Assembly: GCF_017901155.1 (NCBI RefSeq) | Contig: NZ_CP072800.1 | Coordinates: 1-64,000, forward strand | Length of the DNA stretch: 64,000 bases | Origin: Candidatus Thiothrix anitrata | GTDB lineage: Bacteria > Pseudomonadota > Gammaproteobacteria > Thiotrichales > Thiotrichaceae | Direction: 5' to 3' | Part shown: one piece after another, positions 1-64,000 of the stretch | Layout of the letters: each line of letters begins with the position of its first letter | How positions within the stretch are numbered: the stretch's first letter is position 1 | Made by a program: the position numbers and the translations under genes | Notes under the pieces: model-generated | The model's database searches: none | Told to the model about the DNA's origin: nothing | What the model saw: only the letters and a program-made list of their open reading frames with translations

Positions 1-775
1 ATGTATCCCTTTTGGAATCCTTTTCATCCTCTGTACTACTCAATCCTTCCGCACGCAATACTGGTAACGGCAACATCTCTAACGTACCGCCCAAACGATG
101 TACCTCCTCACATAATTTTTCCATGCGTTCATCCATGAGATGGATATGATCCAGCATCCGATTCATGGTATTAGCAATGGGGTCAGGCATGTCTTGGGTT
201 GCCCCATAAGCATCAAAACCCATTTTCTGAGCAATTTCTTCGCGGCGTTTTTCTTGCGGTTTTCGCGGAGTCACAATACGCCCCGGAATACCGGTGACTG
301 TCGCGCCTTCGGGTACATTTTTTACCACTACTGCGTTGGAACCAACCCGTGCGCCGTTAGCTAACGTAATTGGCCCCAGAATTTTCGCCCCCGCACCAAC
401 CACAACATCATTGCCTAACGTAGGGTGGCGTTTACCCTTTTGCCAGCTTGTGCCGCCTAAAGTTACGCCGTGATAAAGGGTGCAATCGTCGCCGATTTCT
501 GCGGTTTCACCGATAACCACCCCCATGCCGTGGTCGATGAAAAAGCGTCGCCCGATGGTCGCGCCGGGGTGGATTTCAATCCCGGTGAATAATCGTGCTA
601 TGTTGGATAACACCCGTGCCAACCATTTGAAACCACTACGCCACAACCAATGACTACCCCGATGGATAATGACTGCATGGATACCGGGATAGGTGGTGAT
701 GATTTCAAAGACATTACGCGCGGCGGGGTCACGCTCAAAGATGCAGTAAATGTCTTCACGGATGCGCTCGAACAT
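1..775 (-). CDS. cysE: Serine O-acetyltransferase (C-terminus cut by window edge)
   Basis: Transfers acetyl from acetyl-CoA to L-serine, the first step of cysteine synthesis, in the cytosol. The frame is open from ATG at 775 to the edge (258 codons, no stop seen). An N-terminal helical part is followed by a left-handed beta-helix of hexapeptide repeats (about residues 65-165), including [22 protein letters not shown] and [10 protein letters not shown]. The His of DHGMG and the YHG His are the expected active-site positions. GAGG lies 7 nt before the ATG. It is the shorter CysE/EpsC type, and the tail after residue 170 is polar. It is divergent from smpB. Confident of family; the exact C-terminus is outside the window. 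Confidence 0.93.
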
Positions 776-990
776 GGCTTTCCTCGGTTATGGGAATTTT
801 CAAGCGGTGTAGTATGCCTGTATCGGTGTTATCTCGCCAATCTCAGGCAATTTTCGGATGCAAACAACAGGCCTATCTCTCAACACGTGCGCGTCCTGCC
901 ATACGGTTAACCGAATTCTGTGCAGAATCCTGCAATTGTGTGGCGTTTACGGTTATCATTCCCTACTTTAACGCTACTGCATCAGAGATC

Positions 991-1473
991 ATGGCTAAAT
1001 CGACCAAGAAAAAAAGCTCCCCCGGCAGCAAAACCATTGCCCTCAACAAACAGGCACGCCACGACTATTACATCGAACAGACCTTCGAGGCCGGTTTAGT
1101 GCTGCAAGGTTGGGAAGTGAAAAGCCTGCGTGACGGGCGCATCCAGATGAAAGAAAGCTACGTGATCATGGAAAAAGGCGAAGCGTTCCTGTTCGGTGCG
1201 CACATCAGTGCCCTGCTGTCAGCGTCCACACACGTTATTCCTGACTCGGTGCGCACCCGCAAACTGCTGCTGCACGGCACCGAAATCGTGCGCATCAACA
1301 ACGCCGTTGACCGCAAAGGTTACGCCATCGTGCCACTGGCAATGTACTGGAAAAACAACCGTGTCAAAGTCGAAATCGGCTTAGGCAAAGGCAAGCAGTT
1401 ACACGATAAGCGCGACACCGAAAAAGCACGCGATTGGGGTCGTGAAAAAGACCGGATTATGAAGCGTCATTAA
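991..1473 (+). CDS. smpB: SsrA-binding protein SmpB
   Basis: Binds tmRNA and delivers it to stalled ribosomes for trans-translation. 160 residues, normal length. The frame extends upstream to 790, but the family begins at [10 protein letters not shown], so ATG 991 is chosen. Visible family motifs: [32 protein letters not shown], the GAHIS segment, and the basic tail [13 protein letters not shown] that enters the decoding centre. No tmRNA gene is recognisable next to it. It is divergent from cysE with a 215-bp spacer. Confidence 0.95.
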
Positions 1474-1601
1474 TCTAAAGACAGGCGTTGTCATAGAAAT
1501 GTGCCGCATCACACTAGGAAGTGCTATTATTCGAGTGATACTGGAACTTGTGGAGTTTCTATCCGTCCAATATACACGCTTTAAATGATGAGGAAAACCA
1601 G

Positions 1602-1979
1602 ATGACACTAAGAACCCTATTGTACGCGACAGTAGCGATGTTAAGTTTGGCTGGCTGTTACAATGAACACGCCGTTAACTCTGCGCATCATAATGTCAGT
1701 GGTGTCACTTCAAACACCCGCCCAGATGGGCAAGCAAGTGGTGGTCACGCAATAAATACAACCAACAGGGTTTGCACTATGGAAGCAAAGCAGTGCCCCG
1801 ATGGCAATTATGTTAGTCGTAACCCAATCTTAGGTTGCAACTTTGATCCATGCCCCTCCAGCCCCTACACCAACGAGACACCCAGATTCAACTGCCCAAC
1901 TGATGTTAAGCAATGTCCCGACGGCAGTGCCGTAATGCGTATCCCTGAAAACAACTGCGCATTCGCAGCTTGCCCATAA
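1602..1979 (+). CDS. Small cysteine-rich lipoprotein with two Kazal-like CPDG repeats
   Basis: 125 residues. The start at ATG 1602 is chosen because AGGA precedes it and because it gives a lipoprotein signal peptide ending in the lipobox LAGC (Cys about residue 18), so the mature protein should be anchored in the outer or inner membrane facing the periplasm. After a polar linker there are two copies of one motif, roughly C-x4-KQCPDG-x2-V-x-R-x5-C-x-F-x2-CP (CTMEAKQCPDGNYVSR and CPTDVKQCPDGSAVMR). Similar spacing is known from Kazal-type modules and from many uncharacterised environmental lipoproteins. Function is unknown. It converges on a secreted trypsin-like protease gene, so a protease-inhibitor role is possible but unproven. 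Confidence 0.7.
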   Translation: MTLRTLLYATVAMLSLAGCYNEHAVNSAHHNVSGVTSNTRPDGQASGGHAINTTNRVCTMEAKQCPDGNYVSRNPILGCNFDPCPSSPYTNETPRFNCPTDVKQCPDGSAVMRIPENNCAFAACP

Positions 1980-1988
1980 AACACCAAC

Positions 1989-2013
1989 GGCTCTTGGATC
2001 AAACCCAAGAGCC
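1989..2013. terminator. Hairpin between convergent lipoprotein and protease genes
   Basis: Perfect 9-bp stem GGCTCTTGG / CCAAGAGCC with a 7-nt loop, placed 10 nt after the lipoprotein stop and 24 nt before the protease stop. The U-tract is poor on both strands (GTTTT on the minus side), so an intrinsic terminator is likely but not certain. Confidence 0.5.
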
Positions 2014-2036
2014 TAACAAAGCAACCGACTACGCTA

Positions 2037-3278
2037 TCACTTACAACCCGGAGAGCTTGAAGTTGGGCATACAGCTGCAACTAGCTTAACGATATTATTA
2101 CTGGTGAAGGGACTGGCACCTTGAGCCTTAGGAGTGGTACTGGTATATCCCCAACTCGTTGTCCCTACCACAGCATTGGTATTAGCCTCTGACCCAACTG
2201 ATGTTCCGGACAAAGAGGCACGTTCACCAAAATTAACTAACCAAGGCCCCCCACTTGACCCCCCCGTCTGCCGAGAACCCATAATGCTGTTATTGACACT
2301 AGTAGATGCAACATAGGCCTCTGCATCAGTCCGTTGCATTTTTTGCCCGCCGTCATGCGATCCGGGATATCCCAACTGGGTAATAAGTGCCAACCCCTTC
2401 AGTCCAGAACCGGTAAAGCCATAACCATTCCATCCGTACCCAAACCAACCCGTGCGATGACCTGCATACTTGTTAGACTGTGGGGCTAAACGGATAACAG
2501 CAACGTCATTCTCACAAACAACCCCTCTGGTACTGCACCGATCCGTACCCTCGAAATAGGACTTCATCAAATATATTCGAGATGCATTCCAAGTACCGTA
2601 AGGTGCTGTTCCATTATAGTAGGCGGGAACATACTTCACGTCAGTGTAGTATCGTTTTTTACCAAACTCAGCAACACAATGCGCCGCAGTCACGACAACA
2701 CCCGGCTTAATTAAAGATGCTGAACACACGTATGAGCTAGAACCCTTCTTAAAGAAAAGCTTTCCAGCCCTCCGGTAATAATCAAATTTAGAGGCTTGCA
2801 ACGCCGAACTGGTGCCCATGCGAGCATCAACCCGTGTTGTAGTGAAGGGCAAATTTTGACTACCATACTCCATGGAATCAACACCGCCATCACCTTCACT
2901 AACTGCTGACTGAGCCGCCTTTGACAACCGATTAGCTGACACTAAAACTTGTGGTGAAAGTTGGCCGTTCCCTGTTCCACCGATAGTACTACCTGGCGCA
3001 CCCGGAAAGCCCACCCCCAAAGCAGCAGAAACGTCTTTATCAGGGAGATCATTCGACAACGGTAACGGCAGAGCTTTAGCATTAGCGTAATCAATCTCCC
3101 CTTTATGAACGACAGCTTGTGAAATAACGGCTGCACCAGCCCTAACACTGGAACCTGTTCCAACATTACCGCCATCAACACCACCCTCACTGGCCAGCGC
3201 GATGGAGCTAAAACACCCTAAAACGAAACCCACTCCACACACTGACAGGATCGGAAAACTTTTGCTTAACTTAGACAT
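2037..3278 (-). CDS. Secreted trypsin-like serine protease
   Basis: 413 residues from ATG 3278, chosen over GTG 3287 because GGGAG sits 8 nt upstream and because the family signal peptide then starts MSKLSKSFPILSV and ends near ALA|SEGG. A polar propeptide-like stretch of about 130 residues follows. The S1 catalytic domain then shows CSASLIKPGVVVTAAHC (catalytic His), CENDVAVIRLAP (catalytic Asp) and TGGSSGGPWLVNFG (catalytic Ser). Several Cys suggest disulfides and an extracytoplasmic site. The substrate cannot be told from sequence. The gene converges on the CPDG-repeat lipoprotein. All three catalytic residues are present, so it is expected to be active. Confidence 0.85.
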   Translation of the reverse strand: MSKLSKSFPILSVCGVGFVLGCFSSIALASEGGVDGGNVGTGSSVRAGAAVISQAVVHKGEIDYANAKALPLPLSNDLPDKDVSAALGVGFPGAPGSTIGGTGNGQLSPQVLVSANRLSKAAQSAVSEGDGGVDSMEYGSQNLPFTTTRVDARMGTSSALQASKFDYYRRAGKLFFKKGSSSYVCSASLIKPGVVVTAAHCVAEFGKKRYYTDVKYVPAYYNGTAPYGTWNASRIYLMKSYFEGTDRCSTRGVVCENDVAVIRLAPQSNKYAGHRTGWFGYGWNGYGFTGSGLKGLALITQLGYPGSHDGGQKMQRTDAEAYVASTSVNNSIMGSRQTGGSSGGPWLVNFGERASLSGTSVGSEANTNAVVGTTSWGYTSTTPKAQGASPFTSNNIVKLVAAVCPTSSSPGCK

Positions 3279-3718
3279 GACACCCACTCCCTACTGATTA
3301 AAAAACCAACGAGAAAATGCGTCGAGAATCAAGAATGCAGCACGCAGCACTAAACAAGCGCACGCCACCAGTAATCAGCAGCCCAAAACATTCCTCGCAC
3401 TTTCAGACTAGCATTCTAATTATCGGAAATCAACGAAAACGATACCTCAAACAAGTCAACAAAATCATCTATAATCTATAAAATCAATGAATTGAAATAA
3501 TTCCGCGATTGCTTATCATCAAATCAATCACGATCTCTTTATTCCCCGATTTCCAAGCTTTGTAGCAGCAAATCAGAATAAAATTCTTGATCGTCACGTA
3601 AACAGGAAATTCACCGCATTAATTGTGAAGACTATATGATGTAGGTCACACGTTGGACGGACGATTTCTTTATGGCATCTTATGAAATTCGCCTACGATA
3701 ATTTTCAGATTTTGCCTG
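3279..3718. other. AT-rich intergenic region, no gene seen
   Basis: 440 bp between the start of the protease gene and the end of moaE. It is visibly richer in A and T than the flanking genes and should hold the protease promoter on the minus strand, but no clear -35/-10 pair stood out. No ORF, RNA or repeat is supported. Confidence 0.5.
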
Positions 3719-4159
3719 CTACTTCGGCGTATTCTTTTCCACCCAACGCACCGAACCATCCGCTAACGTTTCGCGCTTCCAAAACGGCGCGGCGTGTTTA
3801 AGGGTTTCCATGATCTCGCGGCACGCTGCAAACGCCGCCGCACGGTGTGCCGACCACACCGCCACCAAGACAATCGGTTCGGCGGGGGTTAACTCCCCTA
3901 CTCTATGCACCACCAAGGCGGCATCCAGCGACCATTTCACCATCGCTTGTTGGGTCAATTCGGTTAACTGACGCTGGGTCATGCCGGGGTAATGCTCTAA
4001 AAACATCCCGGTAACATCATCGCCTTCGTTAAAATCACGCATTGTCCCCACGAAAACCGCAGTCGCGCCGGAACGGGTATTCGCCGCTTGCGTGGACTGC
4101 CATTGCGACAGCATTTGCCAAGGGTCAAACGCCGCCTCACGCACTTCCACATGGATCAT
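3719..4159 (-). CDS. moaE: Molybdopterin synthase catalytic subunit MoaE
   Basis: Large subunit of MPT synthase, which inserts the two dithiolene sulfurs into precursor Z (cyclic pyranopterin monophosphate) during molybdenum cofactor synthesis. 146 residues, usual length. Family motifs are GATAVFVGTMRDFNEGDDV, LEHYPGM, VVHRVGEL, WSAHRAAAFAACREIM, and near the C-terminus the lysine-rich APFWKRE with the catalytic Lys. It starts 1 nt after the moaD stop, so the two are translationally coupled in the order moaD-moaE. Confidence 0.95.
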   Translation of the reverse strand: MIHVEVREAAFDPWQMLSQWQSTQAANTRSGATAVFVGTMRDFNEGDDVTGMFLEHYPGMTQRQLTELTQQAMVKWSLDAALVVHRVGELTPAEPIVLVAVWSAHRAAAFAACREIMETLKHAAPFWKRETLADGSVRWVEKNTPK

Positions 4160-4160
4160 C

Positions 4161-4394
4161 TTAACCTCCGGTCACGGGCGGAAAAAACGCCACTTCATCA
4201 CCGGCTTGCACCAGCGTTTCCAGATTCGCATACGCCTGATTAACTGAAACCAGCACATTCACAGGCAATGCCGCCCCACCGCTGCTGCGCTGCCAGACCT
4301 CGTGCGCAGTTAACGACACATCGGTATCAATGCTGGCTTGGGCTTTTCCCAAACGTTCGCGCAGACTGGCGAAAAATAATACATTAATCGGCAT
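4161..4394 (-). CDS. moaD: Molybdopterin synthase sulfur carrier subunit MoaD
   Basis: 77-residue ubiquitin-fold protein ending in VTGG; the terminal Gly is adenylated and thiocarboxylated (by MoeB and a sulfurtransferase, not in this window) to supply sulfur to MoaE. It starts MPINVLFFASLRERLG, with GAGGA upstream. It is divergent from recQ with only 26 bp between the two start codons, so the promoters must overlap or lie inside the opposing genes. Confidence 0.94.
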   Translation of the reverse strand: MPINVLFFASLRERLGKAQASIDTDVSLTAHEVWQRSSGGAALPVNVLVSVNQAYANLETLVQAGDEVAFFPPVTGG

Positions 4395-4420
4395 AATGTC
4401 CTCGAAAAGGTGATGAAACC

Positions 4421-6331
4421 GTGATGATGATACCTCAGCCGCCTATCGCCCGACCACGCGCTGTTGTAGGTACTCCCATCGCACCCTACAATACCCCCAT
4501 GCAACGTGCCTACCACATTCTCAACAATACCTACGGCTACGCCGATTTTCGCCTGAACCAGCGCGATATTATCGGCTCATTGCTGCAAGCTCATGATGTC
4601 CTCGCGCTGATGCCTACGGGCGGCGGCAAATCGCTGTGTTACCAGATTCCGGCTTTGGTGCGCGATGGCGTGGGCATTATCGTGTCGCCGCTGATTGCGT
4701 TGATGCAGGATCAGGTGGATGCATTGCTGCAACTCGGCATTCGAGCGGCTTACCTCAATTCGACGCTGAACTTCGGTGCGGTGCAGCGGGTGGAACGCGA
4801 ATTGCTGGCAGGTGAAATCGACCTGCTTTATGTTGCGCCTGAACGCTTGCTCAGCGAAAAAATGCTGCCCTTGCTGGAACGTTTGCATTCCAACGTTGGT
4901 ATCAGCCTGTTCGCTATCGACGAAGCGCATTGTGTGTCGCAATGGGGGCATGATTTCCGCCCGGAATATCAGCAATTGTCGCTGCTGGCGGAACGTTTCC
5001 CCGGTGTGCCACGCATTGCACTGACGGCGACAGCGGATCAGCGTACCCGTCAAGAAATCATTGAGCAGTTGCGTCTGCAACGCGCCGATATTTACGTCAA
5101 TAGCTTTGACCGCCCGAATATCCACTACACCATCCAGCAGGGACAGCAAGCGCGGCAACAATTGTGGCAGTTTATCGACGCGCATCATTCGCAGGATGCC
5201 GGGATTGTGTACTGCTTGTCGCGCAAAAAGGTCGAAGACACCGCCGCATGGCTGGCGCAACAGGGGCGCACCGCGTTGCCGTATCACGCGGGGATGGATG
5301 CGGATACGCGCCGTAATCACCAACAACGTTTCCTGCGCGAAGAGGGCGTGATCATCGTTGCTACCATTGCGTTCGGCATGGGTATCGACAAGCCGGATGT
5401 GCGTTTCGTGGCGCATTTGAGCCTGCCGAAAAGCATCGAAGCCTACTATCAGGAAACCGGGCGAGCGGGGCGCGACGGTTTGCCCGCGAATGCGTGGATG
5501 GCGTATGGCCTGCAAGATGTCATCACTTTGCGCCAGATGATGCTGGAATCCACCGCCAGCGAGCAGCAAAAGCGCATCGAACACCACAAGCTGCAAGCCA
5601 TGTTGGGCTTGTGCGAAATGACCACCTGCCGCCGCCAAGCGTTGTTGAGCTACTTTGGTGAACCTACACCGCAACCGTGTGGCAATTGCGATAATTGCCG
5701 GAATCCGCCGGAAGTGTGGGAGGCAGCGGTGGCGGCGCAAAAAGCCTTGTCGTGCGTGTACCGCACCGGGCAGCGTTTCGGGGTGAATTACATTATCGAG
5801 GTGTTGCTGGGCAAGGATGATGAGCGCATCCGCCAGTTTCGCCACGAGCAGCTTTCCACTTTTGGGATTGGCAAGGAACATTCGGAGGCGGAATGGCGCA
5901 ATATTTTCCGCCAATTGATTGCGCTGGGGTATTTGACGGTAGATGTCGACGGGCATGGCGGCTTGCGTCTGACCGATAACGCCCGCCCGTTATTGCGTGG
6001 GGAAATCGAGCTGCATTTGCGCAAGGAACAGAAGCGCGAACGGGTGCGGCGTGATCGTGTGCGGGGTGATCCTGTCGCCAAACCTCGGTTTAACCGCGAT
6101 ACCATGCCCATTGAGGTCGAAGCCTTGTGGGAAGCCTTGCGTGCGCTGCGACTACGCTTGGCACAGGAGCAGGGAGTGCCGCCGTATGTTATTTTCCACG
6201 ATTCCACCTTGCTGCAAATGGCGGATGAACGCCCGCAAACGCTGGAGGCGATGCGGGGTATTGCGGGGATTGGGGAGCGTAAGTTGGCGCAGTATGGGCA
6301 GGCGTTTTTGGAGGTGGTGTTGGGGGCGTGA
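4421..6331 (+). CDS. recQ: ATP-dependent DNA helicase RecQ
   Basis: 3'-5' superfamily-2 helicase in recombination and repair. 636 residues from GTG 4421 (AAGGTGAT upstream); an inner ATG at 4499 gives 610, nearer to E. coli length, but has no visible ribosome site. Domains: Walker A MPTGGGKS (Lys70), DEAH box [19 protein letters not shown], helicase C with YHAGM and [10 protein letters not shown], a zinc-binding Cys cluster (CEMTTCRR ... CGNCDNC), RQC winged helix, and a C-terminal HRDC domain (about 560-636, [12 protein letters not shown] ... [11 protein letters not shown]). The 3' third, covering RQC and HRDC, has a second copy at 11499-12020. Confidence 0.95.
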
Positions 6332-6353
6332 AGGGAATGCTGCGGCTGCGCCG

Positions 6354-6395
6354 TTAACCCCCCATCCCCAGCCCTTCCCCCGCAAGGGGTGAAGG
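6354..6395. repeat. G/C-tract palindromic dispersed repeat, copy A
   Basis: Core CCCTTCCCCCGCAAGGGG with flanking CCCCATCCCCAG, just after recQ. It is in inverse orientation to copy B 55 bp further on; a third copy lies before rsmA. It has the look of a REP-type element. The A/B pair sits between convergent genes and could pair as a long hairpin terminating both. Confidence 0.6.
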
Positions 6396-6449
6396 GAGCA
6401 AGCTGCACTATTTTCAAAGTTTGGCACTTGCCTGTCAGCCGTGTTCTTG

Positions 6450-6493
6450 GCCCCTGCCCCCCTTGCGGGGGAAGGGGTTGGGGATGGGGGGGA
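6450..6493. repeat. G/C-tract palindromic dispersed repeat, copy B
   Basis: CCCCCCTTGCGGGGGAAGGG followed by GTTGGGGATGGGGGG. Inverted relative to copy A (6354-6395) and in the same orientation as copy C (15444-15483). It ends a few bases before the stop codon of the TIR-CHAT-STAND gene. Confidence 0.6.
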
Positions 6494-6498
6494 TTCTT

Positions 6499-9400
6499 CT
6501 ACTCCTCCAACCCCTCCAACAACAAAACCAACTCCGCCGCAAACGAGTAGTGCAACCCCTCATCCTCCGCCAAAGCCAAATCCCGCTCCCCAGCGATAAT
6601 CGCTTGCAGCTTGTGCAGGAAGTTTTTGTTTTGTTGCCATCCATCTTGCTCAAGCAATGATTCAATTACAGGCACAAATTTTTCACCCTCACCTTGGGAC
6701 ATTGCCTGCAAAATATCAAAGCACAAACGCCCGCCACCTTCATGATTCTCCCCACCATCCCGCCGATACGCCAGATACGCCGCCAGTGCCTGTTGCCGTG
6801 CCTCGCGGGCTGCTAGTGGATTGCCGCTGGCTTGTTCCAGATCGTGCAGGATGTTCCATGTTTTCCACGGTTCAGCCGCATGACCAAATGCCTGCTTGCA
6901 CTCAATCGCCCGTAACAGTTCCGGGCGGGCTTCGTCATAGCGTTGGAGTTTGATCAAGGTGGCTGCGAGGTTGTTACGTGCAACACCCTCATAGCGCAAA
7001 TCCCCCAACGCCACATGCACGCTCGCTGCCTGCCGATAAAAACTCACTGCCTGTTCCGGGCGATTCCATTCATTATAAAGATTGCCCAGTTCACCCAAGC
7101 TACTCGCTTCCCCCGCCTTATTGCCTTGCTGGCTGTTAATCGACAGGGACTGCCGATATGCCTGTTCAGCCTGCGCAAAGTCGCCTGTATCCTTGTGCGT
7201 CAGCCCGATCAGATGCCAAATCGTTGCCACTGTATTCGGTTCATCCAGTTGCTGAAACAGTGCCAGTGCTTGCTGATAGCCTTGCCGGGCATCAGCATAG
7301 CGTTTTTGCAACAGCCGTACCGAAGCAAGCTGACTTTTGCCTACCGCAACACTGCGTGTGTCTTCCAATTTTTCACCGCGTTTAATGCTTTCCTCATAAG
7401 CCGCTGCCGCCGCGTCCAGTTGCCCCAAGACTCGCAGGCAATCGCCCTGTTCCGCCAAAACTACTGAAGCCATCCTTGCCCCGCTTTCCCCCAAGGCTTC
7501 AAAACGCCGTTGCGCTTCCTGCAAATAGGGCAAGGCTTGCGCGGCTGCTCCGCCTGTTTGCAATACCCGCCCTAACATGAAGTGTGCTATCGCTAGATCG
7601 TAATCTGCATCGGCATACGCTTGTTCCCCAGCCTGCTGGCATTGCTGCAACAAGGCTTGTGCTGCCTGAAAAGCGGCTTGCAGATCACCCTGTTGCAACA
7701 GGCGTTCAATGTTCATGCGTTCATTTTCAAAGCGGGCATGACTCCACTCGCTCAAAGCCTGCGCTGCCTGCTTGCGCCATGCCACCACCTGTGCCAGTGC
7801 TTGCTGTTGATGCAGATATTCCAGCAATTGCTCGACACTGCCTGCCTTGTCAATCACCACTTCCGCCAACATACTTCCGGCTTGCAAGTCCGCCATCAAT
7901 GTTTGCAGATAAGCCATCAGGTTGGGCAGTTCCAGTTGGGTGAGTTGTGCTTGCAGCTTGGTATCTTTGAATTTTTGCTGATAGAGAAAATCCACCAGTT
8001 GCCCCATCACTTCCCGCCAGCGTTGCCGATAACTCTCGCGCTGTTGTGCTGTCAGCCCCAAATCCAGCGTCGCAGGCAAGGCGGGATCAAGGCGGATGTA
8101 GCCGTAGTCGCCGATGGGTTGTGCCAGACCGACTTCGATCAGTGCTTGGACGATTTCGGTATTGCGTTCGGAATCGACACTCAACACATACTGCATTGAG
8201 TATCTACCACCGCCATCATGAAACACCGCCAACCCCGCAATCTGCTCCCGCACTTCCGGCGATAGCCGCCGCAGAGAGAGTTCGACGCTGGCGAACAGCG
8301 ACAGTTCGCGCTGCCCCGGATGGCGTTGTTCCAGCTCCTGCATGATCATCCGCACATTTGCGGTGGTCGCCGTCACCCCGCGCTGTGCCAGTTCCCGCGC
8401 CAGCAGCACCAACGCCCGCGCATGGCAACCGACCGATCCCACCAGATCGTCCACTTCCTGCGGCGACTTGCCCTGATCGTCATGGCGCAGGTGCAAACCT
8501 TCGTTGTTCATCACCTTCATCACCAACGCCTTGGCATCCGTCACGCTCAACGCCCCCAGCACAATCTCACGGGCTTTATGGTTGAACGGCGCGGGCAACG
8601 CCTCACGGGTAGTAAACAGAAGGTGGGAGAGAGGGAGCAGCTTCGCTAACACCCCCAACACCGCCGCCACATTCCCCTCATCCGCCAACAATGCCTCCAC
8701 ATTATCCACCACAATCAACACGCGCTCGTTTTCCAGCACTCGCCGGATTGCCTGCAAGGCTTGGTCGGTGTCGCTGGCATATTCCGCTGCAAAATTGTGA
8801 TTCGGGTTCACCAGTTGCTGGAGCAGTTGTTCCAGCACGTAGTCGGGGTGGGTGTACTGCTCAACACTGACGAAGGCGCACCGCTCGAAGCGGCGGCTTT
8901 GCACCAGCCACCGCGCCAGTTCCACCGCCAAAGTGGTTTTGCCCGCGCCACCCTGACCGCGCAGCACCGCATAGGTTTGTTGTTCCAGCAACCGCTCGAC
9001 TTGCAGCAATTCGCGGCTACGCCCGATGAAACTGTGCGGCGGCGGTTCGGGCAGCCTGCCCAGTCGCGTCTGGCGTTGTTGCGCCGTCATCAATTGCGCG
9101 GTGGCAGAAGGCAGCCGTGCGAACAACTGCGGGTCGTGCTGTTCCTGATACAAAATCGGCACAAACCAGTCCTGCAAGTGCAAATCGCCCGCGCCCGCAA
9201 TCGGCAGGCGGAACGTGTCGCGCATCAGCTCCGTTTGCCCCGCCAACATCGCCTTGCCAATGCGTTGCCCCTCTGCCAAGGTGCGGTAAAACTGCGTAAC
9301 GAAACGCTGCGCCGTTGCCACCAACACGCTATGCGACATGGCAACCACCGAGGCAATGCCTTCTTCCAGCAATTTCGCAGCCACCGACGCGCTGGGGTCG

Positions 9401-10824
9401 GTATCGGTCTGCGCGGTTTGGCAGGCTTCGAGGAACACCAGCGGGATGCGGTAATCGCGCAATAGTGCCGCCAGTTTGTCGGCGTGTACCAATTGCATCC
9501 GTCGGTTTTTCAACTCATGGCTATCCTGCGGGTCTTCAAAACACAACGCGCCCAGCCCATGTTGTTGGTCGTAGACCCCGTGACCATCGAAGTGGACGAC
9601 GTGATAGGGTTTGCCCGCCTCACTGGCGCGGCGCAATTCCTTTTCCAGTGCGCCCAAGGTCGGTGGAGTCAACACGCTCACTTGCACCAACTCGCCAAGG
9701 GTTGCCACCCCCTCCACCAGCGGCAAGGCACTGGCACGGTGGTCGATATAACTCACGCCATCCTGTTCCGGGCGCGGACTCAGCAGCAAAATGCGGATCG
9801 GCAACTCGGTAATGCTGGGCGGTTTCTGATCGTAATTGGGCAACCGCCGCCGGATGCGCACCGGGTATTTGCCATCACTGACATAGCCCTTGCCATCGTG
9901 CAGCAATTCCCACGGCAGGCTCTGCAAGCGGCTGGCAGCGATATTGGCATTGGCTTTTTCCGCATCGCTGGCATCCTCCAGCAACGCCGTTTCCACCAGC
10001 ACTGAAAACAGGCGCTCGGACTCGGTGCGGGTATTATGCCAAGCCGTTTTCACTGCCTGACATTCGGGCTTGTCCAGCACGGCGGCGGATAGCTTCGCGC
10101 CCCATTGCGGCAATTGTGCTTCGGTACGTTGCGCCCGGTCGCGGAACAAACCGACAGGCCATTGGTAATACGCCTCCAGATACCAGCGCAATTCGTCCTG
10201 CTCGATTTGCCCGATGGGGGCGGTGAAGCGGAACGGACGGCTTTTGACTTCGCGTTCCTTGCTGAGGTCGGCGGGGGTGTAGGTCAGGGTTGCCCGCGCA
10301 CTCAGTTGTTCGCTGCCATCGGCGTTGCGCGTCAAGGTGGGTTCGGTCAGTTCCAGCAGCAATTCGGCAAGGGGTTTGTTTTCGACTTGCTGCTCTGTTG
10401 GCAAATCGTCGGGCAGGCGTTCGCCGAGGGCGGCGAGGATGCGTGGCATCGCTTCCTGCAATTTGCCAACGTCCAGCTCGATCTTTTCGCCAGCGGGTTC
10501 TTCATCAAACCACATGCCCAACGCAGCAGGCAGAATACCGGGTAATAATAATGGGATGACCGTTACACCGGCTTGCTCGGCTAAACGAACTTCTTTGCGT
10601 ACCCACGATGAATTGACGGTATGGGTGCTAATCACCATTAAGACTTGGCGGGCGGTGCGGATGGCTTCGGCAACTTCCGGCCAAAGTTTGTCGCCACCGC
10701 GCAGATTACGCGAATCGACCCACACGTTAAGGTGATGAGGTTCCAGCTTTTCACGCAATTGCTTGACGAACGCATCGTCAGCGGTCGCGTGCGAAATGAA
10801 GATGTGTTGGTGTTGCCCTGACAT
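6499..10824 (-). CDS. TIR-CHAT-STAND ATPase-TPR protein, probable defence/cell-death switch
   Basis: 1441 residues, ATG 10824. Residues 1-100: TIR domain (HIFISHATADDAFV ... STHTVNSSWVRKEV), with Glu78 in the S-x-W-x3-E position used by NAD-cleaving TIRs. Residues about 300-555: CHAT caspase-like protease (LPWELLHDG), His415 in HFDGHG and Cys468 in LEACQTA. Residues about 597-900: NB-ARC/STAND ATPase after FIGRSREL, Walker A GQGGAGKT (623-630) and Walker B VLIVVDN (702-708). The remainder to the C-terminus is helical with many TPRs (A/L-rich, GEASSLGELGNLYNEW). Architecture predicts a cytosolic sensor (TPR), an oligomerising switch (STAND) and two effectors (NADase, protease). All key residues are intact. 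Trigger and target are unknown. Its first 88 codons recur at 10912-11181. Confidence 0.88.
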   Translation of the reverse strand: MSGQHQHIFISHATADDAFVKQLREKLEPHHLNVWVDSRNLRGGDKLWPEVAEAIRTARQVLMVISTHTVNSSWVRKEVRLAEQAGVTVIPLLLPGILPAALGMWFDEEPAGEKIELDVGKLQEAMPRILAALGERLPDDLPTEQQVENKPLAELLLELTEPTLTRNADGSEQLSARATLTYTPADLSKEREVKSRPFRFTAPIGQIEQDELRWYLEAYYQWPVGLFRDRAQRTEAQLPQWGAKLSAAVLDKPECQAVKTAWHNTRTESERLFSVLVETALLEDASDAEKANANIAASRLQSLPWELLHDGKGYVSDGKYPVRIRRRLPNYDQKPPSITELPIRILLLSPRPEQDGVSYIDHRASALPLVEGVATLGELVQVSVLTPPTLGALEKELRRASEAGKPYHVVHFDGHGVYDQQHGLGALCFEDPQDSHELKNRRMQLVHADKLAALLRDYRIPLVFLEACQTAQTDTDPSASVAAKLLEEGIASVVAMSHSVLVATAQRFVTQFYRTLAEGQRIGKAMLAGQTELMRDTFRLPIAGAGDLHLQDWFVPILYQEQHDPQLFARLPSATAQLMTAQQRQTRLGRLPEPPPHSFIGRSRELLQVERLLEQQTYAVLRGQGGAGKTTLAVELARWLVQSRRFERCAFVSVEQYTHPDYVLEQLLQQLVNPNHNFAAEYASDTDQALQAIRRVLENERVLIVVDNVEALLADEGNVAAVLGVLAKLLPLSHLLFTTREALPAPFNHKAREIVLGALSVTDAKALVMKVMNNEGLHLRHDDQGKSPQEVDDLVGSVGCHARALVLLARELAQRGVTATTANVRMIMQELEQRHPGQRELSLFASVELSLRRLSPEVREQIAGLAVFHDGGGRYSMQYVLSVDSERNTEIVQALIEVGLAQPIGDYGYIRLDPALPATLDLGLTAQQRESYRQRWREVMGQLVDFLYQQKFKDTKLQAQLTQLELPNLMAYLQTLMADLQAGSMLAEVVIDKAGSVEQLLEYLHQQQALAQVVAWRKQAAQALSEWSHARFENERMNIERLLQQGDLQAAFQAAQALLQQCQQAGEQAYADADYDLAIAHFMLGRVLQTGGAAAQALPYLQEAQRRFEALGESGARMASVVLAEQGDCLRVLGQLDAAAAAYEESIKRGEKLEDTRSVAVGKSQLASVRLLQKRYADARQGYQQALALFQQLDEPNTVATIWHLIGLTHKDTGDFAQAEQAYRQSLSINSQQGNKAGEASSLGELGNLYNEWNRPEQAVSFYRQAASVHVALGDLRYEGVARNNLAATLIKLQRYDEARPELLRAIECKQAFGHAAEPWKTWNILHDLEQASGNPLAAREARQQALAAYLAYRRDGGENHEGGGRLCFDILQAMSQGEGEKFVPVIESLLEQDGWQQNKNFLHKLQAIIAGERDLALAEDEGLHYSFAAELVLLLEGLEE

Positions 10825-11271
10825 GCTGCAAGCCCTGCTTGTTGAGGTTTACAGCAGTATATCTTACCCCGTTAGCAAATTCGCCAAATTAACAAAATCC
10901 TCGACCGCCAACGTTTCCGTTACACCGACTTGCTCGGCTAAACGAACTTCTTTGCGTACCCACGATGAATTGACGGTATGGGTGCTAATCACCATCAGCA
11001 CATGGCGGGCGGTGCGGATGGCTTCGGCAACTTCCGGCCAAAGTTTGTCGCCACCGCGCAAGTTACGCGAATCAGCCCACACGTTAAGATGATGAAGTTC
11101 CAGCTTTTCACGCAATTGCTTGACGAACGCATCGTCAGCGGTCGCGTGGGAAATGAAGATGTGTTGGTGTTGCCCTGACATGCTGCAAGTCCTGCTTGTT
11201 GAGGTTTACAGCAGTATATCTTACCCCGTTAGCAAATTCGCCAAATTAACAAAATCCTCTACCGATAGCGT
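10558..11271. repeat. 357-bp direct tandem duplication (two copies)
   Basis: The block from about 10558 to 10914 (TIR start, 39-nt leader, 3' end of rsmA) is repeated at about 10915-11271; the shared string GATGTGTTGGTGTTGCC lies at 10801 and 11158, giving a 357-bp period (119 codons). The copies differ by scattered substitutions, so this is not an assembly echo of identical sequence. Confidence 0.8.
10864..11181 (-). pseudogene. TIR N-terminal fragment fused in frame to RsmA C-terminal tail
   Basis: 105-residue open frame. Residues 1-88 copy the start of the TIR-CHAT-STAND protein with four or five substitutions (for example VDSRN to ADSRN). The last 17 residues, ETLAVEDFVNLANLLTG, are the C-terminus of RsmA. 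The join is at about 10912-10914. It keeps the SSWVRKE motif but lacks the last TIR strands, so an active fold is doubtful. The same leader and possible ribosome site precede it as precede the full gene. Most likely a by-product of the tandem duplication; a small expressed TIR decoy is a less likely alternative. Confidence 0.75.
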
Positions 11272-11497
11272 TTCCGCCCGACGCACAGGATCTATCCCCA
11301 CGCTTTCAATCTGCTCTGCGGTCAGCAGCAGTCAAACGATCCATCACTTCCTTTTACAGCATGAACAGCATGTCGCGGATGTGCGCTCGATGTTCCAGAA
11401 AGTGGAAAATCAGTGGCGTGGAAATGTTGTACGGCAAGTTGCCGATAATTCGCAACATATCGCCGTCACCGTGTAACGCCGGAATATCCAGCTTGAG
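11221..11497 (-). pseudogene. rsmA fragment with internal deletion
   Basis: Two pieces of rsmA joined. About 11223-11327 matches the 3' end of rsmA (14638-14755). About 11328-11497 matches an internal part (14990-15159). The roughly 235 bp between them is missing, and the join sits at a short CAG/GTC repeat. There is no start codon and no complete domain, so it is non-functional. It abuts the recQ fragment directly. Confidence 0.8.
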
Positions 11498-11498
11498 T

Positions 11499-12020
11499 AA
11501 GGATGACGAGCACATCCGCCAATTCCGCCACGAGCAGCTTTCCACCTTTGGGATTGGTAAGGAACATTCGGATGCGGAATGGCGCAATATTTTCCGCCAA
11601 TTGATTGCGCTGGGGTATTTGACGGTGGATGTGGACGGGCATGGCGGCTTGCGTTTGACCGATAACGCCCGCCCGTTATTGCGGGGGGAAATCGAACTGC
11701 ATTTGCGTAAGGAGCAGAAGCGCGAACGGGTGCGGCGCGATCGTGTGCGGGGTGATCCTGTCGCCAAACCCCGGTTTAACCGCGATACCATGCCCATTGA
11801 GGTGGAAGCCTTGTGGGAAGCCTTGCGTGCGCTGCGACTGCGCTTGGCACAGGAACAGGGTGTGCCGCCGTATGTCATTTTCCACGATTCCACCTTGCTG
11901 CAAATGGCGGATGAACGCCCGCAAACGCTGGAGGCGATGCGGGGTATTGCGGGGATAGGAGAGCGTAAGTTGGCGCAGTATGGGCAGGCGTTTTTGGATG
12001 TGGTGTTGGGACGTGAAGGG
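11499..12020 (+). pseudogene. recQ 3' fragment (RQC-HRDC copy)
   Basis: Near-identical copy of recQ 5813-6334, starting at AAGGATGA and ending in GGTGTTGGGACGTGAAGGG. It encodes the winged-helix and HRDC parts (about 170 residues, [19 protein letters not shown] ... [11 protein letters not shown]) without helicase motor, start codon or ribosome site. The frame runs on to 12050 in unrelated sequence. Silent third-position differences from recQ show it is an older duplication. It could act as a donor for recombination with recQ. Confidence 0.82.
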
Positions 12021-12083
12021 GGAAGGCTAGAAAGTGCCGTGCTATACTGAATACCGTGAATGAGCGTTGAAAGAGTGAATGTC

Positions 12084-12338
12084 ATGTCTTTGATACTGCG
12101 ACAAGAATTTGATGATGTACTGAATCCGTTTGGCAAAAATGCGGCAGAGTTTTTCTTGGCTGCCAGTTTGTACCATGCCCACAAGATCAGCTTTGCAGCG
12201 GCTGCGGCATTGGCAAATCTTGGTTTTGATGAATTCCTCTACCGTTTGCGGGAGCATTTTGATACGGGGTATTTTGTTACCGATGAGGTGGTTAAGGAAG
12301 ATTTGCAGACTGTGGCACGTTTGATGGCGGGTGCATGA
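12084..12338 (+). CDS. UPF0175-type antitoxin
   Basis: 84 residues from ATG 12084 (GAAAGAG upstream); ATG 12060 is in frame but without a ribosome site. The pattern [32 protein letters not shown] ends in a short acidic tail and matches the UPF0175 family of small helix-turn-helix-like proteins that pair with DUF3368 PIN-like toxins. The stop overlaps the toxin start (ATGA), so the two are coupled. It should bind the toxin and probably its own promoter. It lies directly after the recQ fragment. Confidence 0.72.
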
Positions 12339-12811
12339 TGCGGGTAGTTTCTAATACCAGTCCGTTGATTTTCCTGTCTAAGCTGGGTGAACTGGAATTG
12401 TTGGCGCATTGTTTTGCTGAAATCAGTATCCCGCAGGCAGTACGTACAGAAGTGGGGGATTTGTCTTTACCCGCATTTGTGCAGGTGCAAACCATTTCCG
12501 AGTTCGGCAAGCATTATGTGGCAGGTTCTATCGGTACACTTCATGCGGGCGAGTTGGAGGCAATGGTGTTGGCGCAGGAAACAGCGGCGGATTTTGTGCT
12601 GCTGGATGATTTACGCGCCCGCCAGAAAGCCAAACGCATGGGCTTGAACATGATCGGTACGCTGGGCGTGTTGCAGTTGGCTCATGCGAAAGGGCTAATT
12701 GGGCATGACAAGTTGTTGGCGCATTATGACGCGCTGGTGAATCAGCATGGCATGTGGTTGTCTGACAAGATGCTTCAGCAGCTTAAAAACGAACAGCGAT
12801 TCAGAACATAA
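12335..12811 (+). CDS. DUF3368 PIN-like toxin, last five codons supplied by an IS
   Basis: 158 residues. SNTSPLIFLSKLGELELL is the DUF3368/PIN start with the first catalytic Asp replaced by Asn-Thr-Ser as is usual in the family; AGELEAMVLAQE and FVLLDDLRARQKAKRMGL carry the acidic residues of the nuclease core. Predicted RNase toxin neutralised by the upstream UPF0175 protein. The IS end at 12794 begins right after codon ...LKNE; the following QRFRT and TAA come from the IS. After the IS the sequence resumes with TAATGA, so the original stop was immediately after LKNE. The toxin is therefore essentially intact, with a five-residue extension. Confidence 0.75.
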   Translation: MMRVVSNTSPLIFLSKLGELELLAHCFAEISIPQAVRTEVGDLSLPAFVQVQTISEFGKHYVAGSIGTLHAGELEAMVLAQETAADFVLLDDLRARQKAKRMGLNMIGTLGVLQLAHAKGLIGHDKLLAHYDALVNQHGMWLSDKMLQQLKNEQRFRT

Positions 12812-14575
12812 CTATTCGCCTCACTGATCAATGATTTAAGGGGTTTTGGTCTTTTATTTTTCCGGCTATTGTGGCAAAAGGTGGGTATTTTCCAATCATT
12901 CCAACCCCTACTACAAAGTGAAACTCATGAAAAAAACCCACCAGCCAAACAGCGTAGCCGTTTAAGCCCACGTCAGGCAAGCAAAATTAAGCAGCGCGAC
13001 GTATCAGCCCAAAAGCGTGTCATTGCCGCGCAGCAGCGCAAAAAAACCGCCTTGGTGTATGAAATGCACCGCACCATCTTCCAACACTTCCCCCACCTTC
13101 TGGATTGGATGCGCCAAGTGGATGACCGCCGCAAGAAAGCCTCGGATTATGAACTGGCAGCCCACCTGACAGCTTGTCTGGCCTTGTTTTTGTTTAAGTC
13201 CGAATCGCGTAACCAATACAATCACTACCGTGGTGATGCGCAGTTTGCGGAGAACTACCAACGCCTGTTTGGGTTTGCGATGCCACATGGCGATTCGGTG
13301 CATAACGTGATGGCGCAGTTTAATGAAGACCAGATTGAACACCTCAAACACCAAATGGTGCAGGTACTGCTCCGGCGCAAGACGTTCCACGGCAGCCGTT
13401 ACCGGGGGAAATGGTTCTTGGTGGCGGTCGATGCCAGCGGTGTGGGGAGTTATGCCCATCAGCGTGATGCGCAATGCCTGCACCGCACTAGCAAAACGGG
13501 CAAGATCACTTACTTTCACACCGTCCTCGAAGCTCGGCTGGTCACTGCGGGTGGTTTCAGCGTCTCCATTGCCAGCCAGTGGATTGAGAACCCGGAAGGG
13601 ACGGACTATGACAAGCAAGATTGTGAACGCAAGGCATTTACCCGGCTGGCAACGAAGCTGAAGCAGATCTACCCGCGCTTACCGATCATGATCCTTGCCG
13701 ATGGCCTTTACCCCTATGAAGGCTTCTTCAACACCTGCAAGGCGAATGGCTGGGCTTACTGCGTCACTTTCAAGGACGGCAACTTGCCCAGCGTCTGGGA
13801 GGAAGTTCGCAGTCTGATGCCCTTGCAAGGTGCCAACACCCACCAAGAAATCCGCCATCAGCCCAGTGGGGCAACGACACAGCAAGCCTTCCGCTGGGTG
13901 GAGGGTGTGGATTACCAAGGCCATACCTTGCAGTGGCTGGAGTGCCGGGAAACCTTCACCCCCAAGGCAACAGCGGACAATACCTCCGCTCCATCTAGCA
14001 AAATCACCCATTTTGTTCACCTCACCGACTTACCCGTGAATTGGCGCAACATTGCCGCTACCAGCCACAGTGGGCGGTTGCGCTGGAAGATCGAAAACGA
14101 AGGCTTCAATACCCTCAAAAATCAGGACTATGGCATGAAGCACCAATATGCCCGCAAAAGTTACCGCGCCCTCAAGAATTATTTCCAGTTTATGCAGATG
14201 GCACATCTGATTCACCAACTAATGACGCTCACCACCCGCTTCAAGGAAAGCTTTCTGAGCGGTCAAAATCATCCGACCCTGAAAAACCTGTGGCGCGACT
14301 TGATCGCCGCCATGCAATGGGGGGAGCTGGACACGCAGGAATTGGAACACGTTGCGGGTACATGCGCCCAATTCCGTTTCAGTACTTAAACGCCGAAAGG
14401 GAAACCCAACCCTAACGCTTGGGAAAATCTGCTAACCCAAAGGAGAACAACACCAATAAACAGTGTATGAATCGAAATCTGTTAATCACCTATCAATCGG
14501 GGGAGGCTGGAGTATGCTCGTGATAAATTAACGGGATAGGGGAGATCCGCTTTTTTAGGATGTTCTGAATCGCTG
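12794..14575 (+). mobile_element. Complete insertion sequence, 1782 bp, with 16-bp inverted repeats
   Basis: Terminal inverted repeats CAGCGATTCAGAACAT at 12794-12809 and its complement at 14560-14575, perfect over 16 bp. An 8-bp target duplication AAAACGAA lies at 12786-12793 and 14576-14583. It carries one DDE transposase. Family is uncertain: the transposase resembles IS4-like or unclassified (ISNCY) groups. Intact ends, intact target repeats and an open transposase suggest a recent insertion. Confidence 0.85.
12869..14389 (+). CDS. DDE transposase (IS4-like or ISNCY)
   Basis: 506 codons from TTG 12869; GTG 12881 is an alternative. The N-terminal region is basic, then a DDE core: VAVDASGVGSYAHQ (first Asp), IMILADGLYPYEGFF (second Asp), and RLRWKIENEGFNTLKNQDYG (Glu, the E-box of IS4-type transposases). 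It is the only gene of the IS. The only ATG near the start (12927) is in another frame and is followed by seven A; a -1 slip there would yield MKKNPPAKQ joined to this frame, so the true start may involve frameshifting. It catalyses cut-and-paste movement of the element. Confidence 0.85.
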   Translation: MWQKVGIFQSFQPLLQSETHEKNPPAKQRSRLSPRQASKIKQRDVSAQKRVIAAQQRKKTALVYEMHRTIFQHFPHLLDWMRQVDDRRKKASDYELAAHLTACLALFLFKSESRNQYNHYRGDAQFAENYQRLFGFAMPHGDSVHNVMAQFNEDQIEHLKHQMVQVLLRRKTFHGSRYRGKWFLVAVDASGVGSYAHQRDAQCLHRTSKTGKITYFHTVLEARLVTAGGFSVSIASQWIENPEGTDYDKQDCERKAFTRLATKLKQIYPRLPIMILADGLYPYEGFFNTCKANGWAYCVTFKDGNLPSVWEEVRSLMPLQGANTHQEIRHQPSGATTQQAFRWVEGVDYQGHTLQWLECRETFTPKATADNTSAPSSKITHFVHLTDLPVNWRNIAATSHSGRLRWKIENEGFNTLKNQDYGMKHQYARKSYRALKNYFQFMQMAHLIHQLMTLTTRFKESFLSGQNHPTLKNLWRDLIAAMQWGELDTQELEHVAGTCAQFRFST

Positions 14576-14637
14576 AAAACGAATAATGACCTTGCCATAG
14601 GGACGTATTGCATACGCCCTCTTCATGCGGAATTACA

Positions 14638-15426
14638 TCACCCCGTTAGCAAATTCGCCAAATTAACAAAATCCTCTACCGATAACGTTTCCGCCCGACG
14701 TACCGGATCTATCCCCACACTCTCAATCTGCTCCACCGTCAGCAAGCCTTTCAGCGTATTGCGCAAAGTTTTGCGGCGTTGCGAGAACGCTTGCTGCACC
14801 AACTTCCCGAATTGCTCAGGATCATTGGCAACATGTGGGGGCGTTGCCCACGGTTTCAAATACACCACCGCGGAATCAACTTTAGGCGGCGGGGTAAATG
14901 CGCCGGGGCCAATTTTCAGCAAATAATGCGGTTCGCAATAGTATTGCACCATCACCGACAGCCGCCCGTAATCGGAGCTATCCGGCTCGGCAGTCAAACG
15001 ATCTACCACTTCCTTTTGCAGCATGAATAGCATGTCGCGGATGTGCGCCCGATGTTCCAGAAAGTGGAAAATCAGCGGCGTGGAAATGTTGTACGGCAAG
15101 TTGCCGATAATCCGCAGCGTATCGCCATCGCCGCGCAGTGCCGGAATATCCAGCTTGAGCGCGTCTTGGGCGTGGATGTGCAATTTACCTTCGGCTTGCG
15201 GCTGTTGTTGCCACCAGGCAATCACGTCGCGGTCGATTTCGACCACATCCAGACGCGGCAGTAACTCCAGCAGCGGGAAGGTGAGTGCGCCGGGGCCGGG
15301 GCCGATTTCGACGACGTGATCCGTGGGTTGCAGGTTAACAGCGCGGAGCATGTTGTCGATGACGTTGCGGTCGTGCAGGAAATGCTGACCGAAACGTTTT
15401 TTGGCGTGTTGTTGGTACTGAGACAT
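14638..15426 (-). CDS. rsmA: 16S rRNA dimethyladenosine transferase RsmA (KsgA)
   Basis: Dimethylates two adjacent adenines in the 3'-terminal hairpin of 16S rRNA late in small-subunit assembly. 262 residues. The start KKRFGQHFLHDRNVIDNML is typical; SAM-binding motif VVEIGPGPGALTFPLL; catalytic motif [18 protein letters not shown]-terminal helical domain with PPPKVDSAVV and the tail VEDFVNLANLLTG. Two partial copies of this gene lie at 10864-10914 and 11221-11497. The copies end in TAA followed by the TIR-gene leader, whereas this intact copy ends in TGA followed by different DNA, so the 3' junction here has been rearranged. Confidence 0.96.
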   Translation of the reverse strand: MSQYQQHAKKRFGQHFLHDRNVIDNMLRAVNLQPTDHVVEIGPGPGALTFPLLELLPRLDVVEIDRDVIAWWQQQPQAEGKLHIHAQDALKLDIPALRGDGDTLRIIGNLPYNISTPLIFHFLEHRAHIRDMLFMLQKEVVDRLTAEPDSSDYGRLSVMVQYYCEPHYLLKIGPGAFTPPPKVDSAVVYLKPWATPPHVANDPEQFGKLVQQAFSQRRKTLRNTLKGLLTVEQIESVGIDPVRRAETLSVEDFVNLANLLTG

Positions 15427-15443
15427 AATGTTCCGGGAGTTTT

Positions 15444-15483
15444 ATCCCCTCCCCCCTTGCGGGGGAGGGTTAGGGTGGGGGGT
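15444..15483. repeat. G/C-tract palindromic dispersed repeat, copy C
   Basis: ATCCCCTCCCCCCTTGCGGG followed by GGAGGGTTAGGGTGGGGGG, between the rsmA start and the stop of the OmpA gene. Same family and orientation as copy B. It may end transcription of the OmpA gene. Confidence 0.6.
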
Positions 15484-15484
15484 A

Positions 15485-17488
15485 TTACGGCAGTATTTTC
15501 AGCTCAACCCGACGGTTTTGCGCTTTGCCATCTGGCGTGGCGTTATCTGCAATTGGTGTGCTGGGGCCGTAACCTTTGGCACTCAGAAGTTCGGCTTTAG
15601 CACCTTTTTCCACCAAATATTTCATCACAGCTTCAGCACGGGATTGGGAGAGTTTTTCGTTGGCTGCTTTGTCACCGCTGCTGTCGGTGTGACCGCCTAC
15701 CTCGATTTTCAGATCGGGGTATTTTTTCAGGGTAACAGCGGCTTCGTCCAGAATTGGCAGGGAGGCAGCCGTGAGAACCGCTGAGCCAGTTTCAAACATG
15801 ACACCTTTCAGGTTGATGTTTTCGGTTTTGGAACAACCGACCTGATTGACTTCCGTGTTGGCGGCAGTATCGGGGCAGAGGTCATCAGCGTCGGCAACAC
15901 CATCTTTATCAGCGTCAGGAATCGCGTCACAACCTTTGTCATCAACCTTCACGCCTTCCTTGGTGTCGAGGCACTTATCGGCATCGTCAGGCACACCGTC
16001 TTTATCACCATCTGCCGGGGGCGGCGGTGGTAAATCACAACCTTTGTCATCAACTTTTACGCCTTCTTTGGTATCAAGGCACTTATCGGCATCGTCAGGC
16101 ACACCGTCTTTATCACCATCTGCCGGGGGCGGCGGTGGTAAATCACAACCTTTGTCATCAACTTTTACGCCTTCTTTGGTATCAAGGCACTTGTCGGCAT
16201 CGTCAGGAACGCCATCTTTGTCAGCATCCGCAGGAGCAGGCGGCGGTAAATCGCAACCCTTTTCATCAACTTTTACGCCTTCTTTGGTATCAAGGCACTT
16301 GTCGGCATCGTCAGGAACACCGTCTTTGTCAGCATCCGCAGGAGCGGGCGGCGGTAAATCGCAACCCTTTTCATCAACTTTCACGCCTTCTTTGGTATCA
16401 AGACACTTATCGAACTTATCAGGAATACCATCCTTATCCCCGTCTTTGGTTTCGCTTTCCAGCGTACTGGCTAAACGCTGTTTTTCTGCTGCCAATTGCT
16501 GTTTTTCGCTCTCCAAAGCAGCGAAATTTTGGCGCAATTGTGCAAATTGCTGAGAAACTTCGGCAATCGCAGAAACTTTTTGATCCATTTCCGTTACTTT
16601 GCCTTCCAGCTCACTGTTTTCAACTTTGCAGCTTTCCAACTCAGCCTTTTTGACACTAACAGCCAACTCGCCTTGCAGCGCATCCAACTTACTTTGTAAA
16701 TCACCCTTACTCTTACTCGCCTCTTCCAACTGACGCTTCAGGTCGGCGATAGTTTGATCCTGTGCGGATAAGGTCTCTTGGGTTTTACTCATCAGCTCAG
16801 TTTGTTGCTGACGTAATGTACCCAAGGAACGATTCAGAGTATCAATTTGCTGGGTGGTATTTGTGGTTTGCGTCGTGGTTACTGCCTGTGTTGGTGCTGG
16901 CTGTTGCTGCGCACCACTGTAGTACTGGTTGGTGGTGGTATAACCGTTGCGGTAGCCCATATTAGGCCATGCAAAGTTTGGTATTTGTGGCAAATACAAT
17001 TGCGGCGGCGTAGGTGGGGTAAACAATGGTGCGGGCAAAAAAGAACCGGGGGTGTAGAAGGGCATTCCCATACCAAACGGTTGTGAACCATAACGATAGT
17101 TGCTCAAGCTTGTCCCATAGGGTTGCGTGTAGTTATAGGTGTAGCCGTAGGTCGTTGGTGCTGTTGCCGTAGTCGTCGTAGCCGCCACGGGTGTTACACT
17201 GGTAGCCGCCGCCGCAGTATTAGTGGCAGTATCCGTCATGCTGGTAATGCTAGTGCTACTAGCAGGATACACATAGCCTTGGGTGGTTTCCGTTTTTTCA
17301 GTCACCGTTGTGTCTGCGGTTGCCATTGTAGCTGGTGCAACCTCACCCACACTGGTCGTCGTGGTCACCTGAGTGGTGTTAACCACCTCAGATGGCACAC
17401 TCGCCGGATCAGGAAATTTCAAAGTTTCAGCATAAGCCGACGTGACCAGCACGGAACTCATACTCAGACATGCGATGAATTTATACAT
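15485..17488 (-). CDS. OmpA-family protein with coiled coil and thrombospondin type 3 repeats
   Basis: 667 residues from ATG 17488 (GAGGAAG upstream; signal peptide MYKFIACLSMSSVLVTSAYA). The mature part has a T/A-rich stretch, a Y/P/Q-rich stretch, then a long coiled coil (about 205-345, LNRSLGTLRQQQTELMSK ...). Next come about six calcium-binding thrombospondin type 3 repeats (DKDGVPDDADKCLDTKEGV), several of them in a 36-residue unit, then the peptidoglycan-binding OmpA C-domain (VMFETGSAVLT ... GHTDSSGDKAANEKLSQSRA, QNRRVELKI). Probable outer-membrane or periplasm-spanning anchor to peptidoglycan. No beta-barrel is evident. Confidence 0.87.
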   Translation of the reverse strand: MYKFIACLSMSSVLVTSAYAETLKFPDPASVPSEVVNTTQVTTTTSVGEVAPATMATADTTVTEKTETTQGYVYPASSTSITSMTDTATNTAAAATSVTPVAATTTTATAPTTYGYTYNYTQPYGTSLSNYRYGSQPFGMGMPFYTPGSFLPAPLFTPPTPPQLYLPQIPNFAWPNMGYRNGYTTTNQYYSGAQQQPAPTQAVTTTQTTNTTQQIDTLNRSLGTLRQQQTELMSKTQETLSAQDQTIADLKRQLEEASKSKGDLQSKLDALQGELAVSVKKAELESCKVENSELEGKVTEMDQKVSAIAEVSQQFAQLRQNFAALESEKQQLAAEKQRLASTLESETKDGDKDGIPDKFDKCLDTKEGVKVDEKGCDLPPPAPADADKDGVPDDADKCLDTKEGVKVDEKGCDLPPPAPADADKDGVPDDADKCLDTKEGVKVDDKGCDLPPPPPADGDKDGVPDDADKCLDTKEGVKVDDKGCDLPPPPPADGDKDGVPDDADKCLDTKEGVKVDDKGCDAIPDADKDGVADADDLCPDTAANTEVNQVGCSKTENINLKGVMFETGSAVLTAASLPILDEAAVTLKKYPDLKIEVGGHTDSSGDKAANEKLSQSRAEAVMKYLVEKGAKAELLSAKGYGPSTPIADNATPDGKAQNRRVELKILP
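15922..16440. repeat. 108-bp in-frame tandem repeats encoding TSP3 units
   Basis: Units begin at about 16031, 16139, 16247 and 16355, with degenerate ends on both sides. Each encodes 36 residues, DxDKDGVPDDADKCLDTKEG and so on. Adjacent units are almost identical at DNA level, including third positions, so copy number should change easily by slippage or recombination. Confidence 0.85.
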
Positions 17489-17538
17489 AACAGGAATCTT
17501 CCTCATCTCAATATTTAAACTTGTTGGAATGATGCGCA

Positions 17539-17952
17539 CTAGCCCTTGCCCCCTAATGACAGGTCGCGGCGGGCGGCCGATATAGTGATAGTAAAACCTG
17601 CAATTACGTCTAGAAAAGACATAGCCGCCAAAATCAGAAACACCGAATTTCCACCCCAATCGTAAATAAGCCAAGCGGTTAAATAAGCAATCAGGACAAA
17701 CGTGGAAAACAAATGATCAAAAATCGTTACTTCTGATGTGCGGGTTGCCTTAAATAATTCCACATAAAGCGTTGCAACCCCAAGCAAAATCATGAAGTCG
17801 CCCCACGTCGGCTTCCAAATTGAACCTGATGGCAAACGCATATGGAATAACACGTTATTTAACTTTTCTGGGAAGAAACCAATCTTCACCGCCAACCAAT
17901 AAACGAGGAATAATACGCCAAATAACGGAACGAGCTGCAAAATTTTAAGCAT
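17539..17952 (-). CDS. Small inner-membrane protein, unknown function
   Basis: 137 residues from ATG 17952. The open frame runs on upstream to 18189, but the extension would overlap the divergent OmpA gene and lacks a plausible start. Four hydrophobic segments are visible (PLFGVLFLVYWLAV, FMILLGVATLYVELF, FSTFVLIAYLTAWLIY, FLILAAMSFLDVIAGFTITI). No family recognised. It is encoded just upstream of the OmpA/TSP3 gene on the same strand with 50 bp between, so co-transcription is possible. The ribosome site is weak. Confidence 0.6.
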   Translation of the reverse strand: MLKILQLVPLFGVLFLVYWLAVKIGFFPEKLNNVLFHMRLPSGSIWKPTWGDFMILLGVATLYVELFKATRTSEVTIFDHLFSTFVLIAYLTAWLIYDWGGNSVFLILAAMSFLDVIAGFTITISAARRDLSLGGKG

Positions 17953-18143
17953 GACTGTGGCACTATCAGTGAGTTGCGTGCCGCTAAGTATAAAACAAAG
18001 CCTAGCTGTCGTCAGGCATAACTCCCACAAATGTTCGTTCGTCGGATGAATTTGTGGTTTTCTGGCAACACACCCTATAGTTCGCACAAGTGTCATCCCA
18101 TAGCCATAACTAAGACACGCAACGAAAAAAAGAGATAATAAAC

Positions 18144-20765
18144 ATGAATAATAAATATTTTCAGCTTTCCTCACGGGCTCTTTTACCACTGCTGTTCTGC
18201 TCTGCTACGGTGTTAGCTGGCGATGGCGGTGTTGACGCGCCTTACGGACACATCCCCCCCCCTCAAAATGCGCTTACCTTCGAAAACGAGCAGATAGCTG
18301 ATGTCAGTTGTGATAGCGGCGATCCGTCACGTGGCGAGTGCGCTAATGTTGCCAGTGCTGCTGCGGCTGCGCCCGATTCGATGCGACAAGCCAAACAACT
18401 GAGCAACGAAAGCGATGGTTTCATTGAAGATGCTACAGCGACTGGAGCACCTAGCCTGAATACCGGCTATGTCGGCGGCAACACCCGCATTGGTATCGGT
18501 ATTGATTCCGAATTCAAAGGCAAAGCTGATTTGAGCCACGTGTTTACCGAAACCGAAGACACTGCGGTTATTGGTCAAGGTTACATCGGTGTTAACCCGA
18601 AAAAAGACGATAACAAAGGTCACATTACTGGCGCGGGTGCAAAACTAAACTACCACTGGGTATCCAAGGACGAAGCAGGCCAAGCCACACACGTCAATAA
18701 AGTCTTTGGTGCGTATGACCAAAACGGCTCATCCGACAAAGACGGCAAACAAGCGAAAAAAGTAACCGTAGGTTACGGGCAAGAACGTGAAAATATGTTC
18801 TGGTCAGGTAGCGTCATGAAAGGTTTGAGTGACAAATTTGATACCGGGCAAAAAGACAAGCATGGCAACACCATTTACGAAAAAGGCTATGACTGGGGCG
18901 TGGGCGGTCGCTTGGGTACCTTTATTGCCGATCAGCAAATGCGCGTTCAAGGCGGTTTGGACTACGAATGGGGCACCGAAAACGCTGCCAACGAAAGTAA
19001 AGCCAAACAAGTGACCTTAACAGGTGGCGTGGAAAAATTCTTCCCCGATAGCCCGCACAGCGTTAATGCCAATGTTGACGTTTACAAAAAATCCGGCGGC
19101 TATGTCGAAGGTGACCAAAAAGCAGAAGTGCGGGGTGGCGTAGGCTATCGCTATGACTTGGCTAGTGAAGCCGGTATCTGGCAGGCTGACAAAATGTATC
19201 GCCGGGTACGTACCGAAATTCCGGGCGAAGAAATCAAACAACCGCCTAAAGTCGAGCGCAAACTGGTTAAGCACACCATGGAACTGGAAGCGGATAGCTT
19301 CTTCAAAGTCGACAGTGCCAAATTAACCGCTGAAGCTCAAGAGCGCATGAATAGCGTCATGGCAAAAATGCGCGAATGCGGTTACGAAGGCAATGTTCGC
19401 ATTACCGGCAACACCTGTGATATTGGCTCGACTGCACACAATCAAAAACTCTCAGAACGCCGCGCCAGCAGCGTCCGCGAGTTCTTGATTAAACACGGCT
19501 TCCCAGCTGACACCTTACTCGCACAAGGCTTAGGCGAAAGCAGCCCGAAATACCCCAACACTCCGGCCGAGCGTCATAAAAACCGCCGGGTTGACGTGGA
19601 ATATGTGTGCTACCAAAATGAGTACAAAGACAAAGTGGTACAAGAAGGCGGCGTAACCCGCACTGACCCGAAAGTCGTCTGGAAGCAAGAGCTGATCCCA
19701 ACACCACCACTGTGGGTACGTCAGGGTCTGCGTAACGTTGCTGATCACAAACAACGGGTTGACACCTACAAAACCACTGCGGGCGGTGAAGCAAAAGTCT
19801 GTGGCGCACCTGTCGCGAAAGATGATGGTGAATTCAGTGTTGTTAAGGGCAATACCAAAATCCTTGACCTGCTCAATAACGATGAAATTTGTGACCCGGC
19901 CACCAAAATCACTCAGGTGATGTGTGGTACTGAAGATGTATCCCCATCCATCACTAGTGATGGTAAAGACTTCACTGTCAACACGGGTGATACAACTGAT
20001 GTAGGCACTAAGCAGTGTACTTACACGATTACAGACAGCAAAGGTAACACTAGCAGTGCTAATTTCTCCGTAACGGTTACGGCTGCCAATACTGGCACTG
20101 CTCCCATTGCAAAAGACGATGTGTATAGCATAGCAATCACTGTTGGAAATGTTTTAGAAGACAATGGTAATGGCGCAGATGAAGATCCAAATGGTGATGC
20201 CACTACATTACAAGTTAGCGTGGCAAATCCAACAAGTTCTTTGGGTGGCACAATCGTTATGCAACCGAATGGCTCATTCACATTTGATCATAACGACAAT
20301 GTAGGCGATCATGTATTCACTTACACCATCACGGATGAAGAGGGACTGACGGCCACCGCGACTATTACGATTCCTGTATTAGCATCAGACGTTAGCAATC
20401 CTAGTGGTGGTAGTTGCCCAGTGGATACCAACAAAACTGGCTCTTTAACCTATCAATACAGAAATACTGCACCGTTAGATGTAAAAACCATCGACGTAAC
20501 GTCTTTCTTAACCGATGGAAAAACAGCGTCAGATATTGAGTCAGTTTCATTCTCTGAGAACTCGACAGTCACTAGTGAAGGAGTCTATTCCTCTTCGCAA
20601 AATGGCAGTCTTCATGCAGGTAATGCAAACATTAGTGGCTCGACCATTACGTTCACGCCTAGTGCAGCAACCTATTGCGCTACTGCACTGAAAACGTTCT
20701 ACATCAAGTTGAAAGATTGTGACACACCAATCAAAGTAGACTTTACCTTCCTTGCCAACCCATAA
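18144..20765 (+). CDS. Large OmpA-family surface protein with cadherin-like domains
   Basis: 873 residues. Signal peptide MNNKYFQLSSRALLPLLFCS ... VLA|GDGG. Residues about 100-350 alternate in a way that fits an outer-membrane beta-barrel (YIGVNPKKDD, GAGAKLNYHW, VTVGYGQERENMFWSGSV). An OmpA peptidoglycan-binding domain follows at about 375-490 (LEADSFFKVDSAKL, LSERRASSVREFLIKHGF, HKNRRVDVEYVC). After that come two tandem Ig/cadherin-like domains starting APVAKDDGEFSVVKG and APIAKDDVYSIAITVG, each with the TYTITD motif, and a C-terminal Cys-containing beta domain. Having adhesin-like domains after the OmpA domain is unusual. Divergent from the membrane protein at 17539. A strong terminator follows. 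Confidence 0.82.
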   Translation: MNNKYFQLSSRALLPLLFCSATVLAGDGGVDAPYGHIPPPQNALTFENEQIADVSCDSGDPSRGECANVASAAAAAPDSMRQAKQLSNESDGFIEDATATGAPSLNTGYVGGNTRIGIGIDSEFKGKADLSHVFTETEDTAVIGQGYIGVNPKKDDNKGHITGAGAKLNYHWVSKDEAGQATHVNKVFGAYDQNGSSDKDGKQAKKVTVGYGQERENMFWSGSVMKGLSDKFDTGQKDKHGNTIYEKGYDWGVGGRLGTFIADQQMRVQGGLDYEWGTENAANESKAKQVTLTGGVEKFFPDSPHSVNANVDVYKKSGGYVEGDQKAEVRGGVGYRYDLASEAGIWQADKMYRRVRTEIPGEEIKQPPKVERKLVKHTMELEADSFFKVDSAKLTAEAQERMNSVMAKMRECGYEGNVRITGNTCDIGSTAHNQKLSERRASSVREFLIKHGFPADTLLAQGLGESSPKYPNTPAERHKNRRVDVEYVCYQNEYKDKVVQEGGVTRTDPKVVWKQELIPTPPLWVRQGLRNVADHKQRVDTYKTTAGGEAKVCGAPVAKDDGEFSVVKGNTKILDLLNNDEICDPATKITQVMCGTEDVSPSITSDGKDFTVNTGDTTDVGTKQCTYTITDSKGNTSSANFSVTVTAANTGTAPIAKDDVYSIAITVGNVLEDNGNGADEDPNGDATTLQVSVANPTSSLGGTIVMQPNGSFTFDHNDNVGDHVFTYTITDEEGLTATATITIPVLASDVSNPSGGSCPVDTNKTGSLTYQYRNTAPLDVKTIDVTSFLTDGKTASDIESVSFSENSTVTSEGVYSSSQNGSLHAGNANISGSTITFTPSAATYCATALKTFYIKLKDCDTPIKVDFTFLANP

Positions 20766-20786
20766 GTTAGCAAAGAGCGCGTAAAC

Positions 20787-20817
20787 AAAAGCCGCTGGGG
20801 AAACTCAGCGGCTTTTT
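20787..20817. terminator. Bidirectional intrinsic terminator
   Basis: AAAAGCCGCTG, an 8-nt loop, then CAGCGGCTTTTT. It lies 21 bp after the OmpA/cadherin gene stop and just before the ubiB stop, with an A-run on the left and T-run on the right, so it can serve both convergent genes. Confidence 0.88.
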
Positions 20818-20821
20818 GCGT

Positions 20822-22393
20822 TTAGCGATAGGCGTTAAAGATTTGCACACCCAAAAAAGCGAGGATACCAATCACAATCAAGGTTTGATTGATACGCTGG
20901 GAACGCCGCATTTCCTGACGCATCGCTTCCAGTTGCTGCGACTCCCACTGCATTTTGAGCTTGTGCTGGGTGGTTTGCTGCATAATGTCGTGCAACATAT
21001 TCGGCATGTAGGGCAAGTTTTCAAGGAACTTCGGTAAGTTTACTTTTGCGCCATTGAACAGAGCACGCACCCCGACTTGCTCATCCATCCAGCGTTCAAT
21101 AAACGGTTTAGCGGTCGACCACAAATCCAAATCAGGATAAAGCTGGCGACCTAAGCCTTCGATATTCAGCAAGGTTTTTTGCAGCAAAACCAATTGCGGT
21201 TGCACTTCCATATTAAAACGTCGTGCAGTCTGGAACAGGCGCAGCAAAAACTGCCCAAAAGATATGTCTTTAATCGGCAGGTTGAAAATCGGTTCACATA
21301 CCGAACGAATCGCCGATTCAAATTCATCCACACGAGTGGAAGGCGGAACCCAGCCCGATTCTACGTGTAATTCTGCTACCCGTTTGTAATCACGCTGGAA
21401 AAAGGCATAGAAGTTTTCCGCCAGATAACGTTTATCCGCTGGAGACAGCGTGCCGACAATGCCGAAATCCACCGCGATGTATTGCGGGTCATTCGGATTA
21501 CTAGGGTCAATGAAAATATTGCCGGGGTGCATATCCGCGTGAAAAAAGTTGTGGCGGAATACTTGAGTAAAAAAGATTTCCACACCTAATTCGCCCAGCC
21601 GTTTGAAATTCACCCCCAACTCGCGCAAGCGTGGAATATCGCCCACTGGTACACCGTAAATGCGCTCCATCACAATCACATTGGGGTGAGTGTAATCCCA
21701 GTAAATTTCCGGCACGTACAAGGTGGGATTTGCCTCGAAATTGCGGCGAATTTGGCTGGCATTCGCGGCTTCGCGCATCATATCGAGTTCGTCGAAAATG
21801 GTTTTTTCATATTCGGCAACCACGTCCACCGGGCGCAAGCGGCGGGCTTCTTTCCAGTAGCGTTGCAGCAAACCCGCCATTAAATACATCAGTTCCACAT
21901 CTTGGCGGATGGTTTTGTCGATGCCGGGGCGCAACACTTTCACCACCACTTCTTTGCCATCCCACAATTGTGCGGCATGGACTTGAGCGATGGAAGCGGA
22001 TGCCAGCGGGTCGGTTTCAAACCGTTGGAACACTTCGGTGACGGATTTGCCGTAAGCCTTTTCAATCATTTTCCGCGCTTCGAGACTGGAAAACGGCGGC
22101 ACGCGGTCTTGCAAACGGGTCAATTCAGCCGCAATGTCGTCCGGCAATAAATCGCGGCGGGTGGAAAGCATTTGCCCAAATTTGATGAAAATGGGCCCTA
22201 AATCTTCCAAAGCGCGGCGGATGCGTTCCCCACGTGGGCGAGTTTCTTGTTTACCCCAATTCCAAGGGGAAATGTGATAAACAAACGCCAGCGGGCGCAT
22301 GAAGGGGATGTTGAAAACGAGTTCGTCCAAGCCGTGGCGGATAAAGACACTGTTGATCGTCCACAGACGCAGGATGCGGGTGAAGGGTTTCAT
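20822..22393 (-). CDS. ubiB: Ubiquinone biosynthesis protein kinase-like UbiB
   Basis: Atypical ABC1/ADCK kinase-like ATPase needed for the aerobic ubiquinone pathway. 523 residues, normal length. The KxGQ signature region [16 protein letters not shown], the Ala-rich loop [13 protein letters not shown], the catalytic-loop [10 protein letters not shown] and metal-binding VDFGIVG are all visible; the C-terminus has a hydrophobic membrane anchor ([15 protein letters not shown]). UbiE and UbiJ are not adjacent here. Nine bp separate it from the DUF2058 gene upstream, which suggests an operon. Confidence 0.95.
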
Positions 22394-22402
22394 TTAGGGT
22401 GT

Positions 22403-22972
22403 TTACCACATCAAATCGTCAGGGATTTTGAAATCGGCGTAAGGGTCGTCTGCGGCGGCTGCCTGTTGTTCCAGACTGCCCGCATTTTGCACTAGAATAC
22501 AAGCGGCATCGCGTTGCGCAATTTTTTCCGCAATTTGGCGCGGAACCAGCTCGTAACCGTCACCGAATTTGACCAAAGCAATCACCCCGTAAGCGAGTTG
22601 ATCTTGCAGTAAATCAGTAACGTAGATTTTTTTCACCTTGCTGCCATCGGCAAATTGGTAAGCCAAACCACCGTGCTTGCGGTCAATCCGATTCAGCTCA
22701 ATCAGTTGTTTAACTTGTGCTTGAATGGCTTTTTGTTGGGCTTGTTCGCGTTGGATGCGGTTGAGTTCTTTGGAACGTTCAGCCTTTTCTTGCAAGGCTT
22801 TTTCCGCTAATAACTTGGCTTCGTCCACTAACGATTCGCCGGTTTTATGGGCTTTCTTTTGGGCTTTAGCGGTATGATTATGGGCTTTTTTACGCTGCTC
22901 GCGCTCAGCCGCATCGGCTTTGGATTTGTCGATTAAGCCAGCTTTGAGGAGTTGCTCGTGTAGTGATGCCAT
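22403..22972 (-). CDS. DUF2058 (YaiL-type) protein
   Basis: 189 residues from ATG 22972; a longer frame exists upstream but homologues start MASLHEQLLKAGL. The N-terminal half is highly charged and probably coiled (AAEREQRKKAHNHTAKAQKK ...). The C-terminal part, RIDRKHGGLAYQFADGSKVK ... LVPRQIAEKIAQRD, is the conserved DUF2058 region. The family is described as nucleoprotein- or polynucleotide-associated; the biochemical role is unknown. Directly upstream of ubiB on the same strand. Confidence 0.82.
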   Translation of the reverse strand: MASLHEQLLKAGLIDKSKADAAEREQRKKAHNHTAKAQKKAHKTGESLVDEAKLLAEKALQEKAERSKELNRIQREQAQQKAIQAQVKQLIELNRIDRKHGGLAYQFADGSKVKKIYVTDLLQDQLAYGVIALVKFGDGYELVPRQIAEKIAQRDAACILVQNAGSLEQQAAAADDPYADFKIPDDLMW

Positions 22973-23089
22973 GTGGAAATCCATCAGATAAACGGTTGAT
23001 GGCAGATAGTATACCATTTTGCAGCAGATCAAGGCATCCGCGCACATTCCTGTTAGGATGGCGGCATATCAGTAAGTAAAGAGGTTGTT

Positions 23090-23761
23090 ATGCAACAAGA
23101 AAATATACGCTGCATTCCCGTGTGGTCGGGTTGGGTGCGGTTAACCCATTGGCTGATCGCGTTTGGGGTGCTGTTTCAAATCGTAAGTGCTTGGGCGATT
23201 CAACACGGCAATGTCGATTACGCTTTTTGGCGCGACTGGCACATAATCGGTGGGCAATTGCTGTTAATCAGTGTGGTGGGGCGGATTATTTTGCTGTTTT
23301 TATTGCCAGGAAGCGGACATTGGCGAGCGTTATTACCGGATAAAGCGCAGTGGGATGGGCTGTTGCAAATGGCACGTTTTTACCTGAGTTTTGGAAAATT
23401 TCCGTTGCCAAACTGGTTCGCGCACAATCCGCTGTGGCGGCAATTGTACCCACTGTTGTGGTTGGTGTTGATCGCAGCTTGTGCTACGGGATTGGTGTAT
23501 AACGCGCCGTATACCTTGGCGGGTTTATCCATGCACAGCTTGCACGGCAATTTAGCTGTGCTGATCAGCGGCTTTGTGATTTTGCACGTGCTGGCGGCGT
23601 TTTTGCACGATTTGAAAGGCAAAGGCGCGGCAATTTCGGGCATGATTAACGGTTTGCGCTATTTCCACGTCGCTGCGGCGCATAAACCACCGCCGGAAAC
23701 GCCGTTTAAGGGCAGTACCCCGCCAGTTTATGTGTCGGTGGATAGTATTAAGCGGCAGTAA
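23090..23761 (+). CDS. Cytochrome b561 family protein
   Basis: 223 residues, ATG 23090 with AGAGG upstream. Diheme b-type inner-membrane electron carrier; the partner is unknown. Transmembrane helices are visible at about 15-36, 48-72, 118-142 and 152-178. Candidate haem-ligand histidines lie in VRLTHWLIAF, RDWHIIGGQ, SLHGNLAVL and VILHVLAAFLHD, the usual pattern of the Ni/Fe-hydrogenase-type cytochrome b561 domain. It stands alone on this strand. Confidence 0.88.
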   Translation: MQQENIRCIPVWSGWVRLTHWLIAFGVLFQIVSAWAIQHGNVDYAFWRDWHIIGGQLLLISVVGRIILLFLLPGSGHWRALLPDKAQWDGLLQMARFYLSFGKFPLPNWFAHNPLWRQLYPLLWLVLIAACATGLVYNAPYTLAGLSMHSLHGNLAVLISGFVILHVLAAFLHDLKGKGAAISGMINGLRYFHVAAAHKPPPETPFKGSTPPVYVSVDSIKRQ

Positions 23762-23826
23762 TTTACTCAGTAATTTCTGGCTACTTTTGTTAGCATCATG
23801 GCTACGTTCCAATGAGAGAAGTAGCC

Positions 23827-24015
23827 ATGAGTGCAACAGCCCATTCCACATCAAAAAAACTGCCACCTGTAAAACAACTTAACATATACAGTACGCATCT
23901 ACGCTGGAAACAAAAATACCCTTTGGCAACAGGCTTCACTCTTTGGGAACTAGCTAACTTATACCAAGACACAAGAGCTACTTACGTATCACTTCCGGTA
24001 TGGCAGCAAAACTGA
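23827..24015 (+). CDS. Short hypothetical protein
   Basis: 62 codons from ATG 23827 (weak GAGAGAAG upstream); ATG 23812 in the same frame gives 67. Basic N-terminus, no signal peptide, no recognised family. It precedes the R-M-S gene by 36 bp and may simply be leader sequence. Confidence 0.3.
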   Translation: MSATAHSTSKKLPPVKQLNIYSTHLRWKQKYPLATGFTLWELANLYQDTRATYVSLPVWQQN

Positions 24016-24051
24016 GCTGCATCCGCCCAAGCACAAGGATTTCTTACTTCA

Positions 24052-24549
24052 ATGATCACTAAGGATAACTTCCAAGCTGTCTTGACCACTTTAGGCTTTA
24101 CGCAAGATCGTGAATTATTCATTAAAAAATTCACTCATTGTGACCGTCAGCTTACCGTTGATTTCGCTAATGAAAAACTGATTTACCCTGAAAAAATCAA
24201 TGACCAACGCGGTATCATTATTAATGAAAGGCAAACTTGTAACTTTTCCGCCAACGAAAATTTTGTTGTCTTTGAATGTGTCTACCGCCTGCTAGAGAAA
24301 GGCTACAAACCTGAGTGCATCGAGCTTGAACCAAAATGGAAATTGGGACACGGTGCGAGTGGTGGGCGTGCAGATATTTTAGTCCGAGATGCGGAAGGTA
24401 AATCTCTACTAATTATAGAATGCAAGAATGCAGGCAGTGACTTTAATAAACACTGGAAAAAAACGCTGGAAGATGGCGACCAACTGTTTGGTTATGCCAG
24501 CAAGAACCGAGTGCCGCGTTCTTGTGCCTGTACGCTGCCGATTGGTTAG
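24052..24549 (+). pseudogene. R-M-S gene, N-terminal restriction-domain fragment (frameshifted)
   Basis: Start MITKDNFQAVLTTLGF with AAGGA upstream. The PD-(D/E)xK nuclease motif is visible as GGRADILVRDAEGKSLLIIECK (Asp ... Glu-x-Lys), typical of the HsdR-like N-domain found fused to type I methylases. The frame is lost at about 24508: the sequence reads LFGYASKNR here, and the expected continuation FLCLYAADWLDDEVVY is in the -1 frame. A single missing base explains it. Without repair the product is a 165-residue nuclease fragment with a spurious tail. Confidence 0.8.
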
Positions 24550-26840
24550 ATGATGAGGTGGTTTATGACAGCCATATAATCACGCTACGTGATAATGAAA
24601 AACTGCTAGAGGAACGTAAACACCAAAAGCCACTCAGTTACCAAGCCGCACAAGATCGAACCGAACGTTTCAAAGCATGGAAAGAAACCTATTTGCTGGA
24701 CTATGCCACGCAAGGCTTGTTTGAAGCGGATATTCCCGCGTATGAAATAGGCAAAAAGAATTTCAACATCAATGATCTAAAACACATTTCCAGCAAGGAT
24801 ACCCAAGGCAAACACCATGCGTTCGCCACTATTTTACGCAAATACAATGTATCGGGGCGTGAAAACGCGTTTGACAAACTCATCAACTTGTTTTTATGCA
24901 AGGTGGTAGATGAAACCAATAATGCCGAAGACTTGAAGTTTTATTGGAAAGGTGTCGCTTACGATTCACCGTTTGACCTACAAGACCGTTTACAAGTGTT
25001 GTATAAAGAAGGTATGAAGCAATTTCTCGGCGAGAAAATCACCTACATTGGCAACAAAGAAATTGATGAAGCATTCTGGGCGTACTTAGGTGACGAAGAT
25101 GCCACCAAGAATAAAATCAAGGAATACTTTAAAGAACTCAAATTTTTTACCAATAATGACTTCGCCTTTATTGAAGTTCACAACGAAGCATTATTTTACC
25201 AAAATGCAGCGGTATTGCGTGACATTGTGCGCTTGTTTCAGGACACCCGAATCAAAGGTGAAACCCGCAATCAGTTTCTCGGCGATATGTTCGAGATATT
25301 CCTTGATCAAGGCATTAAGCAAAGCGAGGGGCAATTCTTCACGCCCATGCCCATTACTCGTTTCATCATTGCCTGCTTGCCGTTAGAAAAAGTGATCCTT
25401 GACAACCAACATCCCCCCAAATGCCTAGACTATGCATGTGGGGCAGGACATTTCTTAAATGAATTGGCAACGCAAATGCAACCTTACGTTGACCAGCACC
25501 AAAAAGGCGACATTGGTGATTTTTACCGTGAGATTGAGGGAATTGAGAAAGAATACCGCCTGTCAAAGGTCGCCAAAGTATCCGCGTTTATGTATGGACA
25601 AGATAACATCAAAATCACCTATGCGGATGCATTGTCCAAAGCAGCCAATACACCGAAAAGCAGCTATTCAGTATTGGTAGCTAACCCGCCTTATAGCGTC
25701 AAAGGTTTCTTGGAAACCTTGAGCGAAGAGGAACGCGAAGGCTATTTATTAACGAACACCGTGCAAAATACGGCAAATAACAATTCTATCGAAACGTTTT
25801 TCATTGAACGTGCCAAGCAATTGCTGGCTGGAGATGGCGTAGCGGGGATTATTGTCCCATCTTCCATTTTGTCGAACGCGGATTCTACTTACATTGCTAC
25901 CCGTGAAATTCTGCTGAAGTATTTTGATATTATTTCCATGTGTGAGTTCGGTTCAGGGACGTTTGGCAAAACAGGCACAAATACGGTAACACTGTTTTTA
26001 CGACGCAAAGCGGCACAGCCGCAACCTGCCGATCATTACCGTAATCGGGTGAATCAGTGGTTCACTAAACCCGCTGACACCAATGAACAGCAACGTCAAG
26101 GCATTTTTCAGGATGAACATTTCATTCAAAAATATTGCCGTCATATCGGGGTTGAATTAAACGATTATAAAACGATATTAATGGGCGAAACCGAAGGTGA
26201 AGCGAATAAGGAGCTGATGCAAGTCGAGATGTTTACCGAATATCGCAAAGCCTTTGATAATCTTACCAGCACCGTACAGCGTAAGAAACAAAAGTCCTAT
26301 AAAGATATGGGTGAACACGATCAAGCGATTGAAATGCGTAAAAAACTGATGGCTTACATTCAGGGCATTGAAAAGGAAAAACTTTATTATTTTGTATTAG
26401 CCACGATCAACCCCAATAAAGTCGTGATTGTCAAAAGTCCTTCTGATACCAAAGAAGCCAAAAACTTTTTGGGGTATGAATGGAGCAATGCCAAAGGCAA
26501 CGAAGGCATCAAACTCATGACTGACGCAGCGGGCAAACACCTCACCCCGCTCTACGACGAAGACAATCCGCGCAACTCTGACAAAATCAACCACTACATC
26601 GAACGCGCCTTTTTAGGTGAATCGCTCGACAACATCCCCGACCACCTACAAGTATTCATCACCCCTGCCCGCTTGGTCGATATGCTCGACTTCACCCGCA
26701 CCGACTTCAACAAACAACTCAGCCTTTCCCCCAAGAAAGCTGTTGAGGTAGATACAAAATGGGAATTAATCAAACTTGACGATATATGTGAAATTAAAAA
26801 AGGCTCTTCGGTAATTCCCGTGGTGAGCCACAACATATAG
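24522..26840 (+). pseudogene. R-M-S gene, methylase part, truncated by ISL3 insertion
   Basis: Continuation of the gene at 24052 after the frameshift (a start at TTG 24522 is formal only). It carries an N6-adenine methylase: motif I DYACGAGHFLNEL, catalytic NPPY in VLVANPPYSVKGF, and QGIKQSEGQFFTPMPITRF as in HsdM. At the C-terminus it enters a specificity domain (WELIKLDDICEIKKG) and is then cut by the ISL3 element at 26802; the last residues SSVIPVVSHNI are IS-encoded. Joining 26801 to 28186 restores DICEIKKGTSITQAK in frame. Native product would be about 1260 residues: nuclease, methylase and specificity subunit in one chain. Confidence 0.85.
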
Positions 26841-28177
26841 TATTGAGGCTATCTCAACCATCGGCAGGTAGAAGCTAACAATGACCGCAACCTTCCAAAT
26901 TCCGCTCGACATTCCCGATGTTCACATACTATCAACCCGTTCTGGTGAAAAGGGTGAATTCATCCTAGAGGTGGAAAGCAGCCTGAACGCGACGACTTGC
27001 CGCCGTTGTGGGCGGGAGATCACGGAGTTTCATGGTTATGATCAACCGATCCTGCTGCGCCACCTGCCGGTATTTGGGCGTGATGTATGGATAGAAATCC
27101 GCCCCAAACGTTACCGTTGCCCTCACTGTGATGATCACCCGACCACAACTCAACGACTAAGCTGGCACGAACCACGTAGCCCGCACACCAAAGCGTTTGA
27201 TGCTTGGTTGGTGAGCATGTTGGGTAATTCCACGGTAAGCGATGTTAGCCGCCGTTGCCATGTCGGGCATGATGCGGTGGAAGGGGCGGTTAATCGTTGC
27301 ATCCGTGCCAAGGTGGACTGGGCGGATTACACCCAATTACGCACCTTGGGTATTGACGAGATAGCCCTGAAGAAAGGTCACAAGGATTTTGTCGCGATCA
27401 TCACCACCTTGGATAAGAACGACCAAGTTTGTGTACTGGCAATCCTACCGATCGTCTAAAAGAAACGGTGGTGACGTTTCTCAACAGCATTCCCGCGCAC
27501 CTGAAAGCCACGGTAAAGCGCGTTTGCTGCGATATGCATGAAGGTTACAGCAACGCCATCAAGGAAACGTTGCCCCATGCGCACATCGTGGTTGACCGTT
27601 TCCATGTGGCACAATACTACAACAAGGCGGTGGACAATTTGCGCAAAGAAACGCTGACAACACTCAAGAAAAACCTTCCAGAGGACATCTACCAACAGTA
27701 CTGTCAGGGGATGTTATGGCCGTTTCGTCACCATTTCTGGTCGCTGGACGCCGAACAACAAGCACAAGTCAGCCATTTCTTGGGCTATGCGCCAGAACTG
27801 AAACAAGCATGGCTGTTACGTCATGAACTGACGGCAACCTTCATGAAATACCAAACCAAAGCCGAAGCCAAACAACAATTGGATGCTTGGAAACAGAAAG
27901 TGACGGAATCAGGGCTAAGCTGTTTCGATAAATTCCTGACCTTGCTCGAAACTTGGCAAGACAGCATTACCAACTATTTTGAAGACCGGCATACGTCGGG
28001 TTTTGTCGAAGGCTTGAACAACAAGCTTAAAGTCATCAAACGACGCTGTTATGGCTTGTTGGATGTTAAACGATTTTTTCAGCAGATTCAGATTGATCTA
28101 CGCTTTGCGCGAGGACAATCTTTTGCATAAGGTCAAAACTACATGTTGTGGCTCACCACGGGAATTACCGAAGAGCC
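26802..28177 (+). mobile_element. ISL3-family insertion sequence, 1376 bp
   Basis: About 40-bp terminal inverted repeats starting GGCTCTTCGGTAATTCCCGT and running to ACAACATRTAGT, with a single mismatch. 8-bp target duplication TTAAAAAA at 26794-26801 and 28178-28185, as expected for ISL3. It is inserted in the specificity part of the R-M-S gene. Its transposase frame is broken once, so the copy may be immobile by itself. Confidence 0.93.
26881..28130 (+). pseudogene. ISL3 transposase, single frameshift
   Basis: First frame 26881-27459, second to 28130. N-terminal zinc finger CRRCGREITEFHGYDQ ... RYRCPHCDDH, then HTH, then the DDE domain (LGIDEIALKKGHKDFVAII; CDMHEGYSNAIKETLPHAHI; HTSGFVEGLNNKLKVIKRR). 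Together this is the usual 410-420 residue ISL3 transposase. The break is at about 27450, where CTACCGATCGT must be read CTA CCN GAT CGT to join ...VLAILP to DRLKETVV; one base is missing. Confidence 0.87.
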
Positions 28178-29226
28178 TTAAAAAAGGCACTTCAATTACT
28201 CAAGCAAAAACAATAATTGGAGATATACCTGTTGTTGCTGGAGGTATCAGTTATGCCTACAAACACAATCAATATAACCGAGAAAAAAACACTATAACAA
28301 TAAGTGCGTCAGGTGCAAATGCTGGCTTTATCAACTTTTGGCGAGAAAAAATATTTGCATCTGACTGTACAACTATTCGTGAAAAATCCAATATAGATAT
28401 AGTCTTTATATTTAACTTCTTAAAAACCATTCAAGCTGATATTTTCTTATTAGCAAGAGGCTCTGCTCAACCTCATGTTTACCCAGATGATATAAAGAAT
28501 ATAAAAATCCCTGTGCCGCCGATGGAGATACAACAAACTATCGTCCGTGAATGCGAAGCTGTTGATGCGGAATATGAGAAAGCTAAACAAGTTATAACAG
28601 ATGGGCAACAGACAATAAGCAGCACGATAGAGCAAGTTTACCGTGCTAGACACTCACAAGTTGAAATCGGCAAGTTAGCGATAGATGTCCAATACGGCAT
28701 TTCTCAAGCAATGAACACGACTAAAATCGGCTACAAGATTTTTCGTATGAATGAAATTTTCAACAATCGTATGACCGATACAGGTGATATGAAATACGTT
28801 GATATTTCAGCAGAAGAATTTCAGAAATACCGACTAAACAAAAGTGATATTTTATTCAACCGCACCAACAGCATTGAATGGGTTGGTAAAACAGGTATTT
28901 TTGAACTGGATGGTGATTACTGCTTTGCCTCTTATCTCATTCGTGTTGTGATTGATACCGCAAAAGCTGAACCGTATTTCGTTAATGCCATGATGAATTC
29001 AGCAACCTTCCAAACCGAAGCAAAAGCCAATGCTGCCCGTGCCATCAACCAAGCCAATATCAACGCCAGCAAAATGAAAGCTATCAAAATTCCTGTACCG
29101 CCGTTAGATGAGCAGCAGCGAATTGTTGCGGAAATTACGGTATTGGAGCAAAAGATTAAAGCGGCGCAGGCGGTGATGGATGGCGCAACAGCGCGGAAGG
29201 CGGCGATTGTGAAGAAACACCTATGA
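28178..29226 (+). pseudogene. R-M-S gene, specificity (HsdS) part, severed by ISL3
   Basis: Two target-recognition modules of the Methylase_S type: the first resumes KGTSITQAKTIIGDIPVVAG and ends IKIPVPPMEIQQTIVRECEA; the second runs from IGKLAIDVQYGISQAMNT to MKAIKIPVPPLDEQQRIVAE, each followed by a long coiled coil. The repeated IKIPVPP...QQ.IV motif marks the two conserved spacers. It has no start of its own after the insertion. Formal ORF starts lie inside the IS and read the wrong frame. Its stop overlaps the next gene (ATGA). Confidence 0.83.
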
Positions 29227-29966
29227 CCTACAACGCCGAAGATTTACTTGTTCCCGATACCAGCCCTCAAGACATTCACCGTGTCCGGCTTGCCGATTAC
29301 TTTGAAACACGCTACAAAAAAACTATTGATGATGCTGGTTTATGTTGGGAAGGGGTGATTCGTAACCTCAGTTTGGGTAAAGATGGTAAGTTAAACCTAG
29401 CAGGCTTGCTTTTGTTCGGCAAAAATCCGCAACAGTTCCGCCCCGCGTTTATGGTAAAAGCGGTTTACATCGACGGTACGGACATTGCTTCCCAACACTA
29501 CCGCGATAGCGAAGATATTGAAGGTTGCCTGCTTGACCAATACGAACGCAGCCTTGCTTTCATCACCCGTAACTTGCACCGTTTACAGGCGGGACAGGGC
29601 ATCAATAGCCTCGGCAAACTAGAAATTCCCGAAATCACTTTGCAGGAAGTGTTGGTTAATGCCCTTATTCACCGCGATTATTTTATTTCCGCGCCTATCC
29701 GCATCCTGATGTTTATCGACAGGGTAGAAATCATTAGCCCCGGTCATTTGCCCAACCATTTAACCATTGAGCAAATTCGTTTTGGCTTATCCAATATGCG
29801 TAATCCGATCATTGCCTCACACGCTACACGGCAAATGCCTTATCGCGGATTGGGCAGTGGCATTCCTCGTGCTTTAGAAAATTACGCGGCAATTCAGTTG
29901 ATTGACGATCGCTCAGGCAATCAGTTCAAAGTCATCATTCAGCGTCCGATCCTAGAAAAACCATGA
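29223..29966 (+). CDS. AlbA/RecG-like ATP-binding protein lacking the AlbA domain
   Basis: 247 residues, overlapping the specificity gene by 4 nt and hemW by 4 nt. It matches the C-terminal half of the family often labelled ATP-dependent DNA helicase RecG-related or AAA-4 proteins: LLFGKNPQQFRPAF, EITLQEVLVNALIHRDYF (GHKL-like ATPase helix), VEIISPGHLPNHL, RNPIIAS, GLGSGIPRALE. The N-terminal AlbA_2 (schlafen-like) domain is absent, so the protein is either a 5'-truncated remnant or a stand-alone HATPase-type accessory of the R-M operon. Substrate unknown. Confidence 0.68.
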   Translation: MTYNAEDLLVPDTSPQDIHRVRLADYFETRYKKTIDDAGLCWEGVIRNLSLGKDGKLNLAGLLLFGKNPQQFRPAFMVKAVYIDGTDIASQHYRDSEDIEGCLLDQYERSLAFITRNLHRLQAGQGINSLGKLEIPEITLQEVLVNALIHRDYFISAPIRILMFIDRVEIISPGHLPNHLTIEQIRFGLSNMRNPIIASHATRQMPYRGLGSGIPRALENYAAIQLIDDRSGNQFKVIIQRPILEKP

Positions 29967-31111
29967 CCCACATCCCTCTTGCCCTCTACATCCACATCCC
30001 TTGGTGCATCCGCAAATGCCCGTATTGCGATTTCAACTCGCACGCCGCCGCCAGTGGTTTGCCGGAGTCGGCGTATGTGCAAGCTTTGCTCGCCAACCTT
30101 GCCAGCGAATTACCGCACGTCTGGGGACGCAAGCTGGAATCCATCTTCATTGGCGGCGGCACACCCAGCCTGTTTTCAGCGGAAAGTATTGACGAATTGC
30201 TGTGCGGTATCCGCGCCCTGATGCCGTTTCGCCCCAATCTGGAAGTCACCTTAGAAGCCAACCCCGGCACGTTTGAGCAAGACAAATTCCGGGGATTTCG
30301 CGAAGCGGGCATCAATCGCCTGTCAGTAGGCATTCAAAGTTTCAACCCCACGCATTTACAGGCATTAGGGCGCGTTCATAACCGTGAGGAAGCATTGCGT
30401 GCGGCAGACATTGCGCGGACGGCGGGTTTCGATAATTTTAATTTGGATCTGATGTTTGGCTTACCGCAGCAAACCTTAGCCGAAGCCATGCAAGATTTGC
30501 AGCAAGCAATGGATTTGCAACCGACGCACCTGTCTTGGTATCAGCTCACCCTAGAACCTAACACCCTGTTTTACAAACAACCGCCGCCCTTGCCGGACGA
30601 TGATTTAGTCGCTGATATGCAATTCGCGGGGCAAACATTACTCAACGCGGCAAATTATCAGCAGTACGAAGTCTCCGCCTACGCGCAACCACAGCAACAA
30701 TGCCGCCACAACCGCAATTACTGGGAGTTTGGCGATTATCTCGCCATCGGCGCGGGCGCACACGGTAAAATCACCCACCCAGCGGATGGCAGCGTGACCC
30801 GTTACCACAATTACCGCCAACCGAGCGAATACCTGCAACACGCGCCACAAGGCAATGCCCGCAGCGGCACGCAAACACTGACTACTGTCGATTTAAGCTT
30901 TGAATTTATGCTCAATGCCCTGCGCTTACGCGACGGTTTCGCCCTACCCTTATTCAGCGAACGCACCGGTTTAAGTGTGGAACACCTGCAAACCGGCTTG
31001 GACAAAGCCGTGCAACGCGGCTTACTCAGCCTAACCGGAGAGCAAGTGCAACCTACGGAACACGGCTGGCAGTTTTTAAACGAGGTTATGCAGTTGTTTT
31101 TGGAGGATTAA
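29963..31111 (+). CDS. hemW: Radical SAM haem chaperone HemW
   Basis: 382 residues. Radical SAM Cys cluster CIRKCPYCDF, then IFIGGGTPSLF, LEANPGTFEQDKF, GINRLSVGIQSF and NLDLMFGLPQQ. The substrate-binding residues of true coproporphyrinogen oxidase HemN are not evident, and length and CxxxCxxC context fit HemW, which inserts haem into respiratory enzymes. ATGA overlap with the gene upstream and a 4-nt tail overlap with the convergent membrane protein gene. Confidence 0.92.
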   Translation: MTHIPLALYIHIPWCIRKCPYCDFNSHAAASGLPESAYVQALLANLASELPHVWGRKLESIFIGGGTPSLFSAESIDELLCGIRALMPFRPNLEVTLEANPGTFEQDKFRGFREAGINRLSVGIQSFNPTHLQALGRVHNREEALRAADIARTAGFDNFNLDLMFGLPQQTLAEAMQDLQQAMDLQPTHLSWYQLTLEPNTLFYKQPPPLPDDDLVADMQFAGQTLLNAANYQQYEVSAYAQPQQQCRHNRNYWEFGDYLAIGAGAHGKITHPADGSVTRYHNYRQPSEYLQHAPQGNARSGTQTLTTVDLSFEFMLNALRLRDGFALPLFSERTGLSVEHLQTGLDKAVQRGLLSLTGEQVQPTEHGWQFLNEVMQLFLED

Positions 31112-32037
31112 CCACGCAACTTGCCCAGCAAAGTCGCCAATAAGCCACCGACTAACATCACTACCAACACGAATAAATGCACATTAATCGCGGCAATCGC
31201 AATGGGTTGCAGCGAACTGACCGGCAGTAATCCCGCGATAATACCGCCCTCATACAATCCCGCACTCAATGGGACGAACAGCGGCAAGGCACTGGCTAAT
31301 TCACCCAAAACCACCGCAGTGAGGCGCATGTTCCAAGTGACATCCGGTAAAAATTGCCCCAACAACCACGCCAATGTCAGCAATTTCACCATCCAACTTG
31401 CCCAAGTCATCAGCCAACTGCGCCAAAACTCACTCCAGTTATCCGGCAATCCGTAAAGCGTTTGCTGTACTAATTGGCTAAAATAACCATCACGCCCCGC
31501 AAATCGCGCCTCAATTACATTACGCAGCAAATACACCAGCAACGGTAATACCACCCACACCGCAATCACCGGAATCGCCAAACGTCTCAACGGCGTTACC
31601 ACCAACAACGGATAAATGAGGAACGCGAGAGCTGCATGAATATCCAAAAAACGAAACCACAGCAAAGCCGATATTGAATCAGCATGGGTAACCCCAAACT
31701 CGTGTTTCATTGCCGCCGGGAAACCACCCTCACCGGCATGTGTCGGGAAAAACTGACGACGCAACACGTGTACTGAAAGCAACCGCCATGTCGCCAAACC
31801 TTTGCCTTGTAATGCCTGAGGAAAATAATCATACAGCCGCCAAGCTGCTAATGCGTAGGCCAATAACAGTAATACAAAGGCCACCACCAGTGTCGTCGGG
31901 TTCACCTTATCCCAAACAGCAAGGACATTTCCCCAGCCCAGCAAGTACTCCACCCCGCCGACCCACACGATTAATAGCAACCAGCCCAGCGGTTGTTGCC
32001 AAGCTTTGAGCGCACTAGGGTTCTGTTGTGTCATCAT
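31108..32037 (-). CDS. Lysylphosphatidylglycerol synthase TM-region family membrane protein
   Basis: 309 residues with about eight transmembrane helices and a conserved SVHVLRRQFFPTHAGEGGFPAA-type loop after the second helix, plus ELASALPLFVPLSAGLYEGG near the end, as in the flippase-like part of MprF/UPF0104 proteins. The catalytic aminoacyltransferase domain is absent, so it is more likely a lipid flippase-like or unknown membrane protein. Convergent with hemW. Confidence 0.7.
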   Translation of the reverse strand: MMTQQNPSALKAWQQPLGWLLLIVWVGGVEYLLGWGNVLAVWDKVNPTTLVVAFVLLLLAYALAAWRLYDYFPQALQGKGLATWRLLSVHVLRRQFFPTHAGEGGFPAAMKHEFGVTHADSISALLWFRFLDIHAALAFLIYPLLVVTPLRRLAIPVIAVWVVLPLLVYLLRNVIEARFAGRDGYFSQLVQQTLYGLPDNWSEFWRSWLMTWASWMVKLLTLAWLLGQFLPDVTWNMRLTAVVLGELASALPLFVPLSAGLYEGGIIAGLLPVSSLQPIAIAAINVHLFVLVVMLVGGLLATLLGKLRG

Positions 32038-32105
32038 CCACCTGCTTTAACGTATAATCCAAAACCGATTGTAGCCCAAGCCGACGGCTGATTTATGGAA
32101 ATCCG

Positions 32106-33176
32106 ATGAAAATCATTGACCGCTACCTCCTCAAAGAAATTGCTCTCAGCTTTAGTGCAACCTTGTTAGTGCTGACATTAATTATTGTGGGCAATACCTT
32201 TGTGCGCCTGTTGGCGGATGCCAGCACGGGTGAACTGCCTTCCGACTTACTCGGCAGCCTATTATGGTTTGGCTCGTTAAAACAATTGATTCGCCTGATT
32301 CCCGTGGCTCTGCTGATTGGCATGATGCTAGCGTTTAGCCGCCTGTATCGCGATTCAGAAATGGCGGCACTGCGTGCAGCAGGGGTTGCACCACGTCACT
32401 TTTATCGGGCAATTTTTAGTTTTGTCCTGCCGTTAACCCTGTTTTTGGCAGGATTGGTATTGCTCGTTTCACCTTGGGTAGAGCAGCAGAATCTCGATTT
32501 ACGCCGTCAGATTAACGAACGCCCAGAAGCGGCTGGTATCCCCCCCGGTGAATTTGTAACGGCTGGCTCAAGCAGCGGCGGCTATACCGCGTTGGCAGAA
32601 AGTATTGATGCCAGCAATACCGTGATGGAACGCTTTTTTATCCGCGCCCAAGATGGCACAAAAGAAACTATCATCTGGGCACGTTCCGCCGTGTTGTTTG
32701 TTGATTCCGCCAATGGTGAGCGCGTGCTGCAAATTCGTGATGGCCACCGTTACGAATCCGACCGGGCTGAACCGGGTATGCGCATTACCCAATTCGACGA
32801 ACATGGGATTCGCATCCCGTTACGTGATGCAGCACAAGCCAGCAGCCGGGGTTCCATACCCTCACAGACCTTATGGCAGCAATCTGATGCAGGTGCGCAG
32901 GCTGAATGGCAGTGGCGGATAGCTATTATTATTTCCGCACCTTTGCTGGCATTGCTGGCGTTTCCTTTGAGTTACAGCGCACCGCGTCAGGGACGTTACG
33001 GCAAGGTGGCGGTTGCTATCCTGATTTATGCGGTTTACGCCAACGTATTGGCAACGGTGCGTGGCATGGTGGATCGTGGGGATTTTCCGATTTTTCCGGG
33101 CTTATGGTGGATACACTTGGTCATGCTAGGCTTCGTGTTCTGGTTATTGCGTAAATACTACGGGAAACCCGCATGA
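32106..33176 (+). CDS. lptF: LPS export ABC transporter permease LptF
   Basis: 356 residues. Inner-membrane subunit of LptB2FG, which extracts lipopolysaccharide for transport to the outer membrane. It starts MKIIDRYLLKEIALSFSATL; helices at about 12-35, 55-80, 98-120 and three near the C-terminus flank a periplasmic beta-jellyroll domain (about 130-265). Overlaps lptG by 4 nt. Confidence 0.93.
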   Translation: MKIIDRYLLKEIALSFSATLLVLTLIIVGNTFVRLLADASTGELPSDLLGSLLWFGSLKQLIRLIPVALLIGMMLAFSRLYRDSEMAALRAAGVAPRHFYRAIFSFVLPLTLFLAGLVLLVSPWVEQQNLDLRRQINERPEAAGIPPGEFVTAGSSSGGYTALAESIDASNTVMERFFIRAQDGTKETIIWARSAVLFVDSANGERVLQIRDGHRYESDRAEPGMRITQFDEHGIRIPLRDAAQASSRGSIPSQTLWQQSDAGAQAEWQWRIAIIISAPLLALLAFPLSYSAPRQGRYGKVAVAILIYAVYANVLATVRGMVDRGDFPIFPGLWWIHLVMLGFVFWLLRKYYGKPA

Positions 33177-34240
33177 ACATTATCGAACGCTATTTGTGGA
33201 AAAGTGTCCTTTTCAGCATATTGATTACTTGGTTATCGCTGGTGATGCTCGACAGCTTTTTCGCCTTTCTTGGTGAAATCGGTGATGTCGGGCAAAACAA
33301 CAATTACGGCAATCTCCAAGCTCTGTATTACATATTGATGGGCGCACCGCGTCGCTTATACGACTACTTTCCGACTGCCACCTTGATTGGTAGTTTGTTG
33401 GGTCTGGGTAATTTAGCCGCCAACAGTGAATTAACCGCGATGCGGGCGGCGGGTGTCGCTATCCGCCAAATTGTGAGCATGACGTTAAAACTGGGGTTGG
33501 TTTTGGCGTTGATGGTCTTCGTATTGGGAGAATGGGTCGCGCCACGCACCGAGCAAATCGCCAACAGTTTCAAACTGCAAATGCAGCAAAAGCAATTAGC
33601 CGTTGGGGTGCAGGGAACTTGGATCAAAGACGGCGAGCGCATTATCAATATTGGTAAATTATGGTCGGAAAAGAAACTCGAAAATATCACGATTTACCAA
33701 ATCGACCAGCAGCAAGGCCGCATTGCCAGCATTACCCGTGCCGCGAGTGCCGAACGCGAGGCTGGCACGTGGATCATGCGTCAAGTGGAACGTCAAACCT
33801 TACGCAACGACGGCATTACCCCTGAAACCTATGCGGAACTGCGCGAAGATAAGCTGATTCCCGAACAAGTTCTCACCATTGCAGCAGTCAAACCTAATCA
33901 ATTGGCAGCGCAAGAATTGGCGGAATTCATCGCTCATCAACGCGCCAATGACTTAAGCAGCGGACGCTTTGAACAAGCCTTCTGGCAACATTTCACCACA
34001 CCGCTGTCGACTTTGGTCATGCTGATTATTGCCGCGCCGTTTGTATTTGGGTTTCAGCGTAATGCGGGTGCGGGGCAACGGATTTTTATCGGTATTCTGA
34101 TTGGGATTGCTTTTTTCCTGTTCAACCGCATCCTCGGCAATATGGGTATTGTGTACGGAATCCCACCGTTAGTTGCAGCGACATTGCCGCTGCTGCTATT
34201 TCTCACGGGTGGGTTGTGGATGCTGCGGCGCGTGCGTTAA
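33173..34240 (+). CDS. lptG: LPS export ABC transporter permease LptG
   Basis: 355 residues, partner of LptF. MNIIERYLWKSVLFSILITW; GDVGQNNNYG and YILMGAPRRLYDYFPTATLIGSLLGLG are LptG-typical, then the periplasmic jellyroll (WIKDGERIINIGKLWS) and three C-terminal helices. Its stop is directly followed by the stop of the convergent ampG. Confidence 0.93.
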   Translation: MNIIERYLWKSVLFSILITWLSLVMLDSFFAFLGEIGDVGQNNNYGNLQALYYILMGAPRRLYDYFPTATLIGSLLGLGNLAANSELTAMRAAGVAIRQIVSMTLKLGLVLALMVFVLGEWVAPRTEQIANSFKLQMQQKQLAVGVQGTWIKDGERIINIGKLWSEKKLENITIYQIDQQQGRIASITRAASAEREAGTWIMRQVERQTLRNDGITPETYAELREDKLIPEQVLTIAAVKPNQLAAQELAEFIAHQRANDLSSGRFEQAFWQHFTTPLSTLVMLIIAAPFVFGFQRNAGAGQRIFIGILIGIAFFLFNRILGNMGIVYGIPPLVAATLPLLLFLTGGLWMLRRVR

Positions 34241-35785
34241 TCACTCCACTTTCAAGTGCTTGCCCACTGCCCACACCAACCACAGCACCGGAATTCCGAT
34301 TAGGGTAACGAAAATAAAGAAGCCGGGATAACCAATGCCATCCACGATCGTGCCGGAATACCCACCAATGGTTTTCGGCAATAAGGTCATCAAGGAACTA
34401 AAAATCGCGTATTGCACAGCGGTAAACGACACGTTGGTGAGGCTCGATAAAAACGCCACAAACGCCGCACTCGCAAAACCTGCCGCAAGGTTGTCAGCGG
34501 TAACTGCCAAATACATCACCGGCACGTTATACCCCGCAACCGCAAGCCACACAAACACCAAATTGGTGAACGCAGTCAATATAGCACCCCACATCAAGGT
34601 ACGCATCACCCCAAAACGTGTCGCAATCAAACCGCCCGCAAAGCCGCCGATAATACTCACAATCACCCCGAAAGTTTTCACCGCTGTGGCAATTTCCGGC
34701 TTACTAAAACCCAAATCTTGATAAAACACATTGGAAATCACCCCCGGCACAATGTCAGTAATGCGGTACAACCCAATCAACGCCAGCAATAACAGTGCAG
34801 TTTTCAAGCCGTAACGTTGGAAAAAGTCCGCAACCGGAGCAACCCACGTATCTTTCGCCATTGATTGATTCACTGCCCCTGCTCGCACCAATACCCAACC
34901 GATCAGTGCTGCCACCGCGATTGCCAGCGCGAAATGCACGGTTTCAACCAAAAATCCCACGAATGCGTCACCACCCGCCCATGTCGTAACCGCCTTAAAC
35001 GCATCACTCCCATAGAAAAACGTCAGCACAAACCCTGCCACCGCACACCCAAACACCACCACCAAGCGTAGATAATCCAGCGTGGCGTAATGGTGTTTAT
35101 CCACTGTTTGACGTTGCGGCTCTGGAATCACCAACGTTGTTACCACCCCCACCAACATGGTTGCCGCCATAATGAAGTAAGTCCACTGCCAAGCACTGTA
35201 CACGTAATGGCCTTTTTCCGAACCCATGCCCGAAGCCAGAAACAACGCTCCCGCCCCCGCGACAATCATCCCCAACCGATACCCTGCAATGTAGGTAGAC
35301 GACATCATCGCCTGCAACCGGGTTTCCGCCGCTTCAATCCGGTACGCGTCAATCACCACATCCTGCGTTGCTGATGTAAAACCCAACAATACCGCCGCTA
35401 ATGCCATAAACATTAAATTATCTTGGCTCGCCGCCGGGTCAATGCTCCCCATCAACACAATCGCCAAAATAATACCGATTTGCGCCACCAACAACCATGC
35501 CCGTCGCCGCCCCAAGGCTTTGGTCAAAAACGGCACAGGTAATTTATCAATCAAAGGTGCCCACACAAATTTGAACGAATACGCCAATGCCGCCCAACTA
35601 AAAAACGTCACCGCCTTGCGCTCAACCCCTGCTTCACCCAACCATAACGACAGCGAAGAAAAAATCAGCAACAACGGAACCCCCGCTGAAAAGCCGAGGA
35701 ATAACATGGTAATAACACGCGGGTGGATAAAAGTGCGGAGGGATTCAGCCCAGCCCATCGGCTGTGTGGTGGAGGCATCGGTCAT
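34241..35785 (-). CDS. ampG: AmpG-type muropeptide MFS transporter
   Basis: 514 residues, 12-14 transmembrane helices. FLGFSAGVPLLLIFSSLSLW, WAALAYSFKFVWAPLIDKL, LGRRRAWLL and GFTSATQDVVIDAYRIE are hallmark AmpG motifs. It imports anhydro-muropeptides from the periplasm for cell-wall recycling. There is an extra loop in the middle (WAGGDAFVGFLVETVHF), as in longer members. No beta-lactamase gene is nearby. Confidence 0.9.
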   Translation of the reverse strand: MTDASTTQPMGWAESLRTFIHPRVITMLFLGFSAGVPLLLIFSSLSLWLGEAGVERKAVTFFSWAALAYSFKFVWAPLIDKLPVPFLTKALGRRRAWLLVAQIGIILAIVLMGSIDPAASQDNLMFMALAAVLLGFTSATQDVVIDAYRIEAAETRLQAMMSSTYIAGYRLGMIVAGAGALFLASGMGSEKGHYVYSAWQWTYFIMAATMLVGVVTTLVIPEPQRQTVDKHHYATLDYLRLVVVFGCAVAGFVLTFFYGSDAFKAVTTWAGGDAFVGFLVETVHFALAIAVAALIGWVLVRAGAVNQSMAKDTWVAPVADFFQRYGLKTALLLLALIGLYRITDIVPGVISNVFYQDLGFSKPEIATAVKTFGVIVSIIGGFAGGLIATRFGVMRTLMWGAILTAFTNLVFVWLAVAGYNVPVMYLAVTADNLAAGFASAAFVAFLSSLTNVSFTAVQYAIFSSLMTLLPKTIGGYSGTIVDGIGYPGFFIFVTLIGIPVLWLVWAVGKHLKVE

Positions 35786-35838
35786 GTGGCAGTTCCTTCG
35801 ATCGTATTATGGTTAGGACTGCATCATCGGGGAATCGT

Positions 35839-36624
35839 TCAGGGTTGTAAAGGATACCTGTAATCCAAAATCAACGGCGCGTGATCCGAAAACCGTTCAT
35901 CCTTATAGATAGCAGCAGCCTTGACCGTGCCTTTCAGCGAGGGGGTAATAATCTGGTAATCAATCCGCCAACCGACGTTTTTTGCCCACGCCTGTCCACG
36001 GTTTGACCACCATGTATATTGCTCGGCTTCTTGGTTCACTTCGCGGAAACCATCGACAAAACCGAGTTCATCGAACAGCTTATCTAACCAAGCACGTTCT
36101 TCGGGCAGAAAACCGGAATTCTTTAAATTGCCTTTCCAGTTTTTGATGTCAGTATTTTTATGCGCAATGTTCCAGTCGCCGCAAATGACGCAATCGCGCC
36201 CGGAAGCTTTCATCGCTTCCATGACAGGCAGGAAATGCGCCATGCAACGGTATTTCACTTGCTGGCGTTCGTCGCCGGATGAACCCGACGGCAAATACAG
36301 GGAAATCACGCTCAGATTGCCGAAACGCGCTTCAATGTAACGCCCTTCCGCATCAAATTCCGCGTTACCCATGCCTATAATGACCTGATCCGGCGCAGTG
36401 CGGGCGTAAATTGCCACGCCGCTGTAGCCTTTCTTTTGTGCATCGTGGTAGTAGCAGTGATAGCCTTCCGGGAAAAACAAGGCGCGATCCTCTTCCAACT
36501 GGTGGATTTGCGCCTTGGTTTCTTGGATACACACCACATCCGCCGCTTGTTGCTTCATCCAGTCGAAGAAACCTTTTTTCGCGGCAGAGCGGATACCGTT
36601 GGTGTTGGCGGAGATTATGCGCAC
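35839..36624 (-). CDS. xthA: Exodeoxyribonuclease III
   Basis: 261 residues from GTG 36624, which overlaps the argF stop (TAGTG) and gives the family start [19 protein letters not shown]; the longer frame from 36654 lies inside argF. AP endonuclease/3' exonuclease of base-excision repair. Active-site motifs: ANTNGIR (Asn), CIQETKA (catalytic Glu), GDWNIAHKNTDI (Asp-x-Asn), and RFSDHAPLIL (Asp-His). Confidence 0.92.
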   Translation of the reverse strand: MRIISANTNGIRSAAKKGFFDWMKQQAADVVCIQETKAQIHQLEEDRALFFPEGYHCYYHDAQKKGYSGVAIYARTAPDQVIIGMGNAEFDAEGRYIEARFGNLSVISLYLPSGSSGDERQQVKYRCMAHFLPVMEAMKASGRDCVICGDWNIAHKNTDIKNWKGNLKNSGFLPEERAWLDKLFDELGFVDGFREVNQEAEQYTWWSNRGQAWAKNVGWRIDYQIITPSLKGTVKAAAIYKDERFSDHAPLILDYRYPLQP

Positions 36625-37553
36625 TAAGCTGGCAACCCTTCCGGGAAACCACACACCAACACTTCCAGCAACGCTTTCTGGGCGTGCAAGCGGTTTTCCG
36701 CCTCATCCCATACCACGCTTTGCGCCCCATCCATGACTTCGGCGGAAACTTCCAAACCACGGTAAGCAGGCAGGCAGTGCATGAAAATCGCGTCCGGCGT
36801 TGCCAGTTGCATCATCGCAGTGTCGACTTGATAGCCAGCGAAAGCTTTTTCACGAGCCTTCTTTTCGGCCTCTTGCCCCATGCTTGCCCAAGTGTCTGTC
36901 ACCACCACTTCCGCACCTTTCACCGCTGCGGTTGGGTCACGGAAATAGGTCACAGAACCAGCAGTAGCTTTTACGATGTCTGCGTCAGGGTCGTAACCTT
37001 CGGGGCAGGCGACATTGAGGTGGAAACCAAACAATTGCGCCGCTTCCATCCACGAATGGCACATATTATTGCCATCGCCAATCCATGCCACGGTTTTACC
37101 GTTGGGTAAGCCGCGCTGCTCCATCCAAGTCATCATATCTGCCAGCAATTGGCAGGGGTGGAACTTATCGGTCAGCGCATTAATGACAGGCACACGCGAA
37201 TGGGCAGCAAAGGTTTCTACCTTTTCTTGCTCAAAAGTACGGATCATTACCACATCCACCATGCGTGAAATGACTTTGGCAGAATCTTCAATCGGTTCGC
37301 CACGCCCCAATTGGGTGTCGTTAGGCGACAAAAACATCGAATGCCCACCCAGTTGCGTCATGCCCGCTTCAAACGATACGCGGGTGCGGGTCGATGATTT
37401 CTCGAAAATCATTGCCAAGGTGCGGTGTTTAAGTGATTCAATCACCTCACCGCGTTTATGCATTGCTTTTAAATCAATCGCACGACCGATAACAGCGTGC
37501 AACTCTACGGGGGTAAAGTCAGTCAGGGTCAAAAAATGTCTGACACGTTTCAT
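36624..37553 (-). CDS. argF: Ornithine carbamoyltransferase
   Basis: 309 residues from ATG 37553 ([13 protein letters not shown]); the 14-codon upstream extension is not family-like. It makes citrulline from ornithine and carbamoyl phosphate. Motifs: [11 protein letters not shown] (carbamoyl-phosphate site), [19 protein letters not shown] (ornithine site). Middle gene of argD-argF-xthA. A hairpin at 37571-37594 lies between argD and argF. Confidence 0.95.
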
Positions 37554-37570
37554 TATAGTAATCCTCTCTC

Positions 37571-37594
37571 TGACCACCCGATAACAGGTGGTCA
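37571..37594. other. Intercistronic hairpin between argD and argF
   Basis: TGACCACC / GGTGGTCA, 8-bp perfect stem, 8-nt loop, without a U-tract. It may mark an mRNA processing point or tune relative expression. Confidence 0.4.
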
Positions 37595-37616
37595 CACTCC
37601 AAGGCGGGCTTAGACC

Positions 37617-38783
37617 TTAGACAAAAGCCCGCACCAATTCCACCACGGTTGTTATTATTTGATCCGCTTGCGCCTGGGTAATCACCAAAGGCGGTAATAA
37701 ACGGATCACATTACCCGCTGTTACGTTAATTAATAGCCCCTTTTCCAAGGCTTTTTTGACTAATTCGGCGCAATCTTTTTCCAGTTCAATGCCCAGCATT
37801 AAACCGCTGCCACGCACTTCACGCACACCCGCTACATCAGCTAACTGCGCCCGGAATTGCGTCACGAAATAATCGCCTAAACTCGCGGCTCTTTCCGCCA
37901 ACTGTTCGGCTTCCATCACCGCAATCACCGCACGCGCTGCACTGCACGCCAGCGGATTGCCACCAAACGTGGAACCGTGATTGCCGGGGCCAAAGACATT
38001 GGCGGCTTTACCACCAGCAAGGCACGCGCCAATCGGCACGCCATTGCCAAGGGCTTTTGCCAAGGTCATGACATCCGGCTTAATCGCGGTATGCTGGAAC
38101 GCAAACCACTTGCCGGTACGACACATACCTGACTGCACTTCGTCCAGCATCAGCAGCCAGTCGTTTTGGTCGCAAATCGCCCGCAAGCGCGGTAAATAAT
38201 CCGCCGCCGGAATCCGAATCCCGCCTTCGCCCTGCACCGGCTCCACCAGCACGGCAACGATATTGGGGTTGCCTGCCAACGCTGCGACCGCATCCGCATC
38301 GCCATACTCAACCCGCACGAAACCTTCCACCAACGGGGCGAAACCGGTTTGTGATTTCACATTGCCGGTAGCGGTAACGGTAGCCATGGTGCGCCCGTGG
38401 AATGAATTACTCATGACCACCACAGTCGGAATCGCAACACCTTTGTTATGCCCGTACAAACGCGCAATTTTAATCGCGGCTTCGTTGGCTTCCGCCCCGG
38501 AATTACCAAAAAACACGCTATCCAAGCCGGACAAAGCACACAGCTTTTCCGCCAGTGCTTGCTGGTGTTCAATGTGGTAAAGGTTTGAGGTGTGCAGTAA
38601 GGTATTGGCTTGTGCACAAATCGCATCCGCCACTTCACGTCGCGCATGACCGACGTTACAAACCGAGATACCGCTGAGTGCATCTAAGTATTGCTTGCCT
38701 GCGGTATCCCACAGGAGTGCGCCTTCGCCTCTAACGAAAGTAACGGGTAAACGTGCATACGTCGGCATAATTGCATGAGTCAC
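37617..38783 (-). CDS. argD: Acetylornithine aminotransferase
   Basis: 388 residues from GTG 38783, with GGAGG 7 nt upstream; ATG 38768 is a weaker option. PLP-dependent class III aminotransferase converting N-acetylglutamate semialdehyde to N-acetylornithine (and possibly succinyldiaminopimelate). Motifs: FFGNSGAEANEAAIKIAR, SFHGRTMATV, LVEPVQGEGGI, LLMLDEVQSGMCRTGKWF, and the PLP lysine in VMTLAKALGNGVPIGA. A good sigma70 promoter and leader hairpin lie upstream. Confidence 0.95.
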   Translation of the reverse strand: MTHAIMPTYARLPVTFVRGEGALLWDTAGKQYLDALSGISVCNVGHARREVADAICAQANTLLHTSNLYHIEHQQALAEKLCALSGLDSVFFGNSGAEANEAAIKIARLYGHNKGVAIPTVVVMSNSFHGRTMATVTATGNVKSQTGFAPLVEGFVRVEYGDADAVAALAGNPNIVAVLVEPVQGEGGIRIPAADYLPRLRAICDQNDWLLMLDEVQSGMCRTGKWFAFQHTAIKPDVMTLAKALGNGVPIGACLAGGKAANVFGPGNHGSTFGGNPLACSAARAVIAVMEAEQLAERAASLGDYFVTQFRAQLADVAGVREVRGSGLMLGIELEKDCAELVKKALEKGLLINVTAGNVIRLLPPLVITQAQADQIITTVVELVRAFV

Positions 38784-38824
38784 GGCAAAACCTCCAAAAA
38801 TCCGCCACAACAGCCATAAATGCG

Positions 38825-38850
38825 AAAGGCAGCCCAGACAGGCTGCCTTT
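38825..38850 (-). promoter_or_regulatory. Leader hairpin upstream of argD
   Basis: AAAGGCAGCC / GGCTGCCTTT, 10-bp perfect stem with a 6-nt loop, lying between the predicted argD transcription start (about 38859) and the GTG at 38783. It is followed by only a short T-run. Either an attenuator-like leader structure or a leftover terminator. Confidence 0.5.
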
Positions 38851-38865
38851 GCAAGAAAGCGGGAC

Positions 38866-38894
38866 ACTATAGGGAAAGCGTTTCTGCTTGTCAA
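38866..38894 (-). promoter_or_regulatory. Sigma70 promoter of argD-argF-xthA
   Basis: On the minus strand TTGACA (38894-38889), 17-bp spacer, TATAGT (38871-38866). Start is expected near 38859. A 13-bp palindrome CACTAAGTTAGTG (38896-38908) lies just upstream of the -35 and a 10-bp inverted repeat GCAAGAAAGC (38851-38860) / GCTTTCTTGC (38920-38929) brackets the promoter. No match to the E. coli ARG box is apparent. Confidence 0.72.
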
Positions 38895-39107
38895 TCACTA
38901 AGTTAGTGCATTGTCAAGTGCTTTCTTGCGGCTATCTACTGAAAATACCGGGCTAATACTACCCATAAGTAATAAGGGTTTCCGACACGAAAAATTCAAC
39001 TATGCTAACTTGATGATAAGCATTAATAACTTATCCAACCGGTTTAATGAGGAGCAAGCTAAAACTACACGCCTTTTATTTAAATAACGTTAGCAGGAGA
39101 AAGTGTT

Positions 39108-39887
39108 ATGACCACCACAATGAATACCGATTTTATTGTCGACACACCGCGCTTGGTGATACGCAAAGTTGACTCCGAAGCTTCTATGCGCTGGCTGAAT
39201 GCCGGGGTTAAGGATTTCAAAGCCGCAATGGGCGCAAGCATTACCTATGGAATGGTCTACGTTGTCCTAGGGTTATTCCTTGCATGGCTGTCATGGGAAC
39301 ACCCCCTTTTCATCAGCTCCTTAGCTACCGGTTTTTTGCTGATTGGCCCATTAGTGGCGGTAGGCTTTTATTGCATTAGCCGTACTCTCGAACAAGGTGG
39401 TAAGCCACACTTTCTACAAGGGCTTGACGGGCTGCGCTCCAACGCGCTGGGCTTGATGAGTTTTGCTTTGGTACTCGGCGTACTGATGAGTATTTGGGCT
39501 GTCATTTCGGGCATTAGTGTCGCTTTGTTTTTCAACAATATCACCCTAACGGGTAACCTTCAGGATACCTTACTGGGACACCCTAACTTCCCTGCTTTCG
39601 CCATTGTTTGGGCAATCAGTGGTGGTGCGATAGCCGCCGTCGCTTTTGCCATCAGTGCCGTATCCGTACCCTTGATTACCGATAAACGTGTGGATTTTAT
39701 GACGGCCATGATCATTAGTGTGAAGGCCGTGCTGAAAAACCCCGGTGTCATGTTGAGCTGGGCATTCATCTTGGCAACACTCATGTTCCTCGGTTTTATT
39801 TTCTTCTTTGTCGGTTTGGCCATTGCCCTGCCGATTGCGGGTCATGCAAGCTGGCACGCTTACCGGGAACTGGTTGCTGAAGAATAA
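39108..39887 (+). CDS. DUF2189 integral membrane protein
   Basis: 259 residues, ATG 39108 with AGGAGA upstream. Short soluble N-terminus, then WLNAGVKDFKAAMGASITYG, typical of DUF2189, and about six transmembrane helices. Function unknown in the family; homologues are often near respiratory genes. An intrinsic terminator follows. Confidence 0.82.
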   Translation: MTTTMNTDFIVDTPRLVIRKVDSEASMRWLNAGVKDFKAAMGASITYGMVYVVLGLFLAWLSWEHPLFISSLATGFLLIGPLVAVGFYCISRTLEQGGKPHFLQGLDGLRSNALGLMSFALVLGVLMSIWAVISGISVALFFNNITLTGNLQDTLLGHPNFPAFAIVWAISGGAIAAVAFAISAVSVPLITDKRVDFMTAMIISVKAVLKNPGVMLSWAFILATLMFLGFIFFFVGLAIALPIAGHASWHAYRELVAEE

Positions 39888-39903
39888 GCCTCGCCCCAAA
39901 CGC

Positions 39904-39932
39904 AAAAAAGCCGGAACATGTCCGGCTTTTTT
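39904..39932. terminator. Bidirectional intrinsic terminator
   Basis: AAAAAAGCCGGA, loop ACATG, TCCGGCTTTTTT between the convergent DUF2189 gene and sodB. Confidence 0.9.
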
Positions 39933-39958
39933 GGCTCGACCTAATAGCGTTACGCCAA

Positions 39959-40546
39959 TTAGGCAGCGAAATTCGCTTCTGCAAATTCCCAGTTCGCCAG
40001 ATTGTTGAGGAAGGTCTCAACGAATTTAGGGCGCAGGTTGCGGTAGTCGATGTAGTAAGCGTGTTCCCACACGTCTACGCAAAACAACGCGGTATCGCCA
40101 GTAGTCAGTGGTGTGCCAGCCGCGCCCATGTTTACGATGTCAACGGAACCGTCAGCTTTTTTAACCAACCAAGTCCACGCAGAACCGAAGTTGCCTACCG
40201 CAGAAGCGGTGAACGCTTTCTTGAATTCATCGAAAGAACCCCATTTCGCATCAATCGCAGCCGCCAGTGCGCCAGTGGGTGCGCCGCCGCCGTTTGGCTT
40301 CAGGCAGTTCCAGAAGAAGGTGTGGTTCCAGACTTGCGCTGCGTTATTGTAAACGCCGCCAGCCGGTGCGGATTTCACGATGTCTTCCAGACTCATGCTT
40401 TCAAACTGAGTGCCGGGAATCAGGTTGTTCAGGTTAACCACGTAAGCGTTGTGGTGCTTGTCGTGGTGGAATTCCAGCGTTTCGGCTGACATGTGTGGGG
40501 CAAGTGCGTCTTTCGCGAAAGGCAGTTCTGGCAGTGTATGAGCCAT
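39959..40546 (-). CDS. sodB: Iron superoxide dismutase
   Basis: 195 residues, ATG 40546 with GAGGAG upstream. Converts superoxide to oxygen and peroxide in the cytosol. Metal ligands His27 (FHHDKHH), His75 (VWNHTFFWN), Asp158 and His162 (DVWEHAYY). AAQVWNHTFFWNC and the AAGT segment point to the iron-type enzyme. Confidence 0.95.
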   Translation of the reverse strand: MAHTLPELPFAKDALAPHMSAETLEFHHDKHHNAYVVNLNNLIPGTQFESMSLEDIVKSAPAGGVYNNAAQVWNHTFFWNCLKPNGGGAPTGALAAAIDAKWGSFDEFKKAFTASAVGNFGSAWTWLVKKADGSVDIVNMGAAGTPLTTGDTALFCVDVWEHAYYIDYRNLRPKFVETFLNNLANWEFAEANFAA

Positions 40547-40640
40547 GGGTCGTTACTCCTCAGGTTTAAGTTATCTATAAAGCGCGTAAGATAGGCATTT
40601 AAGTTCCATCATGCAATAAGCCTGTACGTTGGGCATGGAT

Positions 40641-41825
40641 TCACAACCCGCACACGCCGCCTTCGTACACATCCATCACCGCTTTCAGCTCTCGGTAGAT
40701 ATACTCACGCTCGGCTTCCGTGAATGCTTGCAAACGCTCAGGCGTTTCACCTTTTTCTAGGGCATACAACAGTTTATTCACCTGAATACATCCTAGGCTG
40801 GCTAAGGCATCCACCTGCCCATCCAAACGCACTTTATCCAGCGCATCCGCCGTCACCACCGCCTGTGGAAAACTGTCCCCACCAAACCAAAACGCCAAAC
40901 CCTTCGATAAAAATTCATCCCAGTTCAGGTAATGGGTGCCATCACAGGAAAAATTCAACCCCACCTTGCCATTCACCGTATTGAGCGAGCCGTAACGCAG
41001 GTAAATCGTGTCATCCGCAAACCGTAACGCTTTGAATTGCGATAAAACTTTACCAATATCCCCCGGCGGCACAATCGCCCGTTCAAAATAAGGCCGACGC
41101 GGGTAAGCCAAACACATATTCGGATCAGACAATTCATCCATCGTTAAAATGCGGTACACATAAGGGTCATCCACATGCCAAATGGTCGAACGGCTGCTGG
41201 AAAAGTGAATCTGGCAATGATGCACCCCATGATCGATCATTAACGCCTCATGCACCGACATCACATTATCCAATTGCCGATCCATCATGCTTTCAGCGCG
41301 GTGTTGTAAAAACAAACCGTCACGAATCGCCGGATCACCCTTGATTTGCCGCCACTGGCGCGGTTCCTCATACATCACATTGGAGTGCGGCAATTCACGC
41401 AAATCGTAATCCACCCCCAAAAAGCCCAAGCGTTGCCCGTTAGCATCACGAATGGTTTGCACCGCAGTGACCGACGGGCGTTTTTTATTGCGACTGATAT
41501 AGGCTTCCGACAACTGAAAATCCACCGCCAAATCATGGATATGGCTCATATATGGACGTTCCGCACGGTCACGCTGCCGCGCTTCGGTATCCGCGCCGTA
41601 GCGGTTAATGGTCGAACTGATTTGCACCCCATCCGCATCCATCACATACACATATTTGCAATAATCCAACGCCGCGAAAGCCTTACGCATACATTCATCC
41701 AAACGTTCAGCATTACCCATATAAGGCACAATACGTCCGGCGTAATCGCTCAACGCAGTCCCCAACTGCTGCGTCAACAAAGCCCGTTGTTGTGTAATTG
41801 ACTGTTGCAGAGCGGATTCATTCAT
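40641..41825 (-). CDS. Soluble PDC/Cache-type sensor domain protein
   Basis: 394 residues. There is no signal peptide and no transmembrane helix, unlike most PDC/dCache sensors. DYCKYVYVMDADGVQISSTI, ERPYMSHI, SVTAVQTIRDANGQRLGFLGVDYDLREL form a PDC-like ligand-binding fold. The second half (FSSSRSTIWHVDDPYVYRIL; LSQFKALRFADDTIYLRYGS) is not recognised. No output domain is seen. It may relay a small-molecule signal to another protein. Single gene, divergent from the next. Confidence 0.55.
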   Translation of the reverse strand: MNESALQQSITQQRALLTQQLGTALSDYAGRIVPYMGNAERLDECMRKAFAALDYCKYVYVMDADGVQISSTINRYGADTEARQRDRAERPYMSHIHDLAVDFQLSEAYISRNKKRPSVTAVQTIRDANGQRLGFLGVDYDLRELPHSNVMYEEPRQWRQIKGDPAIRDGLFLQHRAESMMDRQLDNVMSVHEALMIDHGVHHCQIHFSSSRSTIWHVDDPYVYRILTMDELSDPNMCLAYPRRPYFERAIVPPGDIGKVLSQFKALRFADDTIYLRYGSLNTVNGKVGLNFSCDGTHYLNWDEFLSKGLAFWFGGDSFPQAVVTADALDKVRLDGQVDALASLGCIQVNKLLYALEKGETPERLQAFTEAEREYIYRELKAVMDVYEGGVCGL

Positions 41826-41937
41826 ACATCACCTGATTCTTATACTCACTAAAAAGACAGATTTACCACGGAACGGAAATAGGGGCAAAAGGTCTTTTTC
41901 TGATAAGCTCACGATTCACCATTCAAGGGTAACAACA

Positions 41938-43026
41938 ATGACGGGAAACGTTAAAAAACTGCTCGGCGGCCTCGTGCTGGGTCTCATGGTTATATTCGCC
42001 ATGATTGGCATCAAAAGCCTGTTGGACAAAGACGAACAACCACCAGAAATAACCACTTGGCAGCAACCCGGCACGACCGGCATTGTGGGTTTGCCCGGTG
42101 CTAATGGCGTGCCTTCATCCAGTCAGCAAGACACCGCCATCACCCCTGACAGCACCAAAGTGGAACTGGTCAACGAAGAACCGGAACCACCGCCGGTTAC
42201 GCCCCCTGCACCACGCCCTGTCAATAAACCAATACCAACACCGAGCGCACCTGTGGCTACCCCGCCCATAGCGACTTTACCACCCGTTGCTCCGCCGGTT
42301 GCGGTCACACCCCCGGTTACTGAACCGCCTGTGGCAACTAATGAAGGCACGCTCGAAATCACCCTACAAACGGCTGAAAACGGTATTCCGCTTCCGGCGG
42401 ACGTTTACGTGCAATTACCCAACGGCACTAACATTAGCAAAGCCAGCAGCACCCCCAACGCCAAGTTTTTACTGAAAAAAGGCACTTACCGCGTCACCGC
42501 TCGTGCTGACGGGCGTGCCAGCGTTAGCCGTACCATTAGCGTGCCAAACCAAGCGGTGGTCAATGAAATTTTCGCACTACCGTTAGCCAGCAACCCACCA
42601 CCTGCTGCACCTGCCGCGCCGGTTGGTTTACCACCGACCAACATTAACCCAACCCCGATGCAACCATCGCCAATGCCTCCGGTTAGCAACGTAGCGGCGG
42701 GAAAATTGCGTTTAGTCGCACTGGATGCGGATAACGGCTCACCGATTGCGGTCGATTTCATCATTAACCGTTTGGATGGTAGCACTTTTGAGCAAATCAA
42801 CAGCGTGCCTGTGGCAGAAATCACCTTGCCTGCGGAAGAATTCGTAGTGCGTTTCAACTACCAAGGCACACAAGGCTACAAATCGCTCACCGTACAACCG
42901 GGGCAAACCCATACCCACACTTTCAATATCCAACGCGCACCACCTGAACAACCGGCCTCACCGCCACCGGGATCATCCCTGCCGGAACTCAATATGGAAG
43001 AACTGTTGAAGCGAATGCAGCAATAA
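41938..43026 (+). CDS. Membrane-anchored proline-rich protein with two PEGA-like repeats
   Basis: 362 residues. The N-terminal anchor helix LLGGLVLGLMVIFAMIGI is followed by a Pro/Thr/Val-rich stretch (about 75-135). Two beta-sandwich-like repeats follow (about 138-220 GTLEITLQTAENGIPLPADV, and 250-335 KLRLVALDADNGSPIAVDF) with the YRVTARADG-type ending seen in PEGA or carboxypeptidase-regulatory folds. The tail is proline-rich. Location: inner membrane, facing the periplasm. Function unknown. 13 bp before the amidotransferase gene, so possibly co-transcribed. Confidence 0.6.
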   Translation: MTGNVKKLLGGLVLGLMVIFAMIGIKSLLDKDEQPPEITTWQQPGTTGIVGLPGANGVPSSSQQDTAITPDSTKVELVNEEPEPPPVTPPAPRPVNKPIPTPSAPVATPPIATLPPVAPPVAVTPPVTEPPVATNEGTLEITLQTAENGIPLPADVYVQLPNGTNISKASSTPNAKFLLKKGTYRVTARADGRASVSRTISVPNQAVVNEIFALPLASNPPPAAPAAPVGLPPTNINPTPMQPSPMPPVSNVAAGKLRLVALDADNGSPIAVDFIINRLDGSTFEQINSVPVAEITLPAEEFVVRFNYQGTQGYKSLTVQPGQTHTHTFNIQRAPPEQPASPPPGSSLPELNMEELLKRMQQ

Positions 43027-43039
43027 AAGGAATTAAGTC

Positions 43040-44815
43040 ATGTGCGGAATCTGCGGTGAACTACGCCTCGACGGGCAACTCCCCGAACTGAAATACCTCA
43101 ACAGCATGATGGCGAAGCTGGAAAAGCGCGGCCCCGACCACGCGGGCAGCTTTTCCGACGGTGGCTTGATGTTTGGGCATCGCCGCCTTGCCATCATCGA
43201 CCTGTCGTACAAATCCAGCCAGCCGATGGTGGACATCGAATCGGGCTTGGCATTGGTGTTCAACGGCACGATCTACAACCACCCCGAATTGCGGGCGGAA
43301 TTGAAGGCTCGCGGGCATCATTTTTTCTCCGAAGGCGATACCGAAGTCATCCTCAAAGCCTACGCCGAATGGGGCGAAGACGCGCCCAAGCATTTGCTCG
43401 GCATGTTCGCCTTCGCCATCTGGGACATGCGCAAGAAACGGCTGTTCGTGGCGCGTGACCGCATGGGCATCAAGCCGCTGTACTACGCTGCCGACGGTAA
43501 AAGTTTCCGCTTTGCCTCCAACACGCAAGCCCTGCTGACCACACCGGGGATTGATACCAGCCTCGACCCGTTGGCAATCCACAACCTGTTTTCGCTGCAC
43601 GCCGTTGTGCCAGCACCGCGCACCGTATTGAACGGCATCCGCAAGCTGCAACCCGCGCACAGCCTCACTATCCACGCTGATGGGCGGCAAGAACTGAAAC
43701 GTTACTGGAATCTGGTGGCACGTCGCCCCGCCGAACCGCGCACCGAACAGGAATGGATCGACGCGGTACACGCATCGCTGAAAACCGCCGTGCGCCGCCG
43801 CAACAATATCGCCGACGTACCCGTAGGCGTGCTGCTTTCCGGCGGCTTGGATTCGAGCCTGCTAGTCGGTTTGCTGTCTGAAATCGGCATTAAGGACATC
43901 CGCACCTTCACCATCGGTTTCGACGATCAGCCTGAAGAAAAAGGCAGCGAATACGAATATTCCGACGCCGTGGTGGAACGTTTCCAACCCAAACACCACA
44001 AATTCCACATCCCCAACGAACACACCCTGTCACGCCTGCCGGAAGCGGTGGCGAACATGGCAGAACCGATGTTCGGGCAGGATGCGATTGGCTTTTACCT
44101 GCTCTCCGAACAGGTATCGAAGCATGTGAAAGTGGTGCAATCCGGGCAAGGCGCGGATGAAGTCTTCGGCGGCTATTTCTGGTATCCGCAAGCCCACGCC
44201 GACAAAAACCCCGATAGGCTGCAACGCCTCGCGCCGTATTATTTCGACCGCGACCACCGCGAAATGGCGGAAATGCTGCAAACCCCGTTCCAAACCCGCG
44301 ATTACACCGGCGAATTAGTGCGCGAATTGCTGGAATCGGCGGATGCAGAAGAAACGCTGGATGCGGTATTGCGGGCTGATACCACTACTTTCATCGTCGA
44401 TGATCCCGTGAAGCGCGTGGATAACATGACGATGGCATGGGGCTTGGAAGCGCGTGTGCCGTTCCTTGATCACGAACTGGTGGAACTGGCTGCGCAAATG
44501 CCAACCGAATTGAAGCTGCGCGACGGCGGCAAGTATGTGTTGAAACAGATTGCACGCGGCTTAGTGCCGGATAGCGTGATTGACCGCCCTAAGGGGTATT
44601 TCCCTGTGCCTGCGCTTAAATTTGTGCGCGGTGAGTTTTTGGAAATGATGCGTGATTTGCTGGATTCGCAAGCGTGCCGCGAGCGGGGTTTGTATCAGCG
44701 TAGCTATATCGACAAGGTAATTGCCCAACCGGAAGCGCATTTGACGCGGATTCAGGGAAGCAAGCTGTGGCACATGGCGGCGTTGGAGATGTGGTTGCAG
44801 AGTCAGAGGGTGTAA
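43040..44815 (+). CDS. Asparagine-synthetase-like amidotransferase (N-acetylglutaminylglutamine amidotransferase type)
   Basis: 591 residues. N-terminal class II glutaminase with Cys2 (MCGICGEL), RRLAIIDLS, FNGTIYNH; C-terminal synthetase with the PPi-loop LLSGGLDSSLL and QSGQGADEVFGGYFWYP. The start MCGICGELRLDG and the GGYFWYP segment resemble the subfamily that amidates N-acetylglutaminylglutamine, an osmoprotectant dipeptide. The usual partner, a GNAT/ATP-grasp ligase, is not adjacent, so ordinary asparagine synthesis cannot be excluded. GGAATTAAGTC precedes the ATG. Confidence 0.8.
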   Translation: MCGICGELRLDGQLPELKYLNSMMAKLEKRGPDHAGSFSDGGLMFGHRRLAIIDLSYKSSQPMVDIESGLALVFNGTIYNHPELRAELKARGHHFFSEGDTEVILKAYAEWGEDAPKHLLGMFAFAIWDMRKKRLFVARDRMGIKPLYYAADGKSFRFASNTQALLTTPGIDTSLDPLAIHNLFSLHAVVPAPRTVLNGIRKLQPAHSLTIHADGRQELKRYWNLVARRPAEPRTEQEWIDAVHASLKTAVRRRNNIADVPVGVLLSGGLDSSLLVGLLSEIGIKDIRTFTIGFDDQPEEKGSEYEYSDAVVERFQPKHHKFHIPNEHTLSRLPEAVANMAEPMFGQDAIGFYLLSEQVSKHVKVVQSGQGADEVFGGYFWYPQAHADKNPDRLQRLAPYYFDRDHREMAEMLQTPFQTRDYTGELVRELLESADAEETLDAVLRADTTTFIVDDPVKRVDNMTMAWGLEARVPFLDHELVELAAQMPTELKLRDGGKYVLKQIARGLVPDSVIDRPKGYFPVPALKFVRGEFLEMMRDLLDSQACRERGLYQRSYIDKVIAQPEAHLTRIQGSKLWHMAALEMWLQSQRV

Positions 44816-44816
44816 T

Positions 44817-45107
44817 TCAAGCTGCTTTCGTCACCATGAAATCAACATGCACGGCATCGTAGGGGAACTCGATTTTCCCTTCTGCCGTCTTGTTGAGTAC
44901 GCCGCAAGTGAGTAACTCCTGCACATCCGCATGGACTGCCCTCACATCCCGATCTAACCGTCGTGCCAGTTCACGGATAGCCATTGCCCCTGCTCCCGTC
45001 ATTGCACGGATAAGATCCCAACGTTTAAGCGTGAAGGTCTTCCACAACGCATCGGCAGTACATTGAGGAATCGTCAGACGACGGATAGCCCTTCCATTAC
45101 AAAACAA
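44817..45107 (-). pseudogene. HVO_A0114-type helix-turn-helix regulator, probably 5'-truncated
   Basis: 96 codons from TTG 45107; no ATG or ribosome site. LWKTFTLKRWDLIRAMTGAG, AIRELARRLDRDVRAVHADV and IEFPYDAVHVDF match the winged-HTH core of the HVO_A0114 family of DNA-binding proteins and antitoxins. The 30-40 residues expected before it are missing, with a stop just upstream. No toxin partner is seen. Probably a remnant. It overlaps the promoter area of the aminotransferase. Confidence 0.6.
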
Positions 45108-45166
45108 TTACAGCTAACGTTAACACGGGTAAAATCACAAACATTTTTCTGCAAGGACACTTCTCC

Positions 45167-46365
45167 ATGATCGAATCACTTCCCGCGCCCAATATTGTGC
45201 CGTTGGAACACATCCTCCCCGACGAACCGTTACTGATGATGGGTGCAGGGCCTGTGCCTATTCCGCAAAAAGTGGCGGCGGCGAACTCGATTGTTATCAA
45301 TCACCTCGGTGAAACCATGAACCGGGTCATTGAGCAAGTGAAAGACATGGGTCGTTACGTGTTTCAAACCACGTCGAGTCACGTCATGGGAGTCAGCGGA
45401 CCCGGCTCAGCGGCAATGGAAATGGCAGTGGCGAATCTGGTGCTGCCCGGTGAGCGCGTTTTGTGCATTACCAATGGTTATTTCAGTCAACGTATGGTGG
45501 AAATCGTGCGCCGGGTGCGTGCCGAACCCACCCTGCTGGAAGTGGCACACAACGAAAGTGCGGACATCGCCAGCGTCGAACGCGCCCTGCAACAAGGTCA
45601 ATTCAATGTTGTCACCTTGGTGCAAGGCGAAACCTCCAACACCGTATGCAATAAAAATCTGCAAGACATCGCGAAACTGGCAAAACGCTACGGCTGTTTG
45701 GTCATTGTCGATGCGGTTTGCACCTTAAGCACCATGCCGCTGGAAATGGACAACTGGCAGGTTGATGCGATTATCACCGGCGGGCAAAAAGGTTTGTCGT
45801 CGATCCCCGGCGTGTCGTTATTGGCTTTTTCCGAAAGCGCGTGGGAGAAGAAAATCGCCAACCGCGAAATTCTGCCGTTTCACTGGTGTTTGGATGCGCA
45901 ACTCGCTGACAAATTCTGGAATCAAAAATCCTACCATTACACTGCGCCGGTTTCCGGCATTCTCGCCTGCACGAAGCCTTGCGTTTGGTGTGTGAAGAAA
46001 CCTTGCCGCACCGTTTCGAGCGTCATCAACGCTGTTCCGAAGCTCTGCAAGCCGGGATTGAAACCATGGGCTTAAAGCTGTTGATCGAAAAACAACACCG
46101 CTTAAATTCCGTGGTCGGCATTATTGTTCCCGAACACGTTTCCGCTGACGTGGTGCGTGCGCACATGTCGCGGGTGCATAAAGTCGAAATTTCCGGCGCG
46201 TTTGGCCTTAATATTCTGCGTATCGGACAAATGGGCGAACAAAGCCGCGCTCATAACTTGTTCCGCACCTTGCACGCGCTGGGTTCGAGTATGCGTTCTG
46301 CTGGTGCAAGCATTGATTTACCCGCAGGCATGGCGGAACTGGAGCGGGTATTATCAGCCAGTTAA
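45167..46365 (+). pseudogene. Serine-pyruvate/alanine-glyoxylate-type aminotransferase, one frameshift
   Basis: PLP class V aminotransferase of about 400 residues when joined. The first frame (to about 45966) carries MMGAGPVPIPQKV, TSSHVMGVSGPGSAAMEMAV, the PLP aspartate in LVIVDAVCTLSTMPLEMD and the Schiff-base lysine in ITGGQKGLSS, then HYTAPVSGILA. The second frame resumes LHEALRLVCEETLPHRFE and ends ELERVLSAS. GCCTGCACGAAG needs one more C (GCC CTG CAC GAA) to join them. Unrepaired, the first frame ends at 46075 with a nonsense tail. Either a real pseudogene or a sequence error. Confidence 0.85.
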
Positions 46366-46371
46366 GGCCAC

Positions 46372-47181
46372 TTAATATTCCGCATCCAACAATTGCGCGA
46401 TATTCCATAAATTAGGTACGTACTCGACCGCTGCCCGTAACGAGCGATCTCCCGGATTTTTCCGGTGGGTTGCGTATAAGTAGTGATAAAAGTTGGCGTA
46501 GTTTAGCTCAATTCCTTCCGCCTGCATCTTGGCAAGCAATCGCTTCACATTACCAGAACCCCAATTAAAAGCGGTAAAGGTCAGCAACCAAGCATCACTC
46601 TCCGAGAATCCCGCCACTTTGGAAAAATAAAAATGGTAACGGTGTAAATGCACCTGAGCCACTTCAGTACTCAACTTCGCATCAGCACGCACGGTATTAA
46701 TATCGGCTGTCCGAATCTTTGCTGGTACGTAATCCAACTGCTGAATTTCCCGAATCACTTCCGGCACTAACTGCCAATACCCGTAATCACTGGCGGTACG
46801 GCCTTTATGCCCGTGCCATTGGGACTCCAGATAGGCCAGCAATAAGATACTATCCGGCATCCCTTTCAAGTCCAAGGAACGCACCAACGGCCAAGAACGC
46901 CGGAACGCATCGCTGTAAATATTTTTCCCCTGAGCATTGCGCCAAGTGATGTTGTTTTTCACTTGCTCACTCACCATCAAAAAATCTTTACGGCCTTTAC
47001 CACGCAAAGCATTATCCAAAAAAAACGCAAACAACGCGTGCTGTTTACGCGCCAAAGCAGCTAATGATTTACCTTTAGTCGGCTGATAAGCCACTTTATG
47101 CCAAGCAGGTTGCTCCACCTGTGCGACAACAGGCAAACTCAACCCTAGACACAGTAATAACGCGAAACGTACTAACCACAT
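46372..47181 (-). CDS. Periplasmic lytic transglycosylase-like SLT-domain protein
   Basis: 269 residues with signal peptide MWLVRFALLLCLGLSLPVVA. SLT features: LLLAYLESQW with the catalytic Glu, SDYGYWQLVPEVI, LLTFTAFNWGSGNV, and FYHYLYATHRKNPGDRSLRA / YVPNLWNIAQLL. This fits the lysozyme-like fold of MltD/MltE enzymes, which cleave peptidoglycan glycan strands. No LysM repeats. Convergent with the aminotransferase, 6 bp apart. Confidence 0.82.
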   Translation of the reverse strand: MWLVRFALLLCLGLSLPVVAQVEQPAWHKVAYQPTKGKSLAALARKQHALFAFFLDNALRGKGRKDFLMVSEQVKNNITWRNAQGKNIYSDAFRRSWPLVRSLDLKGMPDSILLLAYLESQWHGHKGRTASDYGYWQLVPEVIREIQQLDYVPAKIRTADINTVRADAKLSTEVAQVHLHRYHFYFSKVAGFSESDAWLLTFTAFNWGSGNVKRLLAKMQAEGIELNYANFYHYLYATHRKNPGDRSLRAAVEYVPNLWNIAQLLDAEY

Positions 47182-47276
47182 AAACGTAACTTTTTAGGGA
47201 CAATAGCACGAGATTTTAGCGGAAATTTAGCGTTATGTTATGATGAATCCAATCAACAATACTGAAATGGGCAAAA

Positions 47277-47819
47277 ATGGATAAGCAAAAATTACCGGAT
47301 AACACCAATCGTAAGCCGCGCCGCTGGTTGCGCTGGACAATTGAAATTCTCGTCATTGTCGCGATTATTTTTGGGGTACGGGCTTATCAGCAACGTGACA
47401 TGATAGACGGTATTGCCCCTAACTTTGAGCGCGGCTCCCTGAATGGTAGTGTGGTGCGGCTCTCAGATTATCAAGGCAAACCCCATTTGCTGCACTTCTG
47501 GGCAAGTTGGTGTCCCATGTGTGAATTCGAGCAAGGTAGCATTTCTGCCATAGCCAAGGATCACCCGATCATCACAGTCGCGTTTCAATCCGGTAACAGT
47601 GAAGAAGTGCAACGTTACATGGAACGCAAGGAGATTACCGAATGGATCACAGTGGTGGATGAGGACGGCAAACTCTCTGAGCAATACGGGATTCATGGTG
47701 TACCCACCACTTACGTGCTGGATGCCCAAGGCAATATTCGCTTTCGGGAAGTAGGATTAACCAGCGGTTGGGGATTACGCTTACGCTTATGGTTAACAGA
47801 CGTGTGGTATACCAAATAA
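47277..47819 (+). CDS. Membrane-anchored thioredoxin-like protein (ScsD/TlpA type)
   Basis: 180 residues. N-terminal basic segment and a single transmembrane helix (IEILVIVAIIFGVRAY), then a periplasmic thioredoxin fold with LLHFWASWCPMCEFE (CPMC active site), the cis-Pro in HGVPTTYVLD and GLTSGWGLRLRLW at the end. This pattern is that of ScsD-like disulfide oxidoreductases, which handle copper-sensitive or cytochrome-maturation thiols. The TauE/SafE-like gene that follows is on the opposite strand. Confidence 0.86.
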   Translation: MDKQKLPDNTNRKPRRWLRWTIEILVIVAIIFGVRAYQQRDMIDGIAPNFERGSLNGSVVRLSDYQGKPHLLHFWASWCPMCEFEQGSISAIAKDHPIITVAFQSGNSEEVQRYMERKEITEWITVVDEDGKLSEQYGIHGVPTTYVLDAQGNIRFREVGLTSGWGLRLRLWLTDVWYTK

Positions 47820-47832
47820 TGTCTAGGCGGGC

Positions 47833-48536
47833 TTACACAACAGCACGCCACAGCAACAACAGCCCTAAGAGCACTACCGAAAATCCAGCAGCACGCTTCA
47901 CGACCGAATCGCGGGTAAAGCGTGTCAAGGTTGCCGCAGCCGCCCCATCAATAACAGTGCGGGTAAAGTCCCCGCCCCAAATGCCAACATCAGTAATGCG
48001 CCGTCCAGCACACTACCCGCCGCAAATGCCCAAGCCAGCACACTGTACACTAAGCCACACGGCAACCACCCCCACACAAAGCCCAAGGGAAATGCTTTCA
48101 CGGGTGAGTTCACCGGCATAAAACGCCGCCCCAAGGGTTCGACGTGCCGCCACAATGTCCGTCCGATTTGTTCGACTTTCGCCACACCGTACCAAACTTC
48201 TGCTAAATACAAACCCAGTGCGATCATGAATAATGCAGCAAACACCTGCAAGATACGGTTAAACAGCAGCACACTATCCGGCGATAACACCGCCAAGAAT
48301 GCCGCGCCCAAACCACCCATCAATGCCCCTGCTAATACATAACCGCTAACACGCCCCGTATTGTAAGCCAGCAGCATCGGTGCGAGACTCCCCAGAGATT
48401 CACGCTTGGCGTTGGGTAAACTGAAGGTCAGCGCCCCCACAATCCCGCCACACATCCCCACGCAATGCACACCACCGAACAGCCCTACTAAAAAGGCTGC
48501 CAAATACTGCGAATGGGAAATCCAGCCCCAATCCAT
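47833..48536 (-). pseudogene. TauE/SafE-family transporter (HCxGMCGG type), frameshifted near the end
   Basis: The frame from ATG 48536 is good to about 47941 (GVHCVGMCGGIVGALTF; GFVWGWLPCGLVYSVL; AFGAGTLPALLLMGR) and then ends prematurely at 47925. In the -1 frame the family ending AAATLTRFTRDSVVKRAAG ... LLGLLLLWRAVV runs to a stop at 47833-47835. ATGGGGCGGCTGCGG needs one extra G. The family is a six-to-seven-helix membrane protein often linked to cytochrome oxidase maturation or metal handling. Unrepaired it lacks the last helix. The start overlaps the hspQ stop (TAATG). Confidence 0.8.
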
Positions 48537-48865
48537 TAGTTTAAAGTCTGGCGTGCTTGATAATGATCACCATTGAAACCGGTGAAAAAGTTTTCCAGCA
48601 ACGGGTGCTCCACAGGCTCAGTCGGATCATCTGCCACTAAATTACGCTCAGCGACATAAGCAACACGCCCGTCCTGATCAATCAATACGTGATACCAAGG
48701 CTCTTCTTTACTGGGATTTCCCACCCCAACATTTTTCTGGAACCACTCTTCCGTACCCTGAAACGCGGCATCCACATCAAAAATGACACCCCGGTAATTA
48801 AATTCACGGTGATGAATAACCTGACCAATGCCAAACGAGGCAATTTTTTCATCCATCATTGTCAT
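48536..48865 (-). CDS. hspQ: Heat-shock protein HspQ
   Basis: 109 residues; YccV/hemimethylated-DNA-binding fold: FGIGQVIHHREFNYRGVIFDVD, EEPWYHVLID, RVAYVAERNLV. In E. coli it acts as a specificity factor for Lon and affects DnaA levels. Coupled to the TauE/SafE-like gene. Confidence 0.93.
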   Translation of the reverse strand: MTMMDEKIASFGIGQVIHHREFNYRGVIFDVDAAFQGTEEWFQKNVGVGNPSKEEPWYHVLIDQDGRVAYVAERNLVADDPTEPVEHPLLENFFTGFNGDHYQARQTLN

Positions 48866-48915
48866 AACTGACCCTTACTTAGCATGTGAATAATCCTTAC
48901 CCCCTCAATATGCGG

Positions 48916-50163
48916 CTAGTTGCTGCCAATATCAAGATGTTGCTGTATTTGTCGGATAGCGGTCACTCGCCGTTGATGCAATTTTGCACGGATTTGCTCG
49001 CCCTGAAATCCTTCACGAATCACCGCCTGCACATCCACCTGCTGACTCGCTGCTAACATCTGACGAAACCAATCCGCCTGCGGATACGCTCGTGCTTCAA
49101 ACCCCGTGCGCCCCCGCGCATCGGCCTCACACGCCAACAACAAACACTCAAAACGAGCGGGTTTACGAAAGGCATCCGTAGCCTCCAGCACCTTCAGCAC
49201 CGTCGCCGCACGTAGTTCACGCGCCTTATGAATATACCCGTGGTAAGCCGCCACATGCTCAGCCAACTCACGAAATCGTGCTGGCACTTTTAAGCGTTCA
49301 CACAGTGCTGTCGTCAAGGTTTTACTCAACGCTTCATGCCCGTGATGACTCGGCAAGATTTCTGCTGGTGTTAAGCCCTTCCCCAAATCATGACACACGG
49401 CGGCAAAACGCACTTCAGGAGACTCACTAAGCAGCACCACCTGCTGCAATACCAACAAGGTATGGATACCGCAATCAATTTCCGGGTGATATTGCGCCGG
49501 TTGCGGTACACCGAATAAACGTTCAATTTCCGGGAATAACACCCCCAACGCCCCGCAATCACGCAAAACCTCGAAAAAGCGGGCGGGTTGCTGCTCACTT
49601 AAAGCACGTAACGTTTCCTGCCAAACCCGTTCGGGAACCAGCGCATCCACTTCACCCGCAGCCACCATATCGCGCATTAATTGCTGCGTTTCCGCTGCCA
49701 CTTGAAACCCCAAAGGTGCAAAACGCGCCGCAAATCGCGCCACCCGCAAAATTCGCACGGGGTCTTCACTAAAAGCCGGGGAAACATGGCGTAACCATTG
49801 TTGCTGCAAATCGGCGCGACCACCGTAAGGGTCAATCACCGCGCCGCTGGCATCTTGCGCCATCGCATTAATGGTTAAATCACGCCGCGCTAAATCCTCT
49901 TCCAAGGTAACCTGCGGATCCGCATAAATTTGAAACCCATGATAGCCTTTGGCGGTTTTGCGCTCGGTACGTGCTAATGCATACTCCTCACCCGATTGAG
50001 GATGAAGAAATACCGGAAAATCATTGCCTACGGGTTTAAACCCCTGCTCAAGTAAATCATCTGGAGTCGCTCCAGTGACAACCCAGTCACGATCCTGCAC
50101 GGGCAAACCTAATAAGCAATCACGCACAGCCCCACCGACCAACCAATATTGTATATTTTTCAT
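48916..50163 (-). CDS. cca: Multifunctional CCA tRNA nucleotidyltransferase with HD domain
   Basis: 415 residues from ATG 50163 (MKNIQYWLVGGAVRDCLLG); ATG 50169 and TTG 50181 are alternative starts, none with a clear ribosome site. It adds or repairs the 3' CCA of tRNA. Class II nucleotidyltransferase motifs: LVGGAVRD, QDRDWVVTG (catalytic Asp pair), RRDLTINAM, EDPVRILRVARFAARF. The HD phosphohydrolase motif AVCHDLGKGLTP places it among the bifunctional gammaproteobacterial enzymes. Confidence 0.94.
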   Translation of the reverse strand: MKNIQYWLVGGAVRDCLLGLPVQDRDWVVTGATPDDLLEQGFKPVGNDFPVFLHPQSGEEYALARTERKTAKGYHGFQIYADPQVTLEEDLARRDLTINAMAQDASGAVIDPYGGRADLQQQWLRHVSPAFSEDPVRILRVARFAARFAPLGFQVAAETQQLMRDMVAAGEVDALVPERVWQETLRALSEQQPARFFEVLRDCGALGVLFPEIERLFGVPQPAQYHPEIDCGIHTLLVLQQVVLLSESPEVRFAAVCHDLGKGLTPAEILPSHHGHEALSKTLTTALCERLKVPARFRELAEHVAAYHGYIHKARELRAATVLKVLEATDAFRKPARFECLLLACEADARGRTGFEARAYPQADWFRQMLAASQQVDVQAVIREGFQGEQIRAKLHQRRVTAIRQIQQHLDIGSN

Positions 50164-50188
50164 AACCATTGATTCTGTCAATAACCAC

Positions 50189-50209
50189 GTGCGAGTCTAG
50201 CACTCGCAC
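50189..50209. promoter_or_regulatory. Hairpin in the cca-sqr divergent region
   Basis: GTGCGAGT / ACTCGCAC, 8-bp stem, 5-nt loop CTAGC, 26 bp upstream of the cca start. No T-run follows closely. Could be an operator or a leader structure. Confidence 0.35.
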
Positions 50210-50244
50210 CTTATATTAGAAAATTATAATTTATTGATAATAAA

Positions 50245-50286
50245 GGTCAACATTGACCATTCGACCAATTTGTGATGTGATGCACA
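50245..50286 (+). promoter_or_regulatory. Palindrome and CRP/FNR-like site upstream of sqr
   Basis: GGTCAA-CA-TTGACC (50245-50258) is a perfect inverted repeat, followed by TGTGA-N6-GCACA (50271-50286), one base off the CRP consensus TGTGA-N6-TCACA. Both lie 100-140 bp before the sqr ATG. They suggest regulated expression, by an unidentified dimeric repressor and a CRP/FNR-family activator. Confidence 0.38.
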
Positions 50287-50372
50287 TAGGATATGTGTGG
50301 CGGGGAGAGCTACACTAAACATCTCAAATTCAAAAATAAATAACCCTTACATTTTAACACTATTTTAGTTAG

Positions 50373-51656
<1,284 letters not shown>

Positions 51657-51686
51657 CAGATCTGACGAGGAGTCAGGGGCAAGCTG

Positions 51687-51716
51687 ATGGGAGGTGTAAC
51701 AACCTCCCATTTTTTA
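51687..51716 (+). terminator. Intrinsic terminator of sqr
   Basis: ATGGGAGGT, loop GTAACA, ACCTCCCAT then TTTTTT, 30 bp after the sqr stop. Confidence 0.92.
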
Positions 51717-51732
51717 TTTACGGGGACTAAAA

Positions 51733-52566
51733 ATGCTTTTACCAAACGACATTCAAACGACAGTTGCACGCGCACTTGCCGAAGATATTGGCACGGGCGA
51801 TGTCACCGCTGGCTTGATTCCGGCAGCCAAGCAAGCCAGTGCCACCGTGATTTGCCGCGAAGCCGCGATTTTGTGTGGCACGGCATGGTTTGACGAGGTA
51901 TTCCGCCAGCTTGACCCCGCAGTGCACATTATTTGGCAGCACCAAGATGGCGAGCGCGTAACAGCCAACGCGGTGTTGTGTACGCTACAAGGCAGTGCGC
52001 GTTCGATCTTAAGTGGGGAACGCGCCGCGCTGAATTTCCTGCAAACCCTATCCGCTACTGCCACCGCGACACGCCACTACGTGGATTTAGTGGCGCATAC
52101 CCAATGCCGTATTTTGGACACCCGCAAAACCTTACCCGGCTTACGCACCGCACAGAAATACGCGGTGGTCTGCGGCGGTGGTATCAATCACCGCATCGGT
52201 TTGTATGATCGCGTATTGATCAAAGAAAATCACATTATGGCAGCCGGTTCGATTACCGCTGCGATCCAGCAAGCGCGTCAATTACACCCCGGCATTTTAG
52301 TGGAAGTCGAAACCGAAAACTTACAGGAACTAGCGGAAGCTACCGCTGCCCAAGCCGATATTATTATGCTCGACGAATACAGCCTTGCCGATATGCGCGA
52401 AGCGGTGCGCATCACTGCTGGTCGCATTCCATTGGAAGCATCGGGTGGGGTTAGCCCGGAAACCTTGGTGGCGATTGCGGAAACGGGGGTGGATTTCGTG
52501 TCGATTGGCGGGATTACCAAGCATGTGCGGGCAGTGGATTTGTCGATGCGGTTTGTCGCGGAATAA
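51733..52566 (+). CDS. nadC: Nicotinate-nucleotide pyrophosphorylase (quinolinate phosphoribosyltransferase)
   Basis: 277 residues. Converts quinolinate and PRPP to nicotinate mononucleotide in NAD synthesis. Motifs: [94 protein letters not shown]. Its stop lies 22 bp from that of the convergent trypsin-like gene of the conflict cassette. NAD supply near NAD-handling effectors is probably coincidental. Confidence 0.95.
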
Positions 52567-52588
52567 TGAAATTGCCGTGCTAGTTGGC

Positions 52589-53395
52589 CTAACCCTTTTC
52601 AAGTTGTGCCAAACTCGCTTGGGCTTCGGCGATTAACTTTTCCATACGCATTTGTTCTTCAACGCGGGTTTCGAGATCGTATTGGGCTTGCAGGCGTTCC
52701 AGTTTGGTTTTGAGGAGTTTGTAGCGCTGGTTAGCCGCCATTTGGCAGGGTGTAGACGCTGTTGCGGGAGATTCCAGCGTTGCCAACAACGGCAAGGCGC
52801 GAATCAGCCGTGCTATCGGAATCATGTAACTGCGCAAATTGCCGCGCCGTTTCGCCACCAGCATCCCGGTAATGGCGTTGGCTTGCGTGTTCCAAACGGG
52901 TGCGCCGCTCAAACCATTGAGACTTTCGTCACTGACATTATCCACCTGTAACTGAACCCAACCTTCCGCCACCACGCCCGCACATTGTCCGGTAAACCAA
53001 CTGCCGCCGTGACGGTTAAAGCCGTAAGTGTAAAACGCTTGCCCATGATGCCCGCTATCCGGCAACACCTGACGTGGGGCGTAGGGCAAACTGACCATCC
53101 CTTCTACTTCCAACAGGCTCATGTCTTCCAAGGTGTGAATGTCGGGCTGGTCAACACTGGGGAAGGTGGTGTGTAACCGCAATGTTAGCGGCGGCACGTT
53201 GGGATTAAGCGGGAACAAAACCGTAAAAGCCGTACCGAGGGGAATCGGTAAACGTGCATCCTGCCCCAATACGCTGGCAATAACGTGGGTGCAAGTCAGG
53301 ACATGACGCGGGGAAACCGCAAACCCCGTGCCGATAACGCGGCTGCCATCGGCATTGAGAAACTGGGCAATGGCATGGTCGAAGGCTTCAGGCAT
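52589..53395 (-). CDS. Trypsin-like protease with C-terminal coiled-coil adaptor
   Basis: 268 residues, no signal peptide, so cytosolic. The S1-like triad is His in VLTCTHVIA, Asp in LEDMSLLEV and Ser in LNGLSGAPVWN. Residues about 215-268 form a coiled coil containing QYDLETRVEEQMRMEKLIAE, nearly the same peptide as in the N-terminus of the SIR2-like protein at 56242-57720. Intracellular trypsins of this kind occur in STAND-containing conflict systems, where the protease is released on activation. Overlaps the Trypco1 gene by 8 nt. Likely an effector of the cassette. Confidence 0.82.
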   Translation of the reverse strand: MPEAFDHAIAQFLNADGSRVIGTGFAVSPRHVLTCTHVIASVLGQDARLPIPLGTAFTVLFPLNPNVPPLTLRLHTTFPSVDQPDIHTLEDMSLLEVEGMVSLPYAPRQVLPDSGHHGQAFYTYGFNRHGGSWFTGQCAGVVAEGWVQLQVDNVSDESLNGLSGAPVWNTQANAITGMLVAKRRGNLRSYMIPIARLIRALPLLATLESPATASTPCQMAANQRYKLLKTKLERLQAQYDLETRVEEQMRMEKLIAEAQASLAQLEKG

Positions 53396-53702
53396 CGGTT
53401 TTCCATTTCAGGGTGACTTTGAAGGTGGCTTCACTATCGGCCGAAGCAAGGATCACGCCCGCTTTCGCGGAAAACTTAAAACCGACTTCCACTTGCGCTT
53501 CACTCGGTTGCAGCTTTTTCATCAAATTGGCGACAGCGGCAAGTGCGGGTTCGGTTTTATTGAGCGCGTCCTCAAATTTTTGCGCCGAGGTTTCCTTGCC
53601 GTCACTGTTGCTGATGCGCGATAGCTCGTTTTCGGTGGTTTCGGCTTCGACATAGAGGGTTTCGCCGTTGGCTAGGGGGTATTCGATGAGGTGTTTGGTC
53701 AT
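53388..53702 (-). CDS. Trypco1 (trypsin-co-occurring domain 1, CU044_2847 family) protein
   Basis: 104 residues: IEYPLANGETLYVEAET at the start, FEDALNKTEPALAAVANLMKKL, and the hallmark VEVGFKFSAKAGVILASADSEATFKVTLKW at the end (given here as its two parts, VEVGFKFSAKAGVIL and SADSEATFKVTLKW). The family is defined by its neighbourhood with trypsin-like proteases in conflict loci; its molecular role is not known. It overlaps the protease start by 8 nt, so the two should be made together. Confidence 0.82.
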   Translation of the reverse strand: MTKHLIEYPLANGETLYVEAETTENELSRISNSDGKETSAQKFEDALNKTEPALAAVANLMKKLQPSEAQVEVGFKFSAKAGVILASADSEATFKVTLKWKTDA

Positions 53703-53723
53703 GGGGTGTTCCGGGGTGAGTTT

Positions 53724-54044
53724 TTAGGGGGTACTTTCGGCAAACAGAGTTTCCAAATCACGCTTTCCATGCAGTACCCGCACGATTTCCAGCACCTCAT
53801 CCGTATTCAGGTAAAAAACCAAATATGATGAGTATTTCTTCAATGGGAACAGGCGGATACCTTCAAGTGCAGGCAGACGATACTGACGTTTGACACCGAT
53901 TAATGGATTGCCTGAGAGCAAGGTAAACGCTTGACGTAACTCCATCACAAATTTGCTGGCAGCTTGCGGATTTGTTTCCAGTAAATAGGTGACAATTTCA
54001 TCAATGTCGAGTTCTGCCTGTGGGCGTATCGCCAGATTCAGCAT
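53724..54044 (-). CDS. RelE/ParE-family toxin
   Basis: 106 residues. LAIRPQAELDIDEIVTYLLE, NPLIGVKRQYRLPALEGIRLFPLKKY and VLEIVRVLHGKRDLETLF are typical of ParE toxins, which poison gyrase, rather than ribosome-dependent RelE. Overlaps the antitoxin gene by 7 nt. It sits inside the conflict cassette on the same strand, 21 bp before the Trypco1 gene. Confidence 0.85.
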   Translation of the reverse strand: MLNLAIRPQAELDIDEIVTYLLETNPQAASKFVMELRQAFTLLSGNPLIGVKRQYRLPALEGIRLFPLKKYSSYLVFYLNTDEVLEIVRVLHGKRDLETLFAESTP

Positions 54045-54295
54045 GATTGCTGTTCACCGTGGCTGTTAGCTTTGGCTTCAATCCGTTGCCAGAAAGCATC
54101 ATCAACAGGTTTGGCTGCACCTGATTGCAAACCTTGCAACAGTGCCGCTTCCAACTGCTCTTCCAGATAACGCAGTTTGTCGGCACGGATTAGGGCGCGA
54201 ATGTAATCGCTGGGATTGCTGAAATCAGATCGGGAAGCGCGTTCCTGCACGAAGAGCCTGAGACTGTCCGGCAGGGAGATATTCATGGTTGCCAT
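54038..54295 (-). CDS. ParD-family antitoxin
   Basis: 85 residues. The ribbon-helix-helix MATMNISLPDSLRLFVQERA-type N-terminus binds DNA; the acidic helical C-terminus (YLEEQLEAALLQGLQ) wraps the toxin. Pairs with the ParE gene downstream and probably represses its own promoter, which would lie in or near the MITE at 54386-54539. Confidence 0.86.
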   Translation of the reverse strand: MATMNISLPDSLRLFVQERASRSDFSNPSDYIRALIRADKLRYLEEQLEAALLQGLQSGAAKPVDDAFWQRIEAKANSHGEQQSC

Positions 54296-54673
54296 ACGTT
54301 ATCCTCAACAAAACGACTTTCTTGAATTCTCTAGCGTTTGGCAAAGATTGTCAAATTCATTTGCGCAAGGCAAGCTGCAAATTATGGTTCTTCGGGAATT
54401 CTCGTGGCATTGTATAAAAAGCAGACATATCCGTAGAATTCGACAGAGAGTTTCCAGTGCTAACCGTATAATATATGGATTATTTATTGGCAACCTTACT
54501 GATGAGAAATATTCTCATCACGGGAATTCCCAAAGAGCCCAAATTATTTGACAAGTAATCATGCAACAGTTTTTCGGAAAAATCACGATTTTCAAATCAA
54601 TGAATTACGACTATAAAGTGCTGGCAACCTTACTCCTGATTACTCACAATACTATAAGCGTAATAAAAAACCA
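54296..54673. other. AT-rich intergenic region between parD and the STAND gene
   Basis: 378 bp, no gene. Holds the MITE (54386-54539). The rest is AT-rich like the 3' half of the STAND gene. A 12-bp direct repeat GGCAACCTTACT occurs at 54489 and 54623, possibly by chance. Confidence 0.5.
54386..54539. mobile_element. 154-bp ISL3-type MITE
   Basis: Left end GGTTCTTCGGGAATTCTCGT, right end (complement) GGCTCTTTGGGAATTCCCGT: imperfect inverted repeats, each only about 3 mismatches from the terminal repeat of the ISL3 element at 26802-28177. 8-bp target duplication CAAATTAT at 54378-54385 and 54540-54547. No coding capacity. It contains an inner hairpin GATGAGAA-ATA-TTCTCATC (54501-54519). A non-autonomous element that an ISL3 transposase could move. 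Confidence 0.82.
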
Positions 54674-56245
54674 TCACCTAAAAAGATTGATTATTATCAC
54701 TACATCCACTAAAGACAACACAAAAGCTACAAACAGTAAAGTCATGTACACCCGATTCCACACTGACATATTTTTCACATAGCCCACCAATGATAAAGTT
54801 TCTCCTAACACCTTATCAGTGATTGAGTTGATATTTCTTTTGTTTTTACGAAAAACCAAAGTCAATTTTTCTTTTAAATAAGAATTGAGATTTTCAGCAT
54901 AAAAAAAACACTTAGCAGCTTGATCAGATAATCGCCCATACTTAACCAGAAAATTATTATATGCTTCTTTTAAAAAACCATGACGCTTATCAAAAACAAT
55001 ATAACTCGATACAATATGACTATCAATTTTAGACGCAACCTCAACATATTCGGGAGAAATTCGCCATCTACATTGCCAGTTTCTTATTAAACGAGAATAA
55101 ATGTCATGATGCAATTGATACCAATCAAAACCATCTATATTCGACTTCCTCAATACTTTAAGCTTGTCCAGCTTATCTAGCACAAAGGAAATATTTTTTT
55201 CAGGCATCCTTGTTACTTTTGACAAGCCTTCTGCCGTATACGCAATCTTAAAACCTGAAAGGCCAACAAGAAAGTCAAATGCTCTATACGCAATATATTT
55301 CTCACGCCCTTGAAAATAACCAAACTTGTGCTCTAAATATCTTTCCAAAATACCTTCAGCAGCACCAGCATCAAAATAATCACTAACCTTTACAATATAA
55401 GAATTATTCTTACAAGCACCACTCCATAGATAAGAACAAACTATTTGCAAATAGGACATTTCTATTTTAGAAAAACAAGATAGATCAGGGGATGCCTCAG
55501 ATATAAGTAAAACAGGACTAATCAAAAGATCATTAAGTATAACATCCACCAAACCATCTTCATAATAAAAACCAATTAAAGACATTGGATTAACTACTGC
55601 ATCATAAGCCTGCTTTTTACTTAGAGTATCTAGGCGATAAAAGTTCTCAAACAACAGCGTCGGCAAGCGCGGTTTAAAAGCATTGAGTTCCAGCGCGAAG
55701 TCTTCGCGCATCGACAGCACCAGACTCACGGGCAATTGCGGATTAGTGATGATTGCTGTCAATTGCTCAATGAACGGCTGGAAATTGGCACTCGCCCGTT
55801 GGTAACGGAAAAATTCTTCAAATTGATCAAGGATCAGTACCAACGGATGACGCACAAACAACCCGCAGAACTCCAGCAATTCCTCCAGCGTTTCCCCCGC
55901 CTCATCCGCTGCACCTTCGGGCAACTTACCGCTGCTGTGCAAAGCTTGTAGCACCGCTGCCCGTACACTGCTAACTGGCTCGCTCACCCAGTCGATGTGG
56001 TACACCACCTCCAAATTTTCCCCGGTCGGCGATTTCAAACGCGGGATCACCGCCGCCTGCAACAGCGAACTTTTGCCCACCCCGCTCGCCGCAAACAACA
56101 ACGTCAAGCGATTGGTCAACACCTTGTCGATCAGGACTTCCGCATCCGCATCGCGCCCAAAGAACTTATCCTGCTCATCCTCATGATAAGGCCGTAGACC
56201 GGGATAAGGATCAGAAGAGAGGAGGTTTCTTTCTTCGTTGGTCAT
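54674..56245 (-). CDS. nSTAND1-type ATPase with C-terminal membrane helix
   Basis: 523 residues. Start DPYPGLRPYHEDEQDKFFGR is the nSTAND1 signature; Walker A FAASGVGKSS (Lys58), Walker B LVLILDQFEEFF (Asp140), sensor VSLVLSMREDF. After residue about 200 come winged-helix and helical regions without recognisable repeats, ending in one transmembrane helix (VYMTLLFVAFVLSLVDVVIIINLF). DNA for residues 1-200 is G/C-balanced like the chromosome, whereas the rest is strongly AT-rich: a chimeric gene. Predicted nucleotide-dependent switch anchored at the inner membrane. ATGA overlap with the SIR2-like gene upstream. Confidence 0.82.
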   Translation of the reverse strand: MTNEERNLLSSDPYPGLRPYHEDEQDKFFGRDADAEVLIDKVLTNRLTLLFAASGVGKSSLLQAAVIPRLKSPTGENLEVVYHIDWVSEPVSSVRAAVLQALHSSGKLPEGAADEAGETLEELLEFCGLFVRHPLVLILDQFEEFFRYQRASANFQPFIEQLTAIITNPQLPVSLVLSMREDFALELNAFKPRLPTLLFENFYRLDTLSKKQAYDAVVNPMSLIGFYYEDGLVDVILNDLLISPVLLISEASPDLSCFSKIEMSYLQIVCSYLWSGACKNNSYIVKVSDYFDAGAAEGILERYLEHKFGYFQGREKYIAYRAFDFLVGLSGFKIAYTAEGLSKVTRMPEKNISFVLDKLDKLKVLRKSNIDGFDWYQLHHDIYSRLIRNWQCRWRISPEYVEVASKIDSHIVSSYIVFDKRHGFLKEAYNNFLVKYGRLSDQAAKCFFYAENLNSYLKEKLTLVFRKNKRNINSITDKVLGETLSLVGYVKNMSVWNRVYMTLLFVAFVLSLVDVVIIINLFR

Positions 56246-57720
56246 ACTGTTACCCCCTCCAAATAAGCATCCAACTCACGGAAATCAAAATGGTATTGTT
56301 TGACATTGCGGTAATCCCAAAACGCATTTTCCAGTAGATTGGGTTTTTCGCCGCCCTGCGGCGCATTGCCAACCACATAGCACGGCTCTTGCGCATTGCG
56401 ACGCTTTTCCAGCAAAGCACTAACCAATAAGCGGTCTTCCCACTTTTTTGGACGATAGCCAATGAATAAAAAGCCTCGGTTGCGGAATTGCCGCGCCAGA
56501 TAATCGGGGATAATACGGTCAGCGTAACGTGCAAAACTGAAGTAATTGCTTTCCGAAAGCGTCATAGCATCACGACGCAATAGGCTTTCAGCCGCATCAT
56601 GGCAATCGCTGATTTCACACGTCCCACGAATTTTGTAGATGATCGAATAGCCACTTTCCAGCAAACGTAATCGTGAAAGTGCTTCTCCCGGGTAAACCTG
56701 TGACGGTTTGCTGTGATCGGAATAGCTCACCACCACATGCCCAATGTCGTAATCTTCACTACGATTGATAATGGATGCCAGTTCCACAAAGCGTTTGCCC
56801 GCCGCTTGGAAGGTACTTTCCAGCAAGTTATCGTAACCCGATGAAATCAGGATTAGCGGTACATTGATCTTGGCGAGTGCCTGATACAAATTGATGACAC
56901 GCGCTGCATCCGGCAATGACTCGCGTAAGTTATCGAGTAACGAAGCCACCCCTAAGTCTGAGCGTAATTGGTAATATTCGGCAATCGAGGACAACGTGCC
57001 ATCAAAATCCGTATAACCAATTTGTTTGGCGAGTTTCCCAACCAGTGTGCGTTCTTCATGCGGCTCGTCGCAGTAAGCTGAAACCACATCTGAGCCAAGA
57101 AACAACACTACTTCACCTTTTTGTACGCGCTTTGCCAAGGCTTCGATATTGACCCCATGCCCACTGTTCGTGTCTGGTTTCATCACCGCATACCAGTCCA
57201 TAAAATCGCTGGCATCCAGTTCGCCCTCCAAAAAAGCTTCAGTTTGTTCTAACATCGCACTGTATTCGGGGCTACCGTCTGGCTGCTTCAAGGTTTCGGC
57301 GAGTTCCTTGAAAATGGGCTTGATGTCTTTCATCCGAAACGCCAACCGCTTAACTACATCCACTGCTTTGGTTTGATTGGCATGAAGGTTTTCGAGCGCG
57401 GCAACTTCTTGTTCGGCGATGGGATTACCGGGGTAGATGTATTGGATTTGTTGCCAACAGGCCAGTGCTTTCAAGTACGCGCCATTACGTTTGAGTTGAG
57501 CAGCCTCAGTAATCAAACTGCTTTGTTGCAGCGTCAGCGATTCAGTTTCGACCCGATACACTGCCGCTTGTGTATCAGCAATACCTTTCTCAATGCGCAT
57601 TTGTTCTTCCACGCGCGTTTCAAGATCGTATTGCTGATGCAGTCGAGCAAGCTTTTCCGCTAACATTACTTGGCGGGTTTGAAGGTCTCGCAATTTTTGT
57701 TGGTGCAGATCATCGGGCAT
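56242..57720 (-). CDS. SIR2-like domain protein with N-terminal coiled-coil adaptor
   Basis: 492 residues from ATG 57720 (AAAGG 7 nt upstream); a 20-codon extension to 57780 is unlikely. N-terminal coiled coil (about 10-55) with QYDLETRVEEQMRIEKGIAD, then a TPR-like helical pair (LKRNGAYLKALACWQQIQYI), then a SIR2_2-type Rossmann domain from about residue 208 (VVLFLGSDVVSAY). The usual TTNYD motif reads SSGYDNLLE, and the usual K-x-HG reads YKIRGT, so catalytic Asn and His both appear replaced. It may bind NAD or ADP-ribose rather than cleave it. First gene of the cassette. Confidence 0.78.
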   Translation of the reverse strand: MPDDLHQQKLRDLQTRQVMLAEKLARLHQQYDLETRVEEQMRIEKGIADTQAAVYRVETESLTLQQSSLITEAAQLKRNGAYLKALACWQQIQYIYPGNPIAEQEVAALENLHANQTKAVDVVKRLAFRMKDIKPIFKELAETLKQPDGSPEYSAMLEQTEAFLEGELDASDFMDWYAVMKPDTNSGHGVNIEALAKRVQKGEVVLFLGSDVVSAYCDEPHEERTLVGKLAKQIGYTDFDGTLSSIAEYYQLRSDLGVASLLDNLRESLPDAARVINLYQALAKINVPLILISSGYDNLLESTFQAAGKRFVELASIINRSEDYDIGHVVVSYSDHSKPSQVYPGEALSRLRLLESGYSIIYKIRGTCEISDCHDAAESLLRRDAMTLSESNYFSFARYADRIIPDYLARQFRNRGFLFIGYRPKKWEDRLLVSALLEKRRNAQEPCYVVGNAPQGGEKPNLLENAFWDYRNVKQYHFDFRELDAYLEGVTV

Positions 57721-57835
57721 GGGCAAGCCTTTGGGGTCGGAATGTGCATTTCTTTTATACCAATTCGGGCAGGGCTGCAAACCTTTCTTAGATGATTTTC
57801 AGGACTACGTTATGCCCGCACACCAAGGCATCCCC

Positions 57836-59269
57836 TCACAACAACGGAGCCAGAATCCGTGCAGAGTTTTCCGCTAAACGCTGCCATTGACTGAGCGTTG
57901 CGCGTTCCACGACCGTCACTTCGCTAGCCATTGCGCACAAGCTCACGAAATCGTCTTCTAAACGGCTGGCAACTGTTTCGCCGTAAAAAAACAAATTGCC
58001 CTCAAAGTTCAGCCGGAAACTACGCTGATCCATATTCGCCGAACCCACCGTGGCAAATACCCCATCGACCATGACCGCCTTAGCGTGCGGCATGGCACTG
58101 TGCAATTCAAAGATGCGCACGCCCGCTGCTAACAAATCATCAATAAACGAACGCCCCGCGTACAACACCAAAGGGTGATCTGAACGTCCGGGCAGTAACA
58201 AACGCACGTCTACCCCGCGTAATGCCGCCGTTTGCAGGGTCAATAACAAAGCACGATCCGGCACGAAATACGGCGTTTCAATCCAAATACGCTGCACCGC
58301 CAGATTCATTGCTGCAAACAAGACCGTGTAAATGGTTTGCCACCGCGCATCCGCTGGGCCGCTTGCCAAAAATTGCGCATGAATATCACCGCGCTCGGCG
58401 ATCACTGGAAAATAACGGACACTAACCAAATTACGCCCGGTCGCATGAAACCAATCCTGACAGAACACTTCTTGCAGGCTATTCACCACCGCGCCTTCGA
58501 TGCTGACGTGCAAATCCCGCCAAGGCTCACCACGCCCTGCGTACACATCGCCCACATTCATCCCGCCGGTAAACCCCAAATAACCATCAACCACCACCAC
58601 TTTACGGTGATTACGGTTATTCAGGTTCAAACGTTGGCTCAAAATATTCACCTTCAGAAAACGCTCAACACGCCCACCCGCCGCCACCAAGGGCGCGAAA
58701 AACGCCGAATTGGCCTGTCGTGAACCCACGTCATCCAACAATAAGCGTACCTTTACCCCACGCCGCGCTGCACGCACCAATGCATCACGCAAGTGCGTCC
58801 CAGTGAAATCCGCTTCCCAAATGTAATACAACAAATGAATATGGTGTTGCGCCGCATCGAAACTGCGCTCCAACGCCGCGAATACCTGCGCCCCATCACG
58901 CATAACCTCCACTGCATTGCCGGACACCGGGCCGGTGTCGTCGAGTTTTGCCACCAGTGTTAGCAGTGACGGGTCAAGCCCCGCAATCGGCAACGCCACC
59001 ACACTACGCGGTTGCAAGCGGTCTAAATCCTGTGCGAGCTTTTCCTCAACCTTACGACGTTTACGACGGCGCAAATACAGCGGCGTGGTGCCAAACAACC
59101 AAAACAACAACAAACCAATGAAAGGCAACAACACGATCACCAGCACCCACGCCAGCGTTGCCCCCGACTCGCGGCGTTGCGCTATCACCGTCGGAATCAA
59201 AATCGCAATAATCAAGATGTCGAGCAGCAATATCCCGCTGTTAAACCACCCATTCCAGAACGTACTCAT
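57836..59269 (-). CDS. cls: Cardiolipin synthase (phospholipase D family)
   Basis: 477 residues. Two N-terminal transmembrane helices (LLLDILIIAILIPTVIA; LAWVLVIVLLPFIGLLLFWLF), then two HKD motifs, NHRKVVVVDGYLGFTGG and PHAKAVMVDGVFATVGSAN. Condenses phosphatidylglycerol to cardiolipin in the inner membrane. 4-nt overlap with the MFS gene upstream. Confidence 0.93.
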   Translation of the reverse strand: MSTFWNGWFNSGILLLDILIIAILIPTVIAQRRESGATLAWVLVIVLLPFIGLLLFWLFGTTPLYLRRRKRRKVEEKLAQDLDRLQPRSVVALPIAGLDPSLLTLVAKLDDTGPVSGNAVEVMRDGAQVFAALERSFDAAQHHIHLLYYIWEADFTGTHLRDALVRAARRGVKVRLLLDDVGSRQANSAFFAPLVAAGGRVERFLKVNILSQRLNLNNRNHRKVVVVDGYLGFTGGMNVGDVYAGRGEPWRDLHVSIEGAVVNSLQEVFCQDWFHATGRNLVSVRYFPVIAERGDIHAQFLASGPADARWQTIYTVLFAAMNLAVQRIWIETPYFVPDRALLLTLQTAALRGVDVRLLLPGRSDHPLVLYAGRSFIDDLLAAGVRIFELHSAMPHAKAVMVDGVFATVGSANMDQRSFRLNFEGNLFFYGETVASRLEDDFVSLCAMASEVTVVERATLSQWQRLAENSARILAPLL

Positions 59270-60537
59270 GGTTTAGCACTGGAGCCTTGCGGTACTTTCC
59301 ATAACAGCCAAGCACCGATACCAAACAACAACAATACCGCCAGCAAACCCAGACGCGGGGAACCCGTTAAAACCCCGACCCAGCCCACCAACAACGGCCC
59401 CAACACCGCCGCAAATTTACCCAGCATATTGTAAAACCCGAAAAATTCCGCTGCCTGATCCTGTGGAATCAAACTCGCATAGAACGAGCGACTTAAGGCT
59501 TGCACCCCGCCCTGCACCAGCCCCACGCTCAATGCCAGTAGGTAAAACTCTGACACCGAATCCATCCGTGTTGCCATAGCGGTGATCACCACATAGCCTG
59601 CCAGCCCTAACAAAATACCGCGCTTGGCTCCCCAGCGATTACCCAGCCAGCCAAACACCAAGGCCGCTGGAAACGCGATAAATTGCGTCATCAGTAATGC
59701 CGTAATCAAATTCTCATTAGCAAATCCCAAAGACTTACCGTAATCAACCGCCATTAAAATGACCGTATCCACCCCGTCGATATAAAACCAATACGCCAAC
59801 AAAAACAACCACACCACTCGCAACTGGCGGATATGGCGAAACGTTTCCAACAATTGCTTACCTGAAATCCGCAGCAACGGCACCAACGGCGGACGCACAG
59901 CTTGCGCAGACGCACGTTCGCGCACCCAACGCCACAGCGGGATGGAAAACACCGCCCACCACAACGCCGTTACCCCGAATGCCCAGCGCACCGCTTGACT
60001 TGCATCGGTTAACCCAAACCACACGGGGTTTAATGTCAGCAACACACACAAACCAAACAATAAACCACCACCCAGATACCCCAGGGCGTAACCCAAGGCC
60101 GACACTCGGTTGAATTGACGCTCCTCAGCGACATCCACCAACAAGGCATCGTAGAAAATATTCGCCCCCAAGAACCCGACCACTGCCAGCACAAAGCCAA
60201 ACATCGCCCATTGCCACTGGCTTTCCCCCACTGCGGTTAACCCTAAAGTAGCGCAAACCCCTAGCGTCACAAAACCTGCCATCATCGGTTTTTTCAGGCC
60301 GCCTTGATCCGCCACTGTACCTAAAAACGGTGCGAGCAGCATGATCGACACACTCGCCAACGCATTTGCCGTGCCCAGATGCAGGGTGATTTCCTCAGAT
60401 GGCAACCCTTTAGCCCAGTATTCGCGAAAAAAAATGGGGAAAAACACCACCATGACGGTCGTGATAAAGGCGGAATTCGCCCAGTCGTAGAATGCCCACG
60501 CCCAAACGGCGCGGGTTGATGATTGAGTGGTCGTCAT
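59266..60537 (-). CDS. MFS transporter of the UMF1 (Atg22-like) family
   Basis: 423 residues, about 12 transmembrane helices. WAFYDWANSAFITTVMVVFFP at the start and FLGANIFYDALLVDVAEE are the UMF1 signature. Substrate unknown. Overlaps cls by 4 nt, suggesting a shared transcript. Confidence 0.86.
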   Translation of the reverse strand: MTTTQSSTRAVWAWAFYDWANSAFITTVMVVFFPIFFREYWAKGLPSEEITLHLGTANALASVSIMLLAPFLGTVADQGGLKKPMMAGFVTLGVCATLGLTAVGESQWQWAMFGFVLAVVGFLGANIFYDALLVDVAEERQFNRVSALGYALGYLGGGLLFGLCVLLTLNPVWFGLTDASQAVRWAFGVTALWWAVFSIPLWRWVRERASAQAVRPPLVPLLRISGKQLLETFRHIRQLRVVWLFLLAYWFYIDGVDTVILMAVDYGKSLGFANENLITALLMTQFIAFPAALVFGWLGNRWGAKRGILLGLAGYVVITAMATRMDSVSEFYLLALSVGLVQGGVQALSRSFYASLIPQDQAAEFFGFYNMLGKFAAVLGPLLVGWVGVLTGSPRLGLLAVLLLFGIGAWLLWKVPQGSSAKP

Positions 60538-60602
60538 GGCGGTGCGTTCCTATAGCGTGTCCACGAAAGACCCACATCATAACGCAAAACACCCTGAAAT
60601 AT

Positions 60603-61184
60603 TTACGCTGCCTGAGCTGTCGTTGTCGTTTGCGCTAAATCGAGCGCGTGCACTAATTGGGGGATTTGTGACAGTGCTGGCGCACCATCCATCAATAACG
60701 CAATAGGCATGACTTCAAAGATTTCTTCGGGGGTCGCGCCGTATTCCATCGCAGCATGGGTGTGCATTTCGATTAAACGCGCCTCTTGCTTGACGATAGC
60801 AATTCCCAAACCAACCAACTCACGGCAACGGCGGTCAATACAGCCTTTACTCAGGGAAAATTCGCGCCATGAATCCGCCCATGCCTGCCACAATTCAGCT
60901 TGGCGATGTTCTGGGCTAGCTTGGGTATACAAGGCGACTTTACGCACTTGAAGCATTTCAGTTTCGGTTGCGCCTAAACGAATAGCCGCTTCCGTATGAA
61001 TTTCGATACAACGGTGGCAACCTTTAGCAAGCGCAATACCTAATGTAATCAACTCTTTATGTTTACGATCAAGTAAGCCTTTTTTGGTGCTCTCTTGAGA
61101 CAGCTCACCAATAATTTCTAGGAATTCCCCTAAGCCGTAAGTCCGTGCTTTTTTTAAGGAATCCATAAAGCTAGGTTCTAACAT
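60603..61184 (-). CDS. Tandem carboxymuconolactone decarboxylase/AhpD-like protein
   Basis: 193 residues from ATG 61184 (GGAGAACCAC upstream). Two AhpD-like halves: the first has the redox pair in LAKGCHRCIEIHTEAA; the second, VKQEARLIEMHTHAAMEYG, keeps the His but has lost both Cys. Probable peroxidase-like or thiol-disulfide protein; the physiological substrate is unknown. It follows the phasin gene on the same strand, separated by a terminator. Confidence 0.8.
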   Translation of the reverse strand: MLEPSFMDSLKKARTYGLGEFLEIIGELSQESTKKGLLDRKHKELITLGIALAKGCHRCIEIHTEAAIRLGATETEMLQVRKVALYTQASPEHRQAELWQAWADSWREFSLSKGCIDRRCRELVGLGIAIVKQEARLIEMHTHAAMEYGATPEEIFEVMPIALLMDGAPALSQIPQLVHALDLAQTTTTAQAA

Positions 61185-61206
61185 GTGGTTCTCCGTGTTA
61201 TGGCAG

Positions 61207-61234
61207 AAAAAAATTGCCCGCAAAAAGCGGGCAA
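61207..61234 (-). terminator. Intrinsic terminator of the phasin gene
   Basis: On the minus strand TTGCCCGC, loop TTTTT, GCGGGCAA followed by seven T. Lies 71 bp after the phasin stop and 23 bp before the AhpD-like ATG. Confidence 0.85.
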
Positions 61235-61304
61235 AGAAAAAGTAGCTGGATTGGGCTAGAGAGGAGGAGGAGAGGATTACGCCCCCAACCCAGCTATTTG
61301 AAAA

Positions 61305-61808
61305 TTAAGCAGCTTTAGCTTTTGCAGCCGCTTTTTTAGTAGCTTCAACAGTCTTTTCAACTGTTTCTTTAGTCAATTCAACAACCTCAGCAGATGCTTT
61401 TTCAACAGCTTCAGTCGTTTTTTCTACCGCTTCAGTTGCTGCTTTCTTGCCAGCTTCTACAGCTTGCTCAGCACCTGCTTGAGTGTATTTTGCCGCTTCT
61501 TCCATGATAGCAGTCAGTTCGTCACGAACTGAAGTCAGCATTTCAGTTGCTTCACGCATATTAGCGACCCATTTTTCACCACAAGTGCGAGTAACATCTT
61601 GTTGCAGTGCATTTAATTCGCCCAAGTCTTTAACTTTGGTAGCAGCTTCAGCGTTTTTAGTGCCCATTTCAACACAAGACTTAACCAGGTCAGCTTGCTT
61701 GGTAGCCAGTGTTTCAAAAGTCTTCATGTTCAGTTCGCCAATTTTCTTGGCAGAAGCCATAGCGCTGTCACTGAATTGTTTTACGATGTTCATCATTTCG
61801 TTTTGCAT
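61305..61808 (-). CDS. Phasin family protein
   Basis: 167 residues from ATG 61808, with AGGAG 8 nt upstream; the longer frame to 61928 is not family-like. Phasin_2-type helix-rich protein (MNIVKQFSDSAMASAKKIGE, LATKQADLVKSCVEMGTKN) with an Ala/Lys-rich C-terminal tail (VEATKKAAAKAKAA) that can bind DNA or PHA synthase. It coats polyhydroxyalkanoate granules. No PHA synthase is in the window. Confidence 0.88.
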   Translation of the reverse strand: MQNEMMNIVKQFSDSAMASAKKIGELNMKTFETLATKQADLVKSCVEMGTKNAEAATKVKDLGELNALQQDVTRTCGEKWVANMREATEMLTSVRDELTAIMEEAAKYTQAGAEQAVEAGKKAATEAVEKTTEAVEKASAEVVELTKETVEKTVEATKKAAAKAKAA

Positions 61809-62074
61809 GTCATGTCTCCTAGAGTGTCTATTTCGGTTGAATCTGTTAATGCGTTTCTGCATTTGATGCAGTGCACAATATCGCTTTCCCGAAAGGCTGT
61901 CAATGACTTTTTTGCTGCATTGCAACAAAAAGACTATGTTTCATGATTTCGTCATGTTTCTCTGTTTTTTCGGCTGCTTTGTCGCCAGTCGTACTATCAG
62001 GCATAATGCCACGCTACTTTTTGCATGTTTATTGCATGTATTTGTGCATTAACTATCCGGGGAAACCACGCACC

Positions 62075-64000
62075 ATGAATGTCACCACAGACAAGCCATT
62101 TGACGTTGCCAAATTACAAGAGAATATCCGCCAATTCGGTGAACTGCTCGGCGAAGTCATCAAAGAACAGGAAGGCGAAGCCGTTTACACCACGGTTGAA
62201 AAGCTGCGCCGAGGTTACATCCGCCTGCGCAAAAGCAATGATGACAACGCCCGCCACGAACTAATGCAGCTCATCGATGGGCTGGACGTGGACATGCTTG
62301 AGCAGGTAATCCGTTCATTTAACACCTTCTACATCCTCACCAATATCGTCGAAGAAGATTTCCAGCACCGTGAACGCCGCCGCGAAATCCAAAAAGCAGA
62401 CAGCCAATTGTGGAAAGGCTCGGTACGCCGCACCGTGCTGGATTTGGCACAAGAAGGGACGACAGCAGAACAGATGCAATACCTGCTGGATAATATGCGT
62501 TACATTCCGGTATTCACCGCGCACCCCACCGAAGCCCGCCGCCGCACCATGATGGAAATCCAACGGCGTATCTTCCTCGTCATCGACCAGCTCGACAATG
62601 ACCCTGAACCCAGCGAACGCGAATCTCTCGTGCGTCACCTCAAAGCACAAATTCAACTCATGTGGCGCACCAACGAAGTGCGCACCCGCAAGCCCACCGT
62701 GGAAGACGAAATCCGCTACGGCTTGTACTACTTCCGCGAATCGCTGTTCGATGCCATTCCCACGGTGTACCGCTATTACGAACGCGCTACCCGCATTGCC
62801 TACGGTTGGGGTGCTGTCAACGTACCGAGCTTCTTGCGTTTCGGCTCATGGATTGGCGGCGACCGTGACGGCAACCCGTTTGTCACACCGGCATTGACCC
62901 GCAAAGCGATTCGGATGCAAATGCAACTTGCCCTGCAAGCCTACATCCACCGCATCAAAGACTTACGCTCCATCCTCTCGCACTCGCTGGAATTCATCAC
63001 CCCTACCCCCGAATTCACCGCGTATTTGCAACAAGAAGACCAGCGCATTGGCATTGGCGAAGTCATCTTTCACTACGCCCACGAAAGTTTCCAACAAGAG
63101 CCTTACCGCCGCCTGCTGAGTATCATGCACCATAAGTTGCAAGAAACCCTCACAGCAGTGAATGCACGGCTGGAACACGGGCACGCGCACTTATCCGCCG
63201 ATGCTTACACCGATGTTTCCGAATTTATCCACGAGTTGTATTTGATTCGCGACTCACTGCGCAGCCACGGTGACTGGGTAATTGCTGGGCGCGAACTCAA
63301 AGATTTGATTCGCCTCGCCGAAACCTGCGGCTTTGGTTTGTACAAACTCGACATCCGCCAGGAATCCACCATTCACAGCGAAACCGTGGCGGAAGTCCTC
63401 AAACTCTCCGGCTTGTGCCACAATTATCTGGAACTGCCCGAAACCGAGCGCATGGAGATCCTCGCTGAACTCATTCTGCGCCCACGTTTGCCGATGCCAC
63501 ACCGCCCCAAACTCAGCGAACGCACCGCCGAAACGCTGGAAATTTTCGACAGCATGTTGGAAATGCGTAACGAAGCCGGTGCGGGTATTTTCGGCACTTA
63601 CGTCATTTCCATGACCCACCACGCCAGTCACATTATGGAAGTCATGTTGCTGGCACACATGGCAGGCTTGGTTGGCTACGACGAAAACCGTGAATTGTTC
63701 TGTAACATCCAGATTTCGCCGCTGTTTGAAACTATCGACGACCTCAAGCGCATTACTGAAGTGTTAAGCCACTTGCTGGAAAATGAAGCCTACCGCGCTT
63801 GCCTAAGCGCATCCGGCAATATGCAGGAAGTCATGCTGGGCTATTCCGACTCGTGCAAAGACGGCGGCATCCTCGCCTCCAACTGGAACTTGTACAACGC
63901 GCAACAAGAAGTCATTGCTCTCACCGATAAATACGGGGTGAAATGCCGCTTGTTCCACGGGCGCGGCGGCACGGTCGGGCGTGGCGGCGGCCCTACCCAC
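62075..64000 (+). CDS. ppc: Phosphoenolpyruvate carboxylase (C-terminus cut by window edge)
   Basis: 642 codons visible from ATG 62075 (CCGGGGA upstream), no stop; the full enzyme is usually 880-950 residues. Carboxylates PEP to oxaloacetate, replenishing the TCA cycle. Motifs: VFTAHPTEARRRT (catalytic His150), GSWIGGDRDGNPFVT, KLDIRQESTIHSE, LGYSDSCKDGG, and FHGRGGTVGRGGGPTH at the edge. Confidence 0.96.
   Translation, partial: MNVTTDKPFDVAKLQENIRQFGELLGEVIKEQEGEAVYTTVEKLRRGYIRLRKSNDDNARHELMQLIDGLDVDMLEQVIRSFNTFYILTNIVEEDFQHRERRREIQKADSQLWKGSVRRTVLDLAQEGTTAEQMQYLLDNMRYIPVFTAHPTEARRRTMMEIQRRIFLVIDQLDNDPEPSERESLVRHLKAQIQLMWRTNEVRTRKPTVEDEIRYGLYYFRESLFDAIPTVYRYYERATRIAYGWGAVNVPSFLRFGSWIGGDRDGNPFVTPALTRKAIRMQMQLALQAYIHRIKDLRSILSHSLEFITPTPEFTAYLQQEDQRIGIGEVIFHYAHESFQQEPYRRLLSIMHHKLQETLTAVNARLEHGHAHLSADAYTDVSEFIHELYLIRDSLRSHGDWVIAGRELKDLIRLAETCGFGLYKLDIRQESTIHSETVAEVLKLSGLCHNYLELPETERMEILAELILRPRLPMPHRPKLSERTAETLEIFDSMLEMRNEAGAGIFGTYVISMTHHASHIMEVMLLAHMAGLVGYDENRELFCNIQISPLFETIDDLKRITEVLSHLLENEAYRACLSASGNMQEVMLGYSDSCKDGGILASNWNLYNAQQEVIALTDKYGVKCRLFHGRGGTVGRGGGPTH

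Follow-up and report, generated by a model that had tools for sequence, protein, structure and literature searches.

Genes and features of the locus

The window, that is, the whole stretch of DNA that was analysed, comprises the first 64,000 nucleotides of contig NZ_CP072800.1 of Candidatus Thiothrix anitrata. It carries an nSTAND1 gene whose start overlaps an upstream SIR2-like gene by ATGA. On the downstream side, the nSTAND1 gene is followed in order by AT-rich intergenic DNA, a parD/parE-type pair, a Trypco1 gene, a trypsin-like gene, and nadC, the last of which has been assigned by reading. An earlier note on this DNA had the gene begin at 54548, which is 126 bases past it; the stop codon occupies 54674–54676, and the true span is 54674–56245, or 523 codons. 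For the SIR2-like gene, the start of the longest open reading frame is at 57780, versus 57720 from the alignment with the orthologous locus L115. The genes of the locus are the following:

52589–53395, minus strand: trypsin-like protein with a shared C-terminal coil (Pfam Trypsin_2, E 1.6e-5, 26.1 bits, just under the cutoff of 27.6)
53388–53702, minus strand: Trypco1 gene (Pfam Trypco1, E 8.6e-23)
53724–54044, minus strand: parE-like toxin gene (Pfam ParE_toxin, E 1.9e-15)
54038–54295, minus strand: parD-like antitoxin gene (weak Pfam ParD match, E 0.061, under the curated cutoff; GC3 0.52)
54296–54673, no strand: AT-rich intergenic DNA, very probably the end of a foreign block (378 bases; changepoint near 54277)
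54674–56245, minus strand: nSTAND1 gene, very probably chimeric, 523 aa (Pfam nSTAND1 over residues 13–391, E 7.6e-45)
56242–57720, minus strand: SIR2-like partner gene (Pfam SIR2_2, E 3.4e-12; start set by comparison with L115)

In the SIR2-like protein, as judged by eye, SSGYDN and KIRG stand at the sites of the expected TxNxD and HG. The catalytic Asn and His of the SIR2 NADases are absent in the window protein and in three relatives, and this SIR2-like family may be inactive or have a variant site. A stretch of ~45 residues, QYDLETRVEEQMR, is common to the N-terminus of the SIR2-like protein, the C-terminus of the trypsin-like protein, and the C-termini of TIR proteins. Its copies are encoded at 52601–52726 (trypsin), 57547–57687 (SIR2), and G000:C1:3448798–3448908 (L154, TIR-like), and a further one is found in a TIR protein in L115. 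Small helical stretches that are repeated on several effectors have been described as effector-associated domains, or EADs (PMC7159879, PMC8195603). The stretch in the window proteins matched no Pfam family, EADs included, and has the look of an effector-associated adaptor that is not yet listed.

Among 63 family genomes, a clear DNA relative of the ParDE-type pair (53724–54295) occurs in G006 only (73% identity), on a different contig from the STAND locus of that genome. The possibility that the pair belongs to the foreign block has been ruled out by its composition, and its best DNA relative lies elsewhere in G006.

Breaks in composition and identity

A sharp base-composition break inside the STAND gene had been reported in the earlier note, and it is confirmed by the GC3 profile and by a changepoint fit. 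GC3 is 0.63 for residues 1–205 and 0.26 for residues 206–523, alongside 0.50 for the SIR2 gene and 0.60 for the trypsin gene; per 20 codons, it lies between 0.40 and 0.80 up to codon 200 and between 0.10 and 0.50 from there on. The best two-changepoint fit delimits an AT-rich block at 54277–55654 (edge ranges 54261–54472 and 55592–55692) with a GC of 0.337 versus 0.506 outside it and a log-likelihood gain of 57.7. The AT-richness continues, as had been noted, through the intergenic region (54296–54673) and stops at about the parD gene, which is itself of ordinary composition. The most AT-rich 1 kb in the 64-kb window also falls within this block. The composition break is thus correct on all these measures, far beyond chance. 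The GC3 step of the window gene (−0.39) is the largest in the 82 loci for which both halves were measured, the next being −0.15, and this comparison rules out ordinary within-gene GC variation. No full-length homologue that shares this step was found among these 82 loci; one would have pointed to ancient co-evolution of the two parts. Further AT-rich stretches of the window are found at 24001–26000 (GC 0.42) and 28001–29000 (GC 0.375).

The gene has been compared with four relatives. Three are orthologues that adjoin the nadC side of the same locus, L115 (G005), L116 (G012, T. caldifontis), and L118 (G014), and the fourth, L117, is a close relative in G002. Maximum chi-square analysis of codon alignments places the breakpoint at base 55628, in codon 206, in all four comparisons, with chi-square values of 146–202 versus a shuffle maximum of 24 and values of 4–6 for control pairs of relatives. 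DNA identity is 80–83% before this base and 43–46% after it, protein identity to close relatives drops from 86–93% in the head to 34–36% in the second half, and the blastn matches to all four relatives stop at 55629. Set against the two relatives nearest to it in the alignment, the window gene has 50–56 points more identity in the head than in the second half; other family members, compared in 253 pairs, show a mean fall of 6.2 and a maximum of 19.8 points. The terminal branch leading to the window gene is 0.028 long in the tree of the head but 2.58 in that of the second half, a tree that is poorly resolved. Because the flanking genes are 78–81% DNA-identical to the genomes of the same relatives (blastn), which matches the value for the head, the head is taken as native and the remainder as the newcomer. 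The GC3 step and the identity step are two independent signals that fall at the same place, and their coincidence supports the exchange by recombination that the earlier note had suspected, as does the separate comparison of the halves it had proposed, in which residues 1–200 are highly identical to relatives and the remainder is divergent. The gene can accordingly be divided as follows:

55631–56245, minus strand: head, residues 1–205, NTPase core, very probably native (86–93% aa identity to close Thiothrix relatives; GC3 0.63)
55628–55655, minus strand: breakpoint zone, conserved LFENFYRL stretch (identity break at 55628)
55073–55630, minus strand: switch half, residues 206–391, helical and winged-helix part of nSTAND1, very probably foreign (34–36% identity to close relatives; GC3 0.24; 29 of 33 conserved columns kept)
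54677–55072, minus strand: tail, residues 392–523 (no match in any search; model pLDDT mostly ~50 or lower)

The two halves of the switch and the tail

The protein is a member of the nSTAND1 family (PF20703) by a Pfam match of 154.6 bits versus a cutoff of 27.1 over residues 13–391. It has the Walker A and Walker B motifs of a STAND NTPase (GVGKSS and LILDQFEEFF, both conserved across 24 sequences), and helical and winged-helix domains come after the NTPase core. Apart from a few loops, the AlphaFold model has good confidence as far as about residue 396. Foldseek matches to this model include ORC/Cdc6, CED-4, Apaf-1, and plant NLRs, with low TM-scores of ~0.3, and no relatives with a solved structure were found by sequence. 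The motifs and the predicted membrane segment are located as follows:

56066–56089, minus strand: Walker A stretch AASGVGKS, residues 53–60 (G55, G57, K58, and S60 invariant in 24 sequences)
55808–55837, minus strand: Walker B stretch LILDQFEEFF, residues 137–146 (invariant columns in 24 sequences)
55103–55114, minus strand: LHHD motif, residues 378–381 (H380 invariant, D381 at least 90% conserved)
54689–54745, minus strand: predicted C-terminal membrane helix, residues 501–519 (Kyte-Doolittle mean 2.8 over 19 residues)

In the model, the NTPase core closes with a strand of residues 202–205 and the next helix begins at residue 210, so that the join sits at a domain boundary. The earlier placement of the break right after the core NTPase is therefore borne out by a breakpoint in codon 206. 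The further claim that a sensor half had been exchanged holds in part: everything 3' of codon 206 has very probably been replaced, but residues 206–391 are the second half of the conserved nSTAND1 switch and not a sensor. A changing trigger, to which the note linked the exchange, would be a hypothetical driver of it. This second half keeps 29 of the 33 positions that are conserved in 23 relatives, and its LHHD motif is probably the equivalent of the NLR MHD motif. The join between the last NTPase strand and the helical domain thus yields a hybrid nucleotide switch.

C-terminal sensor repeats are common in the STAND class, although the NTPase module is its defining feature. In the window protein such repeats are absent, with no repeat or family match after residue 391 in Pfam. 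In the L115 orthologue, the switch region is followed by ~1,000 residues with strong HEAT matches (HEAT_2, E 1.2e-85). In the window gene, ~130 residues of no recognised type, ending in the predicted membrane helix, replace the HEAT tail, and blastx finds no trace of a remnant HEAT tail in the intergenic DNA (54296–54673). Taken together, these observations make it very probable that the gene is a chimera in which a vertically inherited Thiothrix nSTAND1 head has been joined to a divergent nSTAND1 second half from an AT-rich donor, with loss of the HEAT tail.

On the nadC side, the same locus in G005, G012, and G014 carries STAND genes with HEAT tails (by Pfam for G005 and G014), and the G014 gene is split into two frames. 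The interval between the STAND gene and nadC holds a PIN-type gene and a TIR protein in G005, a PIN-type toxin-antitoxin pair with Trypco1 and trypsin in G014, a different gene in G012, and ParDE with Trypco1 and trypsin in the window; these genes have been named by reading, except where Pfam was run. Synteny with G014 picks up again at 53733, just before Trypco1 (blastn). Some of the orthologous STAND genes look broken. The HEAT tail is split in G014 (L118, 9561–13605), and the orthologue in G004 (L122) has an in-frame TGA and fragments. In T. caldifontis (L116, 10929–13965), the SIR2 frame is fused to an N-terminal ParA-like part (KGGVGR) and preceded by a TIR-like gene, and the STAND frame has an in-frame TAG.

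The chimera could be real but dead, the loss of the HEAT tail having left a drifting, sensorless relic. This reading concerns function and can be compatible with the chimeric origin; we place it a little below an even chance. The protein has no recognisable sensor, its tail is modelled poorly and lacks relatives, and related loci decay, as seen in the stop codons in G012 and G004, the fragments in the latter, and the split tail in G014. Against a relic, the frame of 523 codons is intact, its start overlaps the SIR2 gene, and 29 of 33 switch positions are retained together with the LHHD motif.

Origin of the second half

Returning to the chimeric origin of the gene, searches with the tail half through 63 genomes of the family, 369 of the class, and 398 of the phylum, and through plasmids, phages, and viral contigs, yielded no donor or close relative. 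The second half is 31–40% identical to the family members compared, that is, equally distant from them. Because nothing closer emerged from the searches, the most likely donor is a carrier of this nSTAND1 family that is AT-rich and has so far escaped sampling. In the proposed event, the Thiothrix nSTAND1 gene that overlaps the SIR2-like gene would have kept its NTPase core (residues 1–205) by vertical descent, while all DNA 3' of codon 206 would have been replaced from a divergent AT-rich member of the family. The crossover most likely ran through the LFENFYRL-coding stretch, where donor and recipient would still have been alike: 26 bp of this stretch (55629–55654) are 92% identical to other relatives, which would fit recombination through short homology. 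The left crossover end has no visible homology. This, together with the failure of the searches to yield a donor, the restriction of the junction to the one genome of the species at hand, and the poor resolution of the second-half tree, counts against the chimeric origin. The original HEAT-repeat tail would have been removed in the same event or later. A 106-bp intergenic element is present in two copies of 78% identity, 54553–54657 and G000:C1:3360526–3360631, both in AT-rich surroundings.

Evolution of the second half in its present place, through rapid AT-biased mutation and without exchange, is very improbable. Such a course would agree with its alignment to the same family and with its weak placement among the Thiothrix sequences in the tree, but it does not account for a boundary at one base in four comparisons, a ~90-fold difference in terminal branch length, the continuation of the AT-rich DNA beyond the gene into intergenic sequence, and a tail that differs completely. 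An assembly chimera or contamination is very improbable. The junction is known from the one genome assembly of the species that was available, with an estimated contamination of 3.27%; this assembly is a single 3.55-Mb contig, and a random misjoin would not yield an intact frame joined at the homologous position between two nSTAND1 halves. Diversity-generating retroelements (DGRs) are described as diversifying nSTAND1 C-termini elsewhere among multicellular bacteria (PMC10907252). That a DGR or other targeted hypermutation changed the tail of the window gene has next to no likelihood, since the altered region spans 318 codons plus intergenic DNA with a shifted composition, no reverse transcriptase was noticed among the open reading frames read at 48–64 kb, and the genome holds no second copy as a template apart from the 106-bp intergenic and 26-bp matches.

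Comparison with known systems and significance

The chimera can be set against its own orthologues and against known systems. L115, L116, and L118 resemble the window gene in the SIR2-like partner, the NTPase head, and the nadC-side flank, but, in contrast to the window gene, their GC3 is uniform, their second half is native, and a HEAT-repeat tail comes after it. AVAST type 5 (Avs5) is a SIR2-STAND antiphage protein, a single polypeptide with its own C-terminal sensor (PMC12931631). Both systems pair a SIR2-like effector with a STAND switch, but in Avs5 the SIR2 domain is fused to the STAND N-terminus, whereas the window SIR2 is encoded by a separate overlapping gene and lacks the canonical Asn and His. 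None of the PADLOC Avs models matched the window system. A further hallmark of Avs5 is the hydrolysis of NAD+ on a phage trigger. The nSTAND1 conflict systems with effector-associated domains and Trypco1/trypsin (PMC7159879, PMC8195603, PMC10907252) have nSTAND1, trypsin, Trypco1, TIR, and a repeated small helical stretch in common with the window; in those systems a DGR acts on the C-terminal sensor, while in the window the change is a recombination inside the switch.

It is possible, though less likely than not, that the gene encodes a working STAND defence switch, with an NTPase core from one lineage, a helical/winged-helix half from another (~35% alike), and a short membrane-anchored tail to which a repeat sensor has given way. 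By analogy with STAND biology, the ADP-held switch would open and oligomerise on a trigger and activate the coupled SIR2-like partner. The trypsin and TIR proteins with the same coil may join the activated switch, and the new tail, through its predicted helix, would anchor it at the membrane. The chances that the hybrid still senses something are about even.

Variation of the C-terminal part is known from bacterial STAND proteins, which are related to the NLR immune receptors. In the modular exchange of STAND and NLR proteins the head is kept and the C-terminal part is changed, usually by a swap of the sensor after the winged helix. Unlike this usual swap, the join in the window gene lies inside the switch, after the NTPase core; its breakpoint is known to the base, and sister species carry the identified parental head at this very locus. 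If the gene does encode a working switch, defence switches would have, in the conserved stretch that follows their NTPase core, a natural swap point at which the control and sensing parts are changed at once. A splice point that is tolerated there, with the core on one side and the control domains on the other, would be useful for learning how STAND switches are held off; if the hybrid does not work, it would provide a clean example of the decay of STAND loci.
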